64,000 bases of DNA from Oceanobacillus oncorhynchi (GTDB lineage Bacteria; Bacillota; Bacilli; Bacillales; Amphibacillaceae), in NCBI RefSeq assembly GCF_000821065.1, contig NZ_CDGG01000001.1, forward strand, positions 3,162,001-3,226,000. Direction: 5' to 3'. The notes under the pieces were generated by a model. That model saw nothing but the letters and a program-made list of their open reading frames with translations, made no database searches and was not told where the DNA came from. Position numbers and translations under genes: made by a program. Position 1 is the first letter of the stretch. The number at the start of each line of letters is the position of its first letter. Of this stretch, positions 1 to 64,000 are shown piece by piece.

Positions 1-1
1 C

Positions 2-460
2 AGCCTTGAAAAAAGCAGCGTGCCGCTTGAATTAGGAGCGGATGATGTTTATACATATACGGATTTTGATGAAAAAATAAAAGAAACAACAGATGGTAAA
101 GGTGTAGATATTATTTTTGATTCGCAGGCTGGAGAGATAACAGAAAGAAGTATGAAGGTTTTATCTCATTTTGGCAGGCTGGTTCATTTTGGGAATTCAT
201 CAGGCGGCATTGGAAATTTTAATACAAAGGACGTGCATGCGAGCTGCCGGTCTGTACTGGGATTCAGCTTAGGTACCACTAGAAAAGAAAGGCCGGAGAC
301 ATTGGAAGCCGTATCTCAAAATGTCCTTGAATTGATAAGGAGCGGAAAATTAGAAATAAAAGTCGGTGCAGTGTTTCTTCTTGAAAAAATAGCGGAAGCA
401 CATGATTTTATCAGCAGCAGGAAGAGTACCGGGAAAATATTGATTCATGTTTCTGATTGA
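2..460 (+). CDS. Zinc-type alcohol dehydrogenase / quinone oxidoreductase, C-terminal part
   Basis: C-terminal half of a medium-chain dehydrogenase/reductase; the frame is open to the window edge, so the start lies upstream. Visible are the end of the Rossmann fold (LGADDV), the DGKGVDIIFDS segment that in quinone oxidoreductases follows the NADP-binding loop, and the conserved GRLVHFGNSSG strand. The last third (LEIKVGAVFLLEKIAEAHDF, then GKILI) is the usual dimer and substrate end. It probably reduces quinones or enones with NADPH in the cytosol. Family assignment is firm; substrate unknown. Confidence 0.85.
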   Translation, partial: SLEKSSVPLELGADDVYTYTDFDEKIKETTDGKGVDIIFDSQAGEITERSMKVLSHFGRLVHFGNSSGGIGNFNTKDVHASCRSVLGFSLGTTRKERPETLEAVSQNVLELIRSGKLEIKVGAVFLLEKIAEAHDFISSRKSTGKILIHVSD

Positions 461-564
461 TGGGAATGCGATGAGGAGTAAGAGAAGAAATAATGTCTTA
501 ACTGGAAGAATGTAAGATTTTAATCATGTAGAAGCTACTATTGACGTCTATTGGAGGAAGCAGG

Positions 565-1366
565 ATGATACGAAAGCTGACAAAAGAGGATCATGCAAAA
601 GTAATGGAGTTAGTTGAGCCTAAGGCTGCAGAAAATTTGTTTATTATTCCGAGATATTGAAGCGTTTGGCTATGATTCAGATATTCAAGAAGTCTGGGGA
701 GAATGGAAACAGGAAGATTTAATCGCTGTTCTCCTGCGCTATTGTGAGAATTTCATTATTTACAGTGAAGGGGAATATGATGTAAAAGGGTTTACAGAGA
801 TAATTAACGACTATAAACAGCGGTGCAATGTGAGTGGTCTGAAACTGGCTGTCACCCCTTTGCTTAAACACATGGATAAAGTCATTCATGTACATAGAGA
901 AATGTATTATGCAGCTTGTGAAGAATTAAGCTACACAACGACTTTAGAACAAGCTGAGCAGGTAGAATATTTGCAGCCTGTTGATTATGAAGAGAACATC
1001 AAAATGCTGGAGTCTATTCCGGAATTTGCAGCAAGTAATATAACTGTTGAATCGAGGGAGCATGCAGAGAAAAATAAGACAGGACGCACCTATTTTATTC
1101 GTGATGAGGAAGGGACGATGGTTGCATCTGCATCGACGACCGCTGAAAATTCCCATTCTGCCATGATCGTTGCTGTTTGTACGCGCCCAGGGTATGAGCG
1201 TCAAGGCTATGCAACGAAGTGTATGGAGAAATTATGCACTGCATTATTAGCAGAGGGGAAGTCGCTTTGTCTTTTTTATGATAACCCTGCGGCTGGAAGC
1301 ATTTATAAACGAATGGGCTTTAAAGATATTGGGATGTGGACGATGATTCGTTATGAAGCGGAATAG
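565..1366 (+). pseudogene. GNAT acetyltransferase gene, frameshifted near its start
   Basis: A GCN5-related N-acetyltransferase of about 266 codons if restored. The natural start is the ATG at 565 behind GGAGGAAGCAGG. That frame reads MIRKLTKEDHAKVMELVEP and stops at 658-660. Removing one C of the CC at 649-650 joins it to the frame that runs to 1366 and restores an uninterrupted N-terminus (IIRDIEAFGYDSDIQEVWGE). The acetyl-CoA loop VCTRPGYERQGYATK and the closing YDNPAAGSIYKRMGF motif are intact. It is either a pseudogene or a one-base sequence error. Substrate not predictable. Confidence 0.75.
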
Positions 1367-1402
1367 GTTTTGCGATTTAATCAGAATAGGGGGCTGGTTC
1401 AT

Positions 1403-1774
1403 TTGAAGATTATTTCGTTTGAGCAAGAATCCGGTGTATCGATGGATTCAGAGACAACGAAATTTACTGCGCATCGTCTTTTATTTGATGCCGATGATAT
1501 AAGAATGAGTTATATGTATTTAAGAATAGAGGATAACATTCCTTTCCACGAAGCACAGGCGGATCAGCTTTTCATGATTGTATCTGGAGAAGGCTGGGTC
1601 TGCGGCGAGGAGGAGAACAAAATCCCTCTGACTGCCGGTAAAGCAGCATTTTGGGAAAAAGGAGCGCTTCATGCTGCAGGAACAGATTCTCAGATGACTG
1701 TTTTATGTGTGGAGGGGAAGCATTTAAACACAGAAAACATGCCTATATTAAAGAATGCTGTAACAGGTTATTAA
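1403..1774 (+). CDS. Small cupin-domain protein
   Basis: A 123-residue single cupin barrel. The TTG at 1403 is preferred over the TTG at 1370 because AGGGGG at 1388-1393 lies at good spacing before it. Around residues 45-85 the pattern is QADQLFMIVSGEGWVCGEE then GKAAFWEKGALHAAG, matching cupin motifs 1 and 2, but the usual metal-binding HxH is not clear; only the motif 2 His is obvious. It lies downstream of the acetyltransferase gene and before a terminator. Role unknown; possibly a small-molecule binding or stress protein. Confidence 0.6.
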   Translation: MKIISFEQESGVSMDSETTKFTAHRLLFDADDIRMSYMYLRIEDNIPFHEAQADQLFMIVSGEGWVCGEEENKIPLTAGKAAFWEKGALHAAGTDSQMTVLCVEGKHLNTENMPILKNAVTGY

Positions 1775-1791
1775 TTGATTATTTTTTCTAT

Positions 1792-1842
1792 ATAAAGGAG
1801 TATGCATTTTAAATTTCCTATGCACTCCTTTATTTGTTTTGG
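1792..1842 (+). terminator. Rho-independent terminator after the cupin gene
   Basis: AAAGGAGTATGCA pairs with TGCACTCCTTT (one bulge), followed by TTATTTGTTTT. Confidence 0.7.
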
Positions 1843-1922
1843 TGAAGATTTAGACAGGTGCACTTTTCAAACGACAAAAGAGTGATTATTATAATAAAGT
1901 AATAGCAATCATACAAAAGTGA

Positions 1923-2612
1923 GTGGTAAACGTGAATGAAGAGAAACGAATTTTAATTATTGAAGATGATCAGGAAATCAGCAAACTGCTGCAGGTAATT
2001 TTAACAAAAATGGGGATGGCGCCAGTTTCTGCTTATTCAGGGACAGAAGGTCTGCTGCAGCTGAAAAGCAATCCATTCGATTTGATTTTATTAGATTTGA
2101 TGCTGCCGGGGATAAGCGGCGAAGAATTTATTACCCAGGTCAGAGAGGAAAGCGCAATCCCCATTATTGTGATTTCCGCAAAGGTTGGAATAGAGGATAA
2201 AGTCCAAGTCTTGAAAATGGGAGCCGATGATTATATAACCAAGCCATTTCACCAGAAAGAAGTAGAAGCCCGTGTAGAGGTTCAGCTGCGAAAATCGATT
2301 GGCCAGCCCTCACAAAAAGACGAAAAGGTATGGCGTGGTCTGACTATCTTTCCTGAAAAGCTGTCTGTCACACTAGAGAACAAATCATTGCAGGTAACCA
2401 ATGCGGAGTTTGATATTTTGTTCTTATTTATGAGTCATCCGGAGCATGCTTTTTCTAAAAGAGAGATTTACGAAAAAATTTGGAAAGGCACGTATGTCGG
2501 GGATGATAATACCATTAGTGTCCATATCTCCAATCTGCGCAGAAAAATGGCTGAAGTCACACCTGAAGAGTATATCAGAACCATTTGGGGTGTCGGGTTC
2601 ATGCTGGTTTGA
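1923..2612 (+). CDS. OmpR-family response regulator
   Basis: A 229-residue winged-helix response regulator. The receiver domain (about residues 8-120) has the acidic pair IIEDD, the phospho-acceptor Asp in LILLDLMLPG, Ser in VISAK and Lys in YITKPF. The DNA-binding domain ends in TIWGVGFML. Starts GTG 1923 or GTG 1932 are both possible; no strong ribosome site separates them. It is followed at 2718 by an ABC exporter and then a kinase, the usual layout of a peptide-antibiotic sensing and export unit, so it probably controls that transporter. Confidence 0.9.
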   Translation: MVNVNEEKRILIIEDDQEISKLLQVILTKMGMAPVSAYSGTEGLLQLKSNPFDLILLDLMLPGISGEEFITQVREESAIPIIVISAKVGIEDKVQVLKMGADDYITKPFHQKEVEARVEVQLRKSIGQPSQKDEKVWRGLTIFPEKLSVTLENKSLQVTNAEFDILFLFMSHPEHAFSKREIYEKIWKGTYVGDDNTISVHISNLRRKMAEVTPEEYIRTIWGVGFMLV

Positions 2613-2717
2613 TTCTGTTCTGTCTTTCTTTATGAATTCTTTATGATTTGCTTAAAGGATTTTAATGGCTCTTGCGCTAAACTGGAAACAAGAAAATAGA
2701 GTGAAGGAGCCGAGAAA

Positions 2718-3635
2718 ATGAGTGCTGTTATTCAGACGTATACATTAACTAAGAAATTTAAGCAGGAAGAAGTCATTAAACCGCTTGATTTTTCTGTAGG
2801 AAAAGGAGAGATTTGTGCCTTAATTGGTAAAAATGGTGCTGGTAAATCGACTATTTTTAAAATGCTTGCAGGGCAGTTAACGCCGACAACGGGAGAAATT
2901 TACTTGTTTGGTAAGTCCGGCAAAGAAATGATGCAGGCGAAAAAAAGAATGGGATTTATGATAGAGACGCCGGTCTTTTTCCCGGATTTTACAGCAATTC
3001 AAAACCTGGAGTACTTCCGGATTCAAAGGGGAGTTGCGGAAAAGAAGCGGATATATGACGTATTGGAAATTGTCGGGCTGGCCAATCAAAAGAAGAAAAA
3101 ATTTAGAGAATACTCTATGGGGATGAAGCAGCGGCTGGGAATCGCGCTTTCTCTTTTAAGCAGCCCGGATTGTTTAGTGCTTGATGAACCAATTAATGGT
3201 TTAGATGCGGAAGGTATTACGGAAATTCGCAGGTTATTGATCCGGTTAAATCAAGAAAAGCAAATAACCATCTTGATTTCCAGCCATATTTTAACGGAAT
3301 TGCAGCTGTTGGCAACGCGGTTTGTATTTATCAAAAACGGGGTGATTGTCGAGGATGTAAGCAAGCAGCTTCTGGATGAAAAAAGCAGGAAACAAATCCA
3401 TTTAAAGGTGGATGACACAGCCAAGACAGCACAGCTATTAGAACGCACTTATGAGGATATCCAATATAAATCCCTTCCTGACCAGGTTATCACGATACAA
3501 AACCACATTGAGAAGGCTGGAGAAATAAACCGCCTTTTAATCAAAAATGATGTATTGGTGATGGAATTCCGGCTAGAAGCACTGAATTTAGAGGGATATT
3601 TCTTAGGTTTAGTGGAGGGGGGTGGCGAAAAATGA
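2718..3635 (+). CDS. ABC exporter ATP-binding protein (BcrA-like)
   Basis: A 305-residue ATPase of the drug/peptide exporter class. Walker A is GKNGAGKST (about residues 38-46), the signature is YSMGMKQRL, Walker B is CLVLDEPINGLD, and the switch His is in ISSH. The C-terminal ~80 residues form the extension typical of BcrA and lantibiotic-immunity ATPases. ATG at 2718 has GAAGGAG upstream. Its stop overlaps the start of the permease by 4 bp (ATGA), so the two are translationally coupled. The exported substrate is inferred to be an antimicrobial peptide or bacitracin-like compound. Confidence 0.9.
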   Translation: MSAVIQTYTLTKKFKQEEVIKPLDFSVGKGEICALIGKNGAGKSTIFKMLAGQLTPTTGEIYLFGKSGKEMMQAKKRMGFMIETPVFFPDFTAIQNLEYFRIQRGVAEKKRIYDVLEIVGLANQKKKKFREYSMGMKQRLGIALSLLSSPDCLVLDEPINGLDAEGITEIRRLLIRLNQEKQITILISSHILTELQLLATRFVFIKNGVIVEDVSKQLLDEKSRKQIHLKVDDTAKTAQLLERTYEDIQYKSLPDQVITIQNHIEKAGEINRLLIKNDVLVMEFRLEALNLEGYFLGLVEGGGEK

Positions 3636-4381
3636 TTAACTATTTGAAAAGTGAAAACTACCGTATATTGCATAGGAAAAGCTTATATCTCACTACTGCT
3701 ATCTTTTTTCTCCTAATTACAGGTGCTGCATTTTGTTTATATTTTTTTAGCAGTGTAGATGCAGATTTCCGTTACGGCACAAGCAGCTTTTTCTATTCGA
3801 ATGTCATTGGTATGGGGATACAAATAATTATTATCTCTTATTTGTATAATAGCATATTGACTGGTAAGGATATTATGCTGACAAAACAGGCAATTTCTTT
3901 CGGTATCTCTCGAAGCGTCATCTTCTGGTCAAAATTGCTTGTGACGCTAGGTTATTTTTTGTTGGTTTGTGCAGCAGGTTTACTTCTGATGATAGGATTA
4001 GGGCAGAGTCTTTTTGCGGAGGACCAAGGAGTAGTCAGCAATTTCTTCATTGCAAGCTTTAATATGCTGCCGATTGTGCTCAGCGGTTTTATTTTGATAC
4101 ATGCATTAAAAATGCTGAAAATCGCTGATATATATAATATCATTATTGTCGCAGTTATCTATATTTTTTTCGATGATGTGTTGCTCCTTATTTTCCGTCA
4201 GGTGAATGGATTAAATGAGTTATATACATTTGCTCCAGGTGCGTTATTGACGGATAATTTAATGCACTTTATGAATCAATCTGTACAATTGGATTATCGT
4301 TATTGGGTGACCGGTGCTGTCATTAGCATCATTGCTTTGTGGATAGGAGCGGGCAGATTTACGAAACAGGATATGGATTAA
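3632..4381 (+). CDS. ABC exporter permease, BcrB/ABC-2 type
   Basis: A 249-residue membrane protein with about six hydrophobic segments, starting after a short basic N-terminus (MINYLKSENYRILHRKS), as in ABC-2 permeases of bacitracin and lantibiotic-immunity exporters. It overlaps the ATPase gene by four bases, with GGAGGGGGG just upstream. Sequence identity with characterised permeases cannot be judged here; the assignment rests on hydropathy and on being coupled to the ATPase. Confidence 0.85.
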   Translation: MINYLKSENYRILHRKSLYLTTAIFFLLITGAAFCLYFFSSVDADFRYGTSSFFYSNVIGMGIQIIIISYLYNSILTGKDIMLTKQAISFGISRSVIFWSKLLVTLGYFLLVCAAGLLLMIGLGQSLFAEDQGVVSNFFIASFNMLPIVLSGFILIHALKMLKIADIYNIIIVAVIYIFFDDVLLLIFRQVNGLNELYTFAPGALLTDNLMHFMNQSVQLDYRYWVTGAVISIIALWIGAGRFTKQDMD

Positions 4382-4396
4382 GGAGGAGGGGTGACA

Positions 4397-5308
4397 GTGA
4401 GCAGCTGGTTGATTATTGTTATATTGAGTATATTATTAGTCGTTTGTATCAGCATGCTGCTGTTACTTTATTGGGATATCAGAAGGATAACCAGTCAGCT
4501 CAAAGGCATTAATGAGAACTTTGGCACAAACGAACTAATCCGTACAAATACACACAGCAGAGGTTTGCTCCGGTTTATTGAAAATATCAATCAGTTAATT
4601 CATCTATTTAAGCAGGATCAACAGCGTAAGCAAAGGAGAGAAGAAGCATTAAAGCAGGAAATCACCAATCTCTCACATGATTTAAGAACGCCGTTAACAT
4701 CAATAAAAGGATTTTCTGAATTGATGGCAGATCCCTCTTTGTCGGATGCAGAAAAAAAAGATTTTTTGGCTATTATTCAAAAGAAAATTGATCATTTAAC
4801 GATGATGGTGGATCAGTTTTATGAGCTTTCCCAAATAGAATCTTCGGACCAGAAATTCAGTATCCAGCAGGTATCTTTGAATCAGCTGGTAGTGGATACG
4901 ATGCTGCTGTTTTACCATGATTTTGAGAAAAATAAGCTGCAGATAGAAATAGACGAGACGGCTGTACCCCCCATTTTAGCAGATGAAAAAGCAGTCCATC
5001 GGATTATCAGTAATATTGTTCAAAATGCGTTACGATATGCGGAAAGTTATTTTACCATCAGGCTGGCAGAAGAAGAGGAATGTGTCAGGCTGGAAGCAGA
5101 AAATGATATCACCGTATTGGATGACAAAACGGAACTCCATCGGATTTTTGACCGGTCGTATCGGATGGACAGCAGCAGAGCTGGCGGACAGCTAGGATTA
5201 GGCTTGCATATTGTCAGGCAATTGGTTATGAAATTAGGTGGTCAGATAGACGCTAAGCTGGAGGATAATAAATTTCAGCTTGTTGTATTATTCAAGAAGT
5301 GGTCATAA
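4397..5308 (+). CDS. Sensor histidine kinase with a short N-terminal membrane anchor
   Basis: A kinase of about 303 residues. GTG 4397 is preferred over GTG 4391 because the AGGAGGAGGG at 4381-4390 needs some spacing. One strong membrane helix (WLIIVILSILLVVCISMLLLLY) is followed by a linker, the HisKA box NLSHDLRTPLTSIKGFSEL and an ATPase domain with N box IVQNALRYA and G box GGQLGLGLHIV. There is essentially no extracellular sensor, as in intramembrane-sensing kinases paired with ABC exporters, so the transporter itself may be part of the sensor. Partner of the regulator at 1923. Confidence 0.88.
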   Translation: MSSWLIIVILSILLVVCISMLLLLYWDIRRITSQLKGINENFGTNELIRTNTHSRGLLRFIENINQLIHLFKQDQQRKQRREEALKQEITNLSHDLRTPLTSIKGFSELMADPSLSDAEKKDFLAIIQKKIDHLTMMVDQFYELSQIESSDQKFSIQQVSLNQLVVDTMLLFYHDFEKNKLQIEIDETAVPPILADEKAVHRIISNIVQNALRYAESYFTIRLAEEEECVRLEAENDITVLDDKTELHRIFDRSYRMDSSRAGGQLGLGLHIVRQLVMKLGGQIDAKLEDNKFQLVVLFKKWS

Positions 5309-5409
5309 ATCGCATGGAATAAATAATCGCAGGGCGACTAGGGGCAATTCACAGATTTTCATAGAATGATTTCCCGGGTTTTCTTTAAAAAAGTATATAA
5401 CATGGGTGC

Positions 5410-5434
5410 TGCCACAGTATTTTGTACTGTGGCA
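5410..5434 (+). terminator. Perfect 10-bp hairpin downstream of the kinase gene
   Basis: TGCCACAGTA, a 5-nt loop and TACTGTGGCA. There is no T-run after it, so it may be a weak terminator or a transcript-stabilising hairpin. Confidence 0.4.
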
Positions 5435-5473
5435 TGTTAAATGGGCATTTATACCTTTTTTTCTCTTTCTCTC

Positions 5474-5502
5474 TAGTCAACCAGTTGTTCTCTCCGTATA
5501 AT
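5474..5502 (+). promoter_or_regulatory. Sigma-A-like promoter for the lipoprotein gene
   Basis: TAGTCA (5474-5479), a 17-bp spacer and a perfect TATAAT (5497-5502). This puts the transcript start near 5509 and rules out translation starts upstream of it. Confidence 0.55.
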
Positions 5503-5549
5503 ATATGTATAACGTTTACATTAAAAAAGAAGGGAGAGGGAGCTTTATT

Positions 5550-6896
5550 TTGAAAAATTATATCTTTGGAGCTGGATTCATTATTATTTTATTTTTAGCC
5601 GGGTGCTCCGAGCCTGAGGCTGCAGAGGTTTTGGAGGAAATGGAGCAGTTGGAGCAGGATATGACCTCGTTAGACGTGAAGTTTGAAGAAAATATCGAAG
5701 GCGAAACGTTATCGGGGAATGGCGTGTTTGACTTTGAAAAGGATATCGATTATTACAACCTGGGGAACTTTGCTCTGTATAGAGACAATAGTGACTTTTT
5801 GATGGAAACTGCTGAAGGGGAGGTCATGGAGAGCTTTGCAACAACAACCGCTGATCAGGAGGAACTCGAACATATCTTTAATAATCAATTAGGCAGGATG
5901 AAAATGCCATTTGCCTTTTTCGTATCCATAGACCCGGATATTCATAACAAATTTGATATGGAAGCAAGAGATGAAGATTATGTCCTTACATACAATGGGG
6001 ATGAAACAGATATCGAAGAGTTAGGCAGAGGAATCGCGGAACAAACACTCCGAATTACCGAGGGCTCGGAAAGAGTGGATTTTGACCCCGCCGATTTTGA
6101 CATTGATAAATTCACACTTGAAATGGTTATTGAAAAAGAGACCAATCATCTGCAGGAAATGGAACAGGAATTTACGTATACGTTTCATGATTTGACGAAT
6201 GATCAGAATTATTTGTATACATACTCTAATCATAATGATGCTGAACCAATTGAAATTCCGGCAGTCACTGTGACAGCAGAGGATACAGAGCCCGCAGATG
6301 CGGAAACAACAGATATAAGCGAGGAAGAGAGGGAAACACTGGAAACAGGAGCATCGGATTATTTGGATGCACTTATTCAGGCGACGGTCTTCCAGGATGC
6401 GGAAGCCTCTATCGAGCGTTTGCCAGACACTTATTCGGAAGAAGAGAAAACAACAGAAGCTGAGACACAGCGGGATATGTTCAAGGATATATATATCCAA
6501 AACACGGAACGAAATATGCAAGGGACCAATGTGACAGAACAAGAAATTATCGAATTAGCGGATGCTGTGATGTATGCATTGTCTACTGCGGATTATGAGA
6601 TTGTTGAAGCACAGGCGGAATCGGCAGATAGTATTATGGTTACGGTTTCCATAGAAGGAATCAGTGATACGTCCATTTATCAGGAAGTAGACCAGGAATT
6701 GCTTGAGCTTATTGAAAATGGTGACATTACACGTGAAGAAGTTGATTCGAAAACCATCGAGCTGTTGATTGAAAAATATAATGCCATCGATACGCTCCTG
6801 CCTCCTGTAGAGCTTACTGTCCATGTGATGCAAAATCCTGATGGCAGCTATGTCGTTATCGCGCAGGATCAATATTTAGCAGGATTTTTTCAATAA
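5550..6896 (+). CDS. Lipoprotein with DUF5105-like C-terminal domain
   Basis: About 448 residues. The TTG at 5550 has a proper ribosome site (GAAGGGAGAGGG) and lies downstream of the promoter. The N-terminus is a lipoprotein signal (KNYIFGAGFIIILFLAGCS), so the protein is anchored outside the membrane at Cys. Residues ~25-230 resemble the beta-rich DUF6612-type lipoprotein fold. After an acidic linker, residues ~265-448 (DYLDALIQATVFQDAEA ... NPDGSYVVIAQDQ) resemble DUF5105. No catalytic motif is visible. Function unknown. Confidence 0.75.
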   Translation: MKNYIFGAGFIIILFLAGCSEPEAAEVLEEMEQLEQDMTSLDVKFEENIEGETLSGNGVFDFEKDIDYYNLGNFALYRDNSDFLMETAEGEVMESFATTTADQEELEHIFNNQLGRMKMPFAFFVSIDPDIHNKFDMEARDEDYVLTYNGDETDIEELGRGIAEQTLRITEGSERVDFDPADFDIDKFTLEMVIEKETNHLQEMEQEFTYTFHDLTNDQNYLYTYSNHNDAEPIEIPAVTVTAEDTEPADAETTDISEEERETLETGASDYLDALIQATVFQDAEASIERLPDTYSEEEKTTEAETQRDMFKDIYIQNTERNMQGTNVTEQEIIELADAVMYALSTADYEIVEAQAESADSIMVTVSIEGISDTSIYQEVDQELLELIENGDITREEVDSKTIELLIEKYNAIDTLLPPVELTVHVMQNPDGSYVVIAQDQYLAGFFQ

Positions 6897-6921
6897 AGGA
6901 TAACGAATGCCTTAGTTGGGG

Positions 6922-6951
6922 CTGGGACTGCGATTACTCGCCCCATCAAAA
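6922..6951 (-). repeat. Dispersed hairpin element, copy A (GAGTAATCGCA loop)
   Basis: On the minus strand: TTTTGAT, stem GGGGC, invariant loop GAGTAATCGCA, stem GTCCC (one G-T pair), AG. It is one of five copies in this window (also 19238, 19299, 30805 and 30944). Confidence 0.75.
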
Positions 6952-7030
6952 CCGACTTGGTACCTAAAAATTTTTACTACATTGAAATTCTTCTTCGTTA
7001 AAATTTTATGCTTTCCTAACGTGTAAATAA

Positions 7031-7074
7031 AAGATAAGGCGGCTGGAATAGATACTTTCCAGCCGCCTTATCTT
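7031..7074. terminator. Bidirectional terminator between convergent lipoprotein genes
   Basis: A 17-bp perfect inverted repeat (AAGATAAGGCGGCTGGA and its complement) around a 10-nt loop. It sits between the gene ending at 6896 and the one ending at 7124. Confidence 0.8.
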
Positions 7075-7123
7075 TAATCGATATTATATTCAATCAGGCT
7101 TTCTGCAAGAATCCCCAATCGTC

Positions 7124-7879
7124 TTAATCAATAATATACATTTTTTCAATAATAGCTATAACATCTTCCTCTTCACCAGGCTCAATGGTGACCGTCTCGG
7201 TATTTTCAATCATCTCTCGCATATCTTCCTTTACCTCTTCTAAATCAACATCATCCGGACGAGGCATTCCTCCGTACCAGCGATTTCCATATGGAATGTC
7301 ATATACATTAATGGTACCGTCTCCATTTCCGCTATACGTAATCATGCCATCTGCGATACGGGAACCGGAGACCTGAATCACCTCTTCCGGGTAGCTGATA
7401 TCATTTTCTTCATCGTTGGGATCAAGCGGGGTGCCGGCTGGAATATGTTCGACGTATAGTTCATCGATATCTTGATTTGGCCCAAGCTGCAGCCAGACGC
7501 GGGCATACTCAATTTCTTCGGAAGAATAGTCCGATAATGCCTGATCGTTCCCCGCTTCTTCGTCTTCCGAAGAACTATCGTTACTTTCTTCCTCTTCAAC
7601 AGAGCTATCTTCCGAAGCATCTGTTTCTGCTTCATCACTTGACTGATCATCAGAGTCATTTTCGGAGGAATCTTCCGATGAGTTATCTGATTCTGAAGGG
7701 TCTTCTGATTCCTCTCCATCCGGTAAGTCTTCATCGTCTGCTGTACCCGGTTCTTCAGTAGTTTTATCTGTGGCAGAACCAGAGTTATCTTCATTATTTG
7801 TATTGTCTGAACAGGCAATAAGCAAAAAAATGAGAGGCAGCAGAAGACTGTAGCAGGAGAATTTTATATGTTTTTTCAT
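7124..7879 (-). CDS. Lipoprotein with long Ser/Asp/Glu-rich linker
   Basis: About 251 residues. ATG 7879 is chosen because AAGGAAGG lies 11 bases upstream; the longer TTG frame start at 7912 has no site. The signal peptide ends in the lipobox LIACS (KKHIKFSCYSLLLPLIFLLIACS). Residues ~25-120 are almost wholly S, D, E, T and N, an acidic low-complexity spacer. The C-terminal ~130 residues form a compact domain (YARVWLQLGPNQDIDELYV ... GNGDGTINVYDIPYGNRWYG) of unknown family. The acidic spacer probably carries this domain through the cell wall. Function unknown. Confidence 0.75.
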   Translation of the reverse strand: MKKHIKFSCYSLLLPLIFLLIACSDNTNNEDNSGSATDKTTEEPGTADDEDLPDGEESEDPSESDNSSEDSSENDSDDQSSDEAETDASEDSSVEEEESNDSSSEDEEAGNDQALSDYSSEEIEYARVWLQLGPNQDIDELYVEHIPAGTPLDPNDEENDISYPEEVIQVSGSRIADGMITYSGNGDGTINVYDIPYGNRWYGGMPRPDDVDLEEVKEDMREMIENTETVTIEPGEEEDVIAIIEKMYIID

Positions 7880-7912
7880 TTTTAGACTTTCCTTCCTTTT
7901 GTGTAATTTCAA

Positions 7913-8313
7913 TTCAATAAATAGGTAAGTATGTTAAATTAATCATAAAGTATTCTAGCCGGGTTGTAAAACTTCGATAGTCAAAGTAAATGGACATATA
8001 GAATTGTAAAAACTATTGGGAACGGGTTTGGCGACAGGAGCATAAAAAGAAATATTTGCACTAGAAAGAAATACGCAGGATTTTAACCAGGTACGGGCTT
8101 TGTTTTGAAGAAAAATACAGTGGCAGCAGAAGCGATAAAAAATGGAATCAGGCTGTGAAGGAATTTTTAAAGAAGATGTTTTCAGGCAGGGAAATGATGA
8201 AGATATAAAGCGGACAGGGCTTCTTTGACCCTCGTCTGTTTTTAGTATAATGGATAGCAACAAACATTTCCATATAAATATGAAAAAAGGGAAGCGGTTT
8301 TACAACTAGGCAA
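7913..8313. other. Intergenic region without a supportable gene
   Basis: No ORF here has a ribosome site or protein-like composition. The only element seen is a plus-strand promoter-like pair at 8225-8251. Confidence 0.5.
8225..8251 (+). promoter_or_regulatory. Promoter-like sequence
   Basis: TTGACC and TATAAT with a short 15-bp spacer. The only ORF after it is 19 codons and runs into the hairpin at 8321-8343, so it is either a short RNA promoter or chance. Confidence 0.3.
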
Positions 8314-8314
8314 C

Positions 8315-8343
8315 AAAAAAGCTGAGTCAACTGGTCACTCAGC
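8315..8343 (-). terminator. Terminator of the SASP-like gene
   Basis: On the minus strand GCTGAGT pairs with ACTCAGC around a 9-nt loop, followed by six U. Confidence 0.75.
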
Positions 8344-8358
8344 CCTTTCGTAAAGATG

Positions 8359-8508
8359 CTACCTTTTTCGTTTGTTTTTCTTATTGTCTAAGTTCAGAAA
8401 TTCACTATTTTCACTCGCAAACTCTGTATCATTGCCTGTCTTATTGTGTTTATTGCGATTATTTTGCTTTCCTTTATCCTTGTTGCGATTTTTATTTTGC
8501 TCAGACAT
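8359..8508 (-). CDS. 49-residue SASP-like protein with a GPR cleavage motif
   Basis: A short gene with a textbook ribosome site (CAGGAGGTG, six bases before ATG 8508) and its own terminator. The product is very hydrophilic: an N-terminal half rich in N, K, R and Q, then TEFASENSEF at residues 28-37, then a basic tail NKKNKRKR. TEFASE is the recognition sequence of the germination protease GPR in small acid-soluble spore proteins, and Asn/Gln-rich composition fits gamma-type SASPs. It is shorter than SspE (84 residues) and has only one motif. A spore-core storage or coat-associated role is inferred. Confidence 0.7.
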   Translation of the reverse strand: MSEQNKNRNKDKGKQNNRNKHNKTGNDTEFASENSEFLNLDNKKNKRKR

Positions 8509-8533
8509 GGGGGCACCTCCTGTAAGTAAATAT

Positions 8534-8549
8534 GGTGATTACAATCACC
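8534..8549 (-). promoter_or_regulatory. Palindrome upstream of the SASP-like gene
   Basis: GGTGATT, 2-bp centre, AATCACC, located 26-41 bp upstream of the start codon. Possibly an operator; the regulator is unknown. Confidence 0.35.
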
Positions 8550-8740
8550 AATGAAGCTAGTTTAACCATATAACGATAAATTATAAGCGAGCACGAATGA
8601 TAAACTGCGGTTTTAGGTATCTATTAGAAAAAAAGTGAAATCTATGGCATAATAAGATATCGAACGAATGTTTCTAATATAAAAAAATGATAGCGAAAAA
8701 CCAGCTGATATGGCTTTTAAGGAAAGGCGATGAATTCGAA

Positions 8741-10906
8741 ATGGGAGTCCGATTAATCTTAGCAGAGAAACCATCTGTCGCAAAAAATATTGCAGATGCA
8801 TTAAATATAAAATCGAAGAAAGACGGTTATTTTGAAGGGGAGCGCTATGTGATTACCTGGGCATTTGGCCATCTTGTCGAGCTGTATGATGCAAAGGACT
8901 ATGATGGGAAAATGCGAAGCTGGAAAATGGATAATTTTCCTTTTATCCCTTCTGAATTTAAATATAAAGTGAAAAGCAATCCAAGAAATCGGGCGCAGAC
9001 AGATGGCGGAGCTGCAAAACAGTTAAAAACGATTCATGCTTTAATGAAGCGGAATGATGTGGACGAAATTATTTCAGCATGTGATTATGACCGGGAAGGA
9101 CAGCTGATTGCAGACAGTATCATCTATCGGGGCGGGGTGAAGCCAAAGGTAGCTGTATATCGCCTGCTTTTAAATGAATGGACGCAAAATGAAGTACTGC
9201 AAGGCCTGGAAAATCTCCAATCAAACGATAGGATGAAGCCGTTGCGCGATGCGGGAATCAGCAGACAATGGGCAGATTGGGTTATCGGTATTAACCTGAC
9301 ATCCGTGGCAACGTTAAAATATCAGCAGGGTAAAAGCAAAGCGTTAAATATAGGCCGGGTGCTACTCCCAACTCTAAAAATAATCTATGACCGCGATCAA
9401 GAGATTGAAAATTTTAAGCCAGAGGATTATTTTAAACTGACTGCAACCTTTCAAACGGCGGCTAACCACGAATACGAAGGGACTTATGTCGAAAACAAAG
9501 AGGATAAATTTAAGAAAAAAGAGTTATTGGAGCCAATTAACGAAGTGATTCAGAACAAACAAGCCATAATTACCGATAAGCAGGTGGAAAAGAAAAAGGA
9601 ATTTCCGCCGTTTCTATTCAATTTATCCAATTTGCAAGGGTTTATAACGAATAAGTTCAAGGGATGGACATCTGATAAGGTATTAAAGGTGGCTCAGTCA
9701 CTTTATGAGAAAAAACTGATTACCTATCCGCGAACTGCGAGTACTGCCTTAGAAGAAAGCCTGGTTGGAAAAACAGCCCATGTCTTAAAGGTGCATTCCG
9801 AAGAGCTTCCTTATAAGGATGAAATGAAGTTTATGAAAACAAAGCGTGTCTTTAATAACGCAAAAGTGGAAAGTCACAGCGCAATCATTCCCACTTATAT
9901 GAAGCCTAAACGGCTCTCGGCAGATGAAGGAATTGTCTACACAGCCATCAAAAACCGCTTTATTATGCAATTTATGCCGATAGCAGAATATGAAGAGACA
10001 AAGCTGACTACCAAAATTCTGGATGTGGATTTATCTGGTGTTTTCCATTCAAAAGGGAAGGTACAGCTGGTAGAAGGATGGAAAAAGGTAGAGAATATCC
10101 AATCTAAGGATACCCTGCTGCCATCGGTGGAGAAGCAGGAGCGTGTCCAGGTGAGCGATTCTGAGGTCACTTCCCATGTTACCAAGCCGCCGAAGCATCA
10201 TACTGAAAGAACCTTGCTGCGTGTCATGGAAACATGCGGGAAAAGCTACCAGGAGGATGAAAGCGAGGAGCTGATGGGCAGTATTTTGACCGGTTTTAGT
10301 ATTGGCACTGCTGCAACAAGAGCTGAAACCATTAAAAAGTTGAAGGATATAGGCTATATTACAACGGAAAGTAAGCATTTGCTTTGTACAGAGCTTGGTA
10401 AACGGCTGGTTACCACTTTTCCTGTAAAAGATTTATTTGATTTAGAGTTCACCGGACGTCTTGAAAAAGCCTTATCGGATATTCAAAAAGGAAAAGCGGG
10501 CAAGCAGGAATTTCTCCGGCTCGTTTTTCATTTTACATCAGAATCCGTTGAAACAATCAAGCATGGAGAGGACGTTATTATCAATAAGGTAACGCAGACA
10601 CGGGCAACCAATGAAGTAGTGGGAACCTGTCCGCAGTGCGGAGGCAAGGTAATAGATGGCTATAAAGCCTTTAGCTGCAACAACCGAAAGCAGGGCTGTA
10701 CATTTGCCATTTGGAAAAATGATAAATATTTAGCTTCGATGCGGAAGAAGCCGACGAAAACCATGGTGAAAAAACTGTTGAAGGATAAGAAAGTCTTTGT
10801 GAAAGGTCTGACAAGTAAAAAAGGAAAGAAATTCAATGCTTATTTAAGCTATGAAAAGAATAAAGAAAATGACTACTACAGCTGGAATATGGAGTTTTCA
10901 AAGTAG
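8741..10906 (+). CDS. topB: DNA topoisomerase III
   Basis: A type IA topoisomerase of about 721 residues that relaxes and decatenates DNA by single-strand passage. ATG 8741 gives the usual N-terminus VRLILAEKPSVAKNIADAL (Toprim). The acidic triad CDYDREGQ is near residue 114, and the catalytic Tyr is in LITYPRTAS near residue 329. The C-terminus has a Cys-rich cluster (CPQCGG, then CNNRKQGC, near residue 630) followed by a basic tail. Length matches Bacillus TopB (about 727). It stands alone, with no operon partner. Confidence 0.96.
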   Translation: MGVRLILAEKPSVAKNIADALNIKSKKDGYFEGERYVITWAFGHLVELYDAKDYDGKMRSWKMDNFPFIPSEFKYKVKSNPRNRAQTDGGAAKQLKTIHALMKRNDVDEIISACDYDREGQLIADSIIYRGGVKPKVAVYRLLLNEWTQNEVLQGLENLQSNDRMKPLRDAGISRQWADWVIGINLTSVATLKYQQGKSKALNIGRVLLPTLKIIYDRDQEIENFKPEDYFKLTATFQTAANHEYEGTYVENKEDKFKKKELLEPINEVIQNKQAIITDKQVEKKKEFPPFLFNLSNLQGFITNKFKGWTSDKVLKVAQSLYEKKLITYPRTASTALEESLVGKTAHVLKVHSEELPYKDEMKFMKTKRVFNNAKVESHSAIIPTYMKPKRLSADEGIVYTAIKNRFIMQFMPIAEYEETKLTTKILDVDLSGVFHSKGKVQLVEGWKKVENIQSKDTLLPSVEKQERVQVSDSEVTSHVTKPPKHHTERTLLRVMETCGKSYQEDESEELMGSILTGFSIGTAATRAETIKKLKDIGYITTESKHLLCTELGKRLVTTFPVKDLFDLEFTGRLEKALSDIQKGKAGKQEFLRLVFHFTSESVETIKHGEDVIINKVTQTRATNEVVGTCPQCGGKVIDGYKAFSCNNRKQGCTFAIWKNDKYLASMRKKPTKTMVKKLLKDKKVFVKGLTSKKGKKFNAYLSYEKNKENDYYSWNMEFSK

Positions 10907-10994
10907 GTTCTTCGAAGTTTTCAAGCTTTTAAAGTGAAAGTAGTGTATACTAAAGAGTAGAGGTAGCATTATTTAATAAACGGAGATTTTAAGA

Positions 10995-11474
10995 ATGATA
11001 TTTACCATGCTAAATTTTCCTCTAGACAGGATGACAAACATGAAAAAAGTTATCGTAAGTACAAAGGAAAATCTGGATTATGGTACTTTAATATGGATTT
11101 ACGCAAACAACCGTAAAGTTTATCGCAGCAGTAAAAGCATTGATTCCGAAATGCCGTTCCATCATTACGATTCGCATTATATGGGAATGATGGAAGAACT
11201 GTACAGAGATCAGGAAAAACATCCCCTTTTATTTAAACAGATGATTGAGGAATCGAACCGGATTTTTGGCGTTTGCCTGAATAAACGCCGTAATGAGGAT
11301 GGTTCCAGAGATATGAAGGTTCTTTTCTTTTCAGATTGGGACAGCGTCCAGGACTTTGCTGAAGATACTTATCCAAAGCTTGTAAAAGCAGAAGTAAAGC
11401 GAAGGAAAGAAGCCAAACAAAAATGGCTGGAAAGAGGGAAGCTCTTCTCCGAAAAGAAAAAAATGTCACAATAG
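10995..11474 (+). CDS. Hypothetical protein with basic C-terminus
   Basis: Up to 159 residues from ATG 10995; ATG 11040 (KKVIVSTKENLDYG) is an alternative start. I do not recognise the family. Visible are an N-terminal alpha/beta-like stretch (TLIWIYANNRKVYRSS), a conserved-looking core (PFHHYDSHYMGMMEELYRDQ) and a highly charged C-terminal helix (KAEVKRRKEAKQKWLERGK). No signal peptide or membrane segment, so probably cytosolic. Good codon use, and the terminator just after it supports a real gene. Confidence 0.6.
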   Translation: MIFTMLNFPLDRMTNMKKVIVSTKENLDYGTLIWIYANNRKVYRSSKSIDSEMPFHHYDSHYMGMMEELYRDQEKHPLLFKQMIEESNRIFGVCLNKRRNEDGSRDMKVLFFSDWDSVQDFAEDTYPKLVKAEVKRRKEAKQKWLERGKLFSEKKKMSQ

Positions 11475-11495
11475 ATGTTACTGCAATGCAGTCTG

Positions 11496-11536
11496 GCTGC
11501 TCCATGAGGTATTTTACTTTATGGGGCAGCTTTTTT
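11496..11536 (+). terminator. Rho-independent terminator
   Basis: GCTGCTCCAT pairs with ATGGGGCAGC (one G-U), followed by TTTTTT. Confidence 0.8.
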
Positions 11537-11711
11537 ATGTGGAGATAGTTGTTAAGAAAGCATAGCACGTTTCATTTTATTTATAATAAAGAAGATTAAT
11601 AGCGCGATATATAATTAAACAGTATACTGAAAAGTAGAAGTATTATTTAAATTCACTTGATCTTAATGGTTCATTGGATTGCTTAAACAAATAAGAGCAG
11701 GGGGGATTTAT

Positions 11712-12050
11712 TTGGAAAGGAAATACAATGATTTAATTGGAGATATGATTAAAGAGAACGATTATAGCTATGAAAAGAATTTGCCGGGAAAGGGAAAACC
11801 GCTAACGAAGGATTATATGGAAAAGGATACGTTCCAGCATTTTCAAAAAATAGCGAAGGATGCAGGCTATTTACCGCCATGGTTGAAGCTGCAAAAGGAA
11901 ATCAGTGTATTTGTGCAGGAAGCTCAAACTGAAAAGGATATTAAGAAAATAAATAAACAAATAAAAATGCATAATCGCATTTGTCCGCCTCCAATGCAAA
12001 AGAGCTTTATCAGTTTAACTGATTTGGAAAACGCAAAAAAAGTGTGGTGA
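11712..12050 (+). CDS. DUF1992 domain protein
   Basis: A 112-residue protein matching the DUF1992 family, the conserved module of the human DNAJC28-type protein. Diagnostic features are the N-terminal GKGKPL box (about residues 29-34) and PPWLKLQKEI (about 56-65), then a charged helical tail. TTG 11712 is chosen because of AGGGGGG directly upstream. The molecular role of the family is unclear; no J domain is present here. Followed by its own terminator. Confidence 0.75.
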   Translation: MERKYNDLIGDMIKENDYSYEKNLPGKGKPLTKDYMEKDTFQHFQKIAKDAGYLPPWLKLQKEISVFVQEAQTEKDIKKINKQIKMHNRICPPPMQKSFISLTDLENAKKVW

Positions 12051-12056
12051 ATATAA

Positions 12057-12104
12057 ACAACTGGACTTGCAAGATATATCTTACCTTTGCAAGTCCAGTT
12101 GTTT
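12057..12104. terminator. Bidirectional terminator
   Basis: AACAACTGGACTTGCAA and its complement around a 15-nt loop, with A- and T-rich flanks, between convergent genes. Confidence 0.8.
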
Positions 12105-12113
12105 TCTGTAGAG

Positions 12114-13295
12114 TTATTCTACTTTCTTCCCTTTTTTATAAACAATTTTATCCGCTTGGACAGCTTTGATATCCTCCAATGGATTTTCTTCAATAATAAT
12201 AAAATCAGCAAGCTTGCCTGTCTCAATAGAGCCTGCATAATCATTTATTTTCAACAGTTCTGCTGCATTGATAGAAGCTGATTGTAATGCCTGCAATGGT
12301 GTTAAACCAGCATCGACCATCTGTTCAAGCTCTTGAGAGGGCCCTTTCTCAAAGTCATTATAAGCAGTTCCGGAGTCTGTCCCCATTGCGATTTTAATTC
12401 CAGCCTTCGCTGCTTTGCCAATACTTTCAATATGTGCTTCTTGAACAGCAAGTGATTTTTTTACCATAAAATCAGGCAGTTTTTCCGGATGTTGATTGAT
12501 TGCCCAAGGTGCCATTAAGGTTGGAACAAGATAAGTATCATTATCCAGCATCATCTGGATGGCTTCATCATCTAAATAAATCCCATGTTCAATCGAATCT
12601 ACTCCAGCACGGATGGCGTTTTTGATTCCTTCTGTTCCTTGAGCATGTGCACAGGCAGTATAGCCTTTATGATGTGCCTCGTCCACCGCAGCACGCATTT
12701 CCTCGACGCTAAGCTGAACATCATTAGGTGTTTCCCCATCCATACTGACGCCGCCGGTTGCCATGACTTTAATATTTCGTGCTCCATTTTTAATATTGGT
12801 GCGGGCATGTTTACGAATCTCATCTACGCCGTCCGACTCCCATCCGAGTTCTACGCCATGCCCGCCTGTCATTACGATGGCAGGACCGGATCCGATAATT
12901 CCAGGGGCTGTTATTTTATTTTCTTTTTCTAATTTAGATAACTGTAAATCAATGTTGTCAGAAGAACCAACATCACGTATATACGTAACGCCGTGTTTTA
13001 AAAGTTTATTCAGGTTATCAATTGCAATATACGTGTTTACGACGGCTCCCGTCTGAGATGCATTGACCGAAGAAAGGCCGCCGATTTTGAAGAAAGGATC
13101 TAAGATAATATGCGTGTGGGCGTTGATTAAGCCGGGCATGACATATTTCCCTTTTAAGTCGATCGTTTCATCTGCGTTTGCTGTTTCTTTGTTGATAAAT
13201 TGGCCTGCTTCTGTATCTACAGCAAAGTCAATCCCTTCAAAATCCGTATTTTTGCCGGTAAACACCTTGGCATTTTTAAATAAGATGGTTGTCAT
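12114..13295 (-). CDS. Metal-dependent amidohydrolase
   Basis: A 393-residue amidohydrolase of the imidazolonepropionase / Xaa-Pro dipeptidase-like group. An N-terminal beta domain (ILFKNAKVFTGKN) leads into the TIM barrel with metal ligands HTH in GLINAHTH (about residues 60-62), a Lys in NIKVMATGG, His in ACAHAQG and SIEHGIYL, and Asp in MGTDSG. The C-terminal strand returns to the composite beta domain (GKLADFIIIEENPLEDI). GAGGAGAGAC precedes ATG 13295. No signal peptide, so cytosolic hydrolysis of a cyclic amide or peptide-like substrate; the substrate cannot be named. Confidence 0.88.
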   Translation of the reverse strand: MTTILFKNAKVFTGKNTDFEGIDFAVDTEAGQFINKETANADETIDLKGKYVMPGLINAHTHIILDPFFKIGGLSSVNASQTGAVVNTYIAIDNLNKLLKHGVTYIRDVGSSDNIDLQLSKLEKENKITAPGIIGSGPAIVMTGGHGVELGWESDGVDEIRKHARTNIKNGARNIKVMATGGVSMDGETPNDVQLSVEEMRAAVDEAHHKGYTACAHAQGTEGIKNAIRAGVDSIEHGIYLDDEAIQMMLDNDTYLVPTLMAPWAINQHPEKLPDFMVKKSLAVQEAHIESIGKAAKAGIKIAMGTDSGTAYNDFEKGPSQELEQMVDAGLTPLQALQSASINAAELLKINDYAGSIETGKLADFIIIEENPLEDIKAVQADKIVYKKGKKVE

Positions 13296-13614
13296 TCTTG
13301 TCTCTCCTCGTGATAGGTTTTTCTAAGGGTGTGTGAAATATTTTAGAATAAAGAACAATATATCATAAAAAGAGAAGAAATTGTGAGAAAAAGTTCTAGT
13401 TAAATTGAGGAGATGTTATAAACCTACTATGTGTATTTTGTTTGTAAGGGTTTTCTTTCATGTGACAAGAACAAAAGAGATAATCCATATTGTATATAGA
13501 AACAGGGCTACAACGAATCTAGTTCTCTTGCCCCAACACCAGATTTCCGATAAACTGATAATGCCATTACATAAAACGAAATAGACTCATGGATCAATAG
13601 AAAAGGAGGTATAA
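13296..13614. other. Control region upstream of the CitA-type kinase
   Basis: About 320 bp, AT-rich, separating divergent genes. The only clear element is AAAGGAGGT at 13603, the ribosome site of the kinase gene. No terminator or palindrome was recognised. Confidence 0.5.
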
Positions 13615-15201
13615 ATGTTTTCTTTGATTAAAAATATGACGATTCGAAAGCGGATTGTCTTTATATTTCTGACTTTATCTACTTTTCTTATTTTATTATT
13701 TATTTCTGTGTTTGCTTATTTTGAGATTGGCAATGCCCAGGATACATACAAGCAATTATCCAGACAGACGGCTAATGGACTGGCCTTTATGCCGGCTTTG
13801 GAGGAAGCTGTCAGCAGCAGTGACCATGACGAATTACAGGGAATTATTGACCGTGTGCGGCTGCAGGCAGAAAATCCGGTTGTGACCGTAGTTACACGAG
13901 ACGGAGAATATATTATCCATCCAGATGAAAACCACATCGGTATAACGGAAGAAACAGAGCAATTTGACCAGACGCTGTTATATGGCTCTTATGTGACAGA
14001 GTCTGGGGAAGGGGCGCTTGGACCTGCTATTATGACCACTGCACCAATCTATGAAGAGGTGGATGCCAATGGCGGGGAAAGAATTATCGGTGCGGTTACA
14101 GTCGAGTATTTGGAAGAATCGATCAACGCTATCATAGTAAGTAAGCTCACAAGATTAGTTATCGTGGCATCCATTGGGATGATTCTTTGCGTTGGCGGAG
14201 CGTTGTTTTTAGCCAGAAGTATTCAGGAGGATACGCTGGGCATTGAGCCTGCAGTTATCGCAGAAATGTTCCGTGAGCGGGAGGCCATGTTAAACGCAGT
14301 AAAAGAAGGGATTATTGTGATTGATGATAAGCAAGCGATTTCCTTGATTAATCCCTCTGCGAAGGCATTACTAGATTCATCGATGGAGCTCCGGCAGTCG
14401 ATTCAACTGCTTGGCCTGCCGGAGACGCTTTTCTCTGGAAAGCCGAGCTATGATGAGGAAAAAGTCTACCAAGGGAAAACATTTATTACGAATTGCATTC
14501 CTTTATATGAAAATAAACAGATTGTCGGTGCGATTTGCAGTTTTCGAGATAAAACAGATATGAAGCAGCTTCAAGAAACAGTGATGCAGATAGAGGGCTA
14601 TGCAGATAGCCTGCGTGCCCAGACACATGAATTTAAAAATAAGATGTATGTGCTGTTGGGGTTAATCCAGCTTGAGCAATATGAGGAAGCGTTAAAAGTG
14701 ATTCAGGAAGAAACCGCTGATAAGCGACAAGCATTCCCAATGTTAAAGAACATTAAAGACCCTGGAGCGCAGGCAATTTTATTAGGGAAACTAGCGAAGG
14801 CGGCTGAGAAAAAAATAGCACTTATCATAGAAGAAGCAAGTCATCTGGATAAAACGAAAATAGCTGCTGCAGATATGGCTATCATGCTTGGCAATTTATT
14901 AGATAACGCCATGGATGCTGTACTAGAATCGGAGGAACAGAGAATCACCGTGATGGTTACTGATGTTGGAAGTGATATTGTGATAGATATAGAAGATACA
15001 GGGCCGGGAATGACGAAAGAACAGACTGGGCAGATTTTTACCAGAGGATATTCCAGCAAAGGGGAAAATAGAGGCTATGGTCTGTTTCATGTCTATGAAG
15101 CGGTGAAAAAGTATTGTGGAGAGATGGAAGTGACTTCCCCAGCTGAAGGTGGAACTGTGTTTTCTATCTATTTACCAAAAGGAGAAGAGGTGAAAAAATG
15201 A
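13615..15201 (+). CDS. CitA/DcuS-family sensor kinase for di/tricarboxylates
   Basis: A 528-residue membrane kinase. TM1 is at about 13-35, an extracellular PDC-like sensor at 36-180 (VVTVVTRDGEYIIHPDENHIG), TM2 at about 182-205, a PAS domain at ~225-310 (IVIDDKQAISLINPSAKAL), a SpoOB-type phosphorylation helix (AQTHEFKNKMYVLLGLIQ, His ~338) and an ATPase domain (NLLDNAMDAV, DTGPGMT, GYGLFHVYEA). This architecture is that of citrate and fumarate sensors. It overlaps the regulator gene by 4 bp and sits upstream of a tricarboxylate transporter, so it probably senses the transported acid. Confidence 0.93.
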   Translation: MFSLIKNMTIRKRIVFIFLTLSTFLILLFISVFAYFEIGNAQDTYKQLSRQTANGLAFMPALEEAVSSSDHDELQGIIDRVRLQAENPVVTVVTRDGEYIIHPDENHIGITEETEQFDQTLLYGSYVTESGEGALGPAIMTTAPIYEEVDANGGERIIGAVTVEYLEESINAIIVSKLTRLVIVASIGMILCVGGALFLARSIQEDTLGIEPAVIAEMFREREAMLNAVKEGIIVIDDKQAISLINPSAKALLDSSMELRQSIQLLGLPETLFSGKPSYDEEKVYQGKTFITNCIPLYENKQIVGAICSFRDKTDMKQLQETVMQIEGYADSLRAQTHEFKNKMYVLLGLIQLEQYEEALKVIQEETADKRQAFPMLKNIKDPGAQAILLGKLAKAAEKKIALIIEEASHLDKTKIAAADMAIMLGNLLDNAMDAVLESEEQRITVMVTDVGSDIVIDIEDTGPGMTKEQTGQIFTRGYSSKGENRGYGLFHVYEAVKKYCGEMEVTSPAEGGTVFSIYLPKGEEVKK

Positions 15202-15881
15202 ATGTGGTTATTGCAGAAGATGATTATCGGGTAGCTTTATTGCATGAAAAGTATCTGCAGGCTTTTTCAGAGATCACAGTTGTTGGCAGAGCGCTGAATG
15301 GCAAAGAACTCAAGGAGCTGATAGAAAAAGAGAAAGTAGATCTGATCATCCTTGATATTTATTTTCCTGATATATTAGGGACAGAATTGCTTCATTACCT
15401 GCGAATGCATTCTCCGGATCTGGATATTATTATGGTCTCTGCATCTACAGACCGGCAGCATTTGCAGCTGGCAAAACGTTATGGCGTATACCAGTACTTA
15501 ATTAAACCAGTGACGGTGGATGATTTTACAAATACGGTAAAACAATATGTAAAGGATCGGATATGGTTTGAAGAAACGGGAGAATTTAAAGCGAACGATA
15601 CCGATTATTTTTTGACAGGGGGATACCAGCGAAGCATAGAAGAAAAAGGGACAAATATGCCTTTGCCGACAGGGATTGATTCCATTACATTAGAAAAAGT
15701 AAAAGCAGCGTTAAGGGAGCATCCAGAAGGGGTAACCATCGATAAGATGTGCCAGCTGGTCGGGATTTCAAGAACAACGGCCAGACGATATTTGGAGCAT
15801 ATCGTATCTGACGAAGAAGCTACTACCATTTTAAATTATGGGGTTATCGGCCGGCCGGAAAGAAGATATATTTTACAGTAA
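15198..15881 (+). CDS. CitB-family response regulator
   Basis: A 227-residue regulator with receiver domain (AEDDYRVALLHEKYL; phospho-acceptor Asp in LIILDIYFPD; Lys in LIKPV) and a C-terminal helix-turn-helix (GVTIDKMCQLVGISRTTARRYLEH) as in CitB/DctR proteins. Its ATG overlaps the kinase stop. A terminator follows, so transcription of tctCBA starts separately and is probably activated by this protein. Confidence 0.93.
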   Translation: MNVVIAEDDYRVALLHEKYLQAFSEITVVGRALNGKELKELIEKEKVDLIILDIYFPDILGTELLHYLRMHSPDLDIIMVSASTDRQHLQLAKRYGVYQYLIKPVTVDDFTNTVKQYVKDRIWFEETGEFKANDTDYFLTGGYQRSIEEKGTNMPLPTGIDSITLEKVKAALREHPEGVTIDKMCQLVGISRTTARRYLEHIVSDEEATTILNYGVIGRPERRYILQ

Positions 15882-15890
15882 AACCTCAAA

Positions 15891-15917
15891 ACATCCTGGT
15901 ATCAGGGTGTTTTTTTA
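15891..15917 (+). terminator. Terminator after the CitAB-type operon
   Basis: ACATCCTG pairs with CAGGGTGT, followed by TTTTTT. Confidence 0.8.
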
Positions 15918-16031
15918 TTCTCTTTTTTTCACTTAATGGATAAAAAGGACGAAAAGGCATTAAAGAATGTTAAGTGAATAAAATTCGAAATATTGTTTTT
16001 CCTCTTTGGGTTTGCAATAATTACCCTATCA

Positions 16032-16047
16032 TTGAAAGCGTTTACTT
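16032..16047 (+). promoter_or_regulatory. cre-like CcpA site upstream of tctC
   Basis: TGAAAGCGTTTACT matches the cre pattern TGNAANCGNNWWCA except at the last base, 27 bp upstream of the tctC start. This predicts carbon catabolite repression of the transporter. Confidence 0.6.
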
Positions 16048-16073
16048 AATTATTTATTTTGAGAGGTGTTGAC

Positions 16074-17048
16074 ATGAAGCGTTTATGCTTATTATTTATT
16101 GGCTGTATTCTTCTGGCAGGATGTTCAGAGAATACCAGTGAAGGGAAAGGGACCTTTCCTGAAAAAAACATAGAGATTATTGCTCCGGCAAGTCCGGGCG
16201 GCGGATGGGACAGGACAGCGCGTTCTGCACAGCGGGCGATGAATGCGGACGGGACCGTAGAAGAGGATATTACAGTAGTGAACAAGCCTGGAGGCGGCGG
16301 GGAAGTAGGCTGGCAATATTTGATGCAGCAGGATGCGCATTTTGCTGCATTAAATTCCAGTCTATTAATTACAGGTCCATTGCTTGGTCAGACAGAATTA
16401 ACCCATGAAGAATTTACGCCATTAGCCATGTTATCTACGGAATGGCTTGCTGTGGCAGTCCGGGAAGATGCAGGGATTGACAGCGGTACAGAGTTATTGG
16501 AGCAGTTGAAGGAAGATCCAAAGTCGCTGGTGATTGGTGTCAGTCCATCTTTAGGAAGCGGGAATCATCTGGCCTTTGTCCAAGCTGTGATTGAATACGG
16601 CATTGATCCGACAGAATTACAGTTCCTTGTTTACAGCAGCGGCGGCGATATTATGAATGCATTACTTGGCGGACACATCGATGTCACCAGCAATTCGTTA
16701 TCTGACCTGTCCGAACAATATTTAGCAGGAGAAGTGGATATATTAGCTGTTACATCGCCAGAAAGACTAGACGCATTTCCGGATATACCAACCTGGAAAG
16801 AGCAGGGTATTGATATGGAATTTCCGCATTGGCGCGGAATCATGGGCCCTCCGGGAATGAGTGAAGAGGAAATTGCTTCCTGGGACCTTTATTTGAGTGA
16901 AATGGTAGAAACAGAAGAATGGCAAACAGATTTAGAGAATAATAATTTGGAAGAATTCTATATGAACAGTGAAGAAACAAAGGAATTTTTACAAGATCAA
17001 AATGAATTTTTTGAAGGTATAGTAGAGGATTCTGGCTTAACGCCTTAG
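16074..17048 (+). CDS. tctC: TctC-type substrate-binding lipoprotein
   Basis: A 324-residue extracytoplasmic receptor of the Bug/TctC family. ATG 16074 is preferred over the TTG frame start at 16059, with GAGAGGTG upstream. The signal ends in the lipobox LLAGCSEN. Typical family signatures follow: FPEKNIEIIAPASPGGGWDRTAR, NKPGGGGEVGWQYL, and LLGGHIDVTSN. It captures a carboxylate, probably a tricarboxylate, outside the membrane and hands it to TctAB. First gene of a three-gene operon. Confidence 0.92.
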   Translation: MKRLCLLFIGCILLAGCSENTSEGKGTFPEKNIEIIAPASPGGGWDRTARSAQRAMNADGTVEEDITVVNKPGGGGEVGWQYLMQQDAHFAALNSSLLITGPLLGQTELTHEEFTPLAMLSTEWLAVAVREDAGIDSGTELLEQLKEDPKSLVIGVSPSLGSGNHLAFVQAVIEYGIDPTELQFLVYSSGGDIMNALLGGHIDVTSNSLSDLSEQYLAGEVDILAVTSPERLDAFPDIPTWKEQGIDMEFPHWRGIMGPPGMSEEEIASWDLYLSEMVETEEWQTDLENNNLEEFYMNSEETKEFLQDQNEFFEGIVEDSGLTP

Positions 17049-17061
17049 GAGGGAAAATAGG

Positions 17062-17514
17062 ATGCAGGTAGCAATACGGTATGCCATGCCTGTCATGTTT
17101 ATTATTGGCAGCGTTATCTATGGCACGATGATTATACAATTAGATCCGGCAACATTAGGCAACCCGGATGGACCAAAGTTTTTTCCTTTATTTGTTTGTG
17201 CTGGATTGCTGGTATTTTCTATCGCAGATTTAGTCAATGTACGTAAACAAATATATGCGAAGAATAAAGATTTAGAGCTGATTGCCCAGCTGAAATCATT
17301 TAAATTAATTGCAATCATTATTGGAATTTGCGTGATATATACGCTTATTTTTGAACATGTCGGTTATTTGATTGCAACGATATTATTTATGGGAGCACTT
17401 ATGTTTTATTTAAACGGAATGAAGAAATGGCTCTTAAATGTAGTTGTAACACTGGTTGTTTCTGTTTCAACCTGGTATGGCTTCACAGAGCTGCTGCAAA
17501 TAAGTCTGCCTTAG
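17062..17514 (+). CDS. tctB: TctB small membrane subunit
   Basis: A 150-residue protein with four hydrophobic helices and the TctB pattern (FFPLFVCAGLLVFSIADL near residue 36). The ribosome site TAGGAGGG lies 13 bp after the tctC stop. It is the small transmembrane subunit of the tripartite tricarboxylate transporter, partner of TctA. Confidence 0.9.
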   Translation: MQVAIRYAMPVMFIIGSVIYGTMIIQLDPATLGNPDGPKFFPLFVCAGLLVFSIADLVNVRKQIYAKNKDLELIAQLKSFKLIAIIIGICVIYTLIFEHVGYLIATILFMGALMFYLNGMKKWLLNVVVTLVVSVSTWYGFTELLQISLP

Positions 17515-17529
17515 AGGAGGAGTGCGAGA

Positions 17530-19023
17530 ATGGATGTAAATATTATTTTAGATGGATTATGGACAGCGCTCCAGCCTGCTAATTTGTTATGGCTTTTACT
17601 TGGAGCAGTTCTTGGTACAATTGTCGGTATTCTGCCGGGGCTTGGAGCGGCAACAGGAGTGGCAGTGCTTATTCCATTAACGTTTGGAATGGAGCCGGTC
17701 AGCGCATTGATTTTAATGGCAGCGATTTACTACGGAGCTTTATTTGGAGGCTCCCGCAGCTCTATTCTGATTAATACGCCGGGAGATGGTTCTTCGATTG
17801 CAGCTACGTTTGACGGATACCCGATGACGAAGAAGGGGCTGGCAGGGCAGGCGATGTCTATTGCTGCGATGGCTTCGCTGATTGGCGGTGTGATGGCAAT
17901 CTTCGGATTTATCTTTTTAGCAATACCGCTGGCAAATTTTGCATTAAATTTTGGGCCGGCTGAGTTTTTGCTGTTGTTCCTATTTGCCTTATCTGCTGTG
18001 GTGACCTTATCGCAAGGAAATATTATTAAAGGCTTTTTAACCATGTTTTTAGGATTGGGTATCAGTACAATCGGAGTGGATTTGCAATCCGGCGTACACC
18101 GCTTCACCTTTGGATTGCCGCATTTAACAGATGGTATTAATTTTATTGTGATTATCATCGGTATTTATGCCATAGGGGAAGTGCTTTATAATTTACTTAA
18201 ACCGCAATACTCTGGAAAATCAAATGGGCAGGACATCGGGAGCAAGTGGTTTACGAAGGAGCAGTGGAAGCGATCGCTTGCCCCGATTATCCGAAGCGGC
18301 CCGATCGGATTCTTCCTCGGTGTACTTCCCGGTTCTGGCGGAACGATTGCTTCTTTGTTATCTTATAGTACAGAAAAACAAATATCCAAAAATAAAGATG
18401 AATTCGGCAAGGGTGCTGTAGAAGGACTGGTTGCACCAGAATCCGCAAACAGTGCATCGGCTGTCGGCTCGCTGATTCCGATGCTGACCATGGGGATACC
18501 TGGGTCCGGGACAACAGCAGTGATGCTGGGAGCACTTGTTATGATTGGAATCACACCGGGACCTTTGTTATTTGAAAATAGTCCGGATACGATTTGGACG
18601 CTGATCAACAGTATGTTTATTGGAAACATTATCTTAGTAATTATTAATATCTTAATGGTCGGTATGCTGGTGAAAATCTTAAAAACACCGCCGAATGTGC
18701 TTTATCCGATTGTTCTTATTCTTTCCTTCTTAGGGGCATATACGCTTGGATACAGTACAATTGATTTTTATATTTTAATTATTGCCGGTGTTATTGGGTT
18801 GTTGATGCGTATTCTGAATTACCCTGTTGTACCGTTAATTCTTGCTTTGATTGTTGGAGGAGATATGGAGCAAAATTTCCAGAGAGCAATGATTGTTTAT
18901 GATTCTCCAATGGATATTTTATTTGCTTCTCCGATTGCGATTGTTCTTGCTTTGCTGACTGTTTTATCCCTTTGTTATCCATTGATTGCGAAGGTTTTTA
19001 AGAGAAGAAAGGCAGTGAAATAA
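17530..19023 (+). CDS. tctA: TctA large membrane subunit
   Basis: A 497-residue permease with about 12 membrane segments. Duplicated TctA motifs are visible: GTIVGILPGLGAATGVAVLIPL in the first half (with GGSRSSILINTPGDGSS) and FLGVLPGSGGTIASLLSY in the second (with GIPGSGTTAVMLGAL). It uses the cation gradient to import the acid delivered by TctC. AGAGGAGGAG precedes the ATG, and a hairpin follows the stop. Confidence 0.94.
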   Translation: MDVNIILDGLWTALQPANLLWLLLGAVLGTIVGILPGLGAATGVAVLIPLTFGMEPVSALILMAAIYYGALFGGSRSSILINTPGDGSSIAATFDGYPMTKKGLAGQAMSIAAMASLIGGVMAIFGFIFLAIPLANFALNFGPAEFLLLFLFALSAVVTLSQGNIIKGFLTMFLGLGISTIGVDLQSGVHRFTFGLPHLTDGINFIVIIIGIYAIGEVLYNLLKPQYSGKSNGQDIGSKWFTKEQWKRSLAPIIRSGPIGFFLGVLPGSGGTIASLLSYSTEKQISKNKDEFGKGAVEGLVAPESANSASAVGSLIPMLTMGIPGSGTTAVMLGALVMIGITPGPLLFENSPDTIWTLINSMFIGNIILVIINILMVGMLVKILKTPPNVLYPIVLILSFLGAYTLGYSTIDFYILIIAGVIGLLMRILNYPVVPLILALIVGGDMEQNFQRAMIVYDSPMDILFASPIAIVLALLTVLSLCYPLIAKVFKRRKAVK

Positions 19024-19034
19024 AATATCATATA

Positions 19035-19081
19035 CAAAAAAGCGAACATCTATTATTAACAAATAGGTGCCGCTTTTTTTG
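19035..19081 (+). terminator. Terminator of the tct operon
   Basis: AAAAAGCG-ACATCTATT pairs with AATAGGTG-CGCTTTTTTT around a short loop. Confidence 0.7.
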
Positions 19082-19217
19082 TTTGTAATTCTTTCGCACA
19101 TTAAAAAGTAATTTCAATTCTATAGAAACAGGCGTTGATCGTTCCTTCGATAACACCCTTGACAAAGAATAAAAGGTGAAGTGTAAAGCACCGCTGTGGC
19201 GAACCATTTTGCTTTCC

Positions 19218-19267
19218 GACGTACAAATGTTTTCGATGGGACGAGTAATCGCAGTCCCAGGACGTAC
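19218..19267 (+). repeat. Dispersed hairpin element, copy B, flanked by GACGTAC
   Basis: TTTTCGAT, stem GGGAC (19238-19242), loop GAGTAATCGCA, stem GTCCC, AG. The 36-nt unit lies between two direct copies of GACGTAC (19218-19224, 19261-19267). Confidence 0.8.
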
Positions 19268-19274
19268 TAGTGCA

Positions 19275-19329
19275 GACGTTGCAACAACTCTTTTCGATGG
19301 GGTGAGTAATCGCAACCCCAGGACGTTGC
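19275..19329 (+). repeat. Dispersed hairpin element, copy C, flanked by GACGTTGC
   Basis: TTTTCGAT, stem GGGGT (19299-19303), loop GAGTAATCGCA, stem ACCCC, AG. The 39-nt unit lies between direct copies of GACGTTGC (19275-19282, 19322-19329). The stem differs from copy B with both strands compensating. Confidence 0.8.
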
Positions 19330-19698
19330 GATGTTAGTCTGCCTAGGGGCACGCTCTTCAGCTAACTTTTGCCAAGAAGAGCACTTGGCAAAAGTGAATC
19401 TTCAGATGGTGCTGATTCCTCAGGAGTCAAAAGTCAAAACGATCCGCCTCTGCTAGCAGGATATTCTATCCGTGAAAAACAACTCACCAAATAGACGTTT
19501 GATCAGATAGAACATATTTTATATGCTTTTGATAAAATATTTGGGAATATTTTAAAAGAGTAGTACGACCTAATGAAAAAGTATTTAACTCTGCGAACTA
19601 TTTTGAATTACCATCGGTCTGCCCATATAGCGTGCATTATAGTAAAATACATAACAATAAACTTGTTGCGTTTAAATATATAGAGGGAGCAATAATAT

Positions 19699-20118
19699 AT
19701 GTCGGCAAGAAAGACATTGCAGAGCTTAGCTAACTTGGAGAAAGCAATCGGAAGACTGGAAGATGCTCTAAATGAAGGTGCAAAGAATAGCTTGTTTATC
19801 GATGGAACAATTCAACGTTTTAAGACTGCGTTTGAGCTTTATTGGAAAACGTTAAAACGAATGCTTGAAGAAGAAGGGATTGAAGCAAAATCCCCCAGAG
19901 AGACATTAAAACAAGCATATGCAGTAGATTGGATTCAAAATGAACAAGCTTGGCTGCAAATGCTCCGTGATAGAAATGAAACCTCCCATGTATATGATGA
20001 AAAGAAGGCAAGAGATATTTATGAAAATATTGCAGGTTATTTCCCTGAAATGAAGGAGACCTTTAAATTTCTAAAAGAAAAGTATAAAGAAGGAGGGAGT
20101 GGATTTTACGATGATTGA
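19699..20118 (+). CDS. HEPN-domain protein, HI0074/HepT type
   Basis: A 139-residue all-helical protein. GAGGGAG precedes ATG 19699. Residues ~98-105 read RNETSHVY, matching the RX4HXY motif of HepT ribonuclease toxins and the equivalent motif of HI0074-family proteins. It overlaps the following nucleotidyltransferase by 8 bp. In MntA-HepT systems the HEPN protein cuts RNA until AMPylated on the motif Tyr by MntA. The same pair has also been described as nucleotidyltransferase plus substrate-binding subunit. The toxin role is inferred from motif and context. Confidence 0.85.
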   Translation: MSARKTLQSLANLEKAIGRLEDALNEGAKNSLFIDGTIQRFKTAFELYWKTLKRMLEEEGIEAKSPRETLKQAYAVDWIQNEQAWLQMLRDRNETSHVYDEKKARDIYENIAGYFPEMKETFKFLKEKYKEGGSGFYDD

Positions 20119-20432
20119 GCAAAAAATCATAAATCAGTTAACTCATGTTGGTCAACGTATCAATACCATTCATAAAATTATTCTTTTTGGATCAAGAGCT
20201 GTTGGGGATTATACACTAAAATCTGATATTGATTTAGCATTTGTTGCTCCAAATATGACGAAGGAAGAATGGGTGGAATTAACATTTGCTTTAGAAGAGG
20301 AGTTAGATACATTGCTATTTTTGGATTTGATTTAAGTATGAAGATGCTCCAGAAGAGTTAAAAGAGGAGATTTTGAAAAGCGGAAGGGTGATTTATTCGG
20401 AAGGAGCAGTTATTGATAAAAAGACTTCTTAG
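20111..20432 (+). pseudogene. MNT nucleotidyltransferase (MntA-type antitoxin), frameshifted
   Basis: A minimal nucleotidyltransferase whose reading frame stops at 20333-20335 after 74 residues. Dropping one T of the TTT at 20331-20333 continues the frame as KYEDAPEELKEEILKSGRVIYSEG to a stop at 20430-20432, giving the family-normal ~107 residues. The catalytic signature GSRAVGDYTLKSDID matches GSX10DXD and is intact, so only the C-terminal third is lost. ATG 20111 has AAGGAGGGAG upstream. Residual function is possible; a one-base sequence error must be excluded. Confidence 0.8.
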
Positions 20433-20459
20433 AAGCAAATACACTTAACTATAGCATAG

Positions 20460-20541
20460 TTGATTTTTATATTTTAATTATTTTATTGCCTGTGAGATAG
20501 ATTTATTATTGAATGCAGGAGGAGGAAGGCAGTGAAATAAA
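20460..20541 (+). repeat. tctA 3'-end remnant
   Basis: 20460-20482 is identical over 23 nt to tctA 18761-18783, and 20526-20541 is identical over 16 nt to the tctA end including the stop codon (19009-19024). The sequence between is degenerate and shortened. A scar of a partial duplication or recombination. Confidence 0.65.
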
Positions 20542-20559
20542 GAAGATTTCAACATGTAA

Positions 20560-20608
20560 ACACAGTATCTATGGTGATTTCTACATCGATAGATGCTGTG
20601 TTTTTTAA
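20560..20608 (+). terminator. Terminator downstream of the tctA scar
   Basis: ACACAGTATCTAT pairs with ATAGATGCTGTGT (one G-U), followed by TTTTTT. It may originally have ended the tct operon. Confidence 0.7.
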
Positions 20609-20752
20609 CGTATACGAAACATTATTTGTACGGTTATCACAGGTGAAATTGAAATGAATTCTCTTATAAGACTATGGTATACTCAGTTGTAGAAGCATAA
20701 TCAAGATAATATAATCAAAGCATTTAGCATTATATTTTTGGAGGAAGATAAC

Positions 20753-22537
20753 ATGCTGCAAATGAATTCACAAGAGCTATTAAATGAAGAAAATGGTCAA
20801 GCCGGCAATTGGATGAGAAGGAATCCGGAGATCATTTATTTAAATGAAACTGTAAAAGCTGCAGCAGCGCTTCTTCATAATTTGGCAGCCGATTTCCTTC
20901 CTGTTGTAGGGGAATCTATGAATCCGGTTGGAATCATTACGTCCAAAGCAATCCTGAAAGCGTACCTGGATGGGGAAAACGAAGCGTCGATTGCGAATTA
21001 TATATCACAGGAGGATTTTTCGATTATTCGAGCCGATGAGTTCATCATCGATTTTTATAAAATGCCGTATACTTACTTTTTTGCAGTTAATGAGAAGCAG
21101 CAGCTGACAGGCGTATTAACAAGAAAAGAAATACAGCAATGTTTATCGTTTTATATGAACGAGCTGAGTCAAACCTCTCATACTGCCGAAATTTTGGATG
21201 TTATTCTTGAAAGCGCTTATGAAGGGGTTGCTGTTGTTAATCAGGAAGGAATCATTATTGAGTTTAATGAAGCCTACAGCCGTTTTACTGGAATTGATCA
21301 GAAGGATGCTGTCGGACGACCAGTACAGGAAATTATTGAGAATACCAATCTGCATCATACAGCCAGAAATGGAATGCCGGAGCGGGGAGTTATCCAATAC
21401 ATCCAAGGGCAGCCGATGGTGGTGCACCGGATACCGATATGGAGAGAAGAAAAGCTGGTGGGCGCAATCGGGATGCTTATTTTTGAAGGCGTAACAGAGC
21501 TATATCAAATCTATGATCGGTTTTTGGAAAAAACGATGCAGACAGCTGTAAATAAAGACAGAGTGAAGCAGCCTTTGCAGGAGAACAGAATAGAGCATGC
21601 ATCGATTGAAAAAATTAAGGGATCCAGTGAACAGATAACGGATGTGAAGCGGATTACCCGAAAAGTTGCCAAAACAGATGCAACCGCTTTAATCACAGGG
21701 GAAAGCGGAACTGGGAAAGAAATGTTCGCTAAAAGCATCCATGAGCTGAGTTATTATCAACATGGTCCATTTATCAGTGTCAACTGCGGCGCCATACCGG
21801 AGCAGCTTTTTGAGTCTGAAGTATTTGGCTATGCAGATGGTGCCTTTACAGGTGCGAGAAAAGGCGGGAAACCGGGAAAGTTAGCATTAGCTAAAGGAGG
21901 GACACTGTTTTTAGATGAGATTGGTGAAATGCCTGAGATGATGCAGACAAAATTATTGCGTGTGCTGCAGGAAAAGGAATTTGAACGGGTAGGAGCAGTT
22001 CAAAAAGAAAAGCTGGAGGCAAGAATCGTTGTAGCGACAAATCAGAATTTGTTAGAAATGGTTCGGGAGGGAACCTTTAGAGAGGATTTATATTATCGGA
22101 TCAACGTTATTGAAATCCCGATACCGCCGTTAAGAGAGCGTCCGAAAGACATCCCGGTACTGATTTCTCATTACTTATCGAGTTTGTGTAAGAAATATGA
22201 TGTTCCGGATAAAGAAGTAACACCTGAAGCAATGGCTGTTTTTATGAATTATGCCTGGTATGGAAATATCCGAGAGCTGATAAATACAATGGAAAAGTTA
22301 GTTATTTTAGTTGAATCCGATACCATCGATGTAGACCATCTTCCAAACTATTTGAAGCGTTTTGACCTGCTGGAGACGCCTTACGTCTTCCAGCGGGAAG
22401 TGAAGAATAAAGAAAAAGAAGTTCTGATGAAAGCGCTGGAAGAGAACAGAGGCAACAAATCAAAGGCAGCGAAGGAACTCGGGATGCACCGTACGACATT
22501 ATATAAAAAAATGAAAAAGCATGGTTTGGATAAATAG
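20753..22537 (+). CDS. Sigma-54-dependent activator with CBS and PAS sensor domains
   Basis: A 594-residue enhancer-binding protein. ATG 20753 has GGAGGAAG upstream. Two CBS motifs (residues ~12-135: LPVVGESMNPVGIITSKAIL, TGVLTRKEI) and a PAS domain (~145-250: GVAVVNQEGIIIEFNEAYS) precede the AAA+ domain with Walker A GESGTGKE (~316), the sigma-54 contact loop GAFTGA (~363) and Walker B LFLDEIGE. A Fis-type HTH (NKSKAAKELGMHRTTLYKKM) ends it. The downstream genes carry a matching -24/-12 promoter and two dyads, so it is their local activator. Confidence 0.95.
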   Translation: MLQMNSQELLNEENGQAGNWMRRNPEIIYLNETVKAAAALLHNLAADFLPVVGESMNPVGIITSKAILKAYLDGENEASIANYISQEDFSIIRADEFIIDFYKMPYTYFFAVNEKQQLTGVLTRKEIQQCLSFYMNELSQTSHTAEILDVILESAYEGVAVVNQEGIIIEFNEAYSRFTGIDQKDAVGRPVQEIIENTNLHHTARNGMPERGVIQYIQGQPMVVHRIPIWREEKLVGAIGMLIFEGVTELYQIYDRFLEKTMQTAVNKDRVKQPLQENRIEHASIEKIKGSSEQITDVKRITRKVAKTDATALITGESGTGKEMFAKSIHELSYYQHGPFISVNCGAIPEQLFESEVFGYADGAFTGARKGGKPGKLALAKGGTLFLDEIGEMPEMMQTKLLRVLQEKEFERVGAVQKEKLEARIVVATNQNLLEMVREGTFREDLYYRINVIEIPIPPLRERPKDIPVLISHYLSSLCKKYDVPDKEVTPEAMAVFMNYAWYGNIRELINTMEKLVILVESDTIDVDHLPNYLKRFDLLETPYVFQREVKNKEKEVLMKALEENRGNKSKAAKELGMHRTTLYKKMKKHGLDK

Positions 22538-22587
22538 TGTAGCAGAATAACTACAACTTTTCAGTGAAGTGTAGCTGTTTAGCTACA
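22538..22587 (+). promoter_or_regulatory. Two tandem 18-bp dyads, likely activator-binding UAS
   Basis: 22538-22555 and 22570-22587 both fit TGTAGCNGNNTANCTACA. Centres are 32 bp apart, about three helical turns, on one DNA face. The second dyad, extended to AGTGTAGCT-GTTT-AGCTACACT with TTTTT after it (22568-22594), could also act as terminator of the activator gene. Confidence 0.7.
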
Positions 22588-22626
22588 CTTTTTGTTTTAA
22601 AACGCTTACAGCAGAGCTCTAAAAAT

Positions 22627-22643
22627 TTGGCATGATTTTTGCT
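22627..22643 (+). promoter_or_regulatory. Sigma-54 (-24/-12) promoter
   Basis: TTGGCATG-ATTT-TTGCT: the GG (22629-22630) and GC (22641-22642) dinucleotides are separated by exactly 10 bp, as SigL promoters require. It lies 39 bp upstream of the alcohol dehydrogenase start. Confidence 0.85.
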
Positions 22644-22681
22644 ATTTAAAAAGTGAAAGAAAGAGAGAAGGAGAGATACTT

Positions 22682-23875
22682 ATGGGAGAGAGTAATGTGT
22701 TTCGTACACCACAGACTATTCATTATGGAAAAGATGCTTTTAAAAAGATAGGGAAGGAAGCATCGGAAAAAGGGCAGAAGGCGCTGATTATCAGTGACCG
22801 TATCATGGAGAAGCTTGGTTATGTCAGCGAGTGCAGTGATATCCTTTTGCAGGGACGGATTGAAAGCGCTGTCTATTTAGGGGTTGAATCAGAGCCGACA
22901 GATGTTTATGTTGCTGAGGCATTGGAATTATGTAAAAAAGAAAAATGTGATGTCGTTATTTCCGTAGGTGGAGGCAGCTGTATTGATACGGCCAAGGCAG
23001 TAGCTGTCGCTGCAGTAAATGGGATTTATATTGGAGAGTATATGGGTGGAAAGAAACAAATAGAGCAGCAGCCGCTTCCGCATATAGCAGTGCCGACTAC
23101 AGCCGGAACAGGTTCAGAAGCAACAGATGTTACCGTAATCACTGATACAACGAATGATGTCAAGATGATGATTAAGCAGCCATTACTGATGCCGAATGTA
23201 GCGATTGTAGACCCTGTTCTAAGCATATCATCGCCTAAATCCGTTACAGCTGCTACCGGGATTGATGCTTTAAGTCATGCGGTGGAGGCTTATATTTCGA
23301 AAAAAGCACAGTCCATGACAGACACGCTGGCTTTATCGGCGATTGAACAAATCGTAAAGAATATAAGAACGGCCTATAACGAAGGAGAGAATGTGGCTGC
23401 CCGGGAAGCAATGTCTATTGGATCCATGCAGGCGGGGATGGCTTTTTCCAATGCCTCGGTGTGCTTAGTGCATGGTATGTCCAGACCGATTGGAGCGTTG
23501 TTCCATGTACCGCATGGGATTTCTAATGCAATGCTTCTTCCTGCTGTGCTTGATTTCAGCAGAGATGATTGTGTGAATCGATTAGCTGATTTAGCGAAAT
23601 TTTTTGATGCGGACGCAGATAGGCTTTCTAAAGAGGAAGCTGCAGATCTGACGGTTTATGAAGTAAAAAAACTGTGCTATGAGTTAGATGTTCCTAATTT
23701 ACAAGGCTGGGGAATCGATCAGAAGAATTTTGAAGCAGCTGTCAGTAAAATGGCGGAAGATGCAATGGCAAGCGGCAGCCCGCAAAATAATCCGAGAGTA
23801 CCAACAAAAGAAGAGGTAGAGGAGCTTTATCATGTTTGTTTCTCGTATCAGTTTAGCATAGAAAAAACGTCGTAA
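22682..23875 (+). CDS. Iron-containing (group III) alcohol dehydrogenase
   Basis: A 397-residue NAD(P)-dependent dehydrogenase. The N-terminal half has the dinucleotide motif VISVGGGSCIDTAKA and AVPTTAGTGSE. The helical half has the metal-binding His residues in SHAVEAYIS (ASP/His region), HGMSRPIGALFHVPHG. Group III members oxidise small hydroxy acids and alcohols (for example 4-hydroxybutyrate, 1,3-propanediol). First gene after the sigma-54 promoter. With an MmsA-type enzyme downstream, the attractive reaction is 3-hydroxypropionate to malonate semialdehyde; this is inference. Confidence 0.92.
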   Translation: MGESNVFRTPQTIHYGKDAFKKIGKEASEKGQKALIISDRIMEKLGYVSECSDILLQGRIESAVYLGVESEPTDVYVAEALELCKKEKCDVVISVGGGSCIDTAKAVAVAAVNGIYIGEYMGGKKQIEQQPLPHIAVPTTAGTGSEATDVTVITDTTNDVKMMIKQPLLMPNVAIVDPVLSISSPKSVTAATGIDALSHAVEAYISKKAQSMTDTLALSAIEQIVKNIRTAYNEGENVAAREAMSIGSMQAGMAFSNASVCLVHGMSRPIGALFHVPHGISNAMLLPAVLDFSRDDCVNRLADLAKFFDADADRLSKEEAADLTVYEVKKLCYELDVPNLQGWGIDQKNFEAAVSKMAEDAMASGSPQNNPRVPTKEEVEELYHVCFSYQFSIEKTS

Positions 23876-23907
23876 TAGAAGGGATGATATCAAGGGGGAT
23901 AAATGGG

Positions 23908-25239
23908 ATGGAAATAATCAGTTTTATCGGATTGATAGCTGCGCTTGCTTTGCTCGTCTATCTGACAATGAAGGGAATTCATATTATCGTTGCTGCGCTG
24001 ATCAGCTCAGTAGTTATAGCTGTTACAGGGGGATTGAATTTAGAAACAGCATTACTGGATAATTATATGACGGGCTTTACAGGGTATTTTGCTTCATGGT
24101 TTTTAGTATTTTTATTGGGTGCTATTTTTGGAAAGTTTATGCATGAAACCAAATCAGCGGAAAGTATTGCCCAGTGGATTAAAAAGAAATTCGGCGTCAA
24201 ACGGGCCGTGTTTGCCGTGGTAGCGGCAGCAGCAGTGATGACATATGGAGGGGTAAGTTTATTTGTAGTTGGCTTTGCGGTCTACCCAATTGCTGTTTCC
24301 CTGTTCCGTGCGGCCAATCTGCCGCATCGTTTTATTCCTGCTGCACTTATTTTTGGATCGATTTCGTTTACGATGACTGCACCGGGATCACCGGAAATAC
24401 AAAATATTATTCCAACAGAATTCTTTGGAACTACACCGACAGCAGGCGGCTGGATTGGAGTTTTATGCTCCCTGCTGATTATGATTGCCGGCGGATTGTA
24501 CCTTGGATCAATGGTGAAGAAAGCGGTTGCCGGCGGGGAAGAATTTTCTCCTCCAAAATCCGTTCTGGAAAAAGAAAAAGAGGAGGCAGCTGCCGCTGTG
24601 GAAGAAAATGAATCACAGGCGCTGCCGAATATTGTGGTTGCTATTTTACCTCTCTTTTTAGTTATTGTTTTACTAAATATATTAGGTCAGTTTATGAACC
24701 CGACAACGGCATTATTAATTGCATTAATTGTAGGGATTGCTGTTTCCTGCTTAACGATGTTGAAATTTCTTAAGGAATTTTGGAGTTCAATGGCAGCAGG
24801 AACACAAAATGCACTGGTTGCACTGGCAAATACCTGTGCGGTCGTTGGTTTTGGAAGTGTTGCCGCAGAGGTATCGGCATTTGATACCTTGATAACTGGA
24901 CTTGTTAATCTGCCTGGACCGCCATTATTGGGACTGGCTATTGGGGTAACGGTTATTTGCGGAATTACTGGTTCGGCCTCTGGCGGATTAGGGATTGCAC
25001 TGCCTATTCTAGCGCCTATTTATTTAGCGCAAGGAGTAGACCCTGGTGCAATGCATCGTATTTCTGCGTTAGCATCCGGCGGTCTGGATTCGCTTCCGCA
25101 TAATGGAGTCGTTGTTACGACGGTAAGAGCTATTTGCGGCGAGACGCACAGCCGGGCATATAAACCCGTTTTCCTTGTTAGTATTATTGTTCCAAGTATC
25201 GTATTAGTATTGGCGATTGTGCTTTACAGTCTTATTTAA
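23908..25239 (+). CDS. GntP-family carboxylate permease
   Basis: A membrane transporter of about 443 residues with 11-13 helices. ATG 23908 follows AAGGGGG with good spacing; ATG 23884 is the longer alternative. GntP-family features include VMTYGGVSLFVVGFAVYPIA, FTMTAPGSPEIQNIIPTEF and ITGSASGGLGIALPILAP. Members carry gluconate and short hydroxy acids such as 3-hydroxybutyrate. Its place between the alcohol dehydrogenase and the aldehyde dehydrogenase suggests import of the hydroxy acid those enzymes oxidise. Confidence 0.9.
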   Translation: MEIISFIGLIAALALLVYLTMKGIHIIVAALISSVVIAVTGGLNLETALLDNYMTGFTGYFASWFLVFLLGAIFGKFMHETKSAESIAQWIKKKFGVKRAVFAVVAAAAVMTYGGVSLFVVGFAVYPIAVSLFRAANLPHRFIPAALIFGSISFTMTAPGSPEIQNIIPTEFFGTTPTAGGWIGVLCSLLIMIAGGLYLGSMVKKAVAGGEEFSPPKSVLEKEKEEAAAAVEENESQALPNIVVAILPLFLVIVLLNILGQFMNPTTALLIALIVGIAVSCLTMLKFLKEFWSSMAAGTQNALVALANTCAVVGFGSVAAEVSAFDTLITGLVNLPGPPLLGLAIGVTVICGITGSASGGLGIALPILAPIYLAQGVDPGAMHRISALASGGLDSLPHNGVVVTTVRAICGETHSRAYKPVFLVSIIVPSIVLVLAIVLYSLI

Positions 25240-25266
25240 TAAAGAATATTACAGGAGGTTTTTTCA

Positions 25267-26727
25267 TTGACACAGACAACAGTAGAAACATTAAAAAATT
25301 ATGTAGGCGGAAAATGGATCGAAGCGAAAACAGCAAAAACAGAAGAGGTAGTGAACCCGGCGACAGGAGAAGTGCTTGCTCACGTGCCGTTATCTACTTT
25401 AGAGGATATTAATTATGCAATAGAAACAGCTGCAGAGGCATTTGAAACCTGGAAAGAAATTCCGGTACCAAAACGTGCCCGGATTCTATTTAAATACCAG
25501 CAGCTTCTTGTTGATAATCATGAGGAACTGGCAAAGCTGATCACTCTTGAAAATGGTAAAAACTTTGCGGAAGCGTATGGAGAAGTACAAAGAGGAATCG
25601 AAAATGTAGAATTCGCAACAGGAGCGCCGTCATTGATGATGGGAGAGCAGCTTGCTTCGATTGCAACAGAGTTGGAATCCGGATTATACCGTTATCCAAT
25701 CGGAGTTATTGGAGGAATCACACCGTTTAATTTTCCAATGATGGTGCCGTGCTGGATGTTTCCGATGGCGATTGCGACTGGAAATACGTTTGTAATGAAG
25801 CCTTCTGAACGGACACCGCTGCTTGCCAATCGTTTAGCGGAATTACTGGAAGAAGCTGGTCTCCCGGGCGGTGTGTTCAATATTGTTCACGGCGCACACG
25901 ATGTCGTAAACGGATTATTAGATCATCCGCAAGTGGCAGGGATTTCATTTGTCGGTTCGCAGCCGGTGGCCGAGTATGTCTACAAGCGCGGGACGGATAA
26001 TTTAAAACGGGTACAGGCTTTGGCAGGCGCAAAGAATCATTCGATTGTTCTGCAGGATGCCAACCTGGATAATGCTACAACACAAATTATGAATGCGGCA
26101 TTTGGTTCGGCTGGCGAGCGCTGTATGGCAGCTTCTGTAGTAGCAGTAGAGGACAGCGTTGCAGATGAATTTATCAAGCTTTTGACACAAAAAGCCAATG
26201 GAATTCAAATTGGTAATGGTTTAGATGAAGGAATTTTCCTTGGACCAGTGATACGTGACAAGCATAAAGAACGTACGTTAAGCTATATCGAAGCTGGACA
26301 AGAAGAAGGGGCTAATCTGGTCCGGGATGGCCGAAAAGATGAAGCTGTGAAGGAAAAAGGCTATTTTGTCGGTCCGACCATTTTTGATCAAGTTACTTCG
26401 GAAATGAAGATATGGCAGGATGAGATTTTTGCGCCTGTATTATCTATCGCTCGTGTGAAGGATTTAAGTGAAGCAATTGAACTGTCTAATCAATCACGCT
26501 TTGCGAATGGAGCATGTATTTTTACCAGAGATGGGGGAAGCGTCCGTCAATTTCGGGAAACCATTCATGCAGGAATGCTTGGTGTGAATATTGGTGTACC
26601 GGCGCCAATGGCATTTTTCCCCTTCTCCGGGTGGAAGGATTCGTTTTATGGGGATTTACATGCCAATGGGAAAGACGGGTTACATTTCTATACGAGAAAG
26701 AAAGTTATTACGACGAAATGGGTGTAA
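25267..26727 (+). CDS. (Methyl)malonate-semialdehyde dehydrogenase, CoA-acylating type
   Basis: A 486-residue aldehyde dehydrogenase, the length of IolA/MmsA. TTG 25267 follows ACAGGAGGT. Diagnostic features are the catalytic Cys in [12 protein letters not shown] (Cys ~285), the substrate loop [18 protein letters not shown], and the C-terminal [20 protein letters not shown] that separates MmsA/IolA from ordinary ALDHs. It converts malonate semialdehyde (or methylmalonate semialdehyde) with CoA and NAD to acetyl-CoA (or propionyl-CoA) plus CO2. Last gene of the sigma-54 operon. Confidence 0.93.
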
Positions 26728-26739
26728 GGAGAAAGAGAG

Positions 26740-26771
26740 GTCGCTGTATTTTTGCAGCGGCTTCTTTTTTT
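26740..26771 (+). terminator. Terminator of the sigma-54 operon
   Basis: GTCGCTG pairs with CAGCGGC (one G-U), followed by a T-rich run. Confidence 0.75.
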
Positions 26772-26847
26772 TGTTTGTAAGCAAGCTTCTAGTCATCAAA
26801 TAAGTAAAATAGATTTTATAATTTTTAAAATAGTATATTGCAAAGCT

Positions 26848-26884
26848 AACTTATCTGATGTATATTATATTCATCAGATAAGTT
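26848..26884 (+). promoter_or_regulatory. Perfect 13-bp dyad, GntR operator
   Basis: AACTTATCTGATG, 11-bp AT spacer, CATCAGATAAGTT. It lies directly before the GntR-family gene and overlaps its likely leader, so it is a strong candidate autoregulatory operator for the downstream operon. Confidence 0.8.
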
Positions 26885-26900
26885 GAGAGGAGGTATCTTT

Positions 26901-27560
26901 TTGAGAGGGAATTTTAACACAGTATACGATAAATTAAAAGACGAAATTATGAGCGGAAGTCTTGAGGAAGGCACAAAGTTACTTTCTTTGGCTAAGTTAT
27001 CTGATAAGTATGATGTTGGCGTGTCTACTGTCAGAGAGGTATTGAGAGCGCTGCAAAGCCAGTCTTTTGTTAAAATCGAGCAAGGAAGAGGCACATTTGT
27101 TACATACGATGCAAAAAGAAGCAATGACTCTATATCGAAATCAGAAGTAAGAGATTTAATGGATTTAACCAGTTTTAGAACAATGGTGGAACCTTCTTTT
27201 GCTGGAATTGCTGCAGTACAAGCATTTCAATTTGAGATTGATTTAATTGTTGAGTCAGCAAATAAGATGGCGGAGTTAGCTAAAAAAGGAGAAGACACCA
27301 AAGAAGAGGATTTAACTTTTCATCTATTAATAGCTAAAGCAACGCATAATGCTTATACGATAAAATTTTATGAGGATTTTCAAGAGCAGTTATCGATGGG
27401 AAGAAAACATACCAATGTTCCAGGAATGATTGAAAAGGCAGCACATTATCATTTGATGATAGCGGAAGCAATCAGAACTAGAAATAGCAGTCAGGCAAAG
27501 ATGTACATGCAGGCGCATATGGAATCAAATGAAGAATTAGCTTTAAATTTGTTATTCTAA
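26901..27560 (+). CDS. GntR-family (FadR/FCD) repressor of the sugar-acid operon
   Basis: About 219 residues. TTG 26901 fits the AGAGGAGGT at 26885; the upstream TTG 26883 would overlap the ribosome site. The N-terminal winged helix has the GntR pattern LSKYDVGVSTVREVLRALQSQ with the wing IEQGRGTFV. The C-terminal helical domain (~80-215) has the metal-binding residues expected of FCD, including His in DLTFHLLIAKATHN and HYHLMIAEAI. It probably releases the dyad at 26848 on binding a sugar acid. Confidence 0.9.
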   Translation: MRGNFNTVYDKLKDEIMSGSLEEGTKLLSLAKLSDKYDVGVSTVREVLRALQSQSFVKIEQGRGTFVTYDAKRSNDSISKSEVRDLMDLTSFRTMVEPSFAGIAAVQAFQFEIDLIVESANKMAELAKKGEDTKEEDLTFHLLIAKATHNAYTIKFYEDFQEQLSMGRKHTNVPGMIEKAAHYHLMIAEAIRTRNSSQAKMYMQAHMESNEELALNLLF

Positions 27561-27593
27561 ATTTCTTAATTTTTAACAACGAGGTGAACTGTT

Positions 27594-29270
27594 TTGAAAA
27601 GGGTTACATCATATGGAGACAAAGGATTTAGTGAGTATATAAAAATGGCGTTTCAAAGAAATCTTGGATATGACGAGAATGATTATAATAAGCCTATTAT
27701 TGGGATATGTAATACGTTTAGTGAAATCAACAGATGTCATGCACATTTAAAACCGATAATTAATTCTATAAAAAATGGAATTTTAATGGCAGGAGGGATT
27801 CCTCTTGAATTTCCAACGATTTCTGTTGGAGAAATGTTTACCAGTCCTACTACGATGCTGTATAGAAATCTAGTAGCGATGGACACGGAAGAAATGATAA
27901 GTGCACAGCCTATTGATGGTGTTGTTCTTATTGGAGGCTGTGACAAAATGGCCCCAGGACAATTGATGGGAGCTTTTAGTGCCAATAAACCTGCCATTCT
28001 ATTTACTGGAGGTCCGATGGAAAATGGTGAATATAAAGGGAAGACTCTGGGAGCCTGCAGTGACTGTAGACATTATTGGCAAGAATACAAGGCAGGGACA
28101 ATCTCGGAGAAAGAATTATCCGAGATAAATGCCCAATTAGCTCCAACAAATGGACATTGTATGGTCATGGGATCAGCGAGTACGATAGCTGCTTGTTCAG
28201 AGGCATTAGGCATCATGCTTCCAGGGAGCTCTACTCCTCCAGCTACAGTGAATGAACGATTAAGAATGGCAAAAGAAACAGGAAAAGCTATCGTTAATTT
28301 AGTGGAAAAAGATATAAAACCTGCCGATTTTATTACGAAAAATTCATTTGAAAACGCTATCACCACTTTAATGACAGTAGGCGGTTCAACCAATACGGTT
28401 ATACATTTAATAGCAATAGCTAAAAGACTTGGGATTGATTTAACATTAGATGACTTTGAAAAAATATCGCAAAGAACTCCGATATTAGCTAATTTAAGAC
28501 CGGCAGGAGAATTCCAAATGCAAGAATTTTATCATGCGGGAGGCGTTTCTGCATTATTAACAGAGTTAAAACAGCTGCTGCATTTAGAAGAATTAACGGT
28601 TTCGAATAAAACGCTTGGAGAAAATATTGAAGGTGCAGAAGTAATAGAAGAATATAGAAAGATAATTAAACCATTTCATAAGCCGCTTTATAAAAATGGA
28701 GGGATTAAATTATTAAAAGGGAATCTAGTACCTTCCGGGGCAATTATAAAGCCCAAAGCAATAGCAAACCCTAAATTAATGAAGCATACTGGAAAAGCTA
28801 TCATATTTGATTCCATACAAGAGATGGAGGAGAAAATAAATGATGATAATTTGCAGGTAGATGAAAGCAACGTGTTGGTATTAAGAAATGCCGGACCCGT
28901 TGGTGCGCCTGGAATGCCAGAAGCGGGAGGGATCCCTATTCCCAAAAAACTTTTAAAAGAAGGAATCAGGGATATGGTTCGAATTTCAGACTGCCGGATG
29001 AGTGGAACGGCTTCCGGTACCGTGGTTCTTCATGCTGCACCTGAAGCCGCTGTTGGAGGGCCGTTAGGTCTTTTGAAAAATGGAGATAAGATACATTTGG
29101 ATATAGAAAATGGAATTCTTGAAGTACTGGTTTCTGAGGATGAATTACAAAAGAGAAAAGAGTTTTGGAAGCCTCCTGTATTTAAAGAAGGACGAGGCTA
29201 TCCCCAGTTATACAGAAATCATGTTCTTCAAGCCTCAGAGGGGTGTGATTTTGATTTTTTACTCCCTTAA
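27594..29270 (+). CDS. IlvD/Edd-family dehydratase, sugar-acid (pentonate/hexonate) type
   Basis: A 558-residue Fe-S dehydratase; TTG 27594 follows a GAGGTGAAC site. Cluster cysteines are in GICNTFSEINRCHAH, LIGGCDKMAPGQ and LGACSDCRHYW; substrate and Mg2+ motifs are NGHCMVMGSASTIAA, VGGSTNTVIHL and RISDCRMSGTASGTVVLH. The RCHAHLKP and DCRHYW signatures point to aldonate dehydratases rather than dihydroxy-acid dehydratase. Product would be a 2-keto-3-deoxy sugar acid. No aldolase or kinase for it lies nearby. Confidence 0.9.
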   Translation: MKRVTSYGDKGFSEYIKMAFQRNLGYDENDYNKPIIGICNTFSEINRCHAHLKPIINSIKNGILMAGGIPLEFPTISVGEMFTSPTTMLYRNLVAMDTEEMISAQPIDGVVLIGGCDKMAPGQLMGAFSANKPAILFTGGPMENGEYKGKTLGACSDCRHYWQEYKAGTISEKELSEINAQLAPTNGHCMVMGSASTIAACSEALGIMLPGSSTPPATVNERLRMAKETGKAIVNLVEKDIKPADFITKNSFENAITTLMTVGGSTNTVIHLIAIAKRLGIDLTLDDFEKISQRTPILANLRPAGEFQMQEFYHAGGVSALLTELKQLLHLEELTVSNKTLGENIEGAEVIEEYRKIIKPFHKPLYKNGGIKLLKGNLVPSGAIIKPKAIANPKLMKHTGKAIIFDSIQEMEEKINDDNLQVDESNVLVLRNAGPVGAPGMPEAGGIPIPKKLLKEGIRDMVRISDCRMSGTASGTVVLHAAPEAAVGGPLGLLKNGDKIHLDIENGILEVLVSEDELQKRKEFWKPPVFKEGRGYPQLYRNHVLQASEGCDFDFLLP

Positions 29271-29335
29271 GCAATAGTAATCTAGTGAATACCCTTGAAT
29301 AGAGCAGTATATAAAAGAAGGAGGATTAATATTTT

Positions 29336-30685
29336 ATGGAAAGTACTGCGTGGATTATTACGGTAGGAATACTAGCGATGGTAATATTACTTTTTCTGAT
29401 TATCAGAACAAAGCTTCAAGCCTTTTTAGCCCTGATTATAGCCAGCTTATTTGTAGGGCTAGCTGTTGGCATGCCGCCGCAGGAATTATTGGCACATATC
29501 GAAGAGGCGATGGGTGGTACGCTTGGTTTTGTGGCATTAATTATTGGAATTGGAACAATATTCGGGGAAGTATTGAGAGCATCCGGGGCATCTGAAAAAT
29601 TGGCTTTAACCTTGATGGACAAATTTGGAGAAAAGAATATTGTCTGGGCGCTAGGGGCAAGCGGATTTCTGATTTCTATAGCTGTTTTTATTGATGTTGC
29701 TATCGTCATATTGGTTCCGTTAACCTATGCCTTAGTAAGGAAATCAAAAAAATCATTACTTTATTATGGAATTCCTTTAACAGCTGGTCTTAGTGTTACG
29801 CATACGTTTATTCCTCCAACACCCGGACCTATTGCAACTGCAAGTATAATCGGTGCTGATTTGGGTTATGTCATTTTATTTGGAGTAATTGCAGGTATCC
29901 CAGCCATGATAATTGCCGGACCGCTTTTTGGAAAATTTATATCGAAAAAAATTCATGTAGATGTTCCTGAACATTTTAAAGAATCAGAGGTAAACTATGA
30001 TCCAGATAAACTGCCGGGATTTGCCGGTGTTGTTATTATGTTGATTGCACCGCTGATTTTAATTTTAGGAAATACTACGGCAGATTTATTATTGGATGAA
30101 GGGAATATAGTTAGAGAAATTCTGATGTTTATTGGAAATCCTATCATTGCCTTATTAATTGTAAGTCTTTTAACCATATGGTTATATGGAACAAGGCGAG
30201 GTTTTACTAAAGGGGAACTGCAAAAAATAACTACAAGAGCTTTAGAACCGGCAGGGATAATCATTTTGATAACTGGTGCTGGAGGAGTATTTGGACAAAC
30301 GTTGATAGCTACTGGAATTGGAGACATTCTTGCAGATTCAATGCAGCAAATTAATATGCCGATTATCTTATTCGGATTTATCACTGCAGCATTAATTCGA
30401 ATTACACAGGGATCAGGAACAGTATCAATGATTACTGCTGCCAGTCTGGTTTCACCTTTAATCCAGCATTTTGATGTCAGTGAACCAATGCTAGGATTGG
30501 TAACAATCGCAATTGCTTGTGGAGGGACTGCTTTTTCTCATGTGAATGATTCCGGTTTTTGGATGGCGAATAGATATTTTGGAATGAGTGTAGCCGACAC
30601 GTTAAAGTCTTGGACAGTTATGAAAACGTTAGTTGGATTAACTGGATTAGCAGTTGTTTTAATATTAAGTTTATTTATAAAGTAA
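29336..30685 (+). CDS. GntP-family gluconate/sugar-acid permease
   Basis: A 449-residue, 12-13 helix H+ symporter of the gluconate permease family. AGAAGGAGGA precedes ATG 29336. Signatures include FVALIIGIGTIFGEVLRASG, HTFIPPTPGPIATASIIGADLG, and RITQGSGTVSMITAASLVSP. Closer in pattern to GntP proper than the paralogue at 23908. It follows the dehydratase in the GntR-controlled operon and should import its substrate. Confidence 0.92.
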   Translation: MESTAWIITVGILAMVILLFLIIRTKLQAFLALIIASLFVGLAVGMPPQELLAHIEEAMGGTLGFVALIIGIGTIFGEVLRASGASEKLALTLMDKFGEKNIVWALGASGFLISIAVFIDVAIVILVPLTYALVRKSKKSLLYYGIPLTAGLSVTHTFIPPTPGPIATASIIGADLGYVILFGVIAGIPAMIIAGPLFGKFISKKIHVDVPEHFKESEVNYDPDKLPGFAGVVIMLIAPLILILGNTTADLLLDEGNIVREILMFIGNPIIALLIVSLLTIWLYGTRRGFTKGELQKITTRALEPAGIIILITGAGGVFGQTLIATGIGDILADSMQQINMPIILFGFITAALIRITQGSGTVSMITAASLVSPLIQHFDVSEPMLGLVTIAIACGGTAFSHVNDSGFWMANRYFGMSVADTLKSWTVMKTLVGLTGLAVVLILSLFIK

Positions 30686-30695
30686 ATATAGAGTG

Positions 30696-30746
30696 CTCCA
30701 TCGATCTTATGCCTTTTAGAAATATATAAGATGGATGGAGTTTTTA
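30696..30746 (+). terminator. Terminator of the sugar-acid operon
   Basis: CTCCATC-ATCTTAT pairs with ATAAGAT-GATGGAG around one mismatch, followed by TTTTT. Confidence 0.75.
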
Positions 30747-30797
30747 TTTAAAGAATAGGAAAGTATATAAAAAAGCTGAAGATAGCCGCTCCAACGG

Positions 30798-30973
30798 GTT
30801 TCATGGGGTGAGTAATCGCAACCCCAGAAATACACTCCGCTTTCCGTGGGCTTGAGCTCAGCCTCCTCGAAAAAAGAAGTTCGCTTTTTTCTGCGGGGTC
30901 TTCGCCCTGCGCATTCCCACAGGAGTCTCCGTGTATTTCTTCTGGGACTGCGATTACTCGTCCCGTCAAAAAC
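30798..30973. repeat. Composite inverted repeat: hairpin copies D and E around a GC-rich core
   Basis: Copy D (stem 30805-30809 / 30821-30825, plus orientation) and copy E (30944-30948 / 30960-30964, minus orientation) face each other and share the inner flank AAATACAC / GTGTATTT. The core holds CTCCGCTTTCCGTGGGC and GCATTCCCACAGGAGTC, a repeat common in Bacillaceae genomes. The whole unit of about 175 bp could fold on itself. Confidence 0.75.
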
Positions 30974-31035
30974 GTCGCTAGAATTAGCGTCATTTCTTTG
31001 TAAGAAGAAAACAAATAAACATATTTCTTCTTAGA

Positions 31036-31165
31036 TGGGAGCGGATGTTGTCGACTCCTGCGGGAAAAGCAACAGGTAGACCTGGCAGGAAGCGGTTTTC
31101 TTCCGAGGAGACTGAGCCGTTGCCCGCGGAAAGCGACTTCCCGCAGCGGACATCTCTTTAGCAAG
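31036..31165. repeat. GC-rich Bacillaceae dispersed repeat
   Basis: TCGACTCCTGCGGGAAAAG ... CTTCCGAGGAGACTGAGC ... GCCCGCGGAAAGCGACTTC: a palindromic, non-coding repeat recalled from many Oceanobacillus/Virgibacillus-type genomes. 31166-31431 shows only a small ACCAAG/CTTGGT hairpin near 31183-31206. Confidence 0.65.
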
Positions 31166-31431
31166 AACAGCTGTGTTTTAAGGACCAAGTATTCTCCTTG
31201 GTTTTTCTTATTGCTTTAAATAATAGGAATTCTTTTTTGCCTCTACTTTTCAAAATTTATCAAGGAAAAACATCCGTAAACCTCCCGCCTCAAAATAAAG
31301 CATGAAAATAAATTTATCTTGTTGAATAGTTATCTAAAAACGGAATGAGCTAGAATCTATGCATTTTAAAAAACACTATGAGATACTGTACACAGAAAAT
31401 TAGAACTATAGTTAGAAGAGGAGAGATAATC

Positions 31432-32031
31432 ATGAAAATACTATTAGTCGGAGCAACCGGATCCATCGGAGAAGTAGCGTATGAAGAATTAAAGGACGAT
31501 GCAGAAATCATCCAAGCCAGCCGGAATTCTTCAGAATATCCAGTAGATATTACTTCAGAAGAGAGCATCAGAGCGCTTTTTGAAAAGGTAGGACAGGTGG
31601 ATGGCATCATTTGCGCTGCAGGTTCGGCCCATTTTGCCACAGTGGATGAACTGACACCGGAACAGAATATGATTGCGGTAAACAGCAAGCAGCTGGGACA
31701 GGTAAATGTAGTATTAATCGGTTTACATTATCTGAGAGATAACGGAAGCATTACGCTTACAACGGGTGTTTTGATGGATGATCCATTGAAAACTGCATCC
31801 TCATCGGCGATGGCCAATGGCGGTGTATCCGCGTTTGTTAAATCAGCAGCCATTGAAATGCCGCGTGGAATCCGGATTAATCATGTCAGTCCATCGATGC
31901 TGGAGAAATCAAAAGAAAAATATGGTAAACTATTCCAAGGGTTCGAACCTGTTTCTTCCAAACGGATTGGCTTAGCTTATCGAAAAAGTGTCTTTGGAGC
32001 GCAAACGGGTCAGGCATATAAAGTATATTAA
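31432..32031 (+). CDS. Short-chain dehydrogenase-like protein lacking YxxxK
   Basis: A 199-residue Rossmann protein (Lin1944-like SDR type). ATG 31432 has AGAGGAGAG upstream. The NAD(P) motif is LLVGATGSIG, and IICAAGSAHF corresponds to the NNAG strand. Where classical SDRs have YxxxK, this one reads SSAMANGGVSAFVKSA, without the Tyr, so catalysis must differ or be lost. C-terminal PRGIRINHVSPSML is typical. 65 bp upstream of the symporter gene; probably co-transcribed. Confidence 0.82.
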   Translation: MKILLVGATGSIGEVAYEELKDDAEIIQASRNSSEYPVDITSEESIRALFEKVGQVDGIICAAGSAHFATVDELTPEQNMIAVNSKQLGQVNVVLIGLHYLRDNGSITLTTGVLMDDPLKTASSSAMANGGVSAFVKSAAIEMPRGIRINHVSPSMLEKSKEKYGKLFQGFEPVSSKRIGLAYRKSVFGAQTGQAYKVY

Positions 32032-32047
32032 CCGATTTTCTGGTGCG

Positions 32048-32078
32048 GGGCCTAAAATGGATTCTAGTTTTTAGGCCC
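32048..32078 (+). other. Intercistronic hairpin between SDR and symporter genes
   Basis: GGGCCTAAAA, 11-nt loop, TTTTAGGCCC, 19 bp before the symporter start and without a T-run. More likely an mRNA-processing or attenuating structure than a terminator. Confidence 0.5.
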
Positions 32079-32096
32079 GTGAACAAGGGGGATAAC

Positions 32097-33575
32097 ATGG
32101 GTGAATTTATAGGGCGATTAAACGATATTGTATGGAGTCCAGCGTTGGTTATTTTTATTCTGGCACTGGGATTGTTTTTCTCCATAGCAACGCGTTTCAT
32201 TCATTTTCGATATATTAAGGACATGTTTAAACTGACATTTACTGGCGGAAAGTCGGAGGCAGGTATTTCTTCGTTTCAAGCATTATCGATGTCGATTGGA
32301 AGCAGAATTGGTATTGGTAATATAGCCGGTGTAGCGACTGCAATCACATTAGGGGGTCCGGGAGCTGTATTCTGGATGTGGATTTTGGCTTTTTTCTCTG
32401 CCAGTATTGCTTTTATGGAAACCACGCTTGCACAGATTTATAAAGTGAAGCAGGATGGGGAATACCGCGGAGGCGTCCCGTATTATATTGGTAAAGGGTT
32501 AAAGAAAGAATGGTTTGCTGTCATTTTTGCAGCCGTGACCATGGTTTCTATGACGATTCTTGTCCCGGGGATTCAAGTAAATACTATAGCGCTTTCTCTT
32601 GATGACGCATTTGGTATAGCTCCGGCAATAACAGGTATATTACTCGTGATTTTACTGGCTGTTGTTATTTTTGGAGGGGTAAAAAGAATTGCAAAAACGG
32701 CGGAGACGATTGTTCCAGTTATGGCAATTGGTTATATCGGCGTATGTGTTGTTATTTTAGCTGTTAATTTCACATCCATACCAGATGTACTTTCATTAAT
32801 TGTTTCCAGCGCAATCAATCCAAGTGCAACATTTGGCGGAATCATAGGTTCAGCAATCGCCTGGGGCGTACAAAGAGGAGCCTTTTCGAATGCCGCCGGC
32901 TTTGGAAGTGAAACCTTTGAAACAGGAGCAGCAGAAGTTTCCCATCCTGTTAAACAAGGATTAGTGCAGGCATTATCCGTGTATATCACCACCCTGGTTA
33001 TTTGTTCTGCTACAGCATTTATGGTCTTGATTACTGGTATGTATAATGTTCAGCTGGATGATGGCACGATGGTTGAGAACAATATTGGTGCTGTGGAAGC
33101 AGGTTCCAACAACGTTCAATTAAGCGTTGAAACGATTTTACCGGGATTAGGGGGACCTTTCGTTGCTGTTGCGATCTTCTTCTTTGCATTTACCAGTTTG
33201 ATTACGTACTCCTATAAAGCGGAAACCAGTCTGGCCTATCTTAACAGTAACCGTAAAAAAAAGCTGCAGTGGCCATTAACTGTCTTGAAATGCGGCCTGT
33301 TAGTCACCGTTTTTTATAATAGTACAAATTCAGCTGCCCTGGCATGGAGTTTTGGCGACTTAGGGTTTGGGGTCATGGCTTGGTTAAACATGATAGCATT
33401 GCTATTTCTGACAAAACCAGTCTTAAAGGCCGTAAAGGATTATGATGTGCAGAAAAAACAAGGAAAAGATCCAGTATTTGATTCGTTGAAAGCTGGAATT
33501 AAAAATGCAGATTTTTGGGAACCGGAACAAGAGGAAAGTGTGCAGCCGGCTAAAAAAGAACGAAAAGTTATTTAG
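32097..33575 (+). CDS. Sodium:alanine (AGCS-family) symporter 1
   Basis: A 492-residue Na+-coupled amino-acid symporter with about 11 helices. ATG 32097 follows AAGGGGGATAAC. AGCS signatures: FQALSMSIGSRIGIGNIAGVATAI, GGPGAVFWMWILAFFSA, and AFSNAAGFGSETFETGAAEVSHP. C-terminus VFDSLKAGIKNADFWEPEQEE is shared with the paralogue at 34452. Transports alanine, glycine or a related amino acid. Paired with an upstream SDR and followed by a cre-like box. Confidence 0.94.
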   Translation: MGEFIGRLNDIVWSPALVIFILALGLFFSIATRFIHFRYIKDMFKLTFTGGKSEAGISSFQALSMSIGSRIGIGNIAGVATAITLGGPGAVFWMWILAFFSASIAFMETTLAQIYKVKQDGEYRGGVPYYIGKGLKKEWFAVIFAAVTMVSMTILVPGIQVNTIALSLDDAFGIAPAITGILLVILLAVVIFGGVKRIAKTAETIVPVMAIGYIGVCVVILAVNFTSIPDVLSLIVSSAINPSATFGGIIGSAIAWGVQRGAFSNAAGFGSETFETGAAEVSHPVKQGLVQALSVYITTLVICSATAFMVLITGMYNVQLDDGTMVENNIGAVEAGSNNVQLSVETILPGLGGPFVAVAIFFFAFTSLITYSYKAETSLAYLNSNRKKKLQWPLTVLKCGLLVTVFYNSTNSAALAWSFGDLGFGVMAWLNMIALLFLTKPVLKAVKDYDVQKKQGKDPVFDSLKAGIKNADFWEPEQEESVQPAKKERKVI

Positions 33576-33580
33576 TGTAT

Positions 33581-33594
33581 TGTAAGCGTTTGCT
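33581..33594 (+). promoter_or_regulatory. cre-like CcpA site
   Basis: TGTAAGCGTTTGCT, immediately after the symporter 1 stop and ahead of the second SDR gene. The same 14 bases recur at 35927. Confidence 0.6.
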
Positions 33595-33690
33595 GGTTGG
33601 CCCAGTTTAGTTTAATGGTGTCTTTAGATTCTTTTGGGGCAGGTTAAGAAAGCATACGGGTTCATTCGGTTTTTAGGAGTGGTCGATTTT

Positions 33691-34371
33691 ATGAAAACAG
33701 TGGTTATTACAGGTGCTGGAAGCGGTCTGGGTTCAGAATTAGCGTATGCTTTTTCTGAACTTGATTATAAGGTATGTCTGTTAGGCAGGACGCGTTATAA
33801 ATTAGAGGAGGTGTCCCAAAATTTAAAAGGAAAATCTTCCATCTTTGAAGTGGATATTACAGATTCCTTAAGTGTGACAGAAGTATTCAAGAAAATAGAT
33901 GAATCACATGATTCCATAGACTGTCTCGTAAATAATGCAGGGGTCGGTATTTTTAAATCATTAGCTGAAATGGATAATAAAGAAGTCGATTTGTTGATTG
34001 ATACAAATGTAAAAGGAGCGATTTATTGCACCAAAGAAGTTTTACCAGATATGCAACGCAGGAATAAGGGAGATATTTTAAATATTATTTCCAATTCTGG
34101 AAAAGCTGCCAAAGCAGATGAAATCATATATAGTACCAGTAAATTTGGAATGCGGGGGTTTTCAGAAGCATTAACGGATTTAACAAAAGACACAGATATT
34201 AGAGTGCTTGCGGCATACATGGGGAATATGAACACCAGCCTCTGGCGGGAGGATAAGCCGGCAGAACGGAAAAGCTACGCAAGTCCAAAAGATATGACGA
34301 AAATAATTATGGATCATTTCCAGGATAGAGAAAATGTAGTTAGTTCGGACATAGTTATAGAAAACCAATAG
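33691..34371 (+). CDS. Classical short-chain dehydrogenase
   Basis: A 226-residue NAD(P)-dependent SDR. ATG 33691 has TAGGAGTGG upstream. Motifs: TGAGSGLGSELA (cofactor), NNAGVG, catalytic Ser in NIISNSGKAAK and YSTSK (YxxxK). Reminiscent of YdfG-type serine/threonine or hydroxy-acid dehydrogenases, which would fit its pairing with an amino-acid symporter, but substrate is inference. Unlike the SDR at 31432 its active site is complete. Confidence 0.9.
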   Translation: MKTVVITGAGSGLGSELAYAFSELDYKVCLLGRTRYKLEEVSQNLKGKSSIFEVDITDSLSVTEVFKKIDESHDSIDCLVNNAGVGIFKSLAEMDNKEVDLLIDTNVKGAIYCTKEVLPDMQRRNKGDILNIISNSGKAAKADEIIYSTSKFGMRGFSEALTDLTKDTDIRVLAAYMGNMNTSLWREDKPAERKSYASPKDMTKIIMDHFQDRENVVSSDIVIENQ

Positions 34372-34451
34372 AATCGAATGACTTTAGATAACTGCTAACA
34401 GAGGAAATCGCAGTAAGATTAAAAAATCTGAAATAGATAAGGGAGAGTTAT

Positions 34452-35921
34452 ATGAGCGCATTTATAGATTGGTTAAGCGGAGCTGTCTGGAATCAGTATT
34501 TTATTTTCAGTTTTTTAGTGATTGGTTTATTCTTTTCTATTATGACCAGATTTGTGCAAGTGACACATTTAAAAGATATGATCAAGCTAATGTTTGTGAG
34601 AAGATCTTCTGAATCCGGCGTGTCTTCCTTCCAGGCAATTTCAATGTCACTGGGGAGCAGAATCGGAACTGGTAATGTTGCAGGAGTTGCAACAGCAATC
34701 ACACTTGGGGGACCGGGAGCAGTATTTTGGATGTGGGTAATGTCTTTCTTTGGAGCAGCTACAAGTTTTATTGAAATTACATTATCGCAGGTTTATAAAA
34801 GTAAAGTGAATGGAGAATTGCGTGGCGGGACGCCATATTTTATTGAAAAAGGTCTTGGATTTAGAAAACTGGGTATTATTTTTGCAATATTAACAACTTT
34901 GGCAACAGGATTTTTTCTGATGAATATTCAATCTAATACGATTGCGGCTTCAATGGAGGGAGCTTTTGGGATTCCGCCATATGTTATTGGGATTATCCTT
35001 GTTCTTTTAATGGGGTTATGTGTCTTTGGCGGTGTAAAAAGAATTGCTAAAACTGCGGAGTATTTAGTACCTTTTATGGCAATTGGTTACATTATAGTCT
35101 GTATTATTATTTTAGGGCTTAATTTTCGGGCTATTCCAGATTTGTTTTCATTGATTATATCGAGTGCATTTGGTGCAGAAGCAACGTTTGGTGGCATGAT
35201 AGGAGCGGCTATATCATGGGGGGTTCAAAGAGGATTTTTCTCGAATGCTGCAGGAGCAGGTTCAGAAACTTACGAAGGAGCTGCTGCTGAAGTATCTCAT
35301 CCGGCAAAGCAGGGGCTGGTTCAGGCGCTGGCTGTGTATGTAGATACTTGGATTATATGCTCGGCAACTGCCTTTATGATTCTTATTACAGGGATGTACA
35401 ATGTAGAAGGGGCAGCATCTGTCGTGAATGTTCCTGGTGTAGAAGCTGGCTCAGTAAATGTGCAGCTGGCAGTAGATACCGTTTTGCCGGGTATTGGATC
35501 TGCTTTTATGGCTATTGCCTTATTTTTCTTTTGTTTTACCACAATGATAACTTACTATTATAAAACAGAATCTAGTGCTACGTATATTATTGGCCATTCC
35601 AATAAAAAGGAAAAATTATTTTTATTTCCGTTACGTATAGGCATACTTATTTTTGCCTTTGTCGGCGCTATTGTTTCCGCATCTACAGCATGGGCAATGG
35701 GAGACATCGGATTAGGAAGCATGGCGTATTTGAACTTAATCAGCACGTTGCTGTTATCTGGGGTAGCACTCAAGGTTTTAAAGGATTATAAAGAACAGAA
35801 AAAAGCAGGTAAAGATCCTGTGTTTGATCCAGTAAAGCTAGGAATTAAGAATGCGGATTATTGGGAAACACGACAAGAAGAAAGTTCCCGATCATCTAAA
35901 AGCGGAACAAAGGTTATTTGA
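34452..35921 (+). CDS. Sodium:alanine (AGCS-family) symporter 2
   Basis: A 489-residue paralogue of symporter 1, same topology and signatures (FQAISMSLGSRIGTGNVAGVATAI, FFSNAAGAGSETYEGAAAEVSHP). AAGGGAG precedes ATG 34452. The C-terminal segment GKDPVFDPVKLGIKNADYWE is nearly that of symporter 1, and both genes are followed within 10 bp by the same cre-like box, indicating duplication of the whole unit. Confidence 0.94.
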   Translation: MSAFIDWLSGAVWNQYFIFSFLVIGLFFSIMTRFVQVTHLKDMIKLMFVRRSSESGVSSFQAISMSLGSRIGTGNVAGVATAITLGGPGAVFWMWVMSFFGAATSFIEITLSQVYKSKVNGELRGGTPYFIEKGLGFRKLGIIFAILTTLATGFFLMNIQSNTIAASMEGAFGIPPYVIGIILVLLMGLCVFGGVKRIAKTAEYLVPFMAIGYIIVCIIILGLNFRAIPDLFSLIISSAFGAEATFGGMIGAAISWGVQRGFFSNAAGAGSETYEGAAAEVSHPAKQGLVQALAVYVDTWIICSATAFMILITGMYNVEGAASVVNVPGVEAGSVNVQLAVDTVLPGIGSAFMAIALFFFCFTTMITYYYKTESSATYIIGHSNKKEKLFLFPLRIGILIFAFVGAIVSASTAWAMGDIGLGSMAYLNLISTLLLSGVALKVLKDYKEQKKAGKDPVFDPVKLGIKNADYWETRQEESSRSSKSGTKVI

Positions 35922-35926
35922 AGTAT

Positions 35927-35940
35927 TGTAAGCGTTTGCT
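35927..35940 (+). promoter_or_regulatory. Orphan cre-like box after symporter 2
   Basis: TGTAAGCGTTTGCT, identical to 33581-33594, but with no same-strand gene downstream. Probably carried along in the duplication. Confidence 0.5.
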
Positions 35941-35959
35941 TAAGTGTTGAAATAATTTA

Positions 35960-36012
35960 ACATGATAAAGTGCGAATTCTTCGTTTAATGGAGAATTCGC
36001 ACTTTATCATGT
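35960..36012. terminator. Bidirectional terminator
   Basis: A 21-bp perfect inverted repeat (ACATGATAAAGTGCGAATTC...) with 11-nt loop, separating symporter 2 from the converging ileS fragment. Confidence 0.8.
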
Positions 36013-36033
36013 AAAGTAAGACACGCTTTCAAA

Positions 36034-36996
36034 TTATTGAAGGAGGAGTTTCATGGCCGGTGCTACATGAACAATCCCAGTTCCGCTTGTATCTGTCACA
36101 AAATCTGCACCAATCACGACATATCCGTTAGAAACAGTGATAAAATTGAATGGAGGATGGTAGGAGAGACCAATTAAATCCTGTCCTTTGATAATTTCTA
36201 AGACGTTATAGTCTTCCTTCATCACATTTTGGACTAATGATTTTGCTGCGATATATATTTCATTTCCCTGCTGCACACGCATATACTCCATTTCCGGATT
36301 CACTGCGAGAGCCACATTGGCTGGAAGTGTCCAAGGTGTTGTTGTCCAGCCTAATAGATATTCATTGTCTTTTCCTTTAATCTGAAACTTGGCAGTAGCA
36401 GATAAATCAGTGACGTCTTTATATCCTTGAGCCACTTCATGAGAACTTAGAGACGTCTCACAATGGGGACAATAAGGAACAACACGATGACCTTGATATA
36501 AATAATCCTTCTTGTGAATGTCAGAAAGGATATGCCACACCGATTCGATATACGCATTGTTCAGTGTGACATAAGGGTTCTCCATATCTATCCAATATCC
36601 AAGCGCATCGGTGAATTGCTTCCACTCATTTTCGTAGGTGAAAACACTTTCTTTACATTTCGCGATAAAGTTCTCCACACCATATTCTTCAATTTGTTCC
36701 TTGCCGCGGATATTCAATTGTTTTTCTACTTCCAATTCAACAGGTAATCCATGGGTGTCCCAGCCAGCTTTTCGTAAAACCTGATAGCCTGACATGATTT
36801 TATATCTTGCTACAAAGTCCTTGATGGTTCTGCCTAGAGCGTGGCCGGCATGCGGCAGTCCGTTAGCTGTCGGCGGTCCTTCGTAAAAAACAAAGGTTTC
36901 TTTACCTTCTCTGTTGGAAATAGAGTGCTGGAAAGTATGATCTCTTTCCCATTGGTTTCGAATTCTTAATTCACGAGCTGCACTTGATTCCTTCAA
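36034..36996 (-). pseudogene. Truncated isoleucyl-tRNA synthetase, type 2 (ileS2 fragment)
   Basis: Only the first 320 of about 1,030 residues remain. TTG 36996 has TGAGGTGA upstream. The N-terminus is of the eukaryote-like IleRS2 class: [21 protein letters not shown] (HxGH catalytic motif), [17 protein letters not shown], and the editing-domain motif [18 protein letters not shown]. After [10 protein letters not shown], where FGEDD is expected, the frame runs into unrelated KLLLQ and stops. The KMSKS half, editing-domain end and anticodon domain are missing, so it cannot charge tRNA. IleRS2 enzymes are linked to mupirocin tolerance. Confidence 0.9.
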
Positions 36997-37021
36997 TTTT
37001 TTTCACCTCATTATCAAAATT

Positions 37022-37433
37022 AAAAAATCCCGATTCTGCGCAGAGAGAATCGGGAGGCTTACATTCTTCATAAAAATAAAAAAACCAACATAAGCAGTGG
37101 TTTTCGGAATGGATTTTCACTACGTACTATCATACGCGTTCTGGATATCGGTAGAATGCCGTCAAAGTTTAATGTACTGTCTAGTTCCAAGCGTCAAACT
37201 TTAGAGATTTCACGTCACGCCCTACGATAAGTCAACATCGGTTCGTCACCTCACCGTGTTTCCTTTATCTCAGTTGTGCCGCTCCAATCTCTATGTTTTT
37301 AAACGGGCACTTTCCACTTTTCTCTTCAACTTTGCTTCTCAGGGAGGATTTTCATTAGCTTTCTTAACGTTGACTTTCAGCACAGGGTCAACTCTCTGTA
37401 GATAAGAAGGAGATAATTACTCTTTCCCGTCAT
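37022..37433 (-). promoter_or_regulatory. Ile-type T-box leader of the ileS2 fragment, antiterminator apparently decayed
   Basis: On the minus strand Stem I is recognisable: GACGGGAAAGAGTA at the base (AGTA motif 37418-37421), ACAGAGAG and a GTTGAC/GTCAAC hairpin at the tip, then GAAAATCC with an ATC (Ile) specifier at 37347-37349, closing with CTCCCTG. The leader ends in a terminator (TCCCGATTCT / AGAATCGGGA, 37028-37055, then six U). I find no canonical UGGNACCGCG; the nearest match is TAGTACGTAGTG at 37118-37129. A second hairpin AAAACCA/TGGTTTT lies at about 37078-37104. Confidence 0.7.
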
Positions 37434-37526
37434 CGAATTAGATTTTAAATTAACAACAATAGTAAACGATTAAAATTGAAAAGTCAACCTGCTGGATTTC
37501 TTGATTAACAATACTTCTGTGATTCA

Positions 37527-37715
37527 TCATTTTTCATGATTCTTTTTGTTATCAAGTGAAATCTTTAATATCACGACCAGCAGAAAGAAAATAGTTAAAT
37601 CAAAGAATCCGCGTAAGTTCCCAACAGTAAACAGGTTGGCTATAAAAGGGAAAAAGGTTATGACGGCAATGGAAGCTATCATGCAAAATAATACGGTTAA
37701 AAAAACATCTTTCAT
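37527..37715 (-). CDS. Small two-helix membrane protein
   Basis: A 62-residue protein with ATAGGAG upstream of ATG 37715. Two hydrophobic helices (VFLTVLFCMIASIAVITFF and GFFDLTIFFLLVVILKISL) and a basic tail KKNHEK inside the cell. No family recognised. Codon use is like that of the neighbours. Probably an orphan membrane peptide; function unknown. Confidence 0.5.
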   Translation of the reverse strand: MKDVFLTVLFCMIASIAVITFFPFIANLFTVGNLRGFFDLTIFFLLVVILKISLDNKKNHEK

Positions 37716-37914
37716 GATTTGTAAACTCCTATATACTGGAATATGAAATGTTCAGTATATCAATATTTACATATATTGACTAGTCCTATTTAACGGAATA
37801 TATTTTGGATAGAGTATTTCCAAATAAATAACAGAATTATAAAAGTATTATGATGGATATTTTTCAAAAAATAAAATAATCCTCTATAATAAAGAGAGAA
37901 GGGAGAAGGTTAAT

Positions 37915-38847
37915 ATGAACATTCAAAAAATCATTATTGCCAGTCCAATGGTAAAAGAACTGGAAAAACACATAGAACATTATAATCTGGATAAAGAAAT
38001 TCGTTACATAACAGAGGACGCTTTAACAGAGGAAGACTTGGAATGGGCGGATGCTCTCTGCGGGTTTCAGCTGCGGAAGGATACGGACTACAGCAAAGTG
38101 AAATGGGTACATTCTCTAGGCGCCGGTGTCGATGGATTTTTGTATGATCAGAATTGGAATGAAAATGTATTATTAACACGTACTGTCTGCTCGTTTGGAC
38201 AGCGCATCGGGGAATATTGCTTAAGCTATATGTTAAGGGATACCCAAGCGCACCAGACGTTTGCAGCCCAGCAAGGGGAGAAGGTCTGGAAGGAATTTTC
38301 TCCTGTATTATTGAGTGAGAAAACAGCAGTGATTTACGGAACCGGTGAAATCGGCAGAAGACTGGCAGAGATTCTATCCGGATTTGGAATGAAAGTGTAC
38401 GGCATTTCTTTAAGCGGAAAACAGAAGGCACCTTTTAACCAAGTTGCAGCTATTGACTCCCATTTTTCATTTATAAAAGAAGCGGATTATGTAATCAATA
38501 CATTGCCGTTAACAGAGAAAACAGCAGATTTATTTGATAAACGCTTATTTGATCAAACGAGCAATATTGGATTTATCAATGCAGGAAGAGGAAAGTCTGT
38601 TGCTGAAGCGGATTTGCTGGCTGCCTTGGAAAAGGAGCAAGTACGGTTTGCTGTACTGGATGTTTTCCATGAAGAACCGTTGCCTGCATCGCATCCATTC
38701 TGGGAGCATCCTGCTATTACAATAACACCTCATATATCTGCTGTGACAACGGCAAAAGAAGCGGCGGATTGCTTTGTTGACACCCTGAAAAGAGTGGAAG
38801 CAGGGCAGGACTTGGAAAATAAGGTGGATATTCAAAAAGGATATTAA
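37915..38847 (+). CDS. D-isomer-specific 2-hydroxyacid dehydrogenase
   Basis: A 310-residue NAD(P)H-dependent dehydrogenase. GAAGGGAGAAGG precedes ATG 37915. The NAD-binding motif is YGTGEIGRRLAEIL (~residue 142); catalytic residues are Arg in INAGRGKSV, Glu in FHEEPLP and His in TPHISAVT. It most resembles glyoxylate/hydroxypyruvate reductases or phosphoglycerate dehydrogenase-like proteins without an ACT domain. Reduces a 2-keto acid to a D-2-hydroxy acid in the cytosol. Stands alone, with a terminator ~110 bp after. Confidence 0.9.
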   Translation: MNIQKIIIASPMVKELEKHIEHYNLDKEIRYITEDALTEEDLEWADALCGFQLRKDTDYSKVKWVHSLGAGVDGFLYDQNWNENVLLTRTVCSFGQRIGEYCLSYMLRDTQAHQTFAAQQGEKVWKEFSPVLLSEKTAVIYGTGEIGRRLAEILSGFGMKVYGISLSGKQKAPFNQVAAIDSHFSFIKEADYVINTLPLTEKTADLFDKRLFDQTSNIGFINAGRGKSVAEADLLAALEKEQVRFAVLDVFHEEPLPASHPFWEHPAITITPHISAVTTAKEAADCFVDTLKRVEAGQDLENKVDIQKGY

Positions 38848-38956
38848 AGCTAATTTTATGCTGGTTCAAATAAGAGGGGAGGCTAAGCTGATTTATAATC
38901 CGAATTTGACAATGATTCCAAGGAGCTGGTCAGCTTTCCTTCATCTCTACTATAAA

Positions 38957-39002
38957 AAATAGCAGTACAGACCATGGCTTTGGTCTGTGCTGCTATTTTT
39001 TA
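38957..39002. terminator. Bidirectional terminator between the hydroxyacid dehydrogenase gene and ppdK
   Basis: ATAGCAGTACAGACCA pairs with TGGTCTGTGCTGCTAT (one G-U), flanked by A- and T-runs. Confidence 0.8.
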
Positions 39003-39014
39003 TAGTATGTTTTT

Positions 39015-41621
39015 CTATTTTAATACTGCTTGCGCTACAGCTAAACGAGCGGCTGGAATACGGTATGGTGAACAAGAAACATAATCAATGCCGATTTGTT
39101 GGAAGAAAGCAATCGATTCTGTATTGCCGCCAACTTCGCCGCAAATACCGATCATCATGTTTTCTTTCGTTTGTCTTGCTTTGTCGACAGCGAGCTTAAT
39201 CAATTCGCCGACACCGCTTTGATCCAGAACCTGGAACGGGTCTTGCTGCATAATCTGTTTTTCTTTATAGGTATTGATAAACTTACCGATATCATCGCGA
39301 GAAAATCCAAATGTCATTTGAGTTAAATCATTGGTACCGAAGCTGAAGAAATCGGCATTTTCTGCTAATTGGTCAGCAATGATACATGCGCGCGGTAATT
39401 CGATCATGGTCCCGATTTCGTAAGGGAAGGGCTCCATTTGATGCTCCTTGAATGTAGCTTCGATGGTTTCGGTTAAAAAGCTTTTAACGTAGTCCAGCTC
39501 GGCTTTTTCTGAAATTAAAGGAACCATGATTTCTGGACAAATCGTCAAGCCTTCTTTTGCTAATTGAATGGCACTATTGAAAATCGCTTTGACTTGCATT
39601 TGATAAATAAGTGGTTCAGTAATACCTAAGCGGCAGCCCCGATGTCCCAGCATTGGGTTGGTTTCTTGTAATTTTTCGATTTGTTTCTCCACAGCAGACG
39701 GGTATCTGTTTAGTTGATCAGCCAATGACTTGATTTCATTGGCATCATGCGGCAAAAATTCATGCATTGGCGGATCAAGCAAACGAATCACCATTGGTTT
39801 ATCTTGAACTGTTTTTAACATTTGATAGAAATCTTCTTGCTGGAAGCTTAGTAATTTATTTAAAGCGGCCTGGACTTCCTCTTCATCTTTAGCGAGAATC
39901 AAGCGGCGCATTTCCAGTACACGCTCTTCCCCAAAAAACATATGCTCTGTTCGGGCTAAACCAATTCCTGTTGCACCAAAATCAATCGCTGTTTGTAAGT
40001 CTTGTAATGTTTCAGCATTCGCACGAACCTTCAACTCAGCGCATTCGTCTGCCCAAGTAAGTAATTGCTGCAAGCTCTGATCGTTTTCAGGAACAATTGT
40101 CGGGATTTCCCCTAGATATAAACTTCCAGTACTGCCGTCAACAGAAATCATATCGCCTTCCGTCAGGGTATGGTTACCACATAATACAGTTTTGGCACTT
40201 TCATTGACTGTTAATGCTTCACAGCCGGTGACACAGCAAGTTCCCATTCCTCTGGCAACAACTGCTGCGTGCGATGTCATTCCGCCGCGGCTCGTAACAA
40301 TTGCTTCGCTGACCACCATGCCTTCAATATCTTCTGGCGAGGTTTCTTGACGAACCAGAATCACTTTTTTTCCTAAAGCAGTGTATTCTTTTGCTTTATC
40401 AGCTGTAAAGACGATTGATCCGGTTGCTGCGCCTGGACTGGCAGGTAAACCTGTTGCGAAAGCATCCACTGCTGTCAGTTTTTCGGTATCAAAGACCGGA
40501 TGAATCAATTGATCGATCACCTCAGGAGAGACGCGCATAATCGCTTCTTCCTTTGAGATTAAACCTTCAGCTGCTAAATCTAAAACTATTTTCAAGGTAG
40601 CTTTGGCGGTGCGTTTTCCATTTCTGGTCTGCAGAATATACAGCTTACCATTTTCGATTGTAAATTCGATATCCTGCATATCCTTATAGTGCTGCTCCAG
40701 TTTATGAGAATGTTTAATAAAATCATTATAAGCTTCTGGCAAAATGGTTTGCAAAGATTCAATCGGCTCCGGTGTACGAATCCCTGCAACGACATCCTCT
40801 CCCTGCGCATTGATTAGAAATTCACCAAATAATTTATTATCACCGACAGAAGGATTGCGAGTGAAGACCACTCCTGTTCCGCTTTCCTCACCGCTGTTGC
40901 CAAAGACCATTGACTGGACATTAACCGCTGTTCCTAAATGATGAGGAATATTGTGCAGGTCGCGATATACCTTCGCCCGCTGGTTATTCCAGGATTTGAA
41001 AACAGCCTTCGTTGCTTCGAATAATTGCTCCATTGGATCCTGTGGAAAGGCTACTTTATTCTTAGAGAACAAATTCTTATACGATTCAATCAATTCTACA
41101 TGCTCTGCTTCGTTAAAATCAGTTACTTTTTTATTCAAACGCTTCTCCATTTGATGCAGCAACACATTGAATTGTTCTTTATGGATTCCGTAAACGACAT
41201 CACCGAACATTTGCAAGAGACGGCGGTAGCAGTCATAGGCAAAGTTCACATTGGTCAATTTGGCAAAATCTTGAACTCTATGATCATTTAAGCCAAGATT
41301 TAAAATGGTATCCATCATGCCGGGCATGGAAAAGACAGCGCCGCTTCGAACAGAAACTAATAGAATATTTTCAGTAGATGTAAAAGATTTCCCTGTTTCT
41401 GACTCTAAATTTTGAATCGCTTTCAAAACTTCTGCTTTTAATTGCTTTTCAAAAAAGGAAGCATCTGCTAAATAATTCATACAACATTCTGTAGTAATCG
41501 TAAAGCCCTCAGGTACAGGTAATCCCAAATGAGTCATTTCTGCAAGATTGGCTCCTTTGCCGCCCAGCAATTCTTTGTTCCCGCTTCGTCCTTCATCAAA
41601 TGTATAAATTAATTTTTCCAT
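39015..41621 (-). CDS. ppdK: Pyruvate, phosphate dikinase
   Basis: An 868-residue enzyme interconverting pyruvate + ATP + Pi and PEP + AMP + PPi. ATP-grasp domain at the N-terminus (GGKGANLAEMTHLGLPVPEGFTI), swivelling His domain with GGMTSHAAVVARGMGTCCVTG (regulatory Thr next to catalytic His ~452), and the C-terminal PEP/pyruvate barrel (GIGLARTEHMF, FSFGTNDLTQMTFG, CGEVGG). TTGGAGGTTTC precedes ATG 41621. Divergently transcribed from its two presumed regulators; acts in gluconeogenesis or PPi-linked glycolysis. Confidence 0.97.
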   Translation of the reverse strand: MEKLIYTFDEGRSGNKELLGGKGANLAEMTHLGLPVPEGFTITTECCMNYLADASFFEKQLKAEVLKAIQNLESETGKSFTSTENILLVSVRSGAVFSMPGMMDTILNLGLNDHRVQDFAKLTNVNFAYDCYRRLLQMFGDVVYGIHKEQFNVLLHQMEKRLNKKVTDFNEAEHVELIESYKNLFSKNKVAFPQDPMEQLFEATKAVFKSWNNQRAKVYRDLHNIPHHLGTAVNVQSMVFGNSGEESGTGVVFTRNPSVGDNKLFGEFLINAQGEDVVAGIRTPEPIESLQTILPEAYNDFIKHSHKLEQHYKDMQDIEFTIENGKLYILQTRNGKRTAKATLKIVLDLAAEGLISKEEAIMRVSPEVIDQLIHPVFDTEKLTAVDAFATGLPASPGAATGSIVFTADKAKEYTALGKKVILVRQETSPEDIEGMVVSEAIVTSRGGMTSHAAVVARGMGTCCVTGCEALTVNESAKTVLCGNHTLTEGDMISVDGSTGSLYLGEIPTIVPENDQSLQQLLTWADECAELKVRANAETLQDLQTAIDFGATGIGLARTEHMFFGEERVLEMRRLILAKDEEEVQAALNKLLSFQQEDFYQMLKTVQDKPMVIRLLDPPMHEFLPHDANEIKSLADQLNRYPSAVEKQIEKLQETNPMLGHRGCRLGITEPLIYQMQVKAIFNSAIQLAKEGLTICPEIMVPLISEKAELDYVKSFLTETIEATFKEHQMEPFPYEIGTMIELPRACIIADQLAENADFFSFGTNDLTQMTFGFSRDDIGKFINTYKEKQIMQQDPFQVLDQSGVGELIKLAVDKARQTKENMMIGICGEVGGNTESIAFFQQIGIDYVSCSPYRIPAARLAVAQAVLK

Positions 41622-41683
41622 AAGAAACCTCCAATGATTTAATTGTATGTCACATTTATTTAATAATCATCATATATGACAAA

Positions 41684-41742
41684 AATATGTGTGTCAATAC
41701 ATAAATATGTGATTATTAGTTTAAAAGATTCATTAATATGTG
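41684..41742. promoter_or_regulatory. Three AATATGTG direct repeats in the ppdK / regulator divergent promoter
   Basis: Copies at 41684-41691, 41704-41711 and 41735-41742; the last abuts a TATAAT (41743-41748) of the regulator gene. A related TATGTCACAT lies at 41646-41655. Similar to the TRTGHYATAYW type of CcpN operator; likely binding sites of the adjacent HTH-CBS protein. Confidence 0.55.
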
Positions 41743-41797
41743 TATAATGAAAATAAAATATTAACATTGTTTGATAGCTTTATTTGGAGGTCCAAGT

Positions 41798-42427
41798 ATG
41801 AAATTAAGTGAAAGACAAGAACAAATCATCCAATTAGTAAAAGATTATCAGCCGGTCAGCGGGGAAAAAATATCTGAGCTGTTAGATGTTTCTAGAGCTA
41901 CGTTACGTTCAGATTTATCGTTTTTGACATTAGCAGGTGTTTTACAAGCTACACCTAAAATCGGCTATACGTATTCAGGTTCGGATTTAGAAGCCTTTTT
42001 CTTTTTTAAGACCTTTGATACGAAAATCGATGAAATTATGATTCCACCCTTAGTGATTAACCAAAATACATCGATTCGAGATGCTATCACTAATTTGTTT
42101 ATTTATGATGTTGGTTCCCTGTACGTGTTGGATGAAGAAAAACTTCTCGTGGGTGTTTTATCCAGGAAGGATTTATTAAGGGCATCATTAAATTCAGATA
42201 TTGATAATACGCCAGTTGTAGTGTGTATGACACGAATGCCGCATATTAAAGTCTGTCAAAAAAATATCAATATACTGGAAGCAGCCACTATCTTACAAGA
42301 TTTTGAAGTTGATTCACTGCCAGTCGTTGAAGAAGAAAATCACAAAAAAGTGATTGGTAAAATTACGAAGTCTCGAATACTTAATTACATTACGCAGCAA
42401 GCCAGAAATGCAGAATTAAATAAATAA
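41798..42427 (+). CDS. HTH-CBS transcriptional regulator (CcpN family)
   Basis: About 209 residues. ATG 41798 has TTTGGAGGT upstream. DeoR-like winged helix at 5-60 (LSERQEQIIQLVKDYQPVSGEKISELLDVSRATLRSDLSFL), then two CBS motifs (~75-205; VLDEEKLLVGVLSRKDLL, SLPVVEEENHKKVIGKITKS) that in CcpN bind adenine nucleotides. CcpN represses gluconeogenic genes in glucose-grown Bacillus. Position opposite ppdK and upstream of the PPDK regulatory protein gene makes ppdK the likely target here. Confidence 0.92.
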   Translation: MKLSERQEQIIQLVKDYQPVSGEKISELLDVSRATLRSDLSFLTLAGVLQATPKIGYTYSGSDLEAFFFFKTFDTKIDEIMIPPLVINQNTSIRDAITNLFIYDVGSLYVLDEEKLLVGVLSRKDLLRASLNSDIDNTPVVVCMTRMPHIKVCQKNINILEAATILQDFEVDSLPVVEEENHKKVIGKITKSRILNYITQQARNAELNK

Positions 42428-42454
42428 ATAAATAAAAGGGGATATCCATCTATT

Positions 42455-43267
42455 ATGAAAAATGAAATCATCATCTACTCTATTTCTGATTCACTCGGAG
42501 AAACATCACAAAAGTTACTAACAGCCGTCAGTGCACAATATCCGGATTTGAATTTTAATAAAAGCTATCGCTTTCCATTAGTAAATCGAGAAGAGGAGTT
42601 ATTGGGAATTTTGCAGGATGCCTTAAAGGATAAAGCGATTGTTGTTAGCACCTTAGTTAATCATCGTCTAGCTGAAACTGCCCGAAATTTCAGTCAGCAG
42701 ACAGGTCTCATGTATTTAGATTTGATGCACCCATTTTTTGAAATGATTCAAGCAAGAACCGGTTCAAGTCCCATTGAAGAACCTGGAACAGTTCATAAAT
42801 TAGATACGGAATACTTTAACCGCATCGCAGCTATTGAATTTGCGGTCAAATATGATGATGGCAAGAACCCGCAAGGCTTTATAGATTCCGATTTAGTGTT
42901 GTTAGGTGTATCACGAACCTCAAAGACACCATTAAGTATGTATTTAGCGAATAAAGGGTATAAAGTTTCCAATTTACCTCTGATTCCGGAGGTTCCCTTA
43001 CCACAGATACTGGAAGATGTAGATCCGCATAAGCTGGTGGGGTTAGTTTGCCATCCAGATAATTTATCTAGAATTAGAAGTAATCGTTTAGATTCATTAG
43101 GTTTAAATCATTCCACCAGTTATACCGATTTAGAAAAAATATATAACGAACTCGACTATTCACAACAGGTTTTCAAACGATTTGGTATTTTTACGATTGA
43201 TGTGACAGATAAATCGATTGAAGAAACAGCGTATGTGATTGAAGAACATTTTAAAGAAATGGAATAA
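42455..43267 (+). CDS. PPDK/PEP synthase regulatory protein (YqfL, DUF299)
   Basis: A 270-residue bifunctional ADP-dependent kinase / Pi-dependent pyrophosphorylase that switches PPDK off and on through the Thr beside its catalytic His. N-terminus IIIYSISDSLGETSQKLLTA, P-loop GVSRTSKTPLSMYLANKGYK (~residues 150-169) and C-terminal FTIDVTDKSIEETA are family marks. It lies 28 bp after the CcpN-type gene, as ccpN-yqfL in B. subtilis; the neighbouring ppdK gives it an obvious substrate. Confidence 0.95.
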   Translation: MKNEIIIYSISDSLGETSQKLLTAVSAQYPDLNFNKSYRFPLVNREEELLGILQDALKDKAIVVSTLVNHRLAETARNFSQQTGLMYLDLMHPFFEMIQARTGSSPIEEPGTVHKLDTEYFNRIAAIEFAVKYDDGKNPQGFIDSDLVLLGVSRTSKTPLSMYLANKGYKVSNLPLIPEVPLPQILEDVDPHKLVGLVCHPDNLSRIRSNRLDSLGLNHSTSYTDLEKIYNELDYSQQVFKRFGIFTIDVTDKSIEETAYVIEEHFKEME

Positions 43268-43592
43268 AAAAATCTTGTTATGGTATGTATTTATATGAGT
43301 GACAACTGTCTTTTATAAAATAGGGAATAGGTATTTTTCATGACTTTATATTCATTCTGCAGGGTTTTATGTAGTATTATTTGCTATAATACTAGAAAAA
43401 GAGAGAATCTTGTTAATATACCATGCTTTTTATGATAGATTTTATTCTAAAAAATATAAAAGAATTGGCCAAGTCGTGAAGTGAGATGTTCTGGAATGGA
43501 GCAATCTTGCTGTCGTTCAGCACCCCTCAATGGGTGCTGATTCTTATAAAAAAGGCTGTTCTTTAACAAATAACGGCAGGGCGGTCGCTGCG
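43268..43592. other. Intergenic region
   Basis: Nothing coding is supportable. A 9-bp hairpin TCAGCACCC / GGGTGCTGA at 43517-43540 is a possible weak terminator. Confidence 0.4.
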
Positions 43593-44510
43593 ATGAAAAA
43601 TAAGAATACCTATACATACTTCAAGGTTTTTGCCATTTTATTATTATTTTTTACGTGCCTGATCAGTTTTCGATTCATGTGGATTAATTACCATAACAAA
43701 GGAGAGCAGCCTGTCATCACAGAGGGCGTGCTTGATTTAACAGATTGGGATTTTTCTGACAAAGAGACGATTTCTTTAATGGGGGGTGGGTTTTTTACCC
43801 CAATCAATTCATAGATACACCAGCTAATTCTTCTGCGGCGGACCAAACGTTGATTCAGGTTCCTGGTGATTGGCAAAATGAGCTGAGGATGGTTAATGCA
43901 AATCAGGAAAACAGCTTGGGATATGGCAGTTATTATTTGAAGGTGTTGCTACCGGATGCGAGTCCTCCTTTTCTGGGACTCCGTCTGAATAACATACATA
44001 CGGCAGTTAATATCAGGGTAAATGGTCAGCTTGTAGAATCGGTGAATTACCCAACTGCCGAGAAAACGGAACAGTCACATATCCGCGGGCCGATTACCAG
44101 TCTGTTTTATGCGGATCCGGATAAGCGTGAACTGGAAATTATCTTGCAAATTTCGAATCATGAGCTTCCGTTTGCAGGTGGAGTAGATCAGACGGTTTCC
44201 TATGGAACGGCAGAAGATGTCAATCAGGAAACCAATCTGTCCCGCTTCCTTCAGTTAACCGTTATTATCATTCTATTCTTGCATGCCCTGTATGCTTTTG
44301 CCATTTTCCTTATGAATAAAGGGAAGCGGCAAACCTAATTAATTTATTTTGGATTCATGTCATTCTTGATTGCTGTGGGGAATTTATTAGACGATGAAGT
44401 ATTTGTTCAATTGCCATTTAGTGCAGATGTCTCCTTCCGGCTGCTGGTTGCCATCTATATTTTGGTGTTATTTGTCTTGATTAAATTTATTCAGCATTTG
44501 TATCAAATGC
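43593..44510 (+). pseudogene. 7TMR-DISM-type sensor gene remnant
   Basis: N-terminal part of a membrane sensor. One TM (YFKVFAILLLFFTCLISFRF) precedes a DISMED2-like extracellular domain. The frame breaks at a run of six G (43781-43786): with seven, LMGGWVFYPNQF continues smoothly into VPGDWQNELRM and the frame that stops at 44336. That stop is in frame; beyond it LIYFGFMSFLIAVGN continues the seven-helix region. The IS remnant then removes the rest. No kinase or cyclase domain survives. Confidence 0.75.
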
Positions 44511-45244
44511 ATTGATTCGATACAAGCATTGTCATAACAGTTGCCTTTCCGGCTCATGCTTGTGATGATATGATGTTTTCTTATTAGTGCTTGATACTCC
44601 TTAGCTGCATATTGACTGCCTCTATCGGAATGATGAATCAAGCCTTCTTGCGGCGTTTGCTGATTAATAGCCCGTCTTAAAGCTGTGAGTGTTAATTCTT
44701 TGGTCATCCGATGACTCATTGCCCAGCCAATAATCCTTCTAGAAAATAAATCCATTACGGTCGCTAAATACAGCCATCCTTCTTTGGTCCAAATGTAAGT
44801 TATATCACTTACCCATACTTTTCCTGGTTTATCTGCCTGGAAATTTTGGTTTAGTAAATTCGGATAGACAGGGTGCGAATGCTTGGAATTCGTTGTCGCT
44901 TTATATTTCTTCACCGTTTTCGAATGCAAGCCATTTTCCTTCATAATACGAGACACTGTTTTTTGGGAAACAGGTGTCCCTTCACCACGTAAAACCTGGG
45001 TGATTTTAGGACTTCCATATCTTTTTTTCGACTCAATAAATACACGTTTTATTCGGGCCGTCAGTTTTTGTTTACGGTTGGCTCGATCGCTGACAGGACG
45101 ATTTCTCCACTCATAATAGCCACTCTTGGAAACACCTCATACTTGGCACATCTTCTCGACACGAAATTCGTGGCGGTGTTTATGGATAAATGCATAGATT
45201 ACCTCTACTTTTTGGCGAAGATGCCCATTGCCTTTTTTAAGATA
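44468..45244 (-). pseudogene. IS3-family transposase orfB, stop codon and 3' truncation
   Basis: IS150-like integrase. The DDE residues are visible in WVSDITYI, IHHSDRGSQYA and CYDNACIES. It reads GHLRQKVEVIYAFIHKHR at the orfA overlap, then a TGA (45137-45139) interrupts MCQV-GVSKSGYY. After CIES the frame leaves the element and enters the flanking sensor gene, so the last ~40 codons are gone. Not functional. Confidence 0.85.
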
Positions 45245-45544
45245 GCTACCTCCTCTTCCAAATCACGGATTCGCTTATCTTTTTCATATTCCACTTGATC
45301 TTTGGGGCTGCGGTTTCCGCTACCTACAAAACTATCCTCTTGTTCTTCCTTATACCTGGCTACCCATTTGTGCAGCGTCTGGGGTACTAAGTCTAATTCT
45401 CTTGCTACTTCGGTTGCTTTTCTTCCATCTTCCACTACCAATTTTACTGCATATACTTTAAATTCTTTATCATATCGTTTTACCATCCTGGACACTCCTA
45501 AAGATTATTATATTTAGTATAAAAAACCCCATTTGGTATGTCCA
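44510..45544 (-). mobile_element. IS3-family (IS150 group) remnant
   Basis: The left end on the minus strand (near 45544) begins TGGACATACCAAATGGGG, a plausible IS3-family terminus. The other end is deleted, with no inverted repeat near 44510. It separates two truncated host genes. Confidence 0.75.
45205..45495 (-). CDS. IS3-family transposase orfA
   Basis: A 96-residue helix-turn-helix protein (YDKEFKVYAVKLVVEDGRKATEVARELDLVPQTLHKWVARYKEE) with a C-terminal leucine-zipper-like helix (DLEEEVAILKKAMGIFAKK), as in IS150-type OrfA. ATG 45484 (VKRYDKEF) may be the real start. It overlaps orfB for programmed frameshifting, but orfB is dead, so this is a relic that is still intact itself. Confidence 0.9.
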   Translation of the reverse strand: MSRMVKRYDKEFKVYAVKLVVEDGRKATEVARELDLVPQTLHKWVARYKEEQEDSFVGSGNRSPKDQVEYEKDKRIRDLEEEVAILKKAMGIFAKK

Positions 45545-45548
45545 ATTA

Positions 45549-45917
45549 TTAGACTAACATCACTAATAGTAATAATCCTCTTATTTTATTTGGATATATT
45601 TTTGATAAATGCTGTGCACATAAACCGCCATAGGAATGTCCTATAAGAACGACAGGCTCGGTTATATTTAATTTCTCTAGTATCTGTATAATTTCTTTTG
45701 TAACATTTTCAGTAGACTTTTTTGTATTAGTGAACTCACTTTCACCTAGCCCTGGACGATGAAACATGATAATTTGACTGTTTTCCTCGAGAGCAGAGAT
45801 AATTTCTTCCCATTCATAAAAAGGAGACCCCATTCCAGCCAAAATAAGTATTGCTGGTTTACCATTCCTTTTAGATAGAATTTCTATCTTCTTACCGTTC
45901 ATGTCAATAAACTTCAA
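45549..45917 (-). pseudogene. Alpha/beta hydrolase, 3'-truncated at the IS edge
   Basis: TTG 45917 fits an AAGGGACGTG site; longer starts lack one. Present are the oxyanion strand ILILAGMGSPFYEWE, FHRPGLGESE and the nucleophile elbow GHSYGGLCAQHL. The frame ends at GLLLLVMLV within 10 bp of the IS end, so the cap, the catalytic Asp and His are missing. It would be inactive. Confidence 0.8.
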
Positions 45918-45989
45918 AAAATCACGTCCCTTCATAATAAAAAATTTATTATCATTGTTAATGATTCTGAAAACTCCACTAATTGACAT

Positions 45990-46397
45990 TTCGTTTTATC
46001 TTGATACTTAAAGCAAGTTTATCATATTGGCGAAGTTTCATTTTATTTCAAAATGAATTTTTTTGATTATAAGAAGCAAGCTTTACAATTAAAATGATTT
46101 GTTAAAGAAATGTGCTTATAGAGATGTATAAGGATATAGAAGATTTCCCAAAGAATAATGTGAAGAGCAGGATATAAAAACAAGCAATTATTGATTTGAA
46201 GGATTGTAATAAGCTTTTAGATTATTCGGTAGATGAGACAAATCTGTTAGAGATGGAAAGAGCTATCAAACAATCAATCCACTTTGCAACCAAGCTGCGA
46301 ATAAAGTTATCAAATCATCCCTTTATTCATGACAAACCAGTAACTTATCCGATATAGTATAGATAGATATGTCTAACGTGATAAGAGGCGAGTTAAA
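45990..46397. other. Intergenic region with one short ORF
   Basis: 46196-46357 (+) encodes 53 residues (DETNLLEMERAIKQSIHFAT, then NHPFIHDKP) with a reasonable amino-acid mix but no ribosome site. It may be a gene remnant. Nothing else is seen apart from the AGAGGCGAG site of the next gene. Confidence 0.35.
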
Positions 46398-47030
46398 ATG
46401 GAAAACAATGAACCAAAATTAACGAAAAAACAAATCGCAATATTAGAAGCTGCAACGGATTTATTTGCAGAAAAAGGGTATGCAGGCACATCAACGAGTG
46501 AAATTGCCACGAAAGCAGAGGTGGCAGAAGGAACGATTTTTAAGCATTTTAAATCGAAAAAAGGACTGCTGATGGCGGTTGTTTCGCCAATGATGGTGAA
46601 ATGGCTTGCTCCCATGATAAAAAAAGATCTGAATAAGGTGCTTGATCAGGAATTTGAATATATTCAAGATTTTATTCGGGCGATGATTGAGAATCGAAAA
46701 GAATTCATCCAAAAGAATTTGCCGATGTTAAAGATTTTAGTGCAAGAAATTCCGTTTCATCCCGATTTAAAAGAAAAGTTTATTGAATATGTAGGGAATG
46801 ATATTTTTGATAAACTGAGGGAAATCGTCACGTATTATCAAGACAAAGGACAGCTGGCTGACATGAAGACAGACACAATTATACGCACGGTTGCTACATC
46901 GATCTTATCGTATATTGTGGCGCGTTATGTGTTTCTTCCGGAAATAAATTGGGATGAAGAAGAGATAGAGACAGAAAGAATTATTCAAATATTGGAAAGC
47001 GGGATTATACAGAAAAACAGCGGGCAATAG
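46398..47030 (+). CDS. TetR-family transcriptional regulator
   Basis: A 210-residue repressor. N-terminal HTH (QIAILEAATDLFAEKGYAGTSTSEIATKAEVAEGTIFKHFKSKKGLL) is canonical; the C-terminal helical ligand domain (~65-205) is not assignable to a ligand. AGAGGCGAG precedes ATG 46398. Monocistronic. TetR proteins usually control a neighbouring exporter, and several lie to the right, but the nearest gene is a small membrane protein on the other strand. Confidence 0.92.
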   Translation: MENNEPKLTKKQIAILEAATDLFAEKGYAGTSTSEIATKAEVAEGTIFKHFKSKKGLLMAVVSPMMVKWLAPMIKKDLNKVLDQEFEYIQDFIRAMIENRKEFIQKNLPMLKILVQEIPFHPDLKEKFIEYVGNDIFDKLREIVTYYQDKGQLADMKTDTIIRTVATSILSYIVARYVFLPEINWDEEEIETERIIQILESGIIQKNSGQ

Positions 47031-47050
47031 GTATGCGTTTCTTTATCAAA

Positions 47051-47092
47051 AGATTCCTCAGACCTTCCCATTAACGGAAAGGTCAGGGGAAA
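47051..47092 (+). terminator. Hairpin after the TetR gene
   Basis: TTCCTCAGACCTTCC pairs imperfectly with GGAAAGGTCAGGGGAA, followed by a short CTTTTTG. Confidence 0.5.
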
Positions 47093-47126
47093 CTTTTTGC
47101 GTTTATTAAAATAGACAATTCGGCTA

Positions 47127-47396
47127 TTATTTTCTGCGCTTTTCCTTTATCGGATATAAAATATAGTAAAAGATTGCCCCCGTGAAAAAGGAGAGAAAAC
47201 ATCCTAATAAAGATATTTGAGAGTAAAATCCGCCTTGACTCGTCTCCATTTCAAATAAACCGGAGCCAAAGATAGAAGCATGCTGAGGCAGACCTAACAG
47301 ATGAAGTAATGTTAGAATGAGTGGTGCGCAAAGTATAATAAGGACATAAATCATTACAAAGCAGAAACCAGATAAGATACTTTGGAATATTTTCAT
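47127..47396 (-). CDS. Small membrane protein
   Basis: 89 residues with two to three hydrophobic helices (FCFVMIYVLIILCAPLILTLL; ISLLGCFLSFFTGAIFYYILY) and a basic end KEKRRK. A strong GAAGGAGGG site precedes ATG 47396, which supports a real gene. No family recognised. It converges on the TetR gene; it could be a target or unrelated. Confidence 0.65.
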   Translation of the reverse strand: MKIFQSILSGFCFVMIYVLIILCAPLILTLLHLLGLPQHASIFGSGLFEMETSQGGFYSQISLLGCFLSFFTGAIFYYILYPIKEKRRK

Positions 47397-47872
47397 GATA
47401 TATCACCCTCCTTCAATACATCATTCATCGTTATTTACGGTTACCTTACTATGTTATACCCTAAAAATTATTATTTACATCATTTGTGTAGGATATGAAG
47501 GATCTGTTAGGATAAACAAAATGCCCGCATGGAAGGAAAAAGGAATACGAATATCTATTTTTTAACAGGTATCATGGCCATCATGAAACCTGCCGCTTTT
47601 CCAGAAATATATCCGTGATTTTTCCCATTCTATTTTTTGATGATAAGTATCATTTGTTTTGTCAGAAATAAAACGAAAGCTGAACAGGTTTTTTCTTATG
47701 TTTCCTTATTATTAGCAATAGGAAGCAAGGTTCTTTTTTACTTCTTTTAAAAAGCAAAAATAGTGCTTCATGAAAGGAACAGGCGTGATTCCTCTGTCAT
47801 TCTATGATGGAGGAATCACGCCTGTTTTGAGATGTAAGCAGAAGCTTTCAACTCTAAATAAATGCGGATGCA
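47397..47872. other. Intergenic region with a possible decayed membrane-protein gene
   Basis: 47529-47750 (+) reads as 73 codons of hydrophobic, protein-like sequence (IYFLTGIMAIMKPAAFPEIY, then YFLMISIICFVRNKTK) broken by one TGA at 47616-47618. No ribosome site. Otherwise empty up to the terminator. Confidence 0.35.
47778..47826. terminator. Terminator of the YdbST operon
   Basis: A 17-bp perfect inverted repeat AACAGGCGTGATTCCTC / GAGGAATCACGCCTGTT, downstream of the minus-strand operon. Confidence 0.75.
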
Positions 47873-49369
47873 CTATCTCTTTAACGTATACCATCTGCTA
47901 AAATCTTGGCACCATCCAATGGGAAGGTTGTTGATCCTTGTATACATAACAGGTCTTGCGCGATTGCTTACTACGATAGAAGCTAATCCCAGCTTTTGCT
48001 GTACGATATGACGTGTCAGCTGCAATTCCGCTATTTTAGTTCTCTTAGATAAGAAAAATTTTGTATTAAAACCGCCAGTCTTAATCTGTACAATGGAGTC
48101 GTTCACTGTATAGCGCGTCTGATAGAAATAAAGCAGTCTTGACATGATTACCAGAATGAAAATAAAGACAGAAAATATCCACCAGGGTATTTCCAAGCCT
48201 AAAAAGTCAGGTTTAACATAATAAAGCAAGCCTGTTGCAATCATCCAAACCCAGCTGGGCTTTAGCATCTGAAGCAGCCAAGCTTGTTTAGGCAAACGAT
48301 TCATTTCTGAAGTTACCTGATAAGACGGTAATATTTCTTCAATCATTGTGTATGCACGCTGTACAGGAAGAAAAGGATACAGTCTGTTCACTTCTGCATC
48401 TTCACTGCCTGTATTTCCTGCACAAATCAATTTTATTTCCGCAATTCCAAGAGCTCGTTTGATCCATGATTGATGTACGCTGACAGCTTGCACATTTGCT
48501 TTGGAAATACGAAAGGTAGTTCTCTCTGAAAATCCCTGTGTAACGTAAATCTTTTCGATATCAGAAGCAATTTCATATTTGCCAAATCGAAATATGGTTA
48601 ACACGGTGCCGGCAGCTATCGCAATCAGTATGATCAAGATGATGGAAACGAGAATAATCCACCAGGGCCAAGCGTCCAGAATATCGGTGAACACATCTTC
48701 CGCTTGTGCGCCGAAAGAAAAGAATTGTATGAAGTTTGATAGAAGCGACCATACAATGGGAAACACAGCTATAAAACTAAAGGATGCTAAGGAAGCTTTG
48801 AAAATATCATAGGCTGTCGGCGAGAAATGAACGATAGGATCTGCATTATACGTATCTGTTTGAATGTTTTCAGATACCGGGCCCGGGAATTCTTTCTCAT
48901 AGGTATTTTCTGAACGGTTCAAGCTTCTTGTTGCACGAATGTGTTTTTCCATTTCCTGTGCTTCTTTCTGTGTTAGAACATGAAAGGTTACCGTGCTATT
49001 ATCTCCAGCTGTACTCGTTTCCAACGTAAGTGAGGTCATGTTGACCATGCGATGGAATAGGGAAGCTTTCCGCCTGGTATGCTGAATTGTTGCATAGGGT
49101 ATCGTTCGGCTGCTTGTTATCACGAGACGCCGGTTTAGCTGCAGATTTTCATTTCCAACTTTATATTTGCTGGTAAACCATCGAATGGGAATGGCCAAAA
49201 GAATAAGCATAAATATCAAAACGATTGCCAAACGTCCATAGGTAAACAGCCAAAAATCAGAATTTGCTCGAATAATAAATAAAAACAAGAATAAGAAGAA
49301 CATGTTTTTAATCAAGCGCCAAATATCGTAGATCATAAGCAGGGGATGATACCGTTTTTCTTGATTCAT
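47873..49369 (-). CDS. ydbT: YdbT-like membrane protein with bPH2 (DUF304) domains
   Basis: A 498-residue protein with about six membrane helices and three bacterial PH-like (bPH2) repeats, the pattern of YdbT. One is visible near residue 60-130 (RRLVITSSRTIPYATIQHTRRKASLFHRM), one at ~270-350, one at ~420-495 (TRYTVNDSIVQIKTGGF). It overlaps ydbS by 4 bp. In Bacillus ydbST contributes to resistance against circular bacteriocins; the context here (ABC exporter genes upstream in the same operon) agrees. Mechanism unknown. Confidence 0.88.
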   Translation of the reverse strand: MNQEKRYHPLLMIYDIWRLIKNMFFLFLFLFIIRANSDFWLFTYGRLAIVLIFMLILLAIPIRWFTSKYKVGNENLQLNRRLVITSSRTIPYATIQHTRRKASLFHRMVNMTSLTLETSTAGDNSTVTFHVLTQKEAQEMEKHIRATRSLNRSENTYEKEFPGPVSENIQTDTYNADPIVHFSPTAYDIFKASLASFSFIAVFPIVWSLLSNFIQFFSFGAQAEDVFTDILDAWPWWIILVSIILIILIAIAAGTVLTIFRFGKYEIASDIEKIYVTQGFSERTTFRISKANVQAVSVHQSWIKRALGIAEIKLICAGNTGSEDAEVNRLYPFLPVQRAYTMIEEILPSYQVTSEMNRLPKQAWLLQMLKPSWVWMIATGLLYYVKPDFLGLEIPWWIFSVFIFILVIMSRLLYFYQTRYTVNDSIVQIKTGGFNTKFFLSKRTKIAELQLTRHIVQQKLGLASIVVSNRARPVMYTRINNLPIGWCQDFSRWYTLKR

Positions 49370-49860
49370 GCGTCCCGCTCCTTTACATTCGCATAGGTTG
49401 CGATTTGCTGTCGCAGTTCCATGGCCTCTGTTTCATCTAAGGCGGGAATGGTATGCTTTGTTGTTATCGTGTTGACCTTCAGCTGATAAAGCTGATATTT
49501 TCTCATGAATGGTCCTTGATGAATGGATACGGATTGGATCTTCGTCATGGGTATCATCTGATGTTTTTGAAAAAGCGCTCCTGACCTTAATTGTAAAAAT
49601 TCCTCACTGACCCCAAAACGCCAATGCTGATACCGTCTTTGGAGCTTGAAAGGGGTGAAGCTCATATCAATAATCGTGAACAAAATCAGCCCCATGATGA
49701 TCCAAACTATCCATTCTCTCCATGAAAAATAATAGCTAAGATAGAGGAATAGACCAAGTATACCTAAACCAATTACATTCGAAAGGACTTCATTCATAAG
49801 CCAAACCTTGATACTATATTTGGATAGTTTGCGTTGTGGTGCTGGAATGTCTTTTATCAA
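49366..49860 (-). CDS. ydbS: YdbS-like membrane protein with one bPH2 domain
   Basis: 164 residues: two adjacent hydrophobic helices (NVIGLGILGLFLYLSYYF, WIVWIIMGLILFTIIDM) followed by one PH-like domain (WRFGVSEEFLQLRSGALFQKHQMIPMTKIQSVSIHQGPFMRKY). TTG 49860 has GAAAGGTGA upstream. Coupled to ydbT by a 4-bp overlap; the two proteins probably form one membrane complex. Confidence 0.9.
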   Translation of the reverse strand: MIKDIPAPQRKLSKYSIKVWLMNEVLSNVIGLGILGLFLYLSYYFSWREWIVWIIMGLILFTIIDMSFTPFKLQRRYQHWRFGVSEEFLQLRSGALFQKHQMIPMTKIQSVSIHQGPFMRKYQLYQLKVNTITTKHTIPALDETEAMELRQQIATYANVKERDA

Positions 49861-49905
49861 ATTAAATCACCTTTCATTTTTCCTGCTTTGTTATACAGAC
49901 TTCAT

Positions 49906-50817
49906 TTACTCTAGATTAAGAAAAATTTCCTCAAGGGACGGTTCTTCTACTTCTAACCGAAATACATCGATGTCCTGTCTTACAAATTGTTTATTTACAT
50001 GCGGAATATACTCTTTTGAAGCCACAATGATTTCGGAAGATGTTTCTTCGATTTGAATTTTTTCGACAAGCTCTGTGAAGGAAGTCTGTAAGTGTACTTG
50101 CTCCTTTTCAGAGAGGGAGCGATGATGAATATGAATCACGATGTCCTGCTGATACTGTTCCCGCAGCTGTTTCATCGTTCCCTGTGTTTGAATGCTTCCC
50201 TTGTTCATAATCGCAATCTCATCACATAATTTCTCTACTTCATTTAAATTGTGAGAGGTTAATAGAATCGTAGTTCCTTGTGCAGCAATTTCCTTGATTA
50301 ATGCATGAATGTTCAAAACGGCGTTGGCATCCACGCCGGATGTTGGTTCGTCTAAAAAGAGCAGCTTAGGCTGATGAATAATGCTTTGAGCGATGCCCAG
50401 TTTCTTTTTCATTCCAAACGAATACTTTTTCACTTTGACATGGACAGCGTCCTCTAAACCGACTTGGGTGAGAACATGGATAATATCCTGTTTGGAAAGC
50501 GATTGTTTGACTAATTTTTGAAAGTAGTTTAAATGATGGTATGCTGTTAAATCATCATAAAAGGTAGAGTAATCCGGCAGTACACCAATTTCTTTTTGAA
50601 TCGATTCCAGCCTTTTTTCAGGCTGACCTAAAACTTCAAAGGAACCGGAGCTGGGCTTGATAAGCCCGGTTACCATATTAATAAACGTGGATTTACCTGC
50701 TCCATTTTTCCCGAGAAAGCCAAAAATCGTACCCTCGGGAATGTGTAAATCAACGGAATCGACAACTATTTTCTTTCCGTATGTTTTAGTTAACTGATGT
50801 GTTTGCAAAGCTTCCAT
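49906..50817 (-). CDS. ABC transporter ATP-binding protein
   Basis: A 303-residue exporter ATPase. Walker A GKNGAGKST (~36-44), signature YSFGMKKKLG, Walker B LLFLDEPTSGVD, switch His in LTSHN; C-terminal extension of ~85 residues. Its ATG directly abuts the permease stop. It lies 45 bp before ydbS, so ATPase, permease, DUF4064 and YdbST genes form one five-gene operon. Likely exports an envelope-active compound. Confidence 0.92.
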   Translation of the reverse strand: MEALQTHQLTKTYGKKIVVDSVDLHIPEGTIFGFLGKNGAGKSTFINMVTGLIKPSSGSFEVLGQPEKRLESIQKEIGVLPDYSTFYDDLTAYHHLNYFQKLVKQSLSKQDIIHVLTQVGLEDAVHVKVKKYSFGMKKKLGIAQSIIHQPKLLFLDEPTSGVDANAVLNIHALIKEIAAQGTTILLTSHNLNEVEKLCDEIAIMNKGSIQTQGTMKQLREQYQQDIVIHIHHRSLSEKEQVHLQTSFTELVEKIQIEETSSEIIVASKEYIPHVNKQFVRQDIDVFRLEVEEPSLEEIFLNLE

Positions 50818-51513
50818 TTATAAATCCCTCTTTCTAAAGATGAATAAGCTTAATACAATAAATAAAACGGGGAAAAGCACTACGAAATAAGCATAGTAAC
50901 TGTGCGTTTCTTCCTGTATGTAATAAAAATAAGGTGTAATATAGCCAATGGCCTTCACAAAAAGATTGTCTGTCCCTGTACTCCATAAACCAAGCACCGG
51001 CAGAGCAACCGAAATAATGATTCCTAAAAACATACTTAAAGATGGCTTTGGAATAACGGTTGATAGAAATAGTGTCAGGCCGATAAAGTAAGACACAAAA
51101 ATAATCGCTTGAATCAGATTTAAAATAGAAAACGATTTTGAAAATGGAATGATAAGTAACAAAGCGACAGTAAGGCATACAGCCCAAAATAAAAAACTCC
51201 CGATAAATTTGCCAAGAATAATATGATTCCGACTTGTCTTTGTTGCTAAAAAACGGATGGTTCGTGTATCCATTTCTTTATTGACGATGTTGTGGGATAA
51301 GCTGGTTACAAACAAAGGCGCGGCTAAAATCAATAAGAGCATTAATCCCATCACGTAAGCATCCTGTCCAAGTCCTAAATCCTGAAGGGGAGCTTCAAAT
51401 TGGCGGACTAATCTGGCAGCACCGACTGTGACACCAAATAAGACGGCAATTATTAAACCTGAGCGAATGCTCGTAAATAAACTTTTAAACTCTCTAAAAG
51501 CGACTGTAAACAT
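50818..51513 (-). CDS. ABC-2 type permease
   Basis: 231 residues, six hydrophobic helices, with the NosY/ABC-2 style start (FTVAFREFKSLFTSIRSGLIIAVLFG) and NIVNKEMDTRTIRFLATKTSRNHIILGKF loop after TM2. Probably two copies pair with two ATPase subunits. Second gene of the minus-strand operon, 19 bp after the DUF4064 gene. Confidence 0.88.
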   Translation of the reverse strand: MFTVAFREFKSLFTSIRSGLIIAVLFGVTVGAARLVRQFEAPLQDLGLGQDAYVMGLMLLLILAAPLFVTSLSHNIVNKEMDTRTIRFLATKTSRNHIILGKFIGSFLFWAVCLTVALLLIIPFSKSFSILNLIQAIIFVSYFIGLTLFLSTVIPKPSLSMFLGIIISVALPVLGLWSTGTDNLFVKAIGYITPYFYYIQEETHSYYAYFVVLFPVLFIVLSLFIFRKRDL

Positions 51514-51532
51514 AAATTCATCTCCTCGTTTC

Positions 51533-51955
51533 CTAGGTATGCTTGCTGGCAGAAGCGCTGCGGGTTATCACCATGATTCCGGCAATCAAATAGATCATAC
51601 CGCCAAAAATCCCTAAACCGATTGTTGAAAGCGTGCCAAGTATGGCTATTCCAATTAATAGAACCCCAGCCGATTTTCCTCTGGTTTCTTTTTTCAATAA
51701 GTAAATAGCTGCGGACCCTAAGATTATCCAGGTGAAGGAAATGACAGCTAAATAGATAAATAAATAACCTATATAAGTGATGATTTGTTGTTCGCTGAAT
51801 TCAACTATATTTTCATCCTCCATAAAAGACTGGACTAACTCCAGTGTCTTGGGGCTTCCTTCGACATTGCCATACAACAGGATGCTTCCTGCGAATAGTA
51901 CGCCAAATAATAAAATGCCAATGGCTGTTAAAACCGTTTCTGCTTGGTGCTTCAT
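51533..51955 (-). CDS. DUF4064 four-helix membrane protein 1
   Basis: 140 residues. ATG 51955 fits AAGGAG at 8-base spacing. First helix KHQAETVLTAIGILLFGVLFAGSILL, an acidic extracytoplasmic loop (SFMEDENIVEFSEQQI), then three helices with the KSAGVLLIGIAILGTLSTIGLGIFGG pattern typical of DUF4064. First gene of the exporter/YdbST operon. A paralogue (61356) ends the other exporter operon, which suggests an accessory role to these transporters. Confidence 0.82.
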   Translation of the reverse strand: MKHQAETVLTAIGILLFGVLFAGSILLYGNVEGSPKTLELVQSFMEDENIVEFSEQQIITYIGYLFIYLAVISFTWIILGSAAIYLLKKETRGKSAGVLLIGIAILGTLSTIGLGIFGGMIYLIAGIMVITRSASASKHT

Positions 51956-52014
51956 ATCCACTACTCCTTCTTATGTTTCTTTACGTTCACTCTAGCAAAC
52001 GCAGCTGTCTGCTA

Positions 52015-52063
52015 GTTGAACAGAACATTACCAATAAATTAAAAAAGCTTCGATTTGTTCAAC
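52015..52063. promoter_or_regulatory. Wide dyad in the divergent exporter / two-component promoter region
   Basis: GTTGAACA (52015-52022) and TGTTCAAC (52056-52063) lie 33 nt apart between the divergent operons. Possible operator of the adjacent response regulator. Confidence 0.35.
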
Positions 52064-52108
52064 TGTTCGTAAACTTGCTATGGTACGATACCAATGGAGG
52101 TGTCATAC

Positions 52109-52822
52109 ATGGAGGATCAAACAGATATTTTGATTGTGGATGATGAGAAAGCAATTGTAACTATGTTAGAAATGATGCTGAAGAAAGAAGGATTTCAGCG
52201 TGTACATAAAGCTTATACCGGGCAGGAAGCCATTCAGATATTAAAGCAACATAAAATAGAAGTGATTATTTTGGACGTCATGCTTCCGGATGGGAGCGGC
52301 TTTGATTTTTGCCCGAAAATCAGAGAGCTGACAAATGCGTATATTCTCTTTTTAACGGCAAAAGTTTCTGATTTAGATGTGTTAACAGGATTTGCAACAG
52401 GGGGTGATGATTATGTCACCAAACCATTTAATCCGTTAGAGGTGGCGGCAAGGATTAAAGCGTATTTAAGAAGATCTGCTAAAACAGAAGCCGCTATACC
52501 AGAGAAATCCAGCAAATATAACTTCGGTCGTTTTGTGCTAGATGAAAGCGCAGGTATGTTAACGGTTAATGGAGAGGATGTTCCATGCCCGACACAGGTC
52601 TATTTGCTGCTTCTTTATTTATGTAAGCATCCAAATAGAATTTTTTCCAAAGCAGATTTATTGGAGGCGGTTTGGGGCTTTGAACATTTTGCAGATGAGA
52701 ATACGGTTTCGGTACATATTAGAAGAATCAGAGAAAGAATTGAGGTCAATCCGAGTAAACCAGAATTTTTACTCACTGTTCGGGGATTGGGGTATAAATT
52801 GGTGAAAGGAAATGTCTCATGA
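52109..52822 (+). CDS. OmpR-family response regulator
   Basis: 237 residues. ATG 52109 with ATGGAGGTG six bases before it. Receiver (LIVDDEKAIVTML; Asp in VIILDVMLPDGSG; Lys in YVTKPFN) and winged helix (HPNRIFSKADLLEAVWGF ... RGLGYKL). Overlaps the kinase start by 4 bp. Divergent from the five-gene exporter/YdbST operon, which it most likely controls. Confidence 0.93.
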   Translation: MEDQTDILIVDDEKAIVTMLEMMLKKEGFQRVHKAYTGQEAIQILKQHKIEVIILDVMLPDGSGFDFCPKIRELTNAYILFLTAKVSDLDVLTGFATGGDDYVTKPFNPLEVAARIKAYLRRSAKTEAAIPEKSSKYNFGRFVLDESAGMLTVNGEDVPCPTQVYLLLLYLCKHPNRIFSKADLLEAVWGFEHFADENTVSVHIRRIRERIEVNPSKPEFLLTVRGLGYKLVKGNVS

Positions 52823-54570
52823 AGAAATTACGGAGCCGGTTGTTTTTTCATTTTTCAATTCAGTTTGGGTTTATTTCTTTGTTGATGATTGTTGTTGTAG
52901 TCGCTGCTTTTTTTATCGGTTTGTATTCCCTTTCTAATGTGGAAAGAGATGAGGATTATTATCAAACGCAGCTAGAAGAACTTGCAATTGAGATTGGCGA
53001 TCCGTACGAATATAAAGAATTTGGGAACGAAATCAGCGATGCATTACCTGAGAAAACGTGGCTGCAAATTATTGATGAAGAGGGAAAAGTGGTTGAATCT
53101 GCAAATGTACCGGAAGATATAAAAGAGAATTACAGCAGTTTTGACATTGTACAAATGAAGGAGAGAGAGCAGCTAGGGGAATATGCTATCAAATATACAT
53201 TAGAAGAGCTTTTATTTGCGAGTGACGATGCATATTTATTTGTGCTAGGTTACCAAGAACCAGGAAAAATTCTTATTAATGAATTATCAGAAAATACGAA
53301 TGCAAACGGCAGAATTTCCGAAACAGACCAGCCTGAGGTGGAAGAGAAATTAAACCAGCTTGAAGGAACACTTTCTATTTATGATGAAACAGGAGCTATT
53401 ATTCAACAGTTTGGTAATCAGGAGCAAATAGAAGGGCAGCCATTAGAAATAATTGAAAAAGACACTTCTCCCGATCTTTTCACTGAAAAACAGTATACTT
53501 ACCTAGATAGAGGTTCAGGTAATTCGTGGATTTTATATACTTCAAATGAACAAAGTCAGGATATGCCATTAACATTGTATAGAGATATTACGCTAGTATT
53601 CGTTGGTTTAACTGGGGTTATATTGCTAGTAACATTCTTAATCTCTTTTTGGACGAGTTTTCGTTATGGAAGCCCTTTGTTTATTTTTTCAAATTGGCTC
53701 AACCGGATGGGGGATGGAAACTATAAGGAAGTTTTAACAGCACAGGAGAAGAAAAAAGTATATCGAAAAAATGGCAAATTAAAAAGAAGATATAAGTTGT
53801 ATAAAGAGGTTTTTCAGGCATTTGATGAGATGGCAGAAAAGCTGGATGCTTCCCGAAAAGAAAGAGAACAGCTGGAAAAAAGCAGAGAGGAATGGGTGGC
53901 AGGGATCTCCCATGACCTCCGCACACCTCTGACCACCATGGAGGGCTATGGGCGCTTGCTGGGAAATAAGGAATACGATTGGTCGAAGCAGGAGCTTCAA
54001 GAGATTGGAGATACCATCACTGAAAAAAGTGATTATATGGTAGATCTAATTGAAGATTTTACGCTCAGCTTTCGATTGAAAAATGATGCCAGCAGCTTAA
54101 CGTTTAACTCGGTGAGTATCAATGAATATATGGAACAAATTTTAGAGAAGTTTCAAAAGGATGTTACCTTTAAGGATTATCCAGTTGTATATGAACCGAT
54201 TCAATCAGATAGAAAAATAGAAGTGAATGAACGGTTGTTTGAAAGAATGATTGATAATCTGATGTATAATGCCTGGAAGCATAATCCGCCAGAAACTGCT
54301 GTAAAGGTAGAAGTTGCTCAATCTGAAGAAGAAAAAGCACTGGAAATCAGAATTACCGATAATGGAACGGGAATGGATGAGGAAACGCAAAAGCATTTGT
54401 TCACCCGCTATTATCGCGGCACCAATACAGAGGAAAGAAATGAAGGGACAGGGCTTGGCATGAGCATTGCCCTGCAAATCGCCAAGCTGCATCAGGGGGC
54501 TATTTCGGTACAATCAGAAAAAGGTCGTGGCACCACCGTAACGGTATTTTTGCCTTATGACAGAGATTAA
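52819..54570 (+). CDS. Sensor histidine kinase with extracellular domain
   Basis: 583 residues. TM1 ~15-38, an acidic extracellular domain of ~215 residues, TM2 ~255-280, then HisKA (WVAGISHDLRTPLTTMEGYGRLL) and ATPase domain (NLMYNAWKHNP, DNGTGMDEETQ, GTGLGMSIALQIAK). Cognate of the regulator before it. The large external domain contrasts with the sensor-poor kinase at 4397 and implies direct ligand sensing. A 15-bp hairpin (AAGAACGCGTTACAG, 54574-54613) follows the gene. Confidence 0.92.
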   Translation: MKKLRSRLFFHFSIQFGFISLLMIVVVVAAFFIGLYSLSNVERDEDYYQTQLEELAIEIGDPYEYKEFGNEISDALPEKTWLQIIDEEGKVVESANVPEDIKENYSSFDIVQMKEREQLGEYAIKYTLEELLFASDDAYLFVLGYQEPGKILINELSENTNANGRISETDQPEVEEKLNQLEGTLSIYDETGAIIQQFGNQEQIEGQPLEIIEKDTSPDLFTEKQYTYLDRGSGNSWILYTSNEQSQDMPLTLYRDITLVFVGLTGVILLVTFLISFWTSFRYGSPLFIFSNWLNRMGDGNYKEVLTAQEKKKVYRKNGKLKRRYKLYKEVFQAFDEMAEKLDASRKEREQLEKSREEWVAGISHDLRTPLTTMEGYGRLLGNKEYDWSKQELQEIGDTITEKSDYMVDLIEDFTLSFRLKNDASSLTFNSVSINEYMEQILEKFQKDVTFKDYPVVYEPIQSDRKIEVNERLFERMIDNLMYNAWKHNPPETAVKVEVAQSEEEKALEIRITDNGTGMDEETQKHLFTRYYRGTNTEERNEGTGLGMSIALQIAKLHQGAISVQSEKGRGTTVTVFLPYDRD

Positions 54571-54573
54571 TCA

Positions 54574-54613
54574 AAGAACGCGTTACAGCAAGGGAAAACT
54601 GTAACGCGTTCTT
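54574..54613 (+). terminator. 15-bp perfect hairpin after the kinase gene
   Basis: AAGAACGCGTTACAG / CTGTAACGCGTTCTT with 10-nt loop; T-run poor, so termination may be partial. Confidence 0.55.
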
Positions 54614-54700
54614 ACATAGAAATTATTAACTAAAAATAAAGAATTCAAAGACAGCGTCATGCATGATTTATACTCAAAGTAGTCAGAGAGAGGGGTTCCA

Positions 54701-55411
54701 ATGGAAGAGAGAACAAACATTTTAATTGTAGAAGATGATTATGAAATTGCCCGGATTATGAAGGATCATCTGGACAGGGAAGGGTTTCAAACGACATGGG
54801 CATCTACTGGTGTAGAAGGCTGGGAGGATTTTAAAGCAGGTGACTTTTCCATCATACTTGTTGATTTGATGATGCCGGAGATGGATGGCTATGATCTGTG
54901 TGAAAAAATCCGTTTGGAAAGCGATGTACCCTTATTAATCGTCAGTGCAAAAGGAGAGGATGACAGTAAAATACGCGGATTGAATTTAGGTGCAGATGAT
55001 TATTTAACCAAGCCGTTCAGTCTTAAGGAATTAACGGCGCGGGTTCAATCCCATTTAAGAAGATATCAGCGTTATACAAGTAAAAGCTATGATGCGCAAA
55101 TGTCACAGTATGCACATGGATTAGCGATTGATTTCTTAAATGACGCAGTATTTTTGGAGGGTGAGCTTCTTGTTCTGACGGCGAAGGAAAAGGAAATTTT
55201 ATTCTTACTTGCCCGGAATCCGTTTATTACGTTTGAGAAAGCACACATTTATGAGCATATTTGGCAGCTGAAAAATGTGAACGGTAATAATACGGTGACC
55301 GTGCATATTAAGAGTCTTCGCACGAAATTAAAGGATACTGGAAAACAGGCGAAATTTATTCAAACAGTTTGGGGAGCAGGCTATCGTTTTGTAGGAGAGC
55401 CGTTATCATGA
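54701..55411 (+). CDS. OmpR-family response regulator
   Basis: 236 residues; AGAGAGGGG precedes ATG 54701. Receiver (LIVEDDYEIARIM; Asp in IILVDLMMPEMDG; Lys in YLTKPFS) and winged-helix domain ending TVWGAGYRFV. First gene of a second signalling operon: regulator, kinase, lipoprotein, lipoprotein paralogue. Stop overlaps the kinase ATG. Confidence 0.93.
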   Translation: MEERTNILIVEDDYEIARIMKDHLDREGFQTTWASTGVEGWEDFKAGDFSIILVDLMMPEMDGYDLCEKIRLESDVPLLIVSAKGEDDSKIRGLNLGADDYLTKPFSLKELTARVQSHLRRYQRYTSKSYDAQMSQYAHGLAIDFLNDAVFLEGELLVLTAKEKEILFLLARNPFITFEKAHIYEHIWQLKNVNGNNTVTVHIKSLRTKLKDTGKQAKFIQTVWGAGYRFVGEPLS

Positions 55412-56865
55412 AGATTAAAAATTGGCTGATGGTGAGCCATCTTGTGGTGATGCTGCTGCCGGTTGTGGCGGTGTATCTGCTTTATGTCAGTTTACAGAGT
55501 TATAATCAAGAAGAAAATTTAAAAGAATATGTTGATTTTCAAATACTAGTTTCCAATCTAAATGAGACTTTGAATGATGTTTCTTTATATCAATCTTTGG
55601 ATAATAACCGTTTTCAAGAATTAACAGAGATTGGTGATGATAATCTGAGCATCGATTTATATCGTTATGATGGCCTTCATGTATTCTCAACGATGGAGGG
55701 GAATACTGGATATTATCCATTACAAAATCAGGATAGAATACTTAAAAATCTAAATGAGATGCAGAGACGACCAAAAACGTATGTGTATAAGAGGCCTGTA
55801 TTTGATGAGAATGAACAGCTGACTGGTGTTTACGAAATTACACAAGGAAGAACGGATTGGGTTGAGACCTCCAATCAGCAGCTATTACTTACAATCATTC
55901 TTTCAGGGATTTTTTTCATTCTGCTCTATGTTATTGTCATACGAGCGATAAACCGTAAACTGAATCGCCCGCTGCATCAGTTACAAGCGCATATGCAAGC
56001 TTTTGCTGTTGGGAAAAATACAGATAAAAAACTAAATCAATCAAAAGATGAAATTGGAGAATTAAATAACCAATTTGAGGAAATGAAAAAACAAATTACG
56101 GAAACAAGAGAGGAACTTGTCAAACAGCAGGAAGAAAAAGAATATATGGTAGCTGCTTTATCACATGATTTAAAAACACCTCTGACGGTAATCCGCACAT
56201 ATACGGAGGCTATGGAAAATCATGATTTATCAAAGGAAGAAAGGACAGAATACCAATTGATTCTCAATGATAAATTAAATCATATGAAGCAATTGATTGA
56301 TGATTTATCTATTTTCACAGCACTGCAATCCTCTAAGAATATTCTCCAACCGGTGCAAGTAAATGGAGAAGAGTTTTTTGACATGTTATTTTCAGGCTAT
56401 GAAGAACCCTGTGCGAAGAAAAATATTCAGTTAACTACTGAATGGCATGTTAGAAACGCTTATGAATTGGATCCAAAACAAATGATTCGGCTGGTAGATA
56501 ATCTCATGGATAATAGTATTCGTCATACACCAGAGCATGGTGAAATTTGGATAGGGGCAATAGCATCAACAAAATCACTGCCAGATTGGGTTTTCCCTGA
56601 ATTAAAAGAAGAAGTAAATCTGTGGAGAACAGATGGAACGGTACTTCTGATTCAAAATGAAGGAAAAGGAATGGAAGAAAGCCAGATGAAAAAAGTATTT
56701 GAACCATTTTATCAAGATGATATTTCCAGAGGGAAAGGAACAAGCTCAGGCCTTGGCTTAAGTATTGCAAAATTTATTATGGAAAACCATGAAGGAAAAA
56801 TAAATATCTGGTCAACAGCAGGAAAAGGAACGTTGTTTGCCTGCTGGATTAAAGAGAGGAGATAA
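55408..56865 (+). CDS. HAMP-containing sensor histidine kinase
   Basis: 485 residues from the ATG that overlaps the regulator stop (ATGA). TM1 ~9-29, extracellular domain ~30-165, TM2 ~167-190 (LLLTIILSGIFFILLYVIVI), HAMP (NRKLNRPLHQLQAHMQAFAVG), HisKA (ALSHDLKTPLTVIRTYTEAM) and ATPase (NLMDNSIRHTP, NEGKGMEES, SSGLGLSIAKF). Its gene is followed after 3 bp by a lipoprotein gene, whose product might be its sensor partner or target. Confidence 0.93.
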   Translation: MKIKNWLMVSHLVVMLLPVVAVYLLYVSLQSYNQEENLKEYVDFQILVSNLNETLNDVSLYQSLDNNRFQELTEIGDDNLSIDLYRYDGLHVFSTMEGNTGYYPLQNQDRILKNLNEMQRRPKTYVYKRPVFDENEQLTGVYEITQGRTDWVETSNQQLLLTIILSGIFFILLYVIVIRAINRKLNRPLHQLQAHMQAFAVGKNTDKKLNQSKDEIGELNNQFEEMKKQITETREELVKQQEEKEYMVAALSHDLKTPLTVIRTYTEAMENHDLSKEERTEYQLILNDKLNHMKQLIDDLSIFTALQSSKNILQPVQVNGEEFFDMLFSGYEEPCAKKNIQLTTEWHVRNAYELDPKQMIRLVDNLMDNSIRHTPEHGEIWIGAIASTKSLPDWVFPELKEEVNLWRTDGTVLLIQNEGKGMEESQMKKVFEPFYQDDISRGKGTSSGLGLSIAKFIMENHEGKINIWSTAGKGTLFACWIKERR

Positions 56866-56868
56866 ATT

Positions 56869-57948
56869 ATGTCTAAATTTAGATGGAAAGCAAGCTTGAT
56901 AGCAGCTAGTATTTTGTTTCTGGTATTAGGTGGATGTTCACAAAATGTGGAGGTATCTGCAGAGGAGATTATTCATAATGTGGTGGAAACAGAGGTAGAG
57001 GAAATAGATGAATTTTATGGAAAATCTGAAATGACAGTATATGAGGGAGAAGACATCATAGAGGAATCGGTAATGGAAGAATACGCTTCAGGAAATAATC
57101 GGAAAATAATCATGCGTGGAGATATAGAAGCAGGGGAAGAAGAAATAGAGACGCTTAATAATGGTGAAAAAATGGTGATGTATAATAAAAGTGACGGAAC
57201 AGCGCAGGAAATGGATACATCCGTTTTCGAAGGTATTCAAATCAGTCCAAAAGAGATTTTTCAAAATATGCTGGCTGGAATGGAAGACTCTCATGACTAT
57301 GAAGTAATTGGAGACGAACAATTATTGGATCGAGATACCTTTCATATGAAGCTGGAGGCGAAAGAAGCGAATAGTTTAATGGGAGATATGGAGATTTGGG
57401 TAGATAAGGAAACGTGGATAATTCTAAAAACCATTTCAGAAACAGGTGATTCTAAAATGGAATCAGTTTATACAGAGCTGGACTTTTCGCCTGATTTTAC
57501 AGAAGATACATTCACACTTGATATTCCGGAAGAGATAGAAATTACAGATATGGAGGATAATTTTTCTTCTGAATTTATTTCCGTAGAAGAAGCAGAAGAA
57601 GAGCTTGGGCAAGCTTTCTATATGTTTTCTGAAGAAGATTATCATTTGGGCGAAATTGAACTATATGGTTCAGACGGGGAATTGCAGAGAAAAGAATTAA
57701 ATTTAACCTATATATCAGATGATGAAATACCTATGTTTAATTTATCTATATTTGAGTCTCCAGCGGACATGGAAATAGAAGAATCAGATGTTGAAATTAG
57801 AGGGAATGTTGCAGCGTATGAAGAATCCATCAACAATTATTACTGGGATGAAGATGGTTTGCGTTATTCTTTACTGATTAATGATCCGGATATGGAAGAA
57901 GAAGTTTTGGAGTTGACGGAAGAGATGATATTAAGTTCAGAACAATAG
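56869..57948 (+). CDS. LolA/RseB-like lipoprotein
   Basis: 359 residues. Lipoprotein signal with lipobox VLGGCS. The mature part (~25-230) has the alternating beta pattern of outer-membrane-lipoprotein-sorting (LolA/RseB-fold) proteins: FYGKSEMTVYEGEDIIEESV, GEKMVMYNKSDGTAQEM, DTFHMKLEAKE, MEIWVDKETWIILKT. C-terminal ~100 residues resemble DUF4367 (LNLTYISDDEIPMFNLSIFES). Such proteins bind lipids or sense envelope state. Co-transcribed with the kinase. Confidence 0.8.
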   Translation: MSKFRWKASLIAASILFLVLGGCSQNVEVSAEEIIHNVVETEVEEIDEFYGKSEMTVYEGEDIIEESVMEEYASGNNRKIIMRGDIEAGEEEIETLNNGEKMVMYNKSDGTAQEMDTSVFEGIQISPKEIFQNMLAGMEDSHDYEVIGDEQLLDRDTFHMKLEAKEANSLMGDMEIWVDKETWIILKTISETGDSKMESVYTELDFSPDFTEDTFTLDIPEEIEITDMEDNFSSEFISVEEAEEELGQAFYMFSEEDYHLGEIELYGSDGELQRKELNLTYISDDEIPMFNLSIFESPADMEIEESDVEIRGNVAAYEESINNYYWDEDGLRYSLLINDPDMEEEVLELTEEMILSSEQ

Positions 57949-57973
57949 AAAAGATCAGTTTTTCAAATGCATT

Positions 57974-58045
57974 TTCCACATCAAAAAGGCTGCATACCGT
58001 CCAATGTATATAAAAAGAACATAGGCCCGTATGCAGCCTTTTACC
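57974..58045 (+). other. Long hairpin between the two LolA/RseB-like genes
   Basis: AAAAGGCTGCATAC and GTATGCAGCCTTTT pair over 14 bp across a ~35-nt loop, ending about 25 bp before the next start. Could be a weak terminator or an attenuator. Confidence 0.5.
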
Positions 58046-58065
58046 AAATCAGGAGGCGAAAAGAT

Positions 58066-59079
58066 ATGAACGTATCTGCTGAAGAAATCATGCGCAAGGC
58101 GGTTGAAGCAGGAGAAGGAATGGATCATTATTATACGTTATCCGAATCAAAAGTATATCAAGGAAATGCACTAATAGAGCACAGTATCTTAAAAGAATAC
58201 GTCGCAAATGGCAAAAGAAAAACCATTACGCATGACCAGCTGGCAGGGAAAGATAAAAGAACGGAAGCTTTGAATGATGGTACAAAAACAATTATCTATG
58301 ATAAATATAATCATCGTGCGTTCGAGATGGAAATAACAGCAGAGGAAGATGCAGAATCACATGATTCTAAAGGGAAAATGAATGGAATGCTGGGCATCAC
58401 GAAGTATTCTCATGCGCTTGAATTAATGGGGGAAGAAAAAATACTAGATTTTGATACATTCCATATAGAAGCAAAAGCAAAAGTTTCTGATCATGTATTT
58501 GGAGATACAGCATTGTGGGTGGACCAGAAAACTGGATTTATTATTAAAATGATTTCCGAAGCGGGCGGCATCCGAACAGAACTGGAATATAAAGAAATCG
58601 ATTTATCACCAGTATTTGCAGCAGATACCTTCGCTTTGAATATTCCAGATGATGTTGAAATAAAGGATTTAGAATCATTTGCTCCAGATACAGTAACATT
58701 AGCAGAGGCAGAAGAAATTCTCCAACAAGCATTTTATCTGTTTCCCGAGAATGAATTTGATTTAAAGGATATCGAAATGCATCACATCGACGGAATAATA
58801 ACCCGTAATGAGTTAAATTTAACGTATTATTCCAAAGCGGATATGCCCATGTTCTACTTATCTATTTTTCATTCTCCTGAAGAGATGGAAATTGAAAAAG
58901 CTGATGTGGAAATCCGGGGAAAGAAGGCGGACTATGAAAGGGTTGTCAATAGTATTACTTGGGATGAAGAGGGGTTAAGATATTCCATCATTATGATTGG
59001 TTCCGAAGTTGAGAAAAATGAAATGATAGAGAGGGCGGAAAGTATGGTGTTGAGCTCGGACTTAAATAAACATCCTTGA
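58066..59079 (+). CDS. LolA/RseB-like paralogue without signal peptide
   Basis: 337 residues from ATG 58066, with AGGAGGCG upstream. It aligns along its length with the preceding lipoprotein (start VSAEEI in both; MYL/FYLSIFHSPEEMEIEKADVEIRGK near the end) but begins exactly where that protein's mature part starts, so signal peptide and lipobox are absent. It would stay in the cytosol unless exported otherwise. Either a 5'-truncated duplicate or a deliberately cytosolic form; the good ribosome site favours expression. Confidence 0.78.
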   Translation: MNVSAEEIMRKAVEAGEGMDHYYTLSESKVYQGNALIEHSILKEYVANGKRKTITHDQLAGKDKRTEALNDGTKTIIYDKYNHRAFEMEITAEEDAESHDSKGKMNGMLGITKYSHALELMGEEKILDFDTFHIEAKAKVSDHVFGDTALWVDQKTGFIIKMISEAGGIRTELEYKEIDLSPVFAADTFALNIPDDVEIKDLESFAPDTVTLAEAEEILQQAFYLFPENEFDLKDIEMHHIDGIITRNELNLTYYSKADMPMFYLSIFHSPEEMEIEKADVEIRGKKADYERVVNSITWDEEGLRYSIIMIGSEVEKNEMIERAESMVLSSDLNKHP

Positions 59080-59097
59080 AACAGGAGGTGACTCCCC

Positions 59098-59190
59098 GTG
59101 AAAAAAGTAAAGATACATCCGCTTATTATTGTCGCTTTATTCATCAATACATTAGGAAACGGAAATGATCTTCTATCAATGTTTGAATGA
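59098..59190 (+). pseudogene. 30-residue ORF resembling the N-terminus of an M50 (SpoIVFB-like) protease
   Basis: GTG 59098 follows a perfect CAGGAGGTGA. The product KKVKIHPLIIVALFINTLG looks like the start of site-2 protease family members (K-x-K-I-H-P-L then a helix), but the frame stops before any HExxH. 59191-59464 holds no continuation. Probably a truncated gene; it could also be a leader peptide. Confidence 0.4.
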
Positions 59191-59464
59191 AGGAATTTTT
59201 TATGGGAAATACAACGATCTTCGCTTTATTTATCTTCGTATTCACTTCAATGATTTAGGATTTTATGTATATTTGTATTTTGATAGATACAGCAGAGAAT
59301 CATTCCCATCTAAAAAGGCAAGAGAAATTTTTTATCGTAGCAATGGAGATTATATTTATAAGTATGCAGCGTGCAGAATAAATAGTGAAAATAAACTTAT
59401 GAATTTCATTATTTTGTAAAAATACCGATAATAAAGGCAACAATGTTTTATAGAGGGAACTTTT

Positions 59465-60388
59465 TTGGAAAAACCAGCAATGAAATTAATTGATTTAAAG
59501 AAAACAATTGGAAAAAACGAAATTATTAAAGGGCTAAATTTTGAGATTAAATCAGGCGAAGTCTTTGGCTTTATCGGGCCAAACGGTGCGGGTAAGACAA
59601 CAACCATTCGAATGATGGTAGGCCTGATAAAAATGTCCGGCGGGGATGTACAGATATTAGGAAAAAGCATTAAAAACGATTATAAGGAGGCCATTAAAGA
59701 GGTTGGCGCAATCGTTGAGAATCCGGAAATGTATCCGTTTATGACAGGGATGCAAAATCTGATACATTTTGCACGTATGCTTCCTAATGTCAGCAAGGAG
59801 CGGATACAGGAGGTTATTTCCTTAGTAGGCCTGGAAAAGGCGATCAAAGAAAAAGTCGGCAAATACTCGTTAGGAATGCGGCAAAGGTTAGGGATTGCTC
59901 AAGCCTTATTACACAATCCGTCTGTTTTAATCTTAGATGAACCGACAAATGGTCTTGATCCTGCTGGTATCGGAGAAATCCGGTACTATATTCGACGTTT
60001 GGCTGAAGAGCAAAATGTTGCAGTTATTATTTCCAGTCATCTGTTATCAGAAATCGAATTAATGTGTGACCGGATTGGGATTATTAAAAATGGAGAGCTT
60101 ATTACGATTCAAAATGTTCATGATGCAGCAGATACAGAGCAGGATTCCCATCAGATTCAGATGGAAGTAACCCCTGCAGAGAAAGCAATGGAACTGTTAA
60201 GCACAGAGTATGAAATTGAGGCTGTTCTAAAAAGTGATTTGATATCCTTTCAAAGTCAAAGAGAAGAGATCCCTAACATCATTCAAACATTCGTGCGGAA
60301 TGATATTTCCATTTACCAAGTGGAAGTATCCAGAGCAACATTAGAAGAAAAATTCTTTGATTTGATTGGAGAGAATGTCATTGAGTAA
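59465..60388 (+). CDS. ABC exporter ATP-binding protein
   Basis: 307 residues, BcrA-like. TTG 59465 follows AGAGGG. Walker A GPNGAGKTT (~39-47), signature YSLGMRQRL, Walker B VLILDEPTNGLD, switch His ISSHL; C-terminal extension to residue 307. Overlaps the permease gene by 8 bp or more. Typical of bacitracin/lantibiotic export ATPases. Located after the second two-component system, whose regulator may control it. Confidence 0.93.
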   Translation: MEKPAMKLIDLKKTIGKNEIIKGLNFEIKSGEVFGFIGPNGAGKTTTIRMMVGLIKMSGGDVQILGKSIKNDYKEAIKEVGAIVENPEMYPFMTGMQNLIHFARMLPNVSKERIQEVISLVGLEKAIKEKVGKYSLGMRQRLGIAQALLHNPSVLILDEPTNGLDPAGIGEIRYYIRRLAEEQNVAVIISSHLLSEIELMCDRIGIIKNGELITIQNVHDAADTEQDSHQIQMEVTPAEKAMELLSTEYEIEAVLKSDLISFQSQREEIPNIIQTFVRNDISIYQVEVSRATLEEKFFDLIGENVIE

Positions 60389-61331
60389 CCTGGTGAATTT
60401 AATCCGAAACGAAATAAATAAAATATATATACAAAAATCCACTTGGATCATGTACATACTTTTAGCAGTTATTATTGCGGGATATGGCATGTTAACAAGC
60501 TTTTTTGGTGACGTAAGAGAGGATTACAGTCAGGATTCATGGCGTGCGGAGCTGCAGGAAGAGAATGAAGAGCTGACGAAGGAGATGGAAGAGGAAGAGC
60601 TCCTGGAAGACTTTAATATGGGTTTGATTGAGCAAAACAATTACTATTTAGAAAATGATATTCAGCCGGCGGGGTATGATGCGTGGCAATTTGTGATGGA
60701 GATGAACATCATGCTGTCCATCGTAAGTTTATTAACGATCATTATCGCAGCAGGGATTGTTGCGAATGAATTTAGATGGGGTACGATAAAACTTTTACTT
60801 ATCCGTCCTATCTCCAGATCAAAAATACTATTATCCAAATATTTGGCAGTCCTGCTATTCGCTTTGATTACACTGTTATTTGTGGTTGTCTTTTCATGGG
60901 TGATTGGTGCCGTGTTCTTTGGTGTGCAAGGATTAAATCCGCAAATCGTCATGGATAAGGTCGGCGGTTTGGAATACGTATCGGTTATTCATGAGATAAT
61001 TACAAACTATGGCTATAAACTCGTTAATTTAGTAATGATGGCAACCTTTGCCTTTATGATTTCAAGCATTTTCCGCAATAGTGCACTTGCCATTGGAACA
61101 GCGGTATTTCTAATGATGGCTGGGAATTCCATTGTCAGTTTTTTCTCGGAGTATGCATGGGCTAAATATATCTTATTTGCGAACACAGATTTAAGCCAAT
61201 ATGCGAATGACGCACCTTGGGTGGACGGGATGACGTTGCCGTTTTCCATCATGGTTTTACTTGTTTATTTTGTAGTGTTTTTAGCAGCTTCTTGGGGAAT
61301 ATTTACGAAGAGAGATATTGCAGGTCAATAA
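60381..61331 (+). CDS. ABC exporter permease, BcrB/ABC-2 type
   Basis: 316 residues from TTG 60381, which has GGAGAG at 7-base spacing; ATG 60375 lies too close to that site. TM1 is followed by an unusually long acidic loop (ELQEENEELTKEMEEEELLED) before TM2, then five more helices with GIVANEFRWGTIKLLLIRPISRSKILLSKY, the conserved cytoplasmic loop of ABC-2 permeases. Partner of the ATPase at 59465. Confidence 0.88.
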   Translation: MSNLVNLIRNEINKIYIQKSTWIMYILLAVIIAGYGMLTSFFGDVREDYSQDSWRAELQEENEELTKEMEEEELLEDFNMGLIEQNNYYLENDIQPAGYDAWQFVMEMNIMLSIVSLLTIIIAAGIVANEFRWGTIKLLLIRPISRSKILLSKYLAVLLFALITLLFVVVFSWVIGAVFFGVQGLNPQIVMDKVGGLEYVSVIHEIITNYGYKLVNLVMMATFAFMISSIFRNSALAIGTAVFLMMAGNSIVSFFSEYAWAKYILFANTDLSQYANDAPWVDGMTLPFSIMVLLVYFVVFLAASWGIFTKRDIAGQ

Positions 61332-61355
61332 GAGATTTAGGGAGGTATAAAGATA

Positions 61356-61760
61356 ATGAAAAGAACGGTTGAAATTGTATTAGGTGTCATTGGAATGGTC
61401 GGATATGGACTGGTTGCAGCTTTAGGCGGGTTTATGTTATTTCTGCAAAATAATGAAGACCTCCTTCAAGAAGTAGTAGAGCAAAATCCAGAAATGGATC
61501 TTAATGATCTGAATACGGTCATGGAAGGAATGGGCGCAGGAGGGTGGGCGCTTCTCATTACTTCTATCCTCGCGATTATTTTAAGCCTTGCAGCGATTTT
61601 CTTGATTAAAGGGAATAAACAGCCGAAAATTGCAGGTTCGATTTTCATTGTGATTTCTATCTTAGGATCGATTGTTACCGTAGGGTTTGGTATTATTCCT
61701 GGCATCTTCCTGCTTATTAGCGGTATTATGTGTCTGGTTCGGAAGCAAGGGACTCTATAA
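61356..61760 (+). CDS. DUF4064 four-helix membrane protein 2
   Basis: 134 residues; GGGAGGTATAA precedes ATG 61356. Same plan as the protein at 51533: helix 1 (VEIVLGVIGMVGYGLVAALGGFMLF), an acidic loop (NNEDLLQEVVEQNPEMDLNDL), and three helices with PKIAGSIFIVISILGSIVTVGFGIIPG. Third gene of the exporter operon, while the paralogue is first in the mirror-image operon. Role unknown. Confidence 0.85.
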   Translation: MKRTVEIVLGVIGMVGYGLVAALGGFMLFLQNNEDLLQEVVEQNPEMDLNDLNTVMEGMGAGGWALLITSILAIILSLAAIFLIKGNKQPKIAGSIFIVISILGSIVTVGFGIIPGIFLLISGIMCLVRKQGTL

Positions 61761-61787
61761 GAGTATTTTTAAGTTTAAAGAGAAGGG

Positions 61788-61826
61788 GCTGTCATCAAAG
61801 GAAGGATATATTTGATGACAGCTTTA
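61788..61826 (+). terminator. Terminator of the exporter/DUF4064 operon
   Basis: GCTGTCATCAAA pairs with TTTGATGACAGC, followed by TTTAGAGTTTT. Confidence 0.65.
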
Positions 61827-61893
61827 GAGTTTTATTATTTAACGTTGAATCGAAAGAAATTGATGAAGCAAAAAGGAAGCGGAGGTGTTAAAA

Positions 61894-62112
61894 GTGAATA
61901 ATAAGATTACATATGTCATATTTGCAGTAAGTATGCTGCTAATTCCATATTTTATCTTTCAAATTATTCATCATAAGGGTAATCTAGGCTGGCAAATTTA
62001 TTCAGGTTTGATGATTAATTGTTCAATTATCGCTGCACTGCTTATTGTCAGTCATTGGAGAGACGTGAAAATCAATAAGTTATGGCATGATGAAATCTAT
62101 TTAAAAAGCTAG
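61894..62112 (+). CDS. Small two-helix membrane protein
   Basis: 72 residues. GTG 61894 fits GCGGAGGTG; GTG 61885 is too close. Two helices (ITYVIFAVSMLLIPYFIFQII and IYSGLMINCSIIAALLIVSHW) with a short loop. Unknown family. The 240 bp after it hold only AT-rich sequence up to the next ribosome site. Confidence 0.5.
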   Translation: MNNKITYVIFAVSMLLIPYFIFQIIHHKGNLGWQIYSGLMINCSIIAALLIVSHWRDVKINKLWHDEIYLKS

Positions 62113-62351
62113 TATCGTACTTTAAACTATTTTACACGCAGGGCAGGATTTGTAATAATTAGGGTGCTGAGTAATTAATAATGCACATATATTAGCGGAA
62201 TCTATTTGAAAGGAATTAATTGAAAGTTAATAATATTTATTGTATAAAAAAACAAATAACAAATGTATTGATTTGATTGTTGAAGAAATAGCAGAAAATT
62301 AAAGTTACTCTTTTACCGAATAAATGAATGGGATATACAAGGAGGCAAAAA

Positions 62352-63146
62352 ATGAGTGAACGATCTATCAAAATTTTAGAGCTTGAAAAGAAATATGGAA
62401 ATCAAGCTGCTGTCAAACAGATTAATTTTGAAGTGAGAAAAGGCGAACTGTTTGGATTTTTAGGGCCAAATGGGGCAGGAAAAACAACGACGATTAAAAT
62501 GATGACTGGATTGCTTGAGCCAACAAATGGAACGATTGAAATAAATGGTTATGATATTTGGAAAAATCCGCTTGAAGCGAAAAAGCAGATTGCTTATGTT
62601 CCAGACCAGCCAAATTTATATCCGAAACTGACTGGATGGGAATATCTGGAGTTTGTAGCATCTGTATTTCAAATATCATCGGATCATTTTAAAGAACGGG
62701 CGGAGCAGTTACTGTCCATATTTGGACTGACGGACCGGGCTAATGAATTAATAGAAGGATATTCTCATGGGATGAAGCAGAAAATTGCAATCTGTGGAGC
62801 ACTCGTCCATGATCCGGAAATTTTATTTTTAGATGAACCAACCGTGGGGCTTGATCCTAAAAGTGCACGGAATCTTAAAAATTTGCTCAGAGAAGAATGC
62901 GATAAAGGCATGACGGTGTTTTTAACAACACATATTCTTGAAATCGCGGAACAGATGTGTGACCGGATCGGTATTATTTCAGATGGTGCTATCATCGCAC
63001 TTGGAACAATGGATGAATTAAGGGAAAAAGACGGACGTACAGAGGGAAGTCTTGAAGAAATTTTCTTAGAATTAACAGGCAGTGATGACCAAGAAGCGAT
63101 TATTGAGGAGATGGCGAAAGAAAATCAACCAGGTGGTCCATCATGA
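62352..63146 (+). CDS. ABC transporter ATP-binding protein (EcsA/YthP-like)
   Basis: 264 residues. ATG 62352 follows ACAAGGAGGC. Walker A GPNGAGKTT (~39-47), signature YSHGMKQKI, Walker B ILFLDEPTVGLD, switch His TTHI. It is shorter at the C-terminus than the two BcrA-like ATPases, like ATPases paired with large ABC_tran_2 permeases. Overlaps the permease start by 4 bp. Confidence 0.92.
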   Translation: MSERSIKILELEKKYGNQAAVKQINFEVRKGELFGFLGPNGAGKTTTIKMMTGLLEPTNGTIEINGYDIWKNPLEAKKQIAYVPDQPNLYPKLTGWEYLEFVASVFQISSDHFKERAEQLLSIFGLTDRANELIEGYSHGMKQKIAICGALVHDPEILFLDEPTVGLDPKSARNLKNLLREECDKGMTVFLTTHILEIAEQMCDRIGIISDGAIIALGTMDELREKDGRTEGSLEEIFLELTGSDDQEAIIEEMAKENQPGGPS

Positions 63147-64000
63147 TAAAGGTTTTGCTCAAGAATCAGCGCAGAATATTTGTAAATACACTCAAATCAC
63201 AAAATCTTAAAAATTATTTTGCCTATCTTTTTGTTTTTGCAGTCTTGGCTGTTCTGTTGTTTTTTGTCTCTCAGGCGATATGGAACATTGCCGGTTCGGT
63301 GACTGAGCCCATTTTAGATGGGATCTTTTCTTTCAGCTTGTTAATGATTATTGGAATGATTATTTTAATCGGGATGCCAGAAGTGTTTAAACACTTGTAC
63401 TCGGCAACCGATTTAGAGTTTCTGTTCACCATGCCGATTAAAACGAGACAAATTTTTATAATGAAGTACATGCAAAGTTTTATCGGCGCACCTTTGACTG
63501 TTTTTTTATTTCTTTTAGTACCACTTACAGCTTATGGGGTGGCCAGCGGCGCAAATATTATCTATTATTTCGTACTTGTATGTATGTTGTTTACAGCGGC
63601 TACCATTGGGCTTTCCATTGCCTACCTGCTTAATTTGGTTGTCATACAGCTTATTCCTGCAAGACGAGCAAATGAATTGATGACAGCGATGACCTTTCTG
63701 TCAGGATTGTTTGTCTATTTGATATTTATGTTACCGCAAATATCAAATAACCGTTCATTATCAGAGTCTCTTATGGCAGGGCTTCCAGTTTTACCGGATT
63801 GGGTACCGGTAAGCTGGGGAAGTGATGCATTAATTCAGGCAGCAAATGGTTCAATGAGCTTTTTCCTGCCAATGATTTTATTGATACTTTTTGCCGGAGT
63901 GTTGATTTTACTTACGACGACATTAGTTGAAAAAGGATTCCGCACGGGTTGGGTTAGACTAAGTGAAGGAAGCGGGAAAAAGAAAAAGCGTAAACCTAAA
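63143..64000 (+). CDS. Large ABC permease, N-terminal part (cut by window end)
   Basis: ATG 63143 overlaps the ATPase stop; the frame stays open for 286 codons to the window edge. An initial KVLLKNQRRIFVNTLKSQNLKNYF segment is followed by about six hydrophobic helices. The loop SATDLEFLFTMPIKTRQIFIMKY is the conserved cytoplasmic motif of the putative ABC exporter family (ABC_tran_2, YthQ-like). The rest lies outside the window. Confidence 0.85.
   Translation, partial: MIKVLLKNQRRIFVNTLKSQNLKNYFAYLFVFAVLAVLLFFVSQAIWNIAGSVTEPILDGIFSFSLLMIIGMIILIGMPEVFKHLYSATDLEFLFTMPIKTRQIFIMKYMQSFIGAPLTVFLFLLVPLTAYGVASGANIIYYFVLVCMLFTAATIGLSIAYLLNLVVIQLIPARRANELMTAMTFLSGLFVYLIFMLPQISNNRSLSESLMAGLPVLPDWVPVSWGSDALIQAANGSMSFFLPMILLILFAGVLILLTTTLVEKGFRTGWVRLSEGSGKKKKRKPK

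Follow-up and report, generated by a model that had tools for sequence, protein, structure and literature searches.

The 3-hydroxypropionate (3-HP) branch of DMSP catabolism is formed by DddB, an alcohol dehydrogenase, and the MmsA-type DddC, which in Marinomonas, Pseudomonas and Psychrobacter take 3-HP to malonate semialdehyde and on to acetyl-CoA, according to the sections covered of two reports (PMC9327192, PMC8163506). The Psychrobacter DddB and DddC had no activity on acryloyl-CoA, which is not a test of 3-HP use, in the covered part of the latter (PMC8163506). Cupriavidus necator has a dedicated 3-HP operon, hpdH-mmsA2, apart from its beta-alanine and valine mmsA operons; the text covered has HpdH annotated as a choline dehydrogenase, places the operon under LysR control and names no permease (PMC6572756).

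The operon analysed here lies in a 64,000-nucleotide stretch of the Oceanobacillus oncorhynchi genome (the window). Open reading frames for an iron-type alcohol dehydrogenase (FeADH), a permease and an MmsA-type dehydrogenase follow one another on the same strand with gaps of 8 and 27 bases (Table 1). Together with the sigma-54 promoter confirmed at 22627, this bears out the preliminary description, which had joined the three genes in one sigma-54 operon. A regulator gene and tandem TGTAG-N8-CTACA sites, absent from that description, are part of the same unit. The stem that may end the operon was listed by a scan on the opposite strand only.

Table 1. Features of the proposed 3-HP operon, in window positions.
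Feature	Position	Strand	Evidence
Sigma-54-dependent activator (CBS - PAS - AAA+ with GAFTGA - Fis HTH), likely 3-HP sensor	20738..22537	+	PF00571, PF00989, PF00158 (E 6e-68), PF02954
Predicted upstream activator site 1, TGTAG-N8-CTACA	22538..22555	+	exact match
Predicted upstream activator site 2, TGTAG-N8-CTACA, 32 bp after site 1	22570..22587	+	exact match
Sigma-54 promoter TTGGCATGATTTTTGCT, -24 GG / -12 GC	22627..22643	+	consensus match
FeADH, proposed 3-HP dehydrogenase / malonate semialdehyde reductase	22682..23875	+	PF00465/PF25137, clade, R268 signature, neighbourhood test
GntP-like permease, proposed 3-HP carrier	23884..25239 (likely start 23908)	+	PF02447 E 5e-10
CoA-acylating malonate/methylmalonate semialdehyde dehydrogenase (MmsA/IolA type)	25267..26727	+	TIGR01722 608 bits, paralogue identities, tree
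Stem (CGCTG...CAGCG) and T-run 3' of MmsA, possible operon end	26742..26772	+	read from sequence

Comparison with described and related systems places the locus close to the DMSP degraders. We take DddB to be an iron-type enzyme, in agreement with the FeADH found in a dddD-like/BCCT/FeADH/MMSDH cluster, which is 46.9% identical to the window FeADH and belongs to the same clade, marked by an arginine at position 268 (R268). The earlier remark that no iron dehydrogenase was known in such an arrangement therefore fails, because DddB with DddC performs the same chemistry in DMSP degraders and the dddD-like cluster holds a related FeADH. Unlike DddB/DddC, the window operon has a GntP-like permease, and the nine proteins scanned between 17530 and 30682 include neither a DMSP lyase nor a BCCT transporter; the dddD-like cluster has IclR/LysR genes in place of the sigma-54 activator, and the window MmsA is IolA-like, with 46% identity to the DddC-like protein. 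In the portions of the literature covered, the 3-HP genes of C. necator and P. denitrificans resemble the proposed operon in being dedicated to 3-HP, and the mmsA operons of C. necator are divided similarly to those of this genome, although HpdH is presumably of the flavoprotein type. On Acinetobacter plasmids, genes of these three types also adjoin one another, but with an IclR regulator and identities of 44% (FeADH), 38% (permease) and 48% (MmsA); we met no description of their function in the literature covered. The PA2005/RpoN system for 3-hydroxybutyrate in P. aeruginosa likewise combines a sigma-54 activator, a hydroxy-acid dehydrogenase and a GntP-family permease, but it handles a C4 acid with an SDR dehydrogenase. 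A second operon of O. oncorhynchi (L091; L-numbers label the loci compared) also unites a dehydrogenase, an MmsA and a related permease, its dehydrogenase being of the HIBADH family and presumably acting on 3-hydroxyisobutyrate (3-HIB).

The regulator has the features of a sigma-54 enhancer-binding protein, with matches to PF00158 and PF02954 (E 1e-16) and a GAFTGA loop in its translation, and sigma-54 genes are present in the genome. Its nearest NCBIfam model is PrdR (NF041552), with a score of 493 bits, under the cut-off of 795. The activator gene lies 5' of FeADH in 46 of 80 relatives, counting one locus with a short ORF (L067) that was added by hand. TGTAG-N8-CTACA matches twice in the 64 kb, where 0.01 matches are expected, and the exact tandem pair was found at one place in the 4.6-Mb genome and not at its iol or aminotransferase-linked genes. 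With up to one mismatch allowed, overlapping matches counted and the window included among the 47, 40 of the 47 loci that have the regulator, but 1 of the 34 that lack it, showed at least two sites; the site was absent from 5 of the 47. The promoter TTGGCATGATTTTTGCT is the only match to YTGGCAYRNNNYTTGCW in the 64 kb (0.04 expected), and matches at a minimum of 10 of the 14 positions scored occur in all 45 loci flagged as having the regulator and in 4 of 35 unflagged loci, one of the four being L067 with its short regulator ORF. Conservation across loci establishes the sites, which the activator would bind.

The first gene product matches PF00465 and PF25137 (E about 1e-51), upholding its assignment as an iron-type alcohol dehydrogenase, and D195, H199, H264 and H278 occupy the positions of the metal ligands, as in FucO. 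The GbsB (choline) model, which has its cut-off at 550, gave 305.6 bits, whereas the genome's own paralogue at genome position 2461591 reached 739.4, and GbsB was rejected for the window protein. The 4-hydroxybutyrate dehydrogenase model NF058672 had no match over its cut-off in 149 genomes. Invariant R268 marks the clade holding the window FeADH. In a 94-row tree, the FeADHs labelled as adjoining MmsA, dddD-like or iol genes form one 80-row clade (SH-aLRT 98), and in a 114-row tree R268 separates 82 rows from 32 by one change (SH-aLRT 99), both trees being short searches with SH-aLRT as the only support. The smaller tree holds 94 of 110 sequences, without 14 near-copies among L016-L087 and the own paralogues L097 and L098 (ORF uncaught). 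The larger adds 22 rows (L095-L097, L122-L140; L098 and L099 gave no match) and omits the same near-copies and the long-branch paralogue copies OWN_L095 and X_L095; 112 of its rows differ, and L122 and L139 repeat, or nearly repeat, genes already present (L009, OWN_L094). FucO, DhaT, Mdh and ADH2 have His in the R268 column, and the window FeADH groups not with them but with the FeADH of the dddD-like/BCCT/MMSDH cluster, a comparator taken from that cluster and not an assayed DddB sequence. The R268 rows examined span Bacillota, Pseudomonadota, Actinomycetota and Halobacteria.

The third gene was described as an MmsA/IolA-type dehydrogenase, and its TIGR01722 score of 608 bits, over the curated cut-off of 448.5, agrees. 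Its closest solved structure is 1t90, and C286, R109 and R285 stand at the positions of what we take to be the catalytic Cys and two functional Arg; a literature search on MSDH residues R124/R301 found nothing relevant. Four MMSDHs in the genome exceed the cut-off, the other three lying in aminotransferase, iol and HIBADH-family/GntP contexts. The window enzyme is 85% identical to the aminotransferase-linked paralogue, 70% to the genome's IolA and 41% to the HIBADH-linked MmsA, and it groups with the first two in a tree from which ten Cytobacillus-type loci were left out. Because the HIBADH-family dehydrogenase of L091 scores 215 bits with TIGR01692, under the cut-off of 291.6, its substrate is one we infer. 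B. subtilis IolA is said to accept both C3 and C4 semialdehydes.

The middle gene had been called a GntP permease, a name that stands only as 'GntP-like' because its family matches are weak: PF02447 gives 39.2 bits, over the gathering score of 22.5, but TIGR00791, the GntP gluconate:H+ symporter model, gives 32.6 bits against a cut-off of 292.75, ruling out a classical gluconate GntP. The protein shares 41% identity with the permease of the HIBADH-linked operon and, across 122 residues, 25% with the classical GntP encoded at 29336. ATG 23908, preceded by an AAGGGGG site, is a more probable start than 23884. A literature search linking GntP with 3-HP found no relevant paper.

Genomic neighbourhoods were compared in 80 relatives (L009-L088) kept from 103 found, most chosen by similarity to the window protein. 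The order downstream of FeADH was GntP-MmsA in 33, MmsA in 25 and GntP in 3, with neither directly downstream in 19. MmsA thus follows in 58 relatives, 25 of which lack the permease. The neighbourhood test covered 125 loci (L009-L088; L105-L120 without L113; L150-L157 and L163-L184), while L158-L162 were read apart from it, the contigs of L158-L160 equalling those of L072, L009 and L014 in length; L150-L157 stand outside the trees and were assigned R268 by motif. Beyond L009-L088, MmsA, dddD-like (DMSP), inositol or aminotransferase neighbours accompany 18 of 23 R268 FeADHs and 2 of 30 non-R268 Fe-ADHs, both next to an R268 gene; none of 26 Fe-ADHs in 20 control loci has one. Such neighbours are absent for 16 of the 80 relatives and 5 of the 23 other R268 enzymes, and five of the seven non-R268 Fe-ADHs in L009-L088 also have one at a distance of up to 6 kb, each being the second Fe-ADH of its locus. 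Besides the dddD-like and Acinetobacter clusters, the contexts include an acrylate-type cluster in Rhodococcus from nitrile soil, iol operons that include FeADH but show no annotated or recognisable iolA in the part examined (including L152, L153, L155 and L156), and an aminotransferase III gene with FeADH close to dihydropyrimidinase and PreA genes (L157). Breakdown of inositol, uracil or DMSP yields the C3 semialdehyde, and malonate semialdehyde is the metabolite common to the MmsA, DMSP, inositol and aminotransferase contexts. R268 thus appears to mark an enzyme family with shared malonate semialdehyde / 3-HP chemistry.

A 3-HP catabolic operon is the best explanation, to which we give a probability of about 0.8 from sequence comparison. 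The CBS/PAS activator would sense 3-HP or a product of it, bind both sites and open the promoter; the permease would import 3-HP; FeADH, with R268 probably holding the carboxylate, would oxidize it with NAD to malonate semialdehyde; and the MmsA/IolA-type enzyme, by the activity of its family, would convert this with CoA and NAD to acetyl-CoA and CO2. Gene neighbourhoods, phylogeny and paralogue comparison support the uptake, oxidation and CoA-acylating decarboxylation first proposed, and the original '3-HP or related 3-hydroxy acid' can be narrowed, with fair confidence, to 3-HP. In other organisms the same type of dehydrogenase appears placed for the reverse step, from malonate semialdehyde to 3-HP.

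It seems improbable that the operon instead serves the C4 acid 3-HIB, through uptake, oxidation to methylmalonate semialdehyde and formation of propionyl-CoA. We take MmsA-family enzymes to accept both semialdehydes, and in the genome itself a HIBADH-family gene is accompanied by an MmsA and by a permease related to that of the window operon (41%); but that set, with its presumed substrate, would already provide for 3-HIB, the window MmsA is far closer to the inositol- and aminotransferase-linked enzymes (70-85%) than to the HIBADH-linked one (41%), and it is the C3 compound that arises in the routes for inositol, uracil and DMSP with which FeADH is associated. Lysinibacillus unites genes for FeADH, a permease, MmsA, a HIBADH-family enzyme and 3-hydroxybutyrate dehydrogenase. 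At five of its loci FeADH comes after an MmsA like the HIBADH-linked one, and at four of these the genes for the HIBADH-family enzyme and 3-hydroxybutyrate dehydrogenase are present too, so the substrate there may be a C4 acid.

We regard as similarly improbable a safety valve, in which FeADH would reduce surplus malonate semialdehyde to 3-HP for export by the permease. Where an iol operon has no recognised IolA, an R268 FeADH that acts on malonate semialdehyde would do so as a reductase, and the last gene of two such operons, L155 and L156, shares 37-38% identity with the GntP-like permease of Acinetobacter, that of L155 having no Pfam match. The window operon, however, has its own MmsA to consume malonate semialdehyde and its own activator, with the exact site pair confined to this place in the genome. 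Least probable is a different substrate alcohol (1,3-propanediol, a polyol or a sulfonate) whose aldehyde MmsA would process: some relatives (the L015 group, L106) have a gene of the HisD family, together with a GntP-like permease, inside or adjoining them, and diols are therefore conceivable inputs, but the R268 clade excludes DhaT, FucO, Mdh and the genome's GbsB, and MmsA-type enzymes act on carboxylated aldehydes.

The chemistry of the 3-HP operon is not new; what is new is the sigma-54 circuit, the recurrent GntP-like permease as a candidate 3-HP carrier and the R268 signature. We think the odds somewhat better than even that R268 Fe-ADHs form one widespread family of malonate semialdehyde / 3-HP oxidoreductases that work in both directions and use Arg268 to read the carboxylate, acting as 3-HP dehydrogenases beside MmsA and as malonate semialdehyde reductases in inositol and uracil breakdown, the recurrent GntP-like neighbours being 3-HP carriers, in this case controlled by a sigma-54 circuit of one operon. 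Another iron-type enzyme is the malonic semialdehyde reductase known from Nitrosopumilus. 3-HP is formed when DMSP and acrylate are broken down; it is also a platform chemical, and production hosts that consume it again are a nuisance. A signature of one residue would tell likely 3-HP dehydrogenases from generic 'iron-containing alcohol dehydrogenases' and help to predict makers and eaters of 3-HP, and the operon offers engineering a compact sigma-54 sensor with a candidate 3-HP carrier. If Arg268 does read the carboxylate, a large superfamily of enzymes would have in it a simple switch of specificity.

As to SEMIALDEHYDE type, the genome of the window (4.61 Mb) encodes four (methyl)malonate semialdehyde dehydrogenases (MMSDHs) scoring over the curated cut-off, the window's MmsA among them. 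A class III aminotransferase (PF00202) and a PucR-like regulator, the latter named by eye, precede one paralogue (locus L089), and a hydantoinase/carbamoylase-family amidase lies 5 kb from it. Another (L090) lies inside an iol operon whose genes were named by eye; the annotated E. faecium proteins share 66% identity with its IolC and 61% with its IolD. The third (L091) follows a HIBADH-family gene (TIGR01692, 215 bits, under the cut-off of 291.6) and precedes a GntP-like permease. The window's MmsA is 85%, 70% and 41% identical to the aminotransferase-linked, iol and HIBADH-linked enzymes, respectively, and in the MmsA tree it groups with IolA, apart from the HIBADH-linked group. These identities and the tree point to malonate semialdehyde as the probable substrate of MmsA, and hence to 3-hydroxypropionate (3-HP) as the alcohol. 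The aminotransferase-linked MmsA (L089:7598-9085) itself falls within the clade of MmsAs from candidate 3-HP operons, and looks as if it had been copied from one of these. For Cupriavidus necator, primary roles have been suggested in beta-alanine use for mmsA1, in 3-HP degradation for hpdH-mmsA2 and in valine breakdown for mmsA3, a division of labour among mmsA operons similar to that among the MMSDHs here (PMC6572756).

Features of the FeADH-GntP-MmsA operon and its borders (window coordinates)
Feature	Position	Strand	Remark
Sigma-54 activator	20738-22537	+	gene upstream of control region
Control region, 144 bases	between activator and FeADH	+	
Group III iron-type alcohol dehydrogenase (FeADH)	22682-23875	+	
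GntP-like permease	23884-25239	+	probable start 23908
MmsA/IolA-type aldehyde dehydrogenase	25267-26727	+	
GntR regulator	26883		next gene after MmsA

The GntR gene looks like the opening of a separate unit. The stretch 26883-30685, comprising the GntR/FCD regulator, a sugar-acid (IlvD/Edd family) dehydratase and a true GntP permease, looks like a sugar-acid unit of its own, apart from the FeADH operon. On the other flank, 19699-20118 encodes an HI0074-family nucleotidyltransferase substrate-binding protein, a family that often forms one half of a toxin-antitoxin pair.

The control region holds a sigma-54 promoter, TTGGCATGATTTTTGCT, at 22627-22643, the sole consensus match within 64 kb (0.04 expected). 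The only two matches to TGTAG-N8-CTACA within 64 kb (0.01 expected) are perfect copies 5' of it, at 22538 and 22570. An exact tandem pair, with 1-30 bases between copies, occurs at a single place in the genome, and this pair points to one operon. Sites were counted in the window and its 80 relatives, allowing at most one mismatch and including overlapping matches. At least two matches were present in 40/47 loci with the activator, and at least one exact copy likewise in 40/47; the site was absent from the stretch inspected in 5/47. Among loci without the activator, 1/34 had two matches and 2/34 one or more, and shuffled stretches yielded a match in ~0.6%. A -24/-12 match (at least 10 of 14 scored positions) was found in all 45 loci flagged with an activator and in four of the 35 not so flagged (L049, L063, L066 and L067); the activator ORF of L067 is short, and this locus was counted as the 46th relative with an activator. 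Given this co-occurrence across loci, activator, sites and promoter travel together. The activator would sense 3-HP or a product of it. Two genes of this genome, at positions 1213712 and 1678354, match the sigma-54 DNA-binding domain.

Alignment of the FeADHs revealed an arginine, R268, in 94/94 group members versus 0/14 other Fe-ADHs, accompanied by H275 (94/94 versus 2/14) and an S364-G365-P367 stretch. The same column holds His in FucO, DhaT, Mdh and ADH2, and we infer that R268 may bind the substrate carboxylate. In a tree extended by 22 further rows, the 82 rows with R268 form one side of a branch (SH-aLRT 99) and 32 lack it, requiring a single change. We asked which genes lie within 6 kb, using fixed identity thresholds and MmsA, iol, DddD-like and class III aminotransferase genes as targets. 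Outside the 80 relatives (L009-L088), target neighbours were found for 18/23 R268 FeADHs and 2/30 other Fe-ADHs (Fisher p 7e-8 for 18/5 versus 2/28, with rows that are non-independent, for example two Acinetobacter plasmids and two same-genus genomes). Both exceptions (L150, L151) adjoin an R268 gene and its MmsA. Control loci (L165-L184, n=20), chosen from 4-HB and GbsB model hits, gave 0/26. Within the relatives, targets neighbour 64/80 R268 FeADHs and also 5/7 non-R268 Fe-ADHs, which are second Fe-ADHs of the same loci. Counting against the association, 16/80 of the relatives and 5/23 of the other R268 FeADHs lack a target within 6 kb. L125 was fetched as a 4-HB model hit, and its Fe-ADH closest to the window's (48.7%) has R268; in L150, the wider stretch of this locus, that gene adjoins MmsA. 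L150-L157 stand outside the trees, and their R268 was read by motif.

FeADH settings were surveyed in 15 plasmid hits and in genome relatives; malonate semialdehyde/3-HP is the single metabolite shared by the routes that they represent. In Pseudomonas sp. MPC6, FeADH lies beside a DddD-like double CoA-transferase (838 aa, PF02515 twice, as in DddD), a BCCT carrier and an MMSDH. A DddD-like gene is also near FeADH on a P. aeruginosa plasmid. Rhodococcus sp. M8-35, from nitrile-contaminated soil, carries crotonyl-CoA-reductase-like, quinone-reductase-like, enoyl-CoA hydratase, FeADH, MMSDH and hydratase genes and, further along, one for an AMP-binding protein, a cluster that reads as a putative acrylate-to-3-HP route. 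FeADH sits within iol operons on an E. faecium plasmid (28 kb, incomplete gene table) and in L152, L153, L155 and L156 (16-17 kb), in none of which was iolA annotated or recognised over the stretch covered; L155 and L156 have an aldehyde dehydrogenase of 30% identity on the opposite strand. In L157, an aminotransferase III-FeADH pair is near dihydropyrimidinase and PreA genes. Two Acinetobacter plasmids carry GntP-FeADH-MMSDH with an IclR gene, a Vibrio plasmid has GntP near FeADH with iolG 6 kb on, and Rhodococcus rhodochrous and one haloarchaeon have an MMSDH-FeADH pair. Five plasmid hits (L105, L109, L112, L118, L120) show no such setting; R268 is absent from L112 and L120.

The window's permease is 83% identical to its counterpart in the relative L009, 46-48% to permeases of a Lysinibacillus 3-hydroxy-acid operon and a HisD-linked Cytobacillus operon, 41% to the one in its own genome's HIBADH-linked operon and 37-38% to permeases at the Acinetobacter, Metabacillus and Vibrio FeADH loci. 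With the classical GntP at 29336 it shares 25% identity over 122 residues. The recurrence of GntP-like genes close to R268 FeADHs across several lineages lends support to the permease as a candidate 3-HP carrier; it is missing from 25/58 relatives with MmsA directly downstream. The last gene of the L155 and L156 iol operons (14781-16196 and 14588-16003) is 37-38% identical to the Acinetobacter permease; it might export 3-HP, and a Pfam search with the L155 gene gave no match.

Several related operons were also seen. A HisD-family gene (cluster 5) occurs at 12 loci in all. In L015 (76-4856), SDR, HisD-family, LacI and GntP-like genes lie immediately 5' of the candidate 3-HP operon, and on a Metabacillus plasmid (L106:8696-11508) the HisD-family gene lies downstream of MmsA within the operon. 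It may resemble HpsN-type (dihydroxypropanesulfonate) dehydrogenases, or serve a diol feeding into 3-HP. In Lysinibacillus (L074, L076, L078, L080; about 2277-8155 in L074), HIBADH-family, MmsA, GntP-like, 3-hydroxybutyrate dehydrogenase family and R268 FeADH genes form an operon that may serve several 3-hydroxy acids jointly; the GntP-like gene was unrecognised in the L078 copy. In L048, L071, L072, L075 and L077, a 3-hydroxyacyl-CoA-dehydrogenase family gene (cluster 10, 311-321 aa) adjoins FeADH-MmsA; the L048 and L077 proteins were scanned, and each scores under the cut-off of its 25 listed NCBIfam models.

DMSP clusters with dddB and dddC have been described (PMC8163506), and this chemistry is already known. 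Searches of the open-access literature, preprints excluded, turned up no description of the sigma-54 circuit, of such a permease or of the residue signature, and in that sense these three are new.

Of 103 relatives found, 80 were kept. Directly after FeADH, 33 have GntP-MmsA, 25 MmsA, three GntP and 19 neither; the activator, present in 46/80, accompanies 33/33, 12/25, 1/3 and 0/19 of these, respectively. A close FeADH (68-76%) occurs in 6/22 other genomes of the genus, and one at E 1e-90 or better in 10/299 sampled genomes of the phylum, its own included. Given this patchy presence in genus and phylum, the gene set is an accessory catabolic cassette.
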